DNA from: a virus
Length of the DNA: 34,906 bases
Direction: 5' to 3' (one strand)
Virus record (IMG/VR): IMGVR_UViG_3300010885_018423
Span: 1 to 34,906 of that record
Shown: piece by piece, positions 1 to 34,906 of the stretch
Numbering within the stretch: the stretch's first letter is position 1
How the letters are laid out: every line of letters starts with the position of its first letter
Program-made: the position numbers and the translations under genes
The notes under the pieces: model-generated
What the model was told of the DNA's origin: nothing
The model's input: the letters and a program-made list of their open reading frames with translations, nothing else
The model's database searches: none

Positions 1-1040
1 GAACCAGCCCCAGAATTCATTAAGTAGGCTGCATTAGTACTTATGACGCCAAACACATCTTCGCTTAAATCTACGCCTACAGCGGTTATTTCTGCCAATC
101 CACCCAACTCTACCACTGTTCCAGGGGCATATTCGGTATCTGCTTCAAATCTTTCTGCCAAGTCAGCATACTGTGCGTGAACCGCAGTTCCGTATATATT
201 ATTCCACCATTTTGTTGTAGAACCCAAATTATACGTTAAATTTGCAGTAGGAACAACGTTTTGTGCTACTGTGGACAGGTCAACTGATGCCGATGCTGGC
301 AATGCCACATTTCCTGTAAAACTAACATTTCCCGCAAAACTTGTATTACCACCAAAAGATGATATCCCAAGGACGGATAAATTTGCCGCAGTTAAGTTAC
401 CACTGATAGTGGTAGTTCCAGCCGATAAATTAGATAATGAAGTGTTTCCTGCTACCGCCAGACCTGCTACCAAGTTAAATCCAGGGACAATCGTTGTAAG
501 TCCAGAAATTGCAGTAGCCGGATTAAATGCAGTTGTGTCTGTACTGACCACTGCACTGAGTTTATTATTGACTGTAACATTACCAACAGTATGTATAGTA
601 GATCCGTCGGTAACTGAATTTGCGGCAATCGCTGTAACTGTTGCGCCTACTAACTGATAAGGCCCTATGTTAATCCAACTACTTCCGCTGTATACGTTCA
701 GCTGACTGGTTGTAGTATTCCACCAAAAATCGCCAGTTACTGGCGCCAACGGTTCAGATGATCCAGTTTGGCTACTAGAAATAACTTTCCAGTTTGTTCC
801 TTGCCAAACACTTAAATGTTTATTTGTGCTATCCCACCATAACTGTCCGTGTAACGGAGCAGATGGGGCACTTGGGCTAGAAAAATTCTCAAGCAGTTTG
901 ATAAAGTTTTCATTTTGCAATATCCCGTAACCGGCATAATTTCTACCTACTAGGTTAAGGCTAGTTGCGATTGAATCTACAGTTCCATCAGTGACCGTAA
1001 CTATGGGTGCTCCGTTTGTTAGCGTTAAAGTATAGGCCAT
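1..1040 (-). CDS. Tail fibre-like structural protein, C-terminus cut by window edge
   Basis: An open frame starts at ATG 1040 (MAYTLTLTNG) and runs off the left edge without a stop, giving 346 visible residues. The first ~90 residues resemble the N-terminus of the fibre protein at 6226-7437 (shared core NENFIKLL, then a Pro-rich GxLW(W/Y)D pattern), probably the part attached to the tail. The middle is Gly/Asn/Thr/Ser-rich with SGNLTAANLSV-type repeats, typical of beta-structured fibre shafts. The last ~60 visible residues match the C-terminal part of the fibre at 8114-9100 (YADLAERF, PGTVVELGG, STNAAYLMN). It therefore looks like a mosaic of its two paralogues. AGGAAA precedes the start and a late promoter motif lies at 1068-1075. 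The fibre role is inferred from composition and paralogy; no receptor is evident. Confidence 0.75.
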   Translation of the reverse strand, partial: MAYTLTLTNGAPIVTVTDGTVDSIATSLNLVGRNYAGYGILQNENFIKLLENFSSPSAPSAPLHGQLWWDSTNKHLSVWQGTNWKVISSSQTGSSEPLAPVTGDFWWNTTTSQLNVYSGSSWINIGPYQLVGATVTAIAANSVTDGSTIHTVGNVTVNNKLSAVVSTDTTAFNPATAISGLTTIVPGFNLVAGLAVAGNTSLSNLSAGTTTISGNLTAANLSVLGISSFGGNTSFAGNVSFTGNVALPASASVDLSTVAQNVVPTANLTYNLGSTTKWWNNIYGTAVHAQYADLAERFEADTEYAPGTVVELGGLAEITAVGVDLSEDVFGVISTNAAYLMNSGAG

Positions 1041-1067
1041 TTTCTACGTTTTTCCTGTTTATTTACT

Positions 1068-1075
1068 TATTTATG
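1068..1075 (-). promoter_or_regulatory. T4-type late promoter (CATAAATA)
   Basis: The minus strand reads CATAAATA here, matching the NATAAATA core used by gp55-type late sigma factors. By the T4 rule (core from about -13 to -6) transcription would start near 1062, giving a leader of about 21 bases with AGGAAA before the ATG at 1040. The TAA inside the motif is also the stop codon of the glycine-rich gene upstream. Not experimentally shown. Confidence 0.6.
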
Positions 1076-1343
1076 CAATTTGGGCCGAACGTGATACACC
1101 GCCGCCCCAAAAGAAGATGACCGCCCCTGGTTTTCCAGGCTCTGAGGTATCTCCGTTAGTATCAGATCCTCGTCCACCTTGCCCGTAAGGACCTAGACTG
1201 GTTCTTCCATCAATGAAGACTGCTCCGTTGTCACCACCAGAGCCGCCAATGGCAAGTTCTGAAGATTGTAAGGGTTGACTAGCCCCGTTGTTGCCATTTG
1301 CGCCATTTGAGCTTCCGCCTGCTCCGCCTACACCACCTGCCAT
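1071..1343 (-). CDS. Small glycine-rich protein, probable tail fibre/adhesin piece
   Basis: A 90-residue protein dominated by Gly, Ser, Asn and Ala (for example GGVGGAGG and GGSGGDNG) that ends in a hydrophobic segment (AVIFFWGGG). It starts at an ATG preceded by GGAG with normal spacing (GGAGACAGATATG), which supports expression. The arrangement, a Gly-rich run followed by a short beta-strand-like end, resembles the closing half of glycine-rich domains seen in phage tail fibres, and the 1398-residue protein at 2045-6241 carries a comparable Gly-rich domain. It could be a separate tip protein or a detached fragment of a larger adhesin. Its composition is low-complexity, so family assignment is uncertain. 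It sits between the 72-residue unknown and the truncated fibre gene, in the same direction. Confidence 0.6.
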   Translation of the reverse strand: MAGGVGGAGGSSNGANGNNGASQPLQSSELAIGGSGGDNGAVFIDGRTSLGPYGQGGRGSDTNGDTSEPGKPGAVIFFWGGGVSRSAQIA

Positions 1344-1353
1344 ATCTGTCTCC

Positions 1354-1572
1354 TTATTGCTTGGCTACCCATGCTTTGTATGCTAGAATAATAGGGCCAT
1401 GTTGTGTTTCGGGAACTGCCGAATCCCCGCCCTTGACATATTTTATTAAAGGTATTTCTGGCATCATCTTACTATAGATATCTATATTTGATCTCAGCTC
1501 TTGAAAAATAGTCTCTCTGTGTGCTTCATCTAGTTTTAAAAAATTTATCGATAAATCGGTTACTGAATACAT
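1354..1572 (-). CDS. Unrecognised 72-residue protein
   Basis: A small soluble protein starting MYSVTDLSINFLKLDEAHRE. I do not recognise a family. The first half is predicted to be helical and charged; the second half contains a short PEIPLIKYVKGGD segment and ends AYKAWVAKQ. There is no signal peptide, membrane segment or cysteine. Its ATG is preceded by AAGGAAC, a good ribosome binding site, and its start overlaps the end of the cysteine hydrolase gene by 13 bases. That coupling makes it likely to be a real gene of the same transcript. Function unknown; its place in a tail-adhesin module suggests a small structural or assembly role, which is inference only. Confidence 0.6.
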   Translation of the reverse strand: MYSVTDLSINFLKLDEAHRETIFQELRSNIDIYSKMMPEIPLIKYVKGGDSAVPETQHGPIILAYKAWVAKQ

Positions 1573-2048
1573 AGTTGTTCCTTTGAAGGTCTAGAGACTT
1601 CTGTAGCAAAGTTGCAAGCACGGATAGAATCTAGTAGGTCAGATGGCTTGACTTTCTTAAAGTCATCGGGAAAAAAGTTTTTCCCAATTAAATCTAATCC
1701 GTATGCTGCAAATTCACTGCACATCCATTGCTTGTGGTCTTTCCATTGTTTTTTAGTTCTTGGTATCAATACATTAAATGGGGCAAGAGCAGTATAGTCG
1801 TAAGGTTTGCCAATTTGACTATATGCCCATTCACGCACAACTGCTTCTTCTCGTTTAGTGACATCTAACTCAAAGTGTATCTCGTTACGGTAATCGGTTT
1901 GAGTCAATATGATGTGACCGTTTTCCATTGCTGGATAAATGCTCATTCCGTCCGAGAATACAAGTTCACAGTGGCTTGCTGGACTCCAGGTATAGAGTCT
2001 GCACAGTATTGAAAAGGGCAATAGGTTTGACGAGAATTTGATTTTCAT
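1560..2048 (-). CDS. Permuted NlpC/P60 (YiiX-like) cysteine hydrolase
   Basis: A 162-residue protein with the residue order expected of the circularly permuted NlpC/P60 superfamily: an early His in SHCELVF (H26) and a late Cys in WMCSEFAAY (C110), with IGKPYDY between them. In YiiX-like members the His and Cys form the thiol hydrolase centre acting on amide bonds in cell wall, protein or lipid. There is no signal peptide. The ATG overlaps the TGA of the S53-Hint protein gene (ATGA), so the two are translationally coupled. It might cut the cell wall, modify the tail protein next to it, or work in the infected cell; the sequence does not decide. Some family members are amidases, others acyltransferases. 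The family call is from motifs and is moderately secure; the substrate is unknown. Confidence 0.6.
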   Translation of the reverse strand: MKIKFSSNLLPFSILCRLYTWSPASHCELVFSDGMSIYPAMENGHIILTQTDYRNEIHFELDVTKREEAVVREWAYSQIGKPYDYTALAPFNVLIPRTKKQWKDHKQWMCSEFAAYGLDLIGKNFFPDDFKKVKPSDLLDSIRACNFATEVSRPSKEQLCIQ

Positions 2049-5000
2049 TTAATAAGTTTTCCAAATAGTAAGTTTCTAATACGAGGATGATCACCAATCC
2101 ACTTAACGATAGGTTCTACGGTTGATCTATTAGTGATGCCCCATGCTACTGCACGAGCCAGCAAACGGCTCTTCCAATTATCGTTATCTAGTATGTATCT
2201 AGATATCTTGTGTAGTGCATTAAAAATTCTCACTTGTTTTTCTGGAGCAAACGCTTTATTTGCCGTGTTATATACATAATTTTCATATGCCGCTTGAGAC
2301 AAGTAGCCTTTATGTAACAGTACATAGGCCGTGCCAGTTTTAATAATATTATTGACACGAATGCCGTTAGCATAATGACTTTCCCCAGTTTCCAGCATTA
2401 GATTATATACAACGACCTCTTGTGCCAATTTGATCTTATTTTTTACATCAACAATATTTACAGGGCCTAACCAAGGTGCTTGCTCTGTACATAGCGTACT
2501 AATTGCACATAACTCGTCATCGTCGTTGTACCAAGGATGTTCTTCTGTCATGTAAGGTGTTTCATCATCATGTAGTGCAAATACCCATTTGCTGACATCG
2601 TGTTCGCGAGTTTTAACTCCAATTACTCGTGCAGGTTGATTAGTTAATGCTTCTAGTACATAGTCGCCAGACTTAATTTGACTGATTTGTTTCTCTGTTC
2701 CGTCGGCCATTCGGATTAGTGTAAACGGTAAGAAGCAGCCACCTCCTCCGCCACCGCCGCTAGCGTCGCCAGTGCTTTCGCCACCTCCGCCGTAACCGCT
2801 TTCACCGCCACCTGTTGCTGGTGCATCATCATAGGCCGAACCGCCACCTGCTCCTGAGTTGGTTGTTATAGTACCAAAACTACCAGTGACCACAGTGCTG
2901 CCACCAGGGTTGCCAACACTTGGATCTAATTGAGTTCTAGTATGCCATACTATATTTCCGCCAGGGTCCTTGATTGTTAACGCAAAGCCTGCAGGACCGC
3001 CATCATTTCGAGCGTAAAACGCCAATGCTCTATTGCCCTGTGCCAAGTAAGATTGTTCAGTTACAGTTGATGTAAAACTGCCAGTTATAACAATGGGCAC
3101 TCCATCAACATAAACTTCTACGTAATTATCTGCGGCCGCTTCAAATGTATAAATTCCAGAAGCCGATGCAGTAAACAACCTACGTGATAGCACTAACTCG
3201 CCTACAGGACGTACCCCACTAGGGTCCATCCATACTGCATAACTATTCATGAAAGCATTCCATGCATAACTCAAACTAACAGGGAAGAATTGCCTATTAC
3301 TAATATTGTTTGTACCGCCGGGGTCGCCGACTGTGACCGTTATTGTTTCGCCAGGGGTCACTGTAAGGTCGTAACTGGCGGTTGTAGCACCCGAGCCACC
3401 TCCACCACCTCCACCACCTTTTGATACACCAGGATACCAAACTGCCGGTCCGCCACCTGCGCCGGCACCTACGGCCAGCATACTTAATCGTTTTACGTGT
3501 GCCGGTACAGTCCAAGTATAAGTTCCTGGACTGGTAAAGGCCTGTACGCCATTGGGTTGCGATACTGTGATTGTAACTGGAATTTGTAGCGTGGGATAGG
3601 TACGTGCGTTACTGGTAACAATAATAGTATCCGAATAAGTACCTCTGGCTAGGTTGGCGGCAGTCACTAATACTGTAGCAGTATTTCCACTAAAGTTAGT
3701 AAAATCATATCCAATAGTGCCAGGGTTACTGCCTATGGTCACACGACCGTTTTGTGCTCTTATGTTGGAAATAATCAAATTGGCACCATTGCCGCTATTT
3801 CTAATTGTCAGTGTTTGTGTTGCCGCAGAATCTAATAGATAGTAGGGCAACTGAACTGGGTTTGGTGTAACTGTAATTTCAGGGTAGTTAGTCAATACCG
3901 ACACTGACAAAGGAACCACTGTGGTAGTGTTTCCCAGATATCCTATATCATTGGTAAATGTTATGTTGCCCTCGGTGTATGTTCCTACAGTATTACCGCG
4001 AACTCTAACGCCAAAATCTCGATGTTCTCCGGGAACTAGTGTATAAGGTGTTGTTACATCACTGTGAGTATTTAGATCAGTAACAAATACATCATACCCC
4101 GAAGTTGCCGACTGGTAAGACATCCTATTAATAATTAAATCATAGTCCCCTGTGTTTGTCACAGTTAACCTATAGGGATCTCCACTGACATTTCCGTCTA
4201 AGTCGTTATCGGGTGCAGTATGATATCTATAGGGATTTAGTGTTATTGATGTTGAACTCGGAGTTAAGTTACCCTGTGGTGTTGGATATATGCGTTCCCA
4301 AGAATTATCTCTACGTTTGACCCAGCCTGTTTTAACAGGTGCCCAAGTACCATCTGTTTGTTTGACCCAGACACCTTTGAGATAGTTATAATAATTGGTG
4401 TCGGGGTTTTTAATGCTGGTAGTACCTAATCCGTACTTTGCCGATGCTGATTGCGGTACTCCTGGAGCCTCGACGATTACCGGGGTAGTTGGCAACTCGG
4501 GTTCAGGTAAAGGCGGGGGTGGTGGGGGTACCGGTACCACCGGTGTGGGTATAGTAATTATTGGCGGCGGTTCAATTGGCACTGGTGTTGGAGGCACTAT
4601 TGCCACTTTAGGTGGTGGAGGTGGTGCCGGCGGTGTTATAGTATATCCACATACTGCACTATTTGCCTGAATCAATTTTTTATAAGTACCACCATGTCCG
4701 TCTGCATAATCACCGTACTGATTAAAACCTTCGCAATATTGTCTTACCTCTGTGCCAGACGATGGCACAATAGAAATGGTGTATGCAGTAGATGCTTGTT
4801 TGTTGATATACTGAACTGGCGCTTGCGTTGCAGTTATATAGACGACATCATCACCTTTTGCTATTCTAGTAGGTAAACTTATTGCTGTTACCGTGCCTGT
4901 AATTGGATCTACGTTAGCAATTGACGAGTTAGATGATTTATAAGTTATATTACCATAACTACCGCCTGTAAGTGTTGACGTTACTGTATTTGTAATATTA

Positions 5001-6241
5001 CTACCTATCGCAAGTGTAGTAAATGTTTTAGTTTCTGCAAACCTTAAATCTGGGATCGGCACTAAAAGATCTATTAGTGCAGATCCAATTGGAACCCCCA
5101 TACCAGTTACTGGATCCCAATTTGGGTCTGCTCTATATCCTGTCGGTAATAAACTTGCATTGTTGCCTTCTAATATATCATAAAAGGCAGAGGGGTTACT
5201 ATAAAACAACGAGTTTGCTTCTGCAGAAGAAAACTTTTGACCAGTGAGTGCTCTAAATCTGGCAATTATACCTGCTGCTATAGGTGCAGATGCACTAGTA
5301 CCAGAGTATCCACCGAGCTTACCGTCTACCCATACACCATATGCATTCATAGCAGCTGCTATATCGGGGATACCACGAGTTGTTAGTAAAGTACTCGCAC
5401 CATATGAATTATTAGATCTAAAGTACTTCTGGTAATATTGTTTTCCTTGCCATTCAAAAGGCCAAAATGGTTTTGGAATTATTGAACTTACTCCACCGGC
5501 CCCAGCAAATCCTGCGTCTGCTAAATTACCAGGCTCGCTTCGATTATAAACAGTTTCTCCGCCGTAAGGTCTTGTATTACTTGCAGTTAAAGTCAAATAT
5601 GTTCCACCAACAGCAATGACGTTGGCATTAGTTGCCGGGTATCCGCATTCAACTATTGTATCATTTTTTTGACTACTACCATAATCCCCGGTCGCAACAC
5701 AAACAGTAATTCCTTTTTTAGCCGCATTGGCTAAGGGTGTATATAAAAAGTCTGAAAGCTCAGGTCCTCCCCACGAGTGAGTAATTACATCGCAATTTTC
5801 ATCAACTGCACGTTGAAATACGTTTGCATAATTTGTAAAAGGAGTACTAATATTACCGTTGCTATATTCTGTACTTTTGGCTTTATATAATACAATATTG
5901 GCTTGCGGTACCATACCGGCCACACAAACCAAATCTAAAGCATTTTCCACGTCGGTTGACGAACTAGTATTAGTTGCTCCGTCAACAGGAACAAAAGTAA
6001 TTGTTGGGGCAGCAAGCCCCATATCGTTCATTGAACGATTTAAGTCAGCCTGGCTGAATCCGCCACCAAGACTAATAATACCAACTTTGATACCTGCGCC
6101 AGTGCTTGCTGGTATGTCATACGCAGTGGCTATTTTTGGCGCGGTTAAGAAATCGTTGACCGTTGTGGCCCCTGCATAAGACTCAATTGAAGTTATGTAC
6201 GATCTAGCATTAGCAGTTATTGTCATTATATCTGGAACCAA
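2045..6241 (-). CDS. Multidomain tail protein: S53 (sedolisin) protease, Ig-like and PA14-like domains, Hint domain
   Basis: A 1398-residue modular protein. Residues ~30-395 form an S53 serine-carboxyl peptidase: ENALD (E99, D103), SWGGPE, TGDYGSS (oxyanion D186), YPATNANVIAVGGT, and GYSGTSASAP (nucleophile S316), ending in a DPVTGMGVP calcium-site-like segment. There is almost no room for the usual long S53 pro-domain. Next come a bacterial Ig-like region (~400-490), a Pro-rich linker (~530-590), two ASH/Ig-like repeats (~650-900), a Gly-rich domain interrupted by a PA14-like segment (~990-1100), and a Hint domain from C1169 to about N1298, followed by 100 helical residues. The given start is TTG with GGAG upstream; an ATG at 6226 overlaps the previous stop (TAATG) and is an equally likely start, removing five residues. 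Probably a tail adhesin that degrades surface protein and processes itself; that role is inferred. Confidence 0.8.
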   Translation of the reverse strand: MVPDIMTITANARSYITSIESYAGATTVNDFLTAPKIATAYDIPASTGAGIKVGIISLGGGFSQADLNRSMNDMGLAAPTITFVPVDGATNTSSSTDVENALDLVCVAGMVPQANIVLYKAKSTEYSNGNISTPFTNYANVFQRAVDENCDVITHSWGGPELSDFLYTPLANAAKKGITVCVATGDYGSSQKNDTIVECGYPATNANVIAVGGTYLTLTASNTRPYGGETVYNRSEPGNLADAGFAGAGGVSSIIPKPFWPFEWQGKQYYQKYFRSNNSYGASTLLTTRGIPDIAAAMNAYGVWVDGKLGGYSGTSASAPIAAGIIARFRALTGQKFSSAEANSLFYSNPSAFYDILEGNNASLLPTGYRADPNWDPVTGMGVPIGSALIDLLVPIPDLRFAETKTFTTLAIGSNITNTVTSTLTGGSYGNITYKSSNSSIANVDPITGTVTAISLPTRIAKGDDVVYITATQAPVQYINKQASTAYTISIVPSSGTEVRQYCEGFNQYGDYADGHGGTYKKLIQANSAVCGYTITPPAPPPPPKVAIVPPTPVPIEPPPIITIPTPVVPVPPPPPPLPEPELPTTPVIVEAPGVPQSASAKYGLGTTSIKNPDTNYYNYLKGVWVKQTDGTWAPVKTGWVKRRDNSWERIYPTPQGNLTPSSTSITLNPYRYHTAPDNDLDGNVSGDPYRLTVTNTGDYDLIINRMSYQSATSGYDVFVTDLNTHSDVTTPYTLVPGEHRDFGVRVRGNTVGTYTEGNITFTNDIGYLGNTTTVVPLSVSVLTNYPEITVTPNPVQLPYYLLDSAATQTLTIRNSGNGANLIISNIRAQNGRVTIGSNPGTIGYDFTNFSGNTATVLVTAANLARGTYSDTIIVTSNARTYPTLQIPVTITVSQPNGVQAFTSPGTYTWTVPAHVKRLSMLAVGAGAGGGPAVWYPGVSKGGGGGGGGSGATTASYDLTVTPGETITVTVGDPGGTNNISNRQFFPVSLSYAWNAFMNSYAVWMDPSGVRPVGELVLSRRLFTASASGIYTFEAAADNYVEVYVDGVPIVITGSFTSTVTEQSYLAQGNRALAFYARNDGGPAGFALTIKDPGGNIVWHTRTQLDPSVGNPGGSTVVTGSFGTITTNSGAGGGSAYDDAPATGGGESGYGGGGESTGDASGGGGGGGCFLPFTLIRMADGTEKQISQIKSGDYVLEALTNQPARVIGVKTREHDVSKWVFALHDDETPYMTEEHPWYNDDDELCAISTLCTEQAPWLGPVNIVDVKNKIKLAQEVVVYNLMLETGESHYANGIRVNNIIKTGTAYVLLHKGYLSQAAYENYVYNTANKAFAPEKQVRIFNALHKISRYILDNDNWKSRLLARAVAWGITNRSTVEPIVKWIGDHPRIRNLLFGKLIK
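2342..2737 (-). other. Hint (intein/hedgehog-type) autoprocessing domain inside the S53 tail protein
   Basis: Residues ~1169-1300 of the 1398-residue protein carry the Hint signatures: block A beginning at C1169 (CFLPFTLIRMADGTEK, then GDYVLE), block B TEEHPW with T1232 and H1235 in TxxH spacing, and a block F-like VVVYNLMLETGESHYANG. The usual His-Asn end of an intein is replaced by Asn-Asn (N1297, N1298), and the next residue is Ile rather than Cys/Ser/Thr. N-terminal cleavage at G1168/C1169 therefore looks possible while full protein splicing does not. A Gly-rich stretch immediately precedes it. Confidence 0.8.
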
Positions 6242-7437
6242 AAGTCTCCAGGATTACCCCGGGCATTGTCAGGAAGACTATTACTTACGATCTTGTGACT
6301 GCCTTGCCAAGGACTGTGTGTACTTGTTGCTATTGCAGTATTAGTGAACAACGTAGTTGCAATTTGGGTATTTACAGTACCTTGTGCCGCAGTTGGTGCG
6401 AGCGGTGTTCCAACAAATGTAGGGCTTGTATTAAGCACAACACTTCCCAATCCAGTTACGCCATTGCTGGTAGTACCGTATACTGTTGTGTTTCCACCAA
6501 TGATGACATCGCCTGCTACAGTAACAGAGGTTCCGTTAACGTATAGATTCTTGTTTATGAAAGTTGCAGCATCGCTGCCGCGCACGGTGATAGCACTAGT
6601 TGATGACCCGCCTAAGTTAACTGCTAGGCTCAAGTTGGCATTTAAGGTGTTTTCTTTTACTGCACCCACACCGTTGGTCTCACCAATGGTGATTGCACCA
6701 CTAGTAACCGATATGTTGTTTGTAAATGCCGGCACTATGTCTGTACGTGCATAGTTTGCGGCTGCAATGTTGCCCAACATTTTACTGTTGGTTGCATCAC
6801 CAACAAATGTATACTCATTTGCTAGTCCCGCGGCCAGTGTGATACCGGGACTAATAGTACTAAAACCTGTAACTGGATTGGCCGGGCTCAATGTAAACTG
6901 TGCGTCAAAGTTGGCAATTGCTATGACATTGTTTTGTTGATAAAACTTTGTAATAGTATGTGTTCCGCCCACTGTGTCGGCTACAGTTTCTACAATAGGG
7001 CCACTCTTGCCATCGGTGTACTTGTAAGCCGGACCAATTAGCGTCCAACTACTTCCGTTCCAAGTACTGAGTTGTCTGTTGGCTTGATCCCACCATTCAG
7101 CACCAATCACAGTGGTTGTAGGTGCAGTATTGGCAACAATAACTGGACTAACTGGGGTAAACGTTGTACCTGTATATACTTTCAAAAAGCCAGTAGTAGT
7201 GTCGTACCACAATTCGCCAGGCAGTGGCTTTGTTGGCGCAGTTGCTCCTGCAAAGTTTTGCAATAACTTGATAAAGTTTTCGTTTTGGAACTCGCCGTAT
7301 AAAGGATAGTTTTTACCAAATAAGTTTATGTCTGAAGCACTGGAACCAGGATTAATATTTGGGCCGTCGGCAGTACCGTCAAGTAGAGTTAGTAGTATTG
7401 CACCATTTTGGTCTGTTCTGTTTATTACATAACTCAT
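6226..7437 (-). CDS. Tail fibre-like structural protein
   Basis: A 403-residue protein. Its N-terminal ~100 residues (SYVINRTDQNG, GEFQNENFIKLLQNFAG, GELWYDTTTG) match the N-terminus of the truncated fibre at 1-1040, probably a common tail-attachment region. Residues ~115-165 repeat the WWDQANRQLSTWNGSSW pattern. The remainder is Thr/Asn/Gly/Ala-rich with short valine strands (TSVTVAGDVIIGGNTTVYG), consistent with a trimeric beta-helical fibre. The C-terminus (SPWQGSHKIVSN to GDFWFQI) lacks the LAERY domain of the other two fibres. The ATG is preceded by AGGATAAAG and lies four bases after the previous stop; its own stop overlaps the ATG option of the S53-Hint gene (TAATG). The fibre role is inferred from composition and position among tail genes. 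Confidence 0.7.
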   Translation of the reverse strand: MSYVINRTDQNGAILLTLLDGTADGPNINPGSSASDINLFGKNYPLYGEFQNENFIKLLQNFAGATAPTKPLPGELWYDTTTGFLKVYTGTTFTPVSPVIVANTAPTTTVIGAEWWDQANRQLSTWNGSSWTLIGPAYKYTDGKSGPIVETVADTVGGTHTITKFYQQNNVIAIANFDAQFTLSPANPVTGFSTISPGITLAAGLANEYTFVGDATNSKMLGNIAAANYARTDIVPAFTNNISVTSGAITIGETNGVGAVKENTLNANLSLAVNLGGSSTSAITVRGSDAATFINKNLYVNGTSVTVAGDVIIGGNTTVYGTTSNGVTGLGSVVLNTSPTFVGTPLAPTAAQGTVNTQIATTLFTNTAIATSTHSPWQGSHKIVSNSLPDNARGNPGDFWFQI

Positions 7438-7441
7438 ATCT

Positions 7442-8083
7442 TTATCCTATTGCACTCAAGTTGGTTAGTGTTTGAATACGTACTGTGTAGTCTACTTGAA
7501 TAAGTCTGTTTAAACTCTTTTGAATAGGGTGGAATATAACATGAGTCAGCATAGGCCCAGTAGTAGTCAATCCACTGGTGCCATCTGTACTACGAGCAAA
7601 TAATCCCAATTCATCAAATGTATATGTATCTATCAATGATTGGCTGTTGTCAAACGCACTTTGTCCACTAGGCTCGCCGTAGTCTAATAGACAACTGACT
7701 AGAATATCTGTATAAACTTGCCCAGGTACATGTCGTACTTCGATATAGTTTTGTGTAGGGTTTGTGTTGTTACTGCTGGCATCGTCAACAATTTTGCTAT
7801 AAGTTCCGTTATATAGGTTACTGTTTTGACCTGTTGTATTAGTTGGCAAATATGTAATAACACCAGTGGGGTCTACGCTGCTACCGCCGTTACCAAAATG
7901 CATTTCATAGATGTAGTTTTGATCTTTGTGTGCTAGACCATATGCCAATGCCGCACTAATATTTTCGTAGTGAATGGCATTGCTCTTGTCGATAAAGACC
8001 TCTTTAGTTTCGGGATCAAAAATTTTGATATGTCCTCGAACGTAAATTCCGCCTATGTCATCTGGTTTTCTTTGTGTGTTCAT
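7442..8083 (-). CDS. Conserved-looking phage structural protein, function unknown
   Basis: A 213-residue protein opening with MNTQRKPDDIGGIYVRGHIKI and a segment on non-terminal-tag-like beta strands, then YEMHFGNGGSSVDPTGVI and an ELGLFARS segment. Such short beta-rich proteins with a HFGNGG patch occur among baseplate and fibre genes of T4-like phages of aquatic bacteria, but I cannot name this one. No catalytic motif, signal peptide or coiled coil is visible. It lies between two fibre-like genes, and a late promoter motif at 8103-8110 stands 20 bases ahead of its ATG, giving it its own transcript start. It might connect fibres to the baseplate, as many fibre-module proteins do; that is inference from location. 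Confidence 0.6.
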   Translation of the reverse strand: MNTQRKPDDIGGIYVRGHIKIFDPETKEVFIDKSNAIHYENISAALAYGLAHKDQNYIYEMHFGNGGSSVDPTGVITYLPTNTTGQNSNLYNGTYSKIVDDASSNNTNPTQNYIEVRHVPGQVYTDILVSCLLDYGEPSGQSAFDNSQSLIDTYTFDELGLFARSTDGTSGLTTTGPMLTHVIFHPIQKSLNRLIQVDYTVRIQTLTNLSAIG

Positions 8084-8102
8084 ATCTGTTACTCTATCTT
8101 TA

Positions 8103-8110
8103 TATTTATC
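8103..8110 (-). promoter_or_regulatory. T4-type late promoter (GATAAATA)
   Basis: GATAAATA on the minus strand fits the NATAAATA late core. The predicted transcript start near 8097 gives a leader of about 14 bases to the ATG at 8083. It sits in the 30-base gap after the fibre gene 8114-9100. Confidence 0.55.
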
Positions 8111-8113
8111 AGG

Positions 8114-9100
8114 TTATAATCTGCCAACTACAACTTCAATGACTCCAACGCCCGAGCCGTTATGTGTGCCCAATGCTTTACCAATAACTGCGCCCATCGG
8201 GGGTGTATTGTTGGCCATTGCAACTCCGGGAATGGCACTTGTTACCATTAAGTCTCCGCGTGTAACCGGACCGGTTACTTGGCAAGGAACACGTCCTTGC
8301 AGTGCTACGTCCACGCCGGCTGTTCCAGCGTTCATTGTGTAAGCGGGATTTGTACTGACCACGCCGGCTACTCGTATATCGTTGGGTTGATAGCTGGCCG
8401 TAACTTCGGTGTTGGTGCCAAATACCACAACTGTTCCAGGATTATATTGGCTATCACTTGTATAACGTTCTGCTAAGTCAGCATATTTTGCTTGAATCGC
8501 AGTACCGTAGATAGTAGCAAACCAAGCAGTGGTACTACCAATATTGACCGTTGCATTACTAGTAGGCACAATGGCATTGGCCACTGTGGTTTGTCCTGTG
8601 ATTGTAGTAACTCCCGAGATAGATAAATTGCCACCTGAAATGTTGGCATTGGCCGTCAATCTATCCAGCGTGATAGTTCCCAAATTGGTAATGTAGGGCT
8701 GATTTGGATAAACAACAAATGCAGTTAAATTGCCCACTGTGGTCAACGGACTAATAACGTTGCCTGTTACTGTACCAATCAAGTTGCCTGTTACGTTACC
8801 GGTTACGTTTCCCGTGACATTACCAAGTAAATTGCCCTGTATTACACCGTTGACAATTTCGCCTCCGGTAATTATCAAGTTGCCGCCAATGGTGACATCC
8901 CCACTAGCATTCACTGTGGTTGCGTTTAAGACACCAAATGTGCCGGTTGTACCAGTCACAGATGTTAGTGTACCTGATGATATATAGTTTCTTAGACTAA
9001 GGGCGGTGATTTTGCCAGTCACACTCGAAGTTTCTGTTGGAATATATGTAGTATCCGATACAGATCCTAGGGTCGGTAGCCCGGTAATTGTAATAGTCAT
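8114..9100 (-). CDS. Tail fibre-like protein with C-terminal LAERY domain
   Basis: A 328-residue protein. Residues 1-45 (TLGSVSDTTYIPTETSSVTGKI) form a short N-terminal region; residues ~45-170 are built of Asn/Gly/Thr/Val repeats including GNVTGNVTGNVTGNL, typical of a beta-helical shaft. From ~185 a conserved-looking C-terminal domain follows: GSTTAWFATIYG, KYADLAERYTSDSQYNPGTVV, GVVSTNPAYTMN, then RGDLMVTSAIPG and GKALG to the end. The same domain occurs in the truncated fibre at 1-1040. In other phages C-terminal fibre domains can act as folding helpers or receptor-binding tips; nothing here shows which. It is preceded by GAGA and a late promoter at 9124-9131. Confidence 0.7.
   Translation of the reverse strand: MTITITGLPTLGSVSDTTYIPTETSSVTGKITALSLRNYISSGTLTSVTGTTGTFGVLNATTVNASGDVTIGGNLIITGGEIVNGVIQGNLLGNVTGNVTGNVTGNLIGTVTGNVISPLTTVGNLTAFVVYPNQPYITNLGTITLDRLTANANISGGNLSISGVTTITGQTTVANAIVPTSNATVNIGSTTAWFATIYGTAIQAKYADLAERYTSDSQYNPGTVVVFGTNTEVTASYQPNDIRVAGVVSTNPAYTMNAGTAGVDVALQGRVPCQVTGPVTRGDLMVTSAIPGVAMANNTPPMGAVIGKALGTHNGSGVGVIEVVVGRL
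8755..8830 (-). repeat. In-frame short tandem repeat coding for (GNVT)n in a fibre shaft
   Basis: A 12-base unit coding for Gly-Asn-Val-Thr is repeated three times in a row and then in degenerate form (GNLIGTVTGNV). On the plus strand it reads as repeated GTTAC-type blocks. The copies differ at third positions, which points to selection on the protein rather than very recent expansion. It probably adds rungs to the shaft. Confidence 0.7.
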
Positions 9101-9123
9101 GTTATATTTCTCTATCTTTCATA

Positions 9124-9131
9124 TATTTATT
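9124..9131 (-). promoter_or_regulatory. T4-type late promoter (AATAAATA)
   Basis: AATAAATA on the minus strand. The predicted start near 9118 gives an 18-base leader with a GAGA ribosome binding site before the ATG at 9100. The TAA of the motif is the stop codon of the giant gene. Confidence 0.55.
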
Positions 9132-12100
9132 GTAAATTCTTGATGAAAACAGCTTGTTCGCTCGTACTGTTTTCTAAGCCCAATCCATCCGTCACTGCGC
9201 CAATTGTAGCACCTGTAGTAGTTAACACATTTCCAAAGTTATCTGCTAAACTTATTCCATACGTATCAACGATAGCATTGGCTGCACCCACAGGCAAATT
9301 CAACCAAGTTGTAGTATGAACTACATTGCCACCGGGGATTACCTCAGTTAGGTTACAGTCAACAACACTACTGCTCGAAGCATGAACTGTTGGGGCACCT
9401 GTTCCGTCAACGGCACGTCTAATCTGTCCTAGTACATTATTGACTACATCCACTGTCCAGAATATAATCTTTTCACCGTTGATATAAATAATACCCGGTG
9501 TTAACGTTGATACATTTGGACCGCTTAATTTTGAAGCATCACGCACGTGAATGTTACTGTCGGTGATACGTAAATCGGCACTTAATGTAGTTGTATGTGC
9601 AGTGCTAACTCCATAATATTTAGGCCAAAGTTTGGTGTTTGTTGATGCTGCATTTGCATTCATGTTATGCACAACACGATAAGTCATTATGGCTGAATTG
9701 TTTTGTATCTTAGTGGACACAACCATATTCAAACTGTCGTATACAATTCCAGGTACTAACTCTTCAGGGGCATGACTACTATAAGTATCGTAATAAGAAC
9801 CGCCATCGATTGACACGTCTGAACTACCAGTACCAAAATCAGTTATATAAGTGTTTTGTATAGCAGAATCTAAATACGTAGGGTTCGTGTAATCATAATA
9901 TTTTAATGTTACATTTGCCCCATTACTGATATTATCAGTTAGCCCTGATACAAATAAATTTGATTGCGTAATATCTGCAATAGTTAATCTATAGACCGAG
10001 CTATTGTCGTTGTTTACTAGCGTCAATGGTTGTCCAATAGAGTAGTTTAGCAATGAGAAATCTAATAATGATACGTTGCCACTTACTAATGTGCTATTTG
10101 CGTTGAAGGCTCCTATTACATTAGAGTTTGTAACTAATGTAGTTGCATCGAATTTAACCCCTGTTACTGTTACCCCCGGATAACCCGCACCGTCCATTAA
10201 TTGGGTTAAATCTTTACTAGGCATGTCGGCGGTTGGTTGATAATATGCAGTAATACGATCTGCAGCACTCTCAAATGTAGTATCGGGCAGAACCTCATAC
10301 TTGGTATAATCAAAGATGTTACTTACTTGGATTGGTCTGGCGCCAGTTGTCACCCCGTTAATAGAAACGTTACCGCCTCGGCGTTTGTAACTGCCAGTGA
10401 TATTACCAACAGTGATTAACTGTAAATTACTAGAAATTGCTAGAACACGAGAATTTCCGTTAATGGTTTCCTGAGTAACGTAGTCCCCAACATTGGCTGT
10501 AACATTACTACTCAATGTCAATGTTGTGCTACTATAAACATATGAGTTAGATGAAGTTGCACTAGATACTTTAGATACCAAGTTTACATTTGTAGTAAGG
10601 TTAATATTACCTACATTGTAGATGTAACTTGTTGTGTTTGCACTAAAAGTACCATTAATAGAATCAGCTCTAATTACAACAACATTACTATTGGTGACTG
10701 CCGAGTATACAGTTGCATTTGCTCCAGTAACTGCTTGTTTTATAATATTGCCAGCTGGTATTGTTACATTATCACTTAATGTCAAATATTCATATTTGTT
10801 ACTCAATGCTTCGTATGCCAAGTTGTTGTAAGAAACATAACTTCCTGCTTTTACCGTAATATTTGGTTGCCAGGCAATGATGTTACTGGTGTAACTTGTA
10901 CGATCAAACAACAATGTAGTTGTTATATTTCTTACTGTGTTATAACTCTTATTAACAAACTGTGTGTAACTGCTAGTTGATGTTACAAAAGTATTCAAGT
11001 TGGCTAGGTCGCTATAAATGTATTGATTACTTGCAAATGTTCCAGTTACCCCGGTTAGGGTAACAACATTACCAGTGCTGGCACTATAGACTGTACCAGT
11101 TGCGCCAGTATTAGGTTGCGTAATAATATTTCCTACATACATGGTGACATTGGCATTTGCAGTCAACGTTGTAGTTAACAAACTATCAATTTGGTAGTGA
11201 TTCTTTAACTTTACGTACCCAACAGCACCAGTACCTGTGCCATTAATAAAAACAGTTGGCTGACTAGTGTATCCTGTGCCGGAGTCAATTACTTCAAATC
11301 TGCTGATGCTATTTGATGCAAAATCCACGTGAGCAATTACATTTGCCCCTGTTCCGCCTCCGCCAACAATTGTCACAGTTGGAGTTATAAAATAGTCTGT
11401 GCCAACATTGGCCACTAGTACTTCATTAATGCCATATGAATGATAATTATACCATTGACTATACTGTGGCAATGTACTTAAACTAGTTGCATCACTGGCC
11501 AAGTAGCCGTTGGGACTACGGTATGCGCCTACGCTACTGATGTAAGTTGCAGGTATATCAAAGTCACTTACATCTGCATTGTATTCGTCGTTGCCCTCAT
11601 AGTCAATTAAATATTCGCGAATACTTGTTCTATAAGGTTTAACTTCGTTAATGTAACTTTCGTAATACGTTTGGTTATCAGGTATGTAATTTGCAGGCTG
11701 ACTTAACTTACGCAATTTGTGTAATATACTGACAAAACTAGTTTTGAATATCCAGTCAACTGCTGGTTGTTCAGTTAAGATATAGTTAACTAAGAAGAAG
11801 AATAAGTTATTAAAATTTTCCGCTAATGTATCAACAAATATATAATTTTCAATTGCTTCAAAAATAATACGTATTTCTTTTTTGGCTGTAGTAGATGTAT
11901 AAATGTTACTGTTTAATTGTATCGTACCATTTTGAATGCCTACTAGATCTGTTGTGCCAGATTCATTTACTCTGTAGACAACAAATTGATTATTACCATT
12001 GTTCAATACTTTAATAGTGTCGCCAATGGCAACTGTCAATGTAGGTATTTCAGTGACTGTGTTAACAAAATAAGTTGGTAAAACTGTTGAGTCGTATGTG

Positions 12101-15100
12101 GTATCATACCAATCAATTTTACTCCAATAGAAAGGAGTATAATAACTTTGCGTAGATGTTAGTGCCCAGGCTGTGCCGCTCCAGGTATAAGTAGTCCATA
12201 GTTGTTGCTTCGTTTCGTCATGCACTACTAATACTACATATCCACTGGCCAAGGTTGAAGTGTTCAGATAAGATAATTCAGCGTGAGTTTCTACCTGAAG
12301 ATCGTAATTGAGTTCAGAGGGCAATGCTTCTTCTGAATATAATTGTGAAATGTTAAATTCAGATACAATTGGGTGCAGTTTAAACACCCCATTAACATAC
12401 TCAACAAAGTTCCTTAATGCTTGTTGTTTATCAACGAATAGTGTTTGCCCATAGTCTAACCCAATACGTCGTTGAACTGGCAATACATAATTGCCATTAC
12501 CATCTAATTCTGTTACTGGATTACCGTGTACGTCTAGGCCGCACAAACTATCTTTTAATTTTTCAATTATACGTGTAGGTATTTTACTGCCACTGTTGCC
12601 TTCTTGTACTAATTGGTACTCTGCATGGATGGTGTGAGAATTTTTTAACGTATCATAATCCATGTGTAGTACAGTAGAATTACCGCTTAGGTATTCATTA
12701 ACCCCGTACAAACTGATAGTATCATCTCGTACTACTGCCGCATAAGGAATTGCCTGTGCTTGTGGGTTAGCAATTACATCGGCAATGGTGCTGATAGTAC
12801 TCTTATGTGTACTGTTGGGTTCTAGGCTAGTTTTACCTGTTACCCAATAATAATATTTGCTGGTGATTAAGTTTGTATTTGGATTAACGTTAGTCTCTAC
12901 AACATACGCACTATTATCTGAGTACAAAGCAGTACCTAGTCCGTTATAGGCGCTTGGGGGCATGTCACTTTCCACCCACTCACATACTTGTACCGTACTT
13001 CCAGGGAACAGTCTGCCCCAATTATTAGCACGGTAAACAACATTGCCTTGTTCATAATCTAAATAACGTATTGCATCAATATTCCACCAAGTTTTTGTTA
13101 CTTGTGCAGGTCCCCAGTGATAATCTAAACTGTTGGCCAAATTTGGTGTTCCATCAATACCGCCAATAGTATTATATATTGCAGGATCATAAGCAGTGAT
13201 ATAGTCTAAATCTTGTTGTGCTGCCCCTAATATTTTGCCTTTAGCCGGATCAATATAGTCTAAGTGTACCGATATAACTTTTGTATTTGCGTTATACAAA
13301 TAGAAGTTACTAATGCTGTCTATGTCAACACGAGCTTGTTCTTGTCTAACTATATCCCAACCAATATTACTACTAAAGTTTTGGTATGTGTAGTATGTAC
13401 CTGCTGACGGAATACCTTCATATGCTTCACTGATGAGATTTTGTGTCAGTGTGTTGCTGTCGCCAGGTGCGCCAACTAAGATGGTATTAGCATTCATTGC
13501 TATGCTGTAACCAAATTGGTCATTTGTGCTAACTGACTTGTTTTCTAGTAATTGCACCAATACGTACTGATCTTGAGAAACACTCGAGAACGAACCATTT
13601 ACTAGTCCGTATACATATACTGCGCCAGATCCTTCAATTGTGTCAGCAAACGTAGTTGAATCATTATCAAACAATGTTTCAACAGTATCAAATGTTACAC
13701 CATTATATGTTCCGCCGCCAACTGCGGTAATTAATAGAGTCTTACCGTCACTGCTTGATGTTACTTGTGAACCAAATTGGCTCACGTCGTGATCAAATGG
13801 GTGCAGTATTGCTTGTACATTTGCATATACATTTAGTCCAAGATTTGTCAATGTTGTGGCAGCACCTGGGCCAGGTGTGATTACCAACTTTTGATAAGGA
13901 GTTGTTACGTTACTTGTAATGGTCAGTGCGCCAGTGTCTTCTACTGTGGCAACTACTCCAGGAATACTTGCGCTATTGATATTTTGTGATACCACTGTGG
14001 CATTAGTGCCAGTAAATTTTACCTTAATACCATTGATACGTATACTGTCACCCACAGTGGCAGTTGGCGTTACAATTGCATTACCAGTGATTGTGCCGTA
14101 ACTTGCACCCTGATTTACAAATCTATACACCACACCACTGTAATATCCGGCTGCACTATATCCCGGACTTGCAACATACACGTCTGCGTCGTTGCCCGAT
14201 ATGTGTGTGGTAACACCAAATGCACCACCGCTACTAGGTGTAGGAGAAGTTAGTTGTTCTAATAACTGAATCTTGTTTGTATCAATAGTGACAACAGATC
14301 CAATTATTGGGGTACTAGTAAACACAACGGCGTTGGCATTTGATGTAAATCCAGTTGTTACTACATTGCCGTTTAATGTTACACGCAAGGTGCTGGTAGT
14401 AATAGGATACTGTGTAAGATAAACATTGCCATTGGCAATAAAAGTTTCTATACTACGATCGTAAATGTAAACAGCGCCAGCTGCTGTCTTACTGTCAACT
14501 GTTTGGTAAGGCGCACTAATTACAACTTGGCTAGCGTCGCTAGTTGATTTTACTTTATAACCAAATTTGTCGTATGCCGCCGATCCAACTGTGATTGTGT
14601 TGGCGTAACTGTAATAACTTGTGGTATTGGCATGATATACGTATACGTTACCTTTTTCAGGTGCGCTGACAAATAACCATGTGCCATCTGCGCTGGCGCT
14701 TACGCTGGTTCCGTATGCATCACCAGTGTTGCTACCCCAGGGACTAGTCAAAGTCTGTGTTCTAGTAAACGAGGCATTGCCGTTGAATTGGTATATGTGT
14801 ACACGGCCATATTCGGTACTGCTGTTGCCAGGGTTACCAACATATAATAAATTGCCGGCGGTATCTAAACTTGCGCCAAATTTAGTTACACTATTTCCTA
14901 CAGGGGCGCCAAGATTAGCAACTTGTGTCAGTACATTTCCGTTGGTAACGTTGGCAACAAATGCAACAACATTGCCCATTCCGTTTGTTGGCATACTTGC
15001 AACAGCAAAAGTTCCGGCAGCGTTGATTGCGGTAACAGTTCCAAATCCTACACCACTGACGTAAGTATTTGCCCACAGCTTCATACTGGGATTATCTAGA

Positions 15101-18100
15101 CTTACATTGCCACTCCATGGGGTTGATTTGTTATAGACAGCCCAACCGTCTGTATCAAGATCGTTATCGACCCACAGCTTATCGTTGTTAATCCAACCGT
15201 GCGGCGGAGTAATTGTACTAATGTCTGTCGTTGATTTAATTCTTACACTTTGTGCATACAATAGAGCACCAACACTGGTAATTGCCTGAGCCGACTTGAC
15301 TTGCTCGGCAACTGTTCCAGTTAATACAATGCCAAAACTATAATCATTGTTGACGCTGTACACTTGGTAGAAGCCGTCAACTCGTGTGTCAAATCCTTTT
15401 ATTGCAATTAGATCGCCGTACGCAAATCCATGAGGACTATCTGTAATGACTGTACCAATATTATCAACCGCAGCCGATACCTGTATTACAGAATTATTAG
15501 TTTCTGTCATGCGGTATACGTTCCAGTCACTAGTTGAATCTTTAGCACACCATATGGTATGACCGGTGCCAATTGTTGATAGGTTAGCAGTCAATTGACT
15601 ATAATTACTGATATCAAATATTGTAGTTTTAACATCGCCTATATTAACATATCCAGCGGTCTGTATGTCATTTTCATAATAACTACCAGCATCTCTATTT
15701 TCATAAATGTTAGGAATATAATTATCGCTGTTTTTATACAATTGACTTGGCTGAACTCCAATGATACCAGTTGTGCTTGATCCATTGTTAGGTAACAAAG
15801 TTAGCGTAGTAGGATCACCGTTAAAGGTTCCTTCAGTTAATATAACCTCTGCATATTGATTATTATCTAATGCGCCGTACTCACCAACACGCATTGCCCA
15901 TTCTTCATATAAATTAACTTGGCTTGTAATACCGTTAAAGCCTGCTGCCGTAAATGCCTTAACGGCATTCATAGTACCTTTTTCACGGATAAAGCCTTGG
16001 TAAAACTTGGCTTGTGTAACTTCATCAACACCAAAGTTTGTTAAGTAACTACGAGGCTGGAATCCGATTGCGCTTCCGCTATATAAATGAAAGTCTCCTA
16101 ATACTTCAGGATTATCGATGTCATTGAACCTATTGAACTTTTCAGCATTGTAACTGAAGTTTGGTAATAGCCCAGTTTTTATTTCGTTGTTACCTAATTG
16201 TGCCCAATAGTTGGGGTTAAAGGTCGTTGCCGCAATAACATCTTGTATTGCTGTATAATTATTATTTTTGTAACTTACTAGACTACCCAATGCGTAATCA
16301 GTGTCAGGTTGCCAAATATCGATTTTATTATTATTATAAACAAACCCTGGAGGATTAAGATCACCAGTCCAAGACCCAGTTTTCTTACCAACAAGTTTAA
16401 GTCTATATTGTCTATTGCCAAGTTCAGGAGCATAGATGATATCGTTGAATGTTGTTTTATTATCAAACACCATTACGTGTTCATACTCAACTACCTCTAG
16501 TTTAACTAAACTTATTGTTTGCCCACCCAAGGCGGTTACTGTAAATCTATTCCCGTTAGTATTACTTGATCTTGATACAGTTAGTTGGTTATATTTAATA
16601 AAGTTGTACCCAGTATCTAATACACAACTTTGAGTGGGATAGTTTTGTATCTTATCTACTACACCGGTTTTAGTTATTAAAGTCAATGCGTTTAAAATTG
16701 GGCTTAAAACAATGACACTGCTTGTTTCCCATCCTTGTTGACTCCACGTTAAGAACTCTGTTGCACTCAGTAAAAAATCTCTTTGCTTTCCAAGATCTGG
16801 ATCAAAATCTGTAAACACCATGCCGCTTCCTTTGAGGAATCGTTGGTAACTTACTAAAAAGTCAACTACCTGTTGTTTAGAAGTAAATTCAAATCCATAA
16901 GGGATCGTTACTTTGTATTTTTGGTAGTCCTTATAAATTACTGCCCTATCATTGAGTGAAGTAATGGCGTAGGTATTATTATTTGCCAAACTTGGAATGA
17001 TAGTAAAGTAAGGGGTATTAGTATCAAACCCACTTACTGTATATCCATTATCACTACGCTCTATAATTACACCACTGTATGTTATAGTTTTAATAGGTGT
17101 TGACTTATAAAGTTCAATGCTATAACTTTCATTTGGCACAATCACACCAGCATTAGTACTTGCAGGACTACTTTGCTCGGCAATGACATTAATAAATGTT
17201 TGATCTGTATACCCAGCCATTTTATAGGCCAGCTGGCAATTAACATTGTCAAAGTATTCATAAAGTTTTACGCCAGGGTCAATACCTATATCGCGCAGGT
17301 ATTCAGCTACCCAGTTAATATATCCAGCAGCCCTTACTGTTACAGAATTACGTACAGTGCCGTTAACACCAACTGCCGCTGGCGTAATTCTTTGTAGTGT
17401 ATCACTTAATACAAACTGATTTAAATCTTTATTTTTATAGTAACGACCGATGTTTATTAACGCACCAAAATAAAATGCAGGTTGACTTAATGCTATTGCC
17501 TGTTGTATTGCAAACGGATAATCACTACTACGACGCCAGGCTGCTTCTACTGGTGCTATGTCACCAATTTTGTAATCGCCACTGGCTGCATTACTATTAA
17601 AGCTCTTAACTGCAAATTTTTCAGGACTACGTAACACTCCGGTTTCATCTACAGGAATAATATCTAATAATCCAGTACGAACAAATCGTGTGTCGTAGCG
17701 ATCTTCGCCGTAGATATACCCTTGGCTCAAGTCTTCCCATAACACCAAATTCCCTCCGGTATACGGGGCCGGTCCGTAACGTGTCTCCCACCAAGAGGGT
17801 TGTTCGCTGAATCCTAACATTTCCCAAGGATGTGTGTGCGGACGGTCTGTATCATAGAAGTATTTGTATATACCTCTCCAGTATCCGGGTAGTAACTCAT
17901 CATTGATAGAATCTTTAAATTTACCGTAGTTCCACGTAAAAGGTTCGCTGGAAACAAAGTAATTGTTGGTAATGTAGTCTACACGATTATTGCCGGCCCA
18001 CTGTAAAAAGCCATTAGTTAATAACTGTGTAAATTCTGCTTTAGTGTATGTTGTGGTTCTAAACTTGCCAGGCACAAAGTCATAGATGTTTGCAACATTT

Positions 18101-21100
18101 TTAGCCGGATCAATTTTAATATTATTATAGATGCGCTTTTCAAATTCTAATAGTAAATCATCTCGGTAATCGCCAAACGCAGGAGTCAGACTGCCGTCGT
18201 GCCCTTGTATTACATAAGATGGTTTTTGGTACGTGGTATCGTATAACTTAGCCGGTAGAAACTTGGGATATAATCCCAACTTGGTTGGTGTCTCAGGAAT
18301 ATAGTTTGCATCAGTATTACTATATTCATAGAATGTAATAGTATCGCCAATGGTCAATGGAGTCAATATTGTTACACCAGATCGATTTGTATCAAATTGA
18401 TAGTCTGCGTCTTTAACCAATTGAACATTATTTAGATAAACCAGTACAGCACTATTGCTTAAAGTAGTATCGCTAAAAATATTTGATATTTGATAATCAA
18501 TAATTTCTTCACTTCGTACTGTGTAAGTAATGGTATTTTTAATGTCGCCATATGGTACCATGTCACTGTAGTACCAAGCAAACGTTTTGTTCTTGACATT
18601 GTTGATGGTCTTTAACAGTGTATCAAGTAATACTGGTATGTTTGTATAATCTAATCCCTTGGTTCTAGCACTTAACTCAAGAATCTTATTTTTAATTTTA
18701 GTGTATTCGTGCCGTGCTAAATTCAAACCTTTAATAAAGTTTGCATCTTTGTCAATTAAGAACAAGCTGCTGTATAGTAACGGACTAGCATGTTGTAATA
18801 TACTACCGCCTTGTGCTTTAATTTGTACGTCTCGTAGGTTACTATTTCCAGGTACAGTCCCGTCAATTTGGAAACTATTACCAACCATTGTAGTAACATG
18901 GTTACGAAGTTGTCCTAAAGTCAGTGTTGAGAAGTTATCGTTCTTGCTGTTAAAATCCAAATTCTTAGGAACATCATAGTAACCTATTTTACTTACAGTA
19001 TCGCTATAAACTAAGATGTCAATTTGATCACCAGTGGTCAAAGTTGAATCTGTAACATGAACGTACTTGACAATTCCAATGGTAACGACTTCATATCCGC
19101 TAGTGGCTTGATTATTTTTAAAGACTCTGAAATATGGGACCGTAAATTCCATATTCTTGGTAATATCTATTTTAAAATAAGGATTATTGCCGTCATATAC
19201 TGTGCCAATGATCTGGAATTGCTTACTTTGTTCTGTATGCGTGGTCCAAATGTTTCTTAAACCATAGGATGTTAAACTTGTGTTTTGTTGTAATGTACCA
19301 AGAGTATTGATATTAACATCTGTGCCGTTGTCATAAGAAAACACATCAGTGTCAAAGTTATTAGTAAACTGAATATCGCCAATTTGGTTAAAGTTTCTAT
19401 AACTTAAAGGGAACCCTAACACCAAATCATTTGCACCAGCTCCGGGGGTATATGAAAATATTTTTGTCCCTGCAAATGTGCTGTTAGTATAATCGCCTAA
19501 ACTTATTCCGCTAGTGTCAAATACATCAAATAACGGTGTACTATTTAGGCCCGGCTTTGTCTGTGATTCAATCCAGGCGGTACCGTTGTAATGGAACTCT
19601 TTTCCTTTATTAGGGCCTTGTAATACGACTAAGTTATTGTACTGCTCAATCTCTGCATCTTCTGCAGGTGCTAAATTAATCCTATTTTCTGCATATAGGT
19701 AAAGATACACAATATTGACTACAAATATTTTTCCACGTACTGTTGGATCTACATCATCGGGGAATACTACACGCATTCCTTCAGTTAGTGTAACTCCATT
19801 AATAGAGTAACCTTCTGCTTGTAGTTCAACTTGAGTTAGTGCGTCAGTAATTGTTCCGTCATTGGAAAATAAGTCCACTGGGTTTTTTGCAACACGACCA
19901 AAATTAAATAGTTGTAAATCGGCTTCAAATTCAATAATTGGTCTTGATGCACGTAAGTTTTGATCCAGTAATGCAATCTTTTTATTATATGATGCAGTAG
20001 TATTAATAACATCTATATGAAACCAACGATTGCTACGTGTCCAGGGGTTTAAATCAAGGCTTGCACGATTGATTGTGATGTAGTCTTGGCTAGCAACATC
20101 GTCAACTTCAGGAGTTACAAAAGAGTCAACATTAATTAGTCTAATGTTTTTACCAACTCCGTCTACATAATAGGTATTGTTTTGGTAACTAACTGGTGTA
20201 ACACTAGAATCAAATTTAATCTTTAAGCCGTTTGTAAAAGTGACACCATTGGGACTTTTATAAGTTTTCTTTCCAATTATGTCTGCGGCTGCATCAAACG
20301 AAATATTAGATACTTGTACCAAATCAATTTGCCCAACATATGGAGAATCTACACCGTCTTGATAATATAAATTAGTCAACGGTGCAGTAATATGTGGCAT
20401 CAAATTGTATTTGTTCAATAACAAATAATCTGTTTCTAGGTAGTACGTATGCTCGGCTCTAGTCAATCCACCTTTAATAAAAACTTTTTGTTTCTCTATA
20501 ACAGTAAATGCCTGCTCTAAAGGATTAAGAGTAACTACAGGATCAGCATCATCACTTAAACTTATTCTCCAGGCGTTTAACCGTTTTGATAAATCAACAG
20601 TAGTAGAATCAATTGTCCAATAAGATTCTTCGAGTTGGTTATCAACAAATACTAGCGATTTTAATTGTAGTAGTATAGCCGAAGTAACTCCGTCAATACC
20701 GCTTTCACTTAGTGTAATAATGCTACTTAGAGTTTTTCCATGTATTTGATTATAATGCAATCCAGTGGCTAGGTCCACTGTCCCGGCTAACTCCATACGT
20801 ACATAATAATCTTGTGCGCTAGGAAGCGGTACTTTAAATGTAACTGTTCCTACGTCTATTCCATTATTCTCTACACCAAGTACATCTCTGCTAGATAAGT
20901 TACTTTGGTTATCAATTACTCCTGATGTTCCGGGGTTGGATTGAATATAGAAAGGATATCCAGTCTGGTTAACTACGAATTTATAGGTGCCGCCATATGC
21001 TAGTTTAACTGTGGGGTTATCTACGCCACCTGCAGTAGAAAACATATAACTACCATTGGAAGGGTTACGTGTTACCGTAAAGGTTTCTGTCGTTGGTACT

Positions 21101-21546
21101 TCAGCTCCGTAGACATCTACCGAGTCGGGGCCATTTTCTAGCCAATAGTATTGATTAAAGTTAACAAACTTATCAAATTCAAATAACCCGTCAAAGCTGT
21201 AACTTTCGCTGGAGAACAAACGATCTTGATTATCAGTCAACCCGCCACTGTGACTTACTTGATTTAACAAATCAATATAACTACTAAAGAATTCAGTTTC
21301 GCCTGTGGTTTTATTTTTAACAACTACACTGGGTTCAAGTTGGTAACTTTGACGTAACTTTGTTGGTTCTGGTTGGTAGTTGTCTGTACTTTTAAACGTA
21401 GGAGTAAACTTACGTCCAACATAGGCATTGACATTACGTAGGTCTGGCTGAGTTACTAACTGGTCTAGTGTAGCATTTAAAAACTTTTTATTATTATCTG
21501 TTTTAAATACTTCAGGTAAGAAATTACTTGTCTTTATTTGTGCCAT
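9127..21546 (-). CDS. Giant (4139-residue) virion structural protein with FG-GAP-like beta-propeller
   Basis: An uninterrupted frame of 4139 residues, two bases after the gp6 stop (TAATATG). Very large proteins at this place after gp6 are known in T4-like cyanophages, some labelled VrlC-like; I think this is one, with limited certainty. The N-terminus (FLPEVFKTDNNKKFLNATLDQL) is globular and probably contacts the baseplate. Residues ~1745-1784 resemble a CBM5/12 fold (W, YALGSLVSYKNNNY, NYW). Residues ~2150-2700 contain seven FG-GAP-like blades (from F2168 to F2678, ending in patterns such as VSAPEKGNVYVYH). Residues ~3370-3445 hold two GxGY-P-V strands, ~3454-3724 three copies of a small beta domain. 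The C-terminus has an INGEKIIFW beta domain. No protease motif seen. Probably a long structural or binding appendage at the baseplate. Confidence 0.85.
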   Translation of the reverse strand: MAQIKTSNFLPEVFKTDNNKKFLNATLDQLVTQPDLRNVNAYVGRKFTPTFKSTDNYQPEPTKLRQSYQLEPSVVVKNKTTGETEFFSSYIDLLNQVSHSGGLTDNQDRLFSSESYSFDGLFEFDKFVNFNQYYWLENGPDSVDVYGAEVPTTETFTVTRNPSNGSYMFSTAGGVDNPTVKLAYGGTYKFVVNQTGYPFYIQSNPGTSGVIDNQSNLSSRDVLGVENNGIDVGTVTFKVPLPSAQDYYVRMELAGTVDLATGLHYNQIHGKTLSSIITLSESGIDGVTSAILLQLKSLVFVDNQLEESYWTIDSTTVDLSKRLNAWRISLSDDADPVVTLNPLEQAFTVIEKQKVFIKGGLTRAEHTYYLETDYLLLNKYNLMPHITAPLTNLYYQDGVDSPYVGQIDLVQVSNISFDAAADIIGKKTYKSPNGVTFTNGLKIKFDSSVTPVSYQNNTYYVDGVGKNIRLINVDSFVTPEVDDVASQDYITINRASLDLNPWTRSNRWFHIDVINTTASYNKKIALLDQNLRASRPIIEFEADLQLFNFGRVAKNPVDLFSNDGTITDALTQVELQAEGYSINGVTLTEGMRVVFPDDVDPTVRGKIFVVNIVYLYLYAENRINLAPAEDAEIEQYNNLVVLQGPNKGKEFHYNGTAWIESQTKPGLNSTPLFDVFDTSGISLGDYTNSTFAGTKIFSYTPGAGANDLVLGFPLSYRNFNQIGDIQFTNNFDTDVFSYDNGTDVNINTLGTLQQNTSLTSYGLRNIWTTHTEQSKQFQIIGTVYDGNNPYFKIDITKNMEFTVPYFRVFKNNQATSGYEVVTIGIVKYVHVTDSTLTTGDQIDILVYSDTVSKIGYYDVPKNLDFNSKNDNFSTLTLGQLRNHVTTMVGNSFQIDGTVPGNSNLRDVQIKAQGGSILQHASPLLYSSLFLIDKDANFIKGLNLARHEYTKIKNKILELSARTKGLDYTNIPVLLDTLLKTINNVKNKTFAWYYSDMVPYGDIKNTITYTVRSEEIIDYQISNIFSDTTLSNSAVLVYLNNVQLVKDADYQFDTNRSGVTILTPLTIGDTITFYEYSNTDANYIPETPTKLGLYPKFLPAKLYDTTYQKPSYVIQGHDGSLTPAFGDYRDDLLLEFEKRIYNNIKIDPAKNVANIYDFVPGKFRTTTYTKAEFTQLLTNGFLQWAGNNRVDYITNNYFVSSEPFTWNYGKFKDSINDELLPGYWRGIYKYFYDTDRPHTHPWEMLGFSEQPSWWETRYGPAPYTGGNLVLWEDLSQGYIYGEDRYDTRFVRTGLLDIIPVDETGVLRSPEKFAVKSFNSNAASGDYKIGDIAPVEAAWRRSSDYPFAIQQAIALSQPAFYFGALINIGRYYKNKDLNQFVLSDTLQRITPAAVGVNGTVRNSVTVRAAGYINWVAEYLRDIGIDPGVKLYEYFDNVNCQLAYKMAGYTDQTFINVIAEQSSPASTNAGVIVPNESYSIELYKSTPIKTITYSGVIIERSDNGYTVSGFDTNTPYFTIIPSLANNNTYAITSLNDRAVIYKDYQKYKVTIPYGFEFTSKQQVVDFLVSYQRFLKGSGMVFTDFDPDLGKQRDFLLSATEFLTWSQQGWETSSVIVLSPILNALTLITKTGVVDKIQNYPTQSCVLDTGYNFIKYNQLTVSRSSNTNGNRFTVTALGGQTISLVKLEVVEYEHVMVFDNKTTFNDIIYAPELGNRQYRLKLVGKKTGSWTGDLNPPGFVYNNNKIDIWQPDTDYALGSLVSYKNNNYTAIQDVIAATTFNPNYWAQLGNNEIKTGLLPNFSYNAEKFNRFNDIDNPEVLGDFHLYSGSAIGFQPRSYLTNFGVDEVTQAKFYQGFIREKGTMNAVKAFTAAGFNGITSQVNLYEEWAMRVGEYGALDNNQYAEVILTEGTFNGDPTTLTLLPNNGSSTTGIIGVQPSQLYKNSDNYIPNIYENRDAGSYYENDIQTAGYVNIGDVKTTIFDISNYSQLTANLSTIGTGHTIWCAKDSTSDWNVYRMTETNNSVIQVSAAVDNIGTVITDSPHGFAYGDLIAIKGFDTRVDGFYQVYSVNNDYSFGIVLTGTVAEQVKSAQAITSVGALLYAQSVRIKSTTDISTITPPHGWINNDKLWVDNDLDTDGWAVYNKSTPWSGNVSLDNPSMKLWANTYVSGVGFGTVTAINAAGTFAVASMPTNGMGNVVAFVANVTNGNVLTQVANLGAPVGNSVTKFGASLDTAGNLLYVGNPGNSSTEYGRVHIYQFNGNASFTRTQTLTSPWGSNTGDAYGTSVSASADGTWLFVSAPEKGNVYVYHANTTSYYSYANTITVGSAAYDKFGYKVKSTSDASQVVISAPYQTVDSKTAAGAVYIYDRSIETFIANGNVYLTQYPITTSTLRVTLNGNVVTTGFTSNANAVVFTSTPIIGSVVTIDTNKIQLLEQLTSPTPSSGGAFGVTTHISGNDADVYVASPGYSAAGYYSGVVYRFVNQGASYGTITGNAIVTPTATVGDSIRINGIKVKFTGTNATVVSQNINSASIPGVVATVEDTGALTITSNVTTPYQKLVITPGPGAATTLTNLGLNVYANVQAILHPFDHDVSQFGSQVTSSSDGKTLLITAVGGGTYNGVTFDTVETLFDNDSTTFADTIEGSGAVYVYGLVNGSFSSVSQDQYVLVQLLENKSVSTNDQFGYSIAMNANTILVGAPGDSNTLTQNLISEAYEGIPSAGTYYTYQNFSSNIGWDIVRQEQARVDIDSISNFYLYNANTKVISVHLDYIDPAKGKILGAAQQDLDYITAYDPAIYNTIGGIDGTPNLANSLDYHWGPAQVTKTWWNIDAIRYLDYEQGNVVYRANNWGRLFPGSTVQVCEWVESDMPPSAYNGLGTALYSDNSAYVVETNVNPNTNLITSKYYYWVTGKTSLEPNSTHKSTISTIADVIANPQAQAIPYAAVVRDDTISLYGVNEYLSGNSTVLHMDYDTLKNSHTIHAEYQLVQEGNSGSKIPTRIIEKLKDSLCGLDVHGNPVTELDGNGNYVLPVQRRIGLDYGQTLFVDKQQALRNFVEYVNGVFKLHPIVSEFNISQLYSEEALPSELNYDLQVETHAELSYLNTSTLASGYVVLVVHDETKQQLWTTYTWSGTAWALTSTQSYYTPFYWSKIDWYDTTYDSTVLPTYFVNTVTEIPTLTVAIGDTIKVLNNGNNQFVVYRVNESGTTDLVGIQNGTIQLNSNIYTSTTAKKEIRIIFEAIENYIFVDTLAENFNNLFFFLVNYILTEQPAVDWIFKTSFVSILHKLRKLSQPANYIPDNQTYYESYINEVKPYRTSIREYLIDYEGNDEYNADVSDFDIPATYISSVGAYRSPNGYLASDATSLSTLPQYSQWYNYHSYGINEVLVANVGTDYFITPTVTIVGGGGTGANVIAHVDFASNSISRFEVIDSGTGYTSQPTVFINGTGTGAVGYVKLKNHYQIDSLLTTTLTANANVTMYVGNIITQPNTGATGTVYSASTGNVVTLTGVTGTFASNQYIYSDLANLNTFVTSTSSYTQFVNKSYNTVRNITTTLLFDRTSYTSNIIAWQPNITVKAGSYVSYNNLAYEALSNKYEYLTLSDNVTIPAGNIIKQAVTGANATVYSAVTNSNVVVIRADSINGTFSANTTSYIYNVGNINLTTNVNLVSKVSSATSSNSYVYSSTTLTLSSNVTANVGDYVTQETINGNSRVLAISSNLQLITVGNITGSYKRRGGNVSINGVTTGARPIQVSNIFDYTKYEVLPDTTFESAADRITAYYQPTADMPSKDLTQLMDGAGYPGVTVTGVKFDATTLVTNSNVIGAFNANSTLVSGNVSLLDFSLLNYSIGQPLTLVNNDNSSVYRLTIADITQSNLFVSGLTDNISNGANVTLKYYDYTNPTYLDSAIQNTYITDFGTGSSDVSIDGGSYYDTYSSHAPEELVPGIVYDSLNMVVSTKIQNNSAIMTYRVVHNMNANAASTNTKLWPKYYGVSTAHTTTLSADLRITDSNIHVRDASKLSGPNVSTLTPGIIYINGEKIIFWTVDVVNNVLGQIRRAVDGTGAPTVHASSSSVVDCNLTEVIPGGNVVHTTTWLNLPVGAANAIVDTYGISLADNFGNVLTTTGATIGAVTDGLGLENSTSEQAVFIKNLQ
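10375..11185 (-). repeat. Three diverged copies of a ~55-residue beta domain in the giant protein
   Basis: Three segments share the order: a TLTxNVT strand, (Y/A)VGNIITQ or equivalent, NGA-VYSA, a variable strand, then a TGTF or TGSY end. They lie at about 11010-11185, 10615-10800 and 10375-10535 (residues ~3454-3512, ~3582-3644, ~3670-3724). Similarity is at protein level; DNA identity is low, so the duplication is old. A Trp-containing segment with CBM5/12-like spacing (W3559) lies between the first and second copies. Confidence 0.6.
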
Positions 21547-21547
21547 A

Positions 21548-24500
21548 TTAAATTACAATTCCCAATCCTGAAAGAGTTTGATTAATTTGTGCTGCAGTAA
21601 TTGCGCTAATGATTTGAATATTGTTTGCAGTTGCGGCACTAACCATAATCTCATCAGGTCCAGCATTAATTTGCATTAGTCCACCAAATGCAATATCTGT
21701 ATTACTTGGTACAATAATAATACTGGCCACGTTAGGGGCAAGAGCATTGTGTAAATAGGTGCTTAGTTCACTGAAGTAAAACTTATCACCAAAATCCCAA
21801 TTGGCAGTATCAAAGTATTGGTTGATTGCTGCCACTGCACCACTAATAACATCATTGTCACTTATGTTAACATTGGGGTTTTTAACAATTTTAAATGTTG
21901 CTTGCAAACTTGAGTCTGCTTTATCACCAAACAATGCTTTGTATTTGCCAGGATTATAAACAATAGTATCACTTAGGGCTTTATAGTTCTCTAGGCTGGT
22001 TGTGCCTGTGCCAAATTCTGTTTTTAGTTCATCGTTTGTAGGCAAACTGGGTTGTGCGACTGTGCCGGTTGTGTCTTGTATCCAAGCCAAATAATCAGTT
22101 GAATAACTAGTGGTTAATATGTATAAGTCCATGATGTTATTGGGACTTGGATCAATTCGACGATCGTTGGGGCTGTTGTGTCTGTATTGGAACTGCAGAC
22201 TTTGACGTCCAACTTCAGCAATATAATCAGTTAGCTGTGTTAGTGATCTAGTTCCGCTTGTAGAGATGTTTAATTGGAAGAACTTGTTGTCTGTGGTAGC
22301 ATAGAATATTTGTCCACTTATGTACAATGTCCAATTGGCAGTAATGGCACTCTGTGTTGCGTAAGTTGTAGAAATCGTTGTGTTGTCGACAGGAACGGTT
22401 GTAAGGAAATTGTCTTCGCTAGTGACTTGTTTAAAGAACACATATTTCTTACTGGCGTTCACTGTGGGTGCTACTATGTTTGTGAATAAGTCTGGGTCGT
22501 TGGGAACACCATCGTTGTTGTCGTCAGGGAATGTGACCAGTATTTGTGTGTTGTCAATATAGCCGTCGGGTTGTACCACATTGTCATAAATGTACCAAGT
22601 TTGATCTTCACCAATGGCAGTTGCGCTGTCGGGTTGACTGTTTGTTTTTAGCACTTTGATTTGATCTGTTAGCGTTAATCCTGTTTTACTGTCAAATGTA
22701 CGCACATCTGGATCAAAGTAAAAACGTGTTTCTGCAGCACTTTGGAACACATATTGGGTTCCACGATGTGCTAGATTGTAATTAATGCCGTTGTAAGTAA
22801 ACGCCAGCAACCAACTGCTATCTAGTCCTGCACCAGTTACATCGCCCTGGTGAGATAGACTAAAGGCGCCGGTCAAGTTTAGATCTTGTGGCAGCACAAT
22901 TTTCCATGTCTGCTTGCTGACATCATAACGCAAACCGATGTTTTGGTAACTCTGCAAGAAGCGGGCTATTTGTGCCACAAAAGTTGTACCAGGCAAATCA
23001 TTTTTAAACACAGGTATAATAGTGGTCAATACTGCATTTGTTGGAATATTTTGACTTAACTGGACCGGTGAACCTGCGTTGGCACTGACCACTGCAGCCC
23101 AGATATACGTGGTCTCGTTGGGATATGTAGCAGTACCAGTTTGAATTTGATTTTGTGCATCAAAGTACTTGCCGGTTCCAGCAGTGAACTTTAACAAAGA
23201 TCCTGTGGTTACGTATTGTAGAGTCGTAGTTGTGCCTAGGCCAATTTGTTGTGTGGCGCTGCCATTGGTAAAATATCCGGTGCTGCTGTTGCTTGATGCA
23301 GTACTGCGAGACCAAACGGTCGGGCTTGGGGCAGTATATCTAGTAAAGTTCTCGTAGTAGAAATGTAACAACTCATTGCTGGCTAATATGTCAGCAACGG
23401 TTCCGTAAATTACTTCGTAAATATCGTTAACTGTAACAAATCCAAAAGTATTGCTTGATGTTGGTGCTTGCTTGTACAACAATCCGTCGCTGGAGAAAAT
23501 GTTTGTGCTAGAATATTTTCCAGTTACATCCAAGACATCTAAGAAACGACTAACACCCGAACTTGATCTGTTGACCGCTTTGACTTTTAAAATATTGCTA
23601 AAGTTAGTATAAGGGAAAATATTATAGTCTTCACCAGTAATCATACGGTTTTGTGTATAATACTGTGCAGGTGCTTTTGCACGAATTTCGTTAATACTTT
23701 CGCGACGTTTGGCATTTGCTACTGAGTAATGTAGGCTAGCAGTGATGGTCAATGTCTCTACAGTATTGTTTCTGCTGACATAGGTGATAGGTATTGCTAC
23801 TCCCTGGATTTCGTCAGGAGTAATTTTATACTGTTGACCATTGCCGGTTCTATAATAGAGTCTAAACACACCTTGTGGTATATTAGAGAAACTTCCATCG
23901 CCAAAAACTAAATCAATTTGATCGTTCGTGCGTGAGTTAATTTGATATAAGTTTCTATTTGTACTTTGGTTGTAAATGACATTAATACCAGCAACTGCAG
24001 GTACTTGGGTCCATGCTGTAACAGGGTTGCCGTTAACATCGAGTTGATATAACCAAACATCATTGTTATTGATATTGTTAAAATTAGCACTGACTACGCG
24101 GTTTGGTAAACTTTGATTTAGATTGAAATCATGTGTTGCCAATGTACCTTGTTTAAAATAAACAAAGTAACCTGTGTTATTGCTACCGTTACCTAAGTTA
24201 TCGTTACGATACAATAAATTAAACTTGCCGCTTGGGGCAGGATTAGGTTCGTAGATGTAACTTTCTCCCGAGCTTGTAGCACTTACTGCTTCAAACTCCA
24301 TTGAATTATTTTCAATTATAGCACTAAATCCATAGCGAGGAATAACCCCAGGTACAAGGTTTACACTATATTCGTCTGTTTGAATACCGTTAATGGTATT
24401 AGTGTTGCCAGACTTTCCAATTGATTGGTTATTAATTAACGCCGCATTTAAGATTGTAGTAAACTGCTCTTGCCAATCTGGGTTAGCAGTATCATTCCAA

Positions 24501-24928
24501 GAAATTAATAGGTTGCTTAGATTTAGACCGTTACTATCAAATAAAGTTTCACTGGTGCTTACGCTGTCAATCTTTAAATATCCACTTGAGCCAGTATTAC
24601 GTTTAGGGCTATAACTAATCAGGCGGGCAAGTTTTAATATACTGTCACGGCGCTCTGCAGTATCAAAGAAGTTTTCACGGGCGTTTAAGTCTGCGCGAAA
24701 CGCCAAACTTTGCCCTAGAAAAGCAATGAGATCAATTAAGGCAACATATTCACTACTTTCAGTGAAGTCATTGAAGTCTTCAGGATAGTAAGTGCGTAAG
24801 TAATCAATCATTGTCTTACGCAATGTTTCGAAGTCGTAACTTCGGAAATCGGCTTGTTTAAATGTTTGATAAACCCTGGTCCAGTCCTGGTTTACCAACA
24901 AGTTAGTCTGACGTGTAGTTATTGACAT
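21548..24928 (-). CDS. gp6: Baseplate wedge protein gp6
   Basis: A 1126-residue protein whose N-terminal ~120 residues are typical of T4-type gp6: QDWTRVYQTFKQADFRSYDFETLRKTMIDYL, then ESSEYVALIDLIAFLGQSLAFRADLNARENFFDTAERRDSILKLARLISYSPKRN. In T4 two gp6 copies per wedge interlock into the ring that holds the baseplate together and signals sheath contraction. The C-terminal region (residues ~980-1126) holds a baseplate J-like segment ending in AQINQTLSGLGIVI. It is much longer than T4 gp6 (about 660 residues), the extra being beta-rich inserts at ~190-840. It follows gp25, its usual neighbour, and has its own late promoter at 24950-24957 with a 16-base leader containing GGAT. Confidence 0.92.
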   Translation of the reverse strand: MSITTRQTNLLVNQDWTRVYQTFKQADFRSYDFETLRKTMIDYLRTYYPEDFNDFTESSEYVALIDLIAFLGQSLAFRADLNARENFFDTAERRDSILKLARLISYSPKRNTGSSGYLKIDSVSTSETLFDSNGLNLSNLLISWNDTANPDWQEQFTTILNAALINNQSIGKSGNTNTINGIQTDEYSVNLVPGVIPRYGFSAIIENNSMEFEAVSATSSGESYIYEPNPAPSGKFNLLYRNDNLGNGSNNTGYFVYFKQGTLATHDFNLNQSLPNRVVSANFNNINNNDVWLYQLDVNGNPVTAWTQVPAVAGINVIYNQSTNRNLYQINSRTNDQIDLVFGDGSFSNIPQGVFRLYYRTGNGQQYKITPDEIQGVAIPITYVSRNNTVETLTITASLHYSVANAKRRESINEIRAKAPAQYYTQNRMITGEDYNIFPYTNFSNILKVKAVNRSSSGVSRFLDVLDVTGKYSSTNIFSSDGLLYKQAPTSSNTFGFVTVNDIYEVIYGTVADILASNELLHFYYENFTRYTAPSPTVWSRSTASSNSSTGYFTNGSATQQIGLGTTTTLQYVTTGSLLKFTAGTGKYFDAQNQIQTGTATYPNETTYIWAAVVSANAGSPVQLSQNIPTNAVLTTIIPVFKNDLPGTTFVAQIARFLQSYQNIGLRYDVSKQTWKIVLPQDLNLTGAFSLSHQGDVTGAGLDSSWLLAFTYNGINYNLAHRGTQYVFQSAAETRFYFDPDVRTFDSKTGLTLTDQIKVLKTNSQPDSATAIGEDQTWYIYDNVVQPDGYIDNTQILVTFPDDNNDGVPNDPDLFTNIVAPTVNASKKYVFFKQVTSEDNFLTTVPVDNTTISTTYATQSAITANWTLYISGQIFYATTDNKFFQLNISTSGTRSLTQLTDYIAEVGRQSLQFQYRHNSPNDRRIDPSPNNIMDLYILTTSYSTDYLAWIQDTTGTVAQPSLPTNDELKTEFGTGTTSLENYKALSDTIVYNPGKYKALFGDKADSSLQATFKIVKNPNVNISDNDVISGAVAAINQYFDTANWDFGDKFYFSELSTYLHNALAPNVASIIIVPSNTDIAFGGLMQINAGPDEIMVSAATANNIQIISAITAAQINQTLSGLGIVI

Positions 24929-24949
24929 CTAAATATATCCATTATTATA

Positions 24950-24957
24950 TATTTATT
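24950..24957 (-). promoter_or_regulatory. T4-type late promoter (AATAAATA)
   Basis: AATAAATA on the minus strand, in the 54-base gap between gp25 and gp6. The predicted transcript start near 24944 gives a 16-base leader to the gp6 ATG. The surroundings are very AT-rich, as is usual around T4 late promoters. Confidence 0.6.
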
Positions 24958-24982
24958 GTAATTTTAAACTACGTAGTTTATA

Positions 24983-25372
24983 TTAATATGTACCGTTAGT
25001 GGTTAGTTTGCTACTGTTTGCGTTAAACTGTAGGCTTAACTGGCTTGATTTATTTGTGGGTATAAACAGTAAATCAACTTCAATTTGCATACCGTATTCT
25101 TGCTCTGTGATTGTAATATTTTGCAAACCAACTCTGGGATCATATCCTACTATCTTTTTAACATCGTCAATGATCACTTGCTGAAGATGCTCGGTCATGG
25201 GCTCAAATAACATATTCCATATCACACTACCAAAATTTGGTTGCATGACTTTTTCCCCTTTGCGGATACTAAAGTGATTGATAAGATCTTGTTTGACCAG
25301 GTCAAGATCCGTCGCTCGGAACTTCTTGTTCCGACCCACTGTACTAAACCCTTTATATAGTATTTTTGCCAT
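24983..25372 (-). CDS. gp25: Baseplate wedge protein gp25
   Basis: A 129-residue protein of the GPW/gp25 family, close to the T4 length of 132. Typical parts are MAKILYKGFSTVGRNKKFRATDLDLVKQDLINHFSIRKGEKVMQPNFGSVIWNMLFEP split over residues 1-60, the helix before VGYDPRV, and the closing strands on ITEQEYGMQIEVDLLF. gp25 sits where the wedge meets the first sheath ring and starts sheath assembly; although once called a lysozyme, the T4-type protein has a structural role. The upstream frame is closed by TAA just before the ATG, so the start at 25372 is firm, but there is no Shine-Dalgarno sequence and a late promoter core lies only eight bases ahead, an unusual arrangement. Confidence 0.93.
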   Translation of the reverse strand: MAKILYKGFSTVGRNKKFRATDLDLVKQDLINHFSIRKGEKVMQPNFGSVIWNMLFEPMTEHLQQVIIDDVKKIVGYDPRVGLQNITITEQEYGMQIEVDLLFIPTNKSSQLSLQFNANSSKLTTNGTY

Positions 25373-25379
25373 AGTATAT

Positions 25380-25387
25380 TATTTATG
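25380..25387 (-). promoter_or_regulatory. Possible T4-type late promoter right before gp25 (CATAAATA)
   Basis: CATAAATA on the minus strand; its TAA is the gp5 stop codon. The T4 rule puts the transcript start near 25374, only about two bases before the gp25 ATG, so the transcript would be leaderless. It may be real or a chance product of a TAA followed by ATA. Confidence 0.35.
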
Positions 25388-28300
25388 GGGTTACGTTGGC
25401 TAGCTGAATGTGTACTGCGTCTGGCTTGGTAAATGTGCCGCCCCAGCGTAGTCCGTACTGTGCTAGATCAAGTGTACGAGCAATAGTAGGACATTGTCCA
25501 CTGTCAATCGCAGCTCCCTCGTTATGAGGACTACCTTTTCCTCCCATGCTCTTAGGCCTAGCAGGGGTCGTAATACCACCAGCTGTGGGTTTATCGGGGA
25601 TATGGCCACCAGCTGCAACCCAACTGTTATATATGCGATCTTGATCTTCGCTGCTTCTATAGGCACTAGTGATTGTTATTTTGGCTCCTGTCTTATCCTT
25701 GAATGCTTTGGCCATGTTTAATATAGCAGATTTAAATGTTGTACTCAAATGGTCAAAATTATCTCTAGTACCAGTGCCGCTAGCGGCAAATATAAACACA
25801 TCATTGGGCTCAATTCCTGTTTCGTTGGGGGTTATTTCCCCAGACGCATTGGAACTTGCAGTTGTAGCATTATTGACTAACGAGGTAGCGTATAATACAT
25901 CAATGGCATATCTTCCTTGATTAAAGTAGATATCTCCAGTTAGTCCTAAACTATCCGTGCCTTCGTTGGTATCTCTCCATTTCTTTGCTAGTTCAACACT
26001 TCTAAATTGATGTGCAACAAACAACATACCGGATGCAGTACAAATATCATCTGCAGCTTTAATACCACCATTGACCAATAGTAAATCGTAATTAGATTTA
26101 AATTCATTGAATTGTAAAATGTCTTGGTAAGCAGCATGACTAAAGAAGTCTTCTTGACTACTAATAGATTCAAAGCCGGTCCAGCTGACATTACTTGATA
26201 GTGTAGAAGTTGCAGTTTTAACGTATCCTGCTTTTGCAAGATATGCGGCATCAACTTGATATTTGCCAATACGATCGCCGTTGACTTTTGAAGCGTTTAA
26301 TTCGCTTTCAAAATAACCTAGTTCGGCTATCATTGCTTTTACTTGTCCTTGATTTAGTATTGGCGTACTACCAATGCCCGACGATGGATTAAATGTGTCA
26401 GGATCGTTTAGTTTTTCTACAGGGCAAGTTTCGCCTTCTACATCTTTACCAATGCTTTTAATGATACCTTGATCTTCAGTTACCATTGTTGTGCTACTTG
26501 CCCCGGAAGTTATTGGGTTTCCACTTCCATCTGTAATTACTGTACCACTGCCACTACTTACTTGGCCAGGACCTGCAACACCAGCATTGGCTAGTGCTTG
26601 TTTAACTTCATTAAGGTGTGTGGCAATTGATGTTGCTACCATGCCCACAGTGATATATCCCACTGTGCCTCCTGGATCAAATCCATGATTAGCACGGTAC
26701 TGGCTACTGCCTGCAGGGAATATTACATAGTCATCGGGTCTACCAACTGCCGCTGGCCAAAGAATAGTCAAATAAATGTCTACTAATCGAGGTGTAGGTG
26801 CTTTAGTTGTTAGTTTATTTTTAACAAAATAATCTTTAACATAATCACATTGTGTTACACGATCCATCTCACGCAGTGCCGCAGTAGTCGTACCCACTAG
26901 CCTTGCTCCCGAATGTTCGCCAAATTGTATCAATCCCGTATAGCCCAGACTGTTGGTAATAGCAGGATCAAAAGTTCTTCCTGTTTCTAAGTTCATACAA
27001 GCCAACATGTCTATATAGTTTAGATTCAGTGCAGAACTAATACTTTTAATTTTATCTAAGAAGGCAGTATCAGTGGTCCATCCTGCAGACTGTCCCTTAA
27101 CTGTTCCTCGATCTAGTTTATTACTATTCTTTGCAGGGAACGCATAGTTAGTAGGTGGTGATCCAGTGCGTGGAGGACAAATACTACTTTGTACAGTTTT
27201 AGCCAATGCGGCTACTATACCTGAACGAGTCCAGGGTTCGTGTGCAGGCATTGTGTTTACAATAGTTTCTACGCTCTTCGGAATTGATGTCCACAACTTA
27301 GTATCTTGATCTATGCCAGAATCTGGTAAATTATTTTTAGGTATAATTGGACTACTAAAGGCTTCGCCAGTTGCTGCTCCGTTAATATCTACACCATTAC
27401 CATTAATTACTGTTCCACCATTGCCCGATACTTGTAACTTGCCATCGGCCGTAACTGTTATACCAGAGCCGCCAATATTAGTTTTAGCCCCGTATACTAG
27501 TACACTCTCACTTCCACCAATGTTAATTGCGCCACTAGTAATATTAGTTGCAGTGGCGCTGTCCATATTAATATTGCCACCCCAAGACTGAAAGTTAATA
27601 TCTCCATCACTGTGGAAGTTCATTTCCTGTTCAGCACGTACATTGAGTGCGCCTGCGGTGTAAATGTTTACTCCGTATTCGCCAATTTCTACCCAAGTGC
27701 TACCGTCTTTATGCCCGACATAAATGATCTTTTGATCATCATTCATTAGTAGTTGATGTCCGCCGGCAGTACGTAAACGTATAAGTTGATCTATACCGCT
27801 AGCATCGCCGTCGTCCATGACAAATGTATGGCCACCTTTGCGTGTGTGTACACTATATTGATCTGCTGGAATATCACCAGCAGCCAACTTGGCTGCATAG
27901 TTTTGATCTTCTGCAGGATCTTTACCCACTGGACGACCAGGAGTACTAATACCAAATACATGACTAGGCGTTTCACGCTGGCTGCTACTTGATATTGCTC
28001 CACGAGTTTTGTCTCTGTCTAGTCCTTGCTGAAATAGTATTGCAGCTTGTTCCTCGTGTATAGGCTTTTTGTTATTGTAAAATGTACTGTTGACCGCGCC
28101 GTCAACATTTTCGTTAAATTCAGTAACAGGCAAAAACTGCTTGGGATTTTTGCCGTCTTCGGGGAGTAACTTGGCTTTTATTTCTAGGCTTGCAGTTTCT
28201 CGGTCAAGTTGGTTACCGGCTGCGATGCCCGGTACCATCCAGTTACTCATTAAGTTTGGTACACAAGCAAACCAGAATCCACGCTCAGGGTCACCGTTAA

Positions 28301-28634
28301 CAAATGTACACAATACAAAATTGCCAATGTCTGGTGGTACCATCCACATGCCATAACTGTGTCCTGTACCTGTAAAGTTATTGTTTTGACTTGTTGCAGG
28401 TTGATACGTACTACCAGCATAAGGACTAGCGTAGTTTACTGTGCGCCACATTTGAGGATTGTTTTCATCTCCACCAAAATCAGGAATATATATACGCAGG
28501 CGGCCGTCCCGTCCTGGACTTAGGTTATCTTTAACAATTCCAAGTTGTGTGGCCGTGTCAAACTTTACTCCAGGAATATTATCCCTGTTGTATATTTTCG
28601 GGGTTCTCGATCCAAATACTTTATCCTGTGCCAT
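25383..28634 (-). CDS. gp5: gp5-like spike/tail lysozyme with three cell-wall hydrolase-like domains
   Basis: A 1083-residue protein, nearly twice T4 gp5 (575). Residues ~20-170 form the OB-fold of gp5 (GIVKDNLSPGRDGRLRIYIP, PPDIGNFVLCTFVNGDPERGFW). Residues ~250-420 hold the gp5C-type needle repeats (GGHQLLMNDDQKIIYVGHKDGS, then INFQSWGGNINMDS). Residues ~490-690 look like a lytic transglycosylase (ACMNLETGRTFDP, candidate E550, then LGYTGLIQFG). Residues ~755-905 hold a second lysozyme-like unit (ELGYFESELNAS, E776, then GKYQVDAAYLAKAGY). Residues ~930-1083 are an M15 peptidase with SPHNEGAAID (H1037, D1044) and PDAVH (D1072, H1075) as zinc and catalytic residues. The ATG has AGGA upstream. 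It should pierce the outer membrane and cut both glycan and peptide of the wall; the three activities are predicted, not shown. Confidence 0.88.
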   Translation of the reverse strand: MAQDKVFGSRTPKIYNRDNIPGVKFDTATQLGIVKDNLSPGRDGRLRIYIPDFGGDENNPQMWRTVNYASPYAGSTYQPATSQNNNFTGTGHSYGMWMVPPDIGNFVLCTFVNGDPERGFWFACVPNLMSNWMVPGIAAGNQLDRETASLEIKAKLLPEDGKNPKQFLPVTEFNENVDGAVNSTFYNNKKPIHEEQAAILFQQGLDRDKTRGAISSSSQRETPSHVFGISTPGRPVGKDPAEDQNYAAKLAAGDIPADQYSVHTRKGGHTFVMDDGDASGIDQLIRLRTAGGHQLLMNDDQKIIYVGHKDGSTWVEIGEYGVNIYTAGALNVRAEQEMNFHSDGDINFQSWGGNINMDSATATNITSGAINIGGSESVLVYGAKTNIGGSGITVTADGKLQVSGNGGTVINGNGVDINGAATGEAFSSPIIPKNNLPDSGIDQDTKLWTSIPKSVETIVNTMPAHEPWTRSGIVAALAKTVQSSICPPRTGSPPTNYAFPAKNSNKLDRGTVKGQSAGWTTDTAFLDKIKSISSALNLNYIDMLACMNLETGRTFDPAITNSLGYTGLIQFGEHSGARLVGTTTAALREMDRVTQCDYVKDYFVKNKLTTKAPTPRLVDIYLTILWPAAVGRPDDYVIFPAGSSQYRANHGFDPGGTVGYITVGMVATSIATHLNEVKQALANAGVAGPGQVSSGSGTVITDGSGNPITSGASSTTMVTEDQGIIKSIGKDVEGETCPVEKLNDPDTFNPSSGIGSTPILNQGQVKAMIAELGYFESELNASKVNGDRIGKYQVDAAYLAKAGYVKTATSTLSSNVSWTGFESISSQEDFFSHAAYQDILQFNEFKSNYDLLLVNGGIKAADDICTASGMLFVAHQFRSVELAKKWRDTNEGTDSLGLTGDIYFNQGRYAIDVLYATSLVNNATTASSNASGEITPNETGIEPNDVFIFAASGTGTRDNFDHLSTTFKSAILNMAKAFKDKTGAKITITSAYRSSEDQDRIYNSWVAAGGHIPDKPTAGGITTPARPKSMGGKGSPHNEGAAIDSGQCPTIARTLDLAQYGLRWGGTFTKPDAVHIQLANVTP

Positions 28635-28643
28635 TTATCTGTC

Positions 28644-31571
28644 CTACATTGTTGGTATGTTCATTGTTTGCCCGGCATAAATTAAGTTAGGGTTTGAAAT
28701 CTGTGGATTAATCAACATTAAATAATCAACTGATGTTTTATTTGCTGCAGCTATTTTAGTTAAATTATCTCCAGGCTTAATTAAATAATCTTTTATGCCC
28801 GGCTCGGGAGGATTTTGAATAGGGACTTCGTTTTTATCTGGGCTAGTGGCTTCATCAACAGTAAACTCATCGCCATCATCTACAACATCTTCTAGCTCAG
28901 TGTCTTCTTCAGTATCTTCTTCGGGCTCGTCTGGCTCGTCGCTAGCGTCCTCATCTTCCTCTTCTCCATTTAGTAACTCAGGCTCGTCTGGCTCAGTGTC
29001 AGCAGTGGTATCTTCTTCTATATCGCTTTCGGAGTTGAGCTCTGCATCTGTTTGCTCTTGTTCTCTTAAATCTGGATTATTCTCTATAGAATTTGCTTCA
29101 ACCCCAGACTCTTCAGGAGTTTGATTTGGATAACGAATTAGTTCTAATGTTTGTAAAAATTTACCACTGCGGAATTCACTGTCTACTTTAATAACTTTAT
29201 AATATCCACTAAAGTTACTAACTGAATATTTTCCTGTATTTTGCAAATATAGACCAGTGCTGGCATCAAAGTCGCGTGGAGTTTTAAATATTACCCTACA
29301 ATAAATTTCTCCTGCATCCATTGTTAAACTACTAGATCCATTAACAAACTGCGGTGCATCTTCATCTGTTCCACTAAAGTCGGGACTCACAAACAGATCG
29401 TCTTGTTTAATAAACTCAGGATCACCAAGTATCTGTAACTTCAAATTTATCATATCACCAGCAGCGCTGGTATAAAAACTTTGCATTACACTGGCTGCAT
29501 TAGTTGCTGCACTTTTAGTAGTAGCACCGCCTGTACTGCCTTCTTGAGTTCCTGCTACTGGCTTACTGGTGTGATTGGCAATAGTGCCAGTAGCGGACTT
29601 CCCGTTGACATCTGTTTTATTAACTGTATCGTCGTCGGGATCTGATTCAGATCCTGCAGTTGCGGATGTTTTTCCTTTATCCACTGAAATTGCTGTAAAA
29701 TATAATGCATTATAGTCAATGTCAAAACTAATAATGTCACTGTTTTGTCCAGTGTACATATACTCATATTGCTTAACTGCCGGTGGTGGTGGGCTCTTTG
29801 GTGCACGTGGGTCTTGACCGTTATGCACTTTGTACGGACGTATATGAAATGTAATAGTTTTACTCCAAGAGCCAGATTTATCATCATATCCTGTAAGGGC
29901 AACTTCGGGTATTATTTTAAACAATGATAAAGGATTAACTTCTTTAATACCGTTTTTGTCAGTGGCCTGAGTTGAAGCATCCTTGATTTGTTTTTGTACA
30001 TAGTCACTGTTAGTTATAACCATGTTGATAATGTCAGTTATTGCAGTTCCTGCGTCTAAACTATGTACAATTTTATTAAAGTCAGCAACCACAGCAGACT
30101 GTTGCGCTTGCGTCATTCCAGAATCATTTCCTTGTGCCGCTGTTTTACTGCTCATTGCAGGTACTTTTCTAATACTGTTTTTCTTTGATTCTACAATAGC
30201 AGACCCTGCTATCTTAGGGTGTATTTTAAAGCGTATTTGGTCGGCAACTTTTATGTTGCCTTTTTTCATTTGTCTTAGATTCCAAGCATTGTATGCATCT
30301 GTAAAACTGTCTGTTTTAACTGGAGGAATTGGTTTAGGTGCATATGATGTTGATGAGCTACCGTCACTTTCGTAGTAGACTGTTTGGTGTTTTGAATCAT
30401 CCTCATTTTGATCTTCAACTGCACTTTGCTCTGCAAAATCAGAATTACCTGTTCCTACATTTTTAAAATACTCCCCTACAGTACTAGCAGTAACTTCCAT
30501 GCGTGTTTTAAGTATTTGTACAGATTCAAATTGCGCCTGATGATTAAATGGTATTGCTTCTACTGCATATTCAGCACCTTTAGTACCGGCTTTGATTTTA
30601 AAACTTATAATCTTTATAGGGAACCATTTAGTCTGCTCCGGTATTATACCCATGACGCCGTTGTCATCTATACCAAAAAAGTTTAGTTCTAGTAAGTAAG
30701 GACTATCTAAATAATTTTTAGCATTAAGTTCGTTATTATTAATGTCTAATATACGATCCATTAGGGTCATACCATAGGGCTCAATAATAGTAAAACTCAT
30801 TGTAATTGCATTTGTACCCCGAGCCTGTGAGTTCAACCCAATCACTGTGGTCATTTTTAAATTGTCAAAATAGAAATCGTCCATAAAGGCCGGATCTCTG
30901 TATGTACCGGTACCTTGTGGTTGTCCTGTATATTTTGTGCCGTACCGATTAGACCCGCTGATCAAGTTTCTACTGGGTCTAAAGTTTGTAGGATCATTGA
31001 CCATTTGCGTGTAATCTTTTTTAGTTAAGACATGCAAATTTATGTTGTAAGTGTAACTAGAAAACCATCCTAAGGGATTATTATTGGCAATAATTTTTCT
31101 AGATTTTGGGCCGCCAACTTGGACAACTTCTTCTTCTGTTTCTGGGTCCGAGTCCTCATTGTCTTCAGCATTGTCTGGTTCGTCTTCGTCATCACGATTT
31201 AATAACTCTGGTTCGTCTGGCTCTTCTTCAATTTGTTCTTCTTCTTCGTCAGACAAATCTTCGTCTGATACTTCTTCAGCATCAGTTCCAGTATTCTGTG
31301 TCTCTAGAGTAGTTTTACTTTCGTTATTAGCCACTGCATCTGCAGCAGTTTCACTTGATGCAGCGTCAACTTCGGCTTGTGCGTCAATTACATCTTGTTC
31401 GCCGGCTGCAACATCTTCTTGAAGTCCCTTTATTTTTGTGTCAATCGCACTGGTGTTACCGCCAACATCTACGATGGCGGCTTTTTCAGCTAGGGCACTG
31501 TTTAAACGAGCTTTGTCAATTTCAAGGCCTTGCTTGGCAAAACTTAAACTGGCTGTTGCACTAAGAGCCAT
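28644..31571 (-). CDS. Large baseplate hub-like protein with acidic linkers and C-terminal LysM
   Basis: A 975-residue protein starting at ATG 31571; a TTG six bases further upstream would overlap the gp53 stop and is less likely. Residues 1-75 are Ala-rich and probably coiled coil. Residues ~90-150 are extremely rich in Asp/Glu. The central part (~160-840) is globular, with NPLGWFSSYTYNINLHVLT and IEPYGMTLMDRIL, and shows no enzyme motif. A second acidic block (~855-915) repeats the PDEPELLN motif of the first. Residues ~929-975 form a LysM domain (YLIKPGDNLTKIAAANKTS, NPNLIYAGQTMNIP), expected to bind peptidoglycan or, as in some baseplate proteins, to pack as a structural module. Its position between gp53 and gp5 matches that of hub proteins; a gp27-like role is inferred from place, not sequence. 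Confidence 0.7.
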   Translation of the reverse strand: MALSATASLSFAKQGLEIDKARLNSALAEKAAIVDVGGNTSAIDTKIKGLQEDVAAGEQDVIDAQAEVDAASSETAADAVANNESKTTLETQNTGTDAEEVSDEDLSDEEEEQIEEEPDEPELLNRDDEDEPDNAEDNEDSDPETEEEVVQVGGPKSRKIIANNNPLGWFSSYTYNINLHVLTKKDYTQMVNDPTNFRPSRNLISGSNRYGTKYTGQPQGTGTYRDPAFMDDFYFDNLKMTTVIGLNSQARGTNAITMSFTIIEPYGMTLMDRILDINNNELNAKNYLDSPYLLELNFFGIDDNGVMGIIPEQTKWFPIKIISFKIKAGTKGAEYAVEAIPFNHQAQFESVQILKTRMEVTASTVGEYFKNVGTGNSDFAEQSAVEDQNEDDSKHQTVYYESDGSSSTSYAPKPIPPVKTDSFTDAYNAWNLRQMKKGNIKVADQIRFKIHPKIAGSAIVESKKNSIRKVPAMSSKTAAQGNDSGMTQAQQSAVVADFNKIVHSLDAGTAITDIINMVITNSDYVQKQIKDASTQATDKNGIKEVNPLSLFKIIPEVALTGYDDKSGSWSKTITFHIRPYKVHNGQDPRAPKSPPPPAVKQYEYMYTGQNSDIISFDIDYNALYFTAISVDKGKTSATAGSESDPDDDTVNKTDVNGKSATGTIANHTSKPVAGTQEGSTGGATTKSAATNAASVMQSFYTSAAGDMINLKLQILGDPEFIKQDDLFVSPDFSGTDEDAPQFVNGSSSLTMDAGEIYCRVIFKTPRDFDASTGLYLQNTGKYSVSNFSGYYKVIKVDSEFRSGKFLQTLELIRYPNQTPEESGVEANSIENNPDLREQEQTDAELNSESDIEEDTTADTEPDEPELLNGEEEDEDASDEPDEPEEDTEEDTELEDVVDDGDEFTVDEATSPDKNEVPIQNPPEPGIKDYLIKPGDNLTKIAAANKTSVDYLMLINPQISNPNLIYAGQTMNIPTM

Positions 31572-31573
31572 AC

Positions 31574-31879
31574 TCAAACACCCAAGTTAGAAACTAGTGT
31601 AGTTTTTTTAGGGACAAAAATAGTTACACCTGCTCGAAAATCAAAGATGGGGTCATCTAGCGTATTGGGGTTACGTGCTCTAAATACCCACCATAGTGCG
31701 CTATCACCATACAAGTCACTGGCCAATAAGTCTGGGCGATATTGATAGGTGCCGTTTATAGTAAAACTAACGTCATCGGGTTGTTTGTTGATCTTTCTAT
31801 ACACAAGAAGATCTAAAAACTTATTTCCAAATGTATTGGTACCGTAATAAGGGCTAGATTTGTTATAGTTTGTTGCCAT
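31574..31879 (-). CDS. gp53: gp53-like baseplate wedge protein
   Basis: A 101-residue protein with the pattern of gp53-like and LysM-like baseplate proteins: YRPDLLASDLYGDSALWWVF (residues 48-67), then NPNTLDDPIFDFRAGVTIFVP. The tyrosine-rich start and the LYGD-LWW core are characteristic. In T4 gp53 joins neighbouring wedges around the hub and is larger (196 residues); the short form here keeps mainly the core. Its ATG overlaps the stop of the upstream gene (TAATG), and the hub-like gene starts three bases after its stop, so all three are coupled. Assignment rests on this motif and on gene order, and another short wedge protein of the same fold is possible. Confidence 0.7.
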   Translation of the reverse strand: MATNYNKSSPYYGTNTFGNKFLDLLVYRKINKQPDDVSFTINGTYQYRPDLLASDLYGDSALWWVFRARNPNTLDDPIFDFRAGVTIFVPKKTTLVSNLGV

Positions 31880-32742
31880 TATAGGAATCCTGCTTTGCCA
31901 TTTGCATCAGTTAATAACATTCCCCGACTAAAGTCTATCAAATTCATGTTATTGTGTATGTTGTTTCTACTGTAAACAGGTTGTACTGTAATTGATACAG
32001 TACTAGTCGTTGGCAATCTTGTAATTGCATTCCAAGTACCGCCCGAATTGAGCACTTCAGAATAAGGTATTTCTACATAGTCTACCTCAGCCGGCATAGT
32101 ATGCTGAAAACTTGTTACCACGCAACTCACATGCGGGAAATAGAAATCTCCGTATCCATCTAAATAAACTGTTGGCGGCGGGTTACCTGCAAGTTCATCA
32201 ATACCAAAAAACATTTTTGTTGCGCTACGGAAGAAGTAGATGGCGGCAAGCAAGTACAATCCTTCGTCAACGTTTTGTACTGTAAAGTCGCCAGCAATGG
32301 TAATTGCCGATACATCACTACCTTCATAAAAATAGTTCTTGTAATTGCTGTGAGTTAGTGCCTGTTCTTGATAACGAGCATTGTGGGTAACACTAACTGT
32401 TGGGGTATAAGGAAATATTACTCCGTTGGTACGTCTCAGTATTGCTTGTAATTGGTTATCACGATCGTTATAAAACACTGGGCTTGCACTAGGTAAGCTG
32501 ATCTTTACACGCCAGTCGGTATTGTTCTTACTGACTGTTCCAGTTGGGCCGTTAGATATTACACCTGCTTGTTTATTTGGGTTATAAATGGAATTTAGTC
32601 CACCTTCAATCAACCCGGCAACTTTTAATCGTATTTTGCCAGGGTCTAATATGTTAAGAGCAGTATCAAGTATTCCGCCACCGCCAGGTTTGCCACCAAA
32701 CCCCGGTGTTGTATCCGATCCTGGTGTTGGTAATAGAGCCAT
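31879..32742 (-). CDS. Probable tail tube-baseplate junction protein
   Basis: A 287-residue protein, the first gene of the minus-strand late cluster. A Pro/Gly-rich N-terminus (GFGGKPGGGGIL) is followed by an amphipathic stretch and, from ~75, a beta-rich region: DWRVKISLPS, IFPYTPTVSVTHNARYQEQALTHSNYKNYFYEGSDVSAITIAGDFTV in parts, then AAIYFFRSATKMFFG and GDFYFPHVSCVVTSFQHTMP. The fold resembles tail-tube-like proteins, and gp48/gp54-type tube caps occur next to wedge genes in T4-like phages, so a tube initiator or cap is my best guess. The exact T4 equivalent is not clear. A late promoter at 32767-32774 and AAAGGGA precede the ATG. Confidence 0.6.
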   Translation of the reverse strand: MALLPTPGSDTTPGFGGKPGGGGILDTALNILDPGKIRLKVAGLIEGGLNSIYNPNKQAGVISNGPTGTVSKNNTDWRVKISLPSASPVFYNDRDNQLQAILRRTNGVIFPYTPTVSVTHNARYQEQALTHSNYKNYFYEGSDVSAITIAGDFTVQNVDEGLYLLAAIYFFRSATKMFFGIDELAGNPPPTVYLDGYGDFYFPHVSCVVTSFQHTMPAEVDYVEIPYSEVLNSGGTWNAITRLPTTSTVSITVQPVYSRNNIHNNMNLIDFSRGMLLTDANGKAGFL

Positions 32743-32766
32743 AAGTAAAAATATCCCTTTATATAA

Positions 32767-32774
32767 TATTTATG
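32767..32774 (-). promoter_or_regulatory. T4-type late promoter (CATAAATA) for the baseplate cluster
   Basis: CATAAATA on the minus strand, in the divergent region. The predicted start near 32761 gives a leader of about 19 bases with AAAGGGA before the ATG at 32742. It would drive the first genes of the tail cluster. Confidence 0.7.
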
Positions 32775-32805
32775 GAAAAAATAAACTGCTACTATTATTA
32801 AAAGG

Positions 32806-32834
32806 TTGACAAACTTGTAAAACTTTGTTATTAT
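32806..32834 (+). promoter_or_regulatory. Host sigma-70-type promoter for gp55
   Basis: TTGACA (32806-32811), a 17-base spacer, and TATTAT (32829-32834), one mismatch from TATAAT. Transcription would start near 32841 and give a short leader with AAGGA at 32853-32857, five bases before the gp55 ATG. This suits expression by unmodified host polymerase before late genes come on. Confidence 0.8.
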
Positions 32835-32862
32835 ACATAAAGAGAAAATTATAAGGAAAAAC

Positions 32863-33741
32863 ATGCGTCATAACTATCTCAACAATAAAGATATTCTTAA
32901 AGAAATACACAAAAGTAAGACAACTTATTGTAGTTACACACACCCGGAATACAGTGAATACGATATTATTTTACCAGACTTTGGTAAACTCAATAAGAAA
33001 AATACACTAGAGGGAAGGCGCTTGCGTGCCGAAAGGCTTGCCAAATTAGCACACGAAGCGGCTACTGCTGATGGTACAAAGCGCAAATTAGACGAATTTG
33101 AAGTCAAACTCAAAGATGTCAAAGACACGGATGTTGTGTTTAGAGTTATGACATGGGATCATATTCCAGTCGATGATGCTAAAACTAAAAAAGCCCGTAT
33201 GACTGCACTAGAGATTGAGGACGACGAAGATCCGTTGCTAGTAGATTATGACGAAATGGATTTAACCCATACCAAGTATGTCAAAGTCAATTTCCCACCA
33301 TTTCAACATTTTAAACTAGATGAAGAAGGTAACCCTGTGCTGGTAGGAAAAAGCCATTGGCGCGGAGATCTAGAAACTGGGGTGTTTGACAAAGAGCACG
33401 GTACTATTACTAAAAAATTGGCTATCATGTACATGAAACTGTGCGAACGATATGCCACCCGTAGCAACTGGCGTGGGTACACATATAATGACGAAATGCG
33501 TAGTCAAGCACTATTACAATTGACTTATATTGGATTACGTTTTGATGAATCAAAAAGTGCTAATCCTTTTGCCTATTATACAGCCGCGGTCACTAATAGT
33601 TTTACACGTATTCTCAACATTGAAAAACGTAATCAAAACATACGTGACGACATCTTAGAGATGAATGGTCTTAACCCCAGTTACACAAGGCAAGGCATGG
33701 GCGGTGGCTACAGTGGTAGCGATGGTAGTTATGACGAATGA
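32863..33741 (+). CDS. gp55: Late-transcription sigma factor gp55
   Basis: A 292-residue protein whose C-terminal half matches gp55 of T4-like cyanophages: MYMKLCERYATRSNWRGY, DEMRSQALLQLTYIGLRFDESKSANPFAYYTAAVTNSFTRILNIEKRNQNIRDDILE in parts, and the end NGLNPSYTRQ followed by a Gly/Ser tail. gp55 is a small sigma-family protein that, with the sliding clamp, directs host RNA polymerase to late promoters; the NATAAATA motifs in this window are its expected targets. T4 gp55 has 185 residues; the extra N-terminal ~150 residues here contain a charged helix (EGRRLRAERLAKLAHEAA) and a strand-rich acidic part of unknown use. AAGGA precedes the ATG, and a sigma-70-type promoter lies just upstream. 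Its stop overlaps the radical SAM gene. Confidence 0.92.
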   Translation: MRHNYLNNKDILKEIHKSKTTYCSYTHPEYSEYDIILPDFGKLNKKNTLEGRRLRAERLAKLAHEAATADGTKRKLDEFEVKLKDVKDTDVVFRVMTWDHIPVDDAKTKKARMTALEIEDDEDPLLVDYDEMDLTHTKYVKVNFPPFQHFKLDEEGNPVLVGKSHWRGDLETGVFDKEHGTITKKLAIMYMKLCERYATRSNWRGYTYNDEMRSQALLQLTYIGLRFDESKSANPFAYYTAAVTNSFTRILNIEKRNQNIRDDILEMNGLNPSYTRQGMGGGYSGSDGSYDE

Positions 33742-34906
33742 TATTAAAGTTCTTGATAGAATTTTTTTACACGAATACAACAAACTAAACATCCTATACA
33801 AAAAAATTGTATCATTAAAAAAAGACGTTTTTCAGGACAATGAACGAATTTATTTTGTTTATAATCCCAATTCTTCAACGTCTACAGATACCGTACAAGA
33901 ACTATTAGACTTTGTTGACATTCCGAGATTTTTTGTTGTTTTTGAAGAAGACCAACAGCTTCCGTTATTTGAACTAGACTTTGTTCCAAAAGAATCTCAT
34001 TGTATCTATCCTTGGATAAACTCTGTAATTTTTAATCAAGGAAAATTAGAACCTTGTTGTATGTATAAAGGAACTGATAATGCAAACATTAAAAACGTTT
34101 CGTTAGAATCTTACTACATGAGCAAACCGATGGTAAACCTTAGAGAACAATTTAGACAAGGCAAATACGACAAAGGTTGCTCTCAATGCTGGAAAAACGA
34201 ATCAGCCGGGGTTATTAGCATGAGGCAACAGGCAAAGTTCAAGTTAAAAGATATTTACTATCAAGTTGATTACGGTCAAGACGATATTCAAAACCTTCAA
34301 ATGCTAGATTTAAAGTTAGGAAATACGTGTAACTTATCGTGCAGAATATGTGACTCATCGGCAAGTTCTAAAATAGCCGAAGAAGAGCTATTACACAATA
34401 ACATATCCGACCAAAAGTTTATACAACTAAAAGAATCAAGTCGGTGGTCTGAATCTGAAATATTCCAAAATCAAATATTATCCATTGCAGACAATTTAAC
34501 TTACTTAGACATTTACGGCGGCGAGCCATTGATGAGTAAGGCACATTTTACATTTCTCAAATCGTTAATAGATCTAGGAGTGGCTAGTAAAATTAAGATT
34601 GATTATAACTCAAATGGAACTGTATACTCAGACAAGTTTTTTGAGTATTGGAAGAATTTTAAAGAAGTTAAGATTAGTTTTAGTATAGACAACATTGGAG
34701 AAAGATTTGAGTTAGAAAGGAACGGTGCGTCCTGGGATACGGTATGTAAAAATATCGGTAAATTTAATTCAATGAGATCAGAGTCATTCAAAACAGATGT
34801 GTTTCCCACTGTTAGCATTTTAAATGTGTACTATCTTCCTGAATTATTAGATTGGATCAATAGTCAAAATTTTAGTCAGCCTCCATCTTTTAATATGTTA
34901 AGCAAC
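33731..34906 (+). CDS. Radical SAM protein with N-terminal twitch/SPASM-like cysteines, cut by window edge
   Basis: An open frame from ATG 33731, overlapping the gp55 stop by 11 bases, to the right edge: 392 residues with no stop. CNLSCRIC (C200, C204, C207) is the CxxxCxxC that holds the radical SAM [4Fe-4S] cluster, and YGGEPL (~262-267) is the SAM-binding GGE motif. Before it come C91 in HCIYPW, CC at 109-110 in LEPCCMYKG, and C150/C153 in GCSQCWKNE, a set expected to hold an auxiliary cluster as in twitch/SPASM-type enzymes, here ahead of the core. Such enzymes often modify peptides or proteins, but no precursor peptide is visible. Similar twitch-type radical SAM genes are known from aquatic phages. 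Substrate unknown. The ribosome binding site is weak (GGT), implying coupling to gp55. Confidence 0.85.
   Translation, partial: MTNDIKVLDRIFLHEYNKLNILYKKIVSLKKDVFQDNERIYFVYNPNSSTSTDTVQELLDFVDIPRFFVVFEEDQQLPLFELDFVPKESHCIYPWINSVIFNQGKLEPCCMYKGTDNANIKNVSLESYYMSKPMVNLREQFRQGKYDKGCSQCWKNESAGVISMRQQAKFKLKDIYYQVDYGQDDIQNLQMLDLKLGNTCNLSCRICDSSASSKIAEEELLHNNISDQKFIQLKESSRWSESEIFQNQILSIADNLTYLDIYGGEPLMSKAHFTFLKSLIDLGVASKIKIDYNSNGTVYSDKFFEYWKNFKEVKISFSIDNIGERFELERNGASWDTVCKNIGKFNSMRSESFKTDVFPTVSILNVYYLPELLDWINSQNFSQPPSFNMLSN

Follow-up and report, generated by a model that had tools for sequence, protein, structure and literature searches.

Introduction

The closest described relatives of the gene studied here belong to NF033640 (N_Twi_rSAM, 'twitch domain-containing radical SAM protein'), a named family whose entry gives no function and in which an N-terminal twitch domain is followed by the radical SAM core. 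BtrN, a twitch radical SAM dehydrogenase of solved structure (PDB 4m7t, 4m7s), has its twitch after the core. Peptide maturation commonly involves SPASM and twitch domains (PMC11002830). Among cultured phages, N-twitch radical SAM proteins occur in the Vibrio phages KVP40 (KVP40.0260) and K566, and a T4-like marine genome with 12 radical SAM genes as well as Fe-S assembly genes has been reported (Nishimura et al., 2017; PMC5332604). A literature search of partial coverage returned no paper on N_Twi_rSAM, none on radical SAM enzymes together with a carbamoyltransferase in phage genomes, and none combining radical SAM, jumbo phage and glycosyltransferase.

We analysed a 34,906-nucleotide stretch of viral DNA (IMG/VR record IMGVR_UViG_3300010885_018423, positions 1 to 34,906; hereafter the window), at the right-hand edge of which an N-twitch radical SAM gene overlaps the gene for the late sigma factor, gp55. 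The encoded protein shares with NF033640 the N-terminal twitch and the core behind it; unlike that family, it has an extra domain of ~85 residues before the twitch, and its gene lies behind gp55. The KVP40.0260 and K566 proteins (24-27% identity) lack the extra domain and their genes do not adjoin gp55. Like the phages considered here, the genome of Nishimura et al. has many genes for radical SAM enzymes and for Fe-S assembly, whereas neither the pair in the gp55 operon nor the ordered array of radical SAM genes reported below is described in the accessible part of that paper (PMC5332604). The family is ordinary, and its setting is unusual.

Results

The radical SAM gene (33731..34906, + strand) starts with the ATG at 33731 and runs without a stop to base 34906, where the IMG/VR record itself ends, so that 392 codons are visible. 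The upstream gene gp55 (32863..33741, + strand) matches phrog_12791, 'sigma factor for late transcription', with 263 bits (6e-78), and ends in the TGA at 33739-33741, leaving 11 bases in common between the two genes. Both the open frame and the overlap are as originally noted. A first scan of viral contigs with the whole window protein found no relatives; a scan with residues 1-300 as the query retrieved five (L257-L261). In all of them the radical SAM gene lies directly behind gp55, with gp47 next, and is complete at 463-486 aa. Since L258 and L259 carry the same sequence here, these are four independent cases. The closest relative, L257, encodes a radical SAM protein of 463 aa that is 72% identical to that of the window and has the same 11-base overlap with gp55. 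The missing 3' end is thus present in a relative, and because this homologue closes at 463 aa we expect a full length of ~463 aa, with ~71 residues past the contig edge; the early stop just beyond the edge, which would have counted against the gene, did not occur in any of these relatives. Identity to the window protein is 58% for L258, 50% for L260 and 43% for L261, and the corresponding gp55 proteins are 85% (L257), 73% (L258), 67% (L260) and 68% (L261) identical to the one in the window. In the radical SAM pairs with the window, synonymous sites are saturated or nearly so and dN is 0.18-0.53, from which we conclude that the gene has been maintained by selection. The window gene is a real, selected gene. 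In L257 (8433-11167) the interval between gp47 and gp46 holds a 447-aa membrane-protein-like gene, without an NCBIfam match, and an AMP-ligase-like gene.

Despite the loss at the contig edge, the window protein scores 272 bits against NF033640 (E 8e-81), above the curated cut-off of 170 bits, and spans profile positions 2-310 of 398; closed L257 spans 2-397, and the closed relatives L257, L258, L260 and L261 reach 308-337 bits (L257, 308). Pfam Radical_SAM covers residues 196-351 (6.5e-8) and Pfam SPASM residues 91-154 (7e-4, slightly below its curated cut-off). With a CxxxCxxC motif (C200-C204-C207, 34328..34351, + strand) and a partial TIM-barrel core (residues 188-392, 34292..34906, + strand, incomplete at the edge) the protein is a member of the radical SAM superfamily. 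Before the core lies a twitch domain (residues 88-157, 33992..34201, + strand) with C91, C109, C110, C150 and C153. An alignment of 45 sequences shows C91, C109, C150, C153 and the three core cysteines without exception, and C110 with a conservation of at least 90%. The core motif and the five upstream cysteines had been noted from the start. They are present, although the upstream set is no peculiarity of this gene: since the NF033640 score exceeds the cut-off, this placement ahead of the core is characteristic of the whole family.

An alignment to twitch-type enzymes had been proposed as a check. When 45 relatives were combined into a profile, its first section aligned with BtrN at the C-terminal end (E 4e-4), and the BtrN cysteines match C91, C109, C150 and C153, four of the five pre-core cysteines. 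The C-terminal auxiliary layout of BtrN and anSME is absent, the cysteine domain of the window protein being N-terminal, and the alignment gives no shared substrate; the ends of closed homologues have no second cysteine set after the core. In an AlphaFold2 model (mean pLDDT 80, residues 1-85 poor) the best solved neighbours of the core are NifB, SuiB, viperin and SkfB (Z ~11), followed by BlsE, anSME and MoaA, matches that reveal the type of chemistry but no substrate. The N-terminal extra domain (residues 1-85, 33731..33985, + strand), predicted with low pLDDT, is common to the operon relatives and found no convincing match in Pfam or the PDB. In a profile search, matches above 90 bits occur only in radical SAM proteins of the gp55 operon, a restriction that is partly circular because the profile was built from operon members; the relatives L257-L261, likewise located in the operon, score 28-62 bits, and the domain is weakly present in some radical SAM proteins of the array described below. 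A 183-aa protein between gp47 and gp46 (L031:9947-10495) matches this domain but has no radical SAM part (E 5e-4). Elsewhere in the window, a 1398-aa protein (2045-6241, - strand) resembles, as judged by eye, a serine peptidase in its N-terminal part (GTSASAPIAAG) and a Hint/intein domain in its C-terminal part (CFLPFTLIRMADGTEKQISQIKSGDYV); its Pfam matches are confined to a Gly-rich domain and weak Ig-like hits.

The best isolate relatives of the window gp55 are found in PA5oct-like Pseudomonas phages, Phosso, Atu_ph07 and Rak2-type jumbo phages. To describe the gene order we surveyed the 80 best-ranked gp55 loci, which are a sample rather than a census (L257 lies outside them). The order is gp55 - gp47 (SbcD) - gp46 (SbcC), with a cargo slot of variable content between the first two genes. 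This slot is empty in 61 of the 77 loci with a readable gp47 and filled in the other 16, by radical SAM genes (six, three of which are copies of one sequence), SGNH-type genes (four), an unknown family, 'cl9' (four), and HNH/GIY-YIG-like homing endonuclease genes (two), the SGNH, cl9 and endonuclease labels coming partly from reading the sequences. The slot is empty in PA5oct and Atu_ph07, and in Phosso it holds an annotated glycosyltransferase gene with no Pfam match. Radical SAM genes are also found in the gp47-gp46 interval and behind gp46, and the cargo includes AMP-ligase, aminotransferase, SDR and methyltransferase genes. In one case (L029:691-1548) the C-terminus of an SGNH-type cargo protein encoded behind gp55, GLTPSYTRQGQGGTWGGGGGSYGEDD, strongly resembles that of gp55 itself, as though insertion of the cargo had gone along with a duplication of the gp55 tail.

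That the pair of gp55 and radical SAM gene might be unique to this contig, which would have counted against it, is not borne out. It recurs in several uncultured large phages: a radical SAM gene follows gp55 directly in eight other distinct contigs (L257, L258, L260, L261, L024, L033, L044 and L077), in four of which it is of the same subtype as in the window (43-72% identity). Given that empty slots, radical SAM slots and slots with unrelated genes all occur, we conclude that the slot takes cargo and that the pair has been kept within one lineage.

Upstream of gp55 lies a sigma70-like promoter sequence (TTGACA-17-TATTAT with TG; 32806..32834, + strand; 11/12 matches). It is the best of nine such sites in the region, against 8.6 in shuffled sequence, and over all loci the sigma70-like scores before gp55 are not raised (8.8 versus 8.4 in shuffled sequence). 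On the opposite strand, facing the structural operon, is ATAAATAT (32766..32773, - strand), a motif resembling T4-type late promoters. ATAAATA is the heart of the T4 late promoter. Because exact TATAAATA is rarer than chance in the window (1 versus 4.9), we took the shorter ATAAATA over many loci as evidence: 60 of the 74 related loci carry it on the structural side (6.6 expected there) and seven of the 74 on the gp55 side. Promoter-like sequence persists, as judged by eye, before gp47 behind the cargo. With the late motif on the structural side and a sigma70-like promoter before gp55, the sequence favours early or middle expression of the radical SAM gene, together with gp55.

When the window protein and three relatives from the operon served as queries, IMG/VR contigs (L088-L167) were retrieved, most of which hold about five distinct N-twitch radical SAM genes in an ordered array, encoding roughly 465, 450, 440, 404 and 432 aa. 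These genes are followed by one for a conserved unknown protein, 'cl0' (~359 aa), then by genes for SGNH hydrolases and for a carbamoyltransferase of NodU type. Array neighbours are on the same strand in 401 of 410 cases and overlap or abut in 372 of 410. No match to cl0 was found in Pfam or PHROG, and its structure matches are to a cyclophilin-like barrel alone (Z 8.0-8.8, near the level common for the tool). A tree places the window protein beside array member 4, with weak inner support (0.51) and an outer support of 0.92, and one contig has both an array and a gp55 that is 81-82% identical to the window's. Contigs of 337-354 kb contain 11-21 family matches each, some below the family cut-off, and each contains iscU; the contig of L113 (G009, 346,856 bases) has 21 N-twitch radical SAM family matches. 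At L250:3590-5509 (G001:C1 ~256.6-258.5 kb) an N-twitch radical SAM gene is flanked by genes for an A-type Fe-S carrier and an iscU-like protein; the iscU match of G001 is split over two frames, perhaps through a sequencing error or because the gene is broken. In Vibrio phage K566, GT8-type glycosyltransferase genes are interleaved with N-twitch radical SAM genes. The neighbours of bacterial relatives showed no clear common theme.

Discussion

On balance we lean towards the N-twitch radical SAM gene being long-standing cargo of the gp55-gp47-gp46 operon, expressed from an early-type promoter, independent of the sigma factor in its action and part of a tailoring repertoire rich in radical SAM enzymes. 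The phage would be a large one, related to PA5oct and Rak2-type phages, and the enzyme, whose start lies inside the end of gp55, would be made with gp55. Judging from the conserved cysteines, a [4Fe-4S] cluster on C200/C204/C207 would split SAM to give the 5'-deoxyadenosyl radical, and a second cluster could be bound in the pre-core twitch by C91, C109, C150 and C153, with C110 as a fifth conserved cysteine. The role of this twitch cluster might be, like that of the C-terminal twitch in BtrN, to hold the substrate in position or to accept an electron.

The original prediction was of a protein- or peptide-modifying enzyme, made with the late sigma factor, that could alter host machinery or virion proteins; we weighed it as an enzyme that modifies gp55, the RNA polymerase of the host or proteins of the virion and is functionally linked to late transcription. 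The overlapping adjacency to gp55 conserved in L257-L261 fits such a role, as do the protein and peptide modifiers SuiB, anSME and SkfB among the core fold matches, but we now consider it unlikely. The tie to the late sigma factor finds no support, given that the same slot is filled by unrelated genes or, in PA5oct and Atu_ph07, by none, that other radical SAM genes occupy the gp47-gp46 interval or follow gp46, that the late motif is on the opposite, structural side, and that promoter-like sequence precedes gp47. Modification of a protein or peptide as such may still be what the enzyme does, although the usual sign of it, a precursor peptide gene, is missing beside the relatives. For this reason a maturase of a ribosomally made peptide, with the precursor encoded elsewhere in the phage or host, seems more doubtful still. 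SPASM and twitch domains are frequent among peptide maturases (PMC11002830), and homologues weakly match the PapB, GG_samocin and SkfB models; every maturase model match, however, is far under its cut-off. A small precursor gene, for which a search had been proposed, was not found beside the radical SAM gene in L257-L261, where gp55, the radical SAM gene and gp47 are packed and leave no room for one, and the gaps of the tightly spaced arrays have no conserved small ORF. A nucleotide- or DNA-modifying enzyme, with viperin-like nucleotide chemistry or DNA base hypermodification, is very improbable: viperin is among the core matches (Z ~11) and aminotransferase and AMP-ligase genes are among the cargo, but similar scores are shared by many radical SAM cores, the twitch aligns with that of BtrN, the hits of viperin models in homologues fall far under cut-off and no base-modification gene was recognised in the annotated part of the window.

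Food for further thought is the target of the cargo enzyme that we favour. The arrays, the iscU-bearing contigs, the genome of Nishimura et al. (PMC5332604) and the GT8 neighbours in K566 would all point, through guilt by association with neighbours in other phages, to a sugar, a surface glycan or a small molecule, rather than a dedicated peptide, and the window enzyme is most likely one tailoring enzyme of the phage biosynthetic repertoire. Tentatively, the operon subtype with its own N-terminal domain and the array of about five radical SAM enzymes, cl0, SGNH hydrolases and carbamoyltransferase could form a phage pathway to a radical-modified molecule for the virion or host; such a pathway might, as a similarly speculative suggestion, be an undescribed one.

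Radical SAM enzymes depend on iron-sulfur clusters and as a rule do not tolerate oxygen well. That phages keep one behind gp55 under selection, carry 11-21 family matches and bring iscU along implies that they must gain from this chemistry. If the substrate of one member were found, a large set of related phage enzymes would become accessible; the compact genes of 463-486 aa behind gp55 are a practical starting place.
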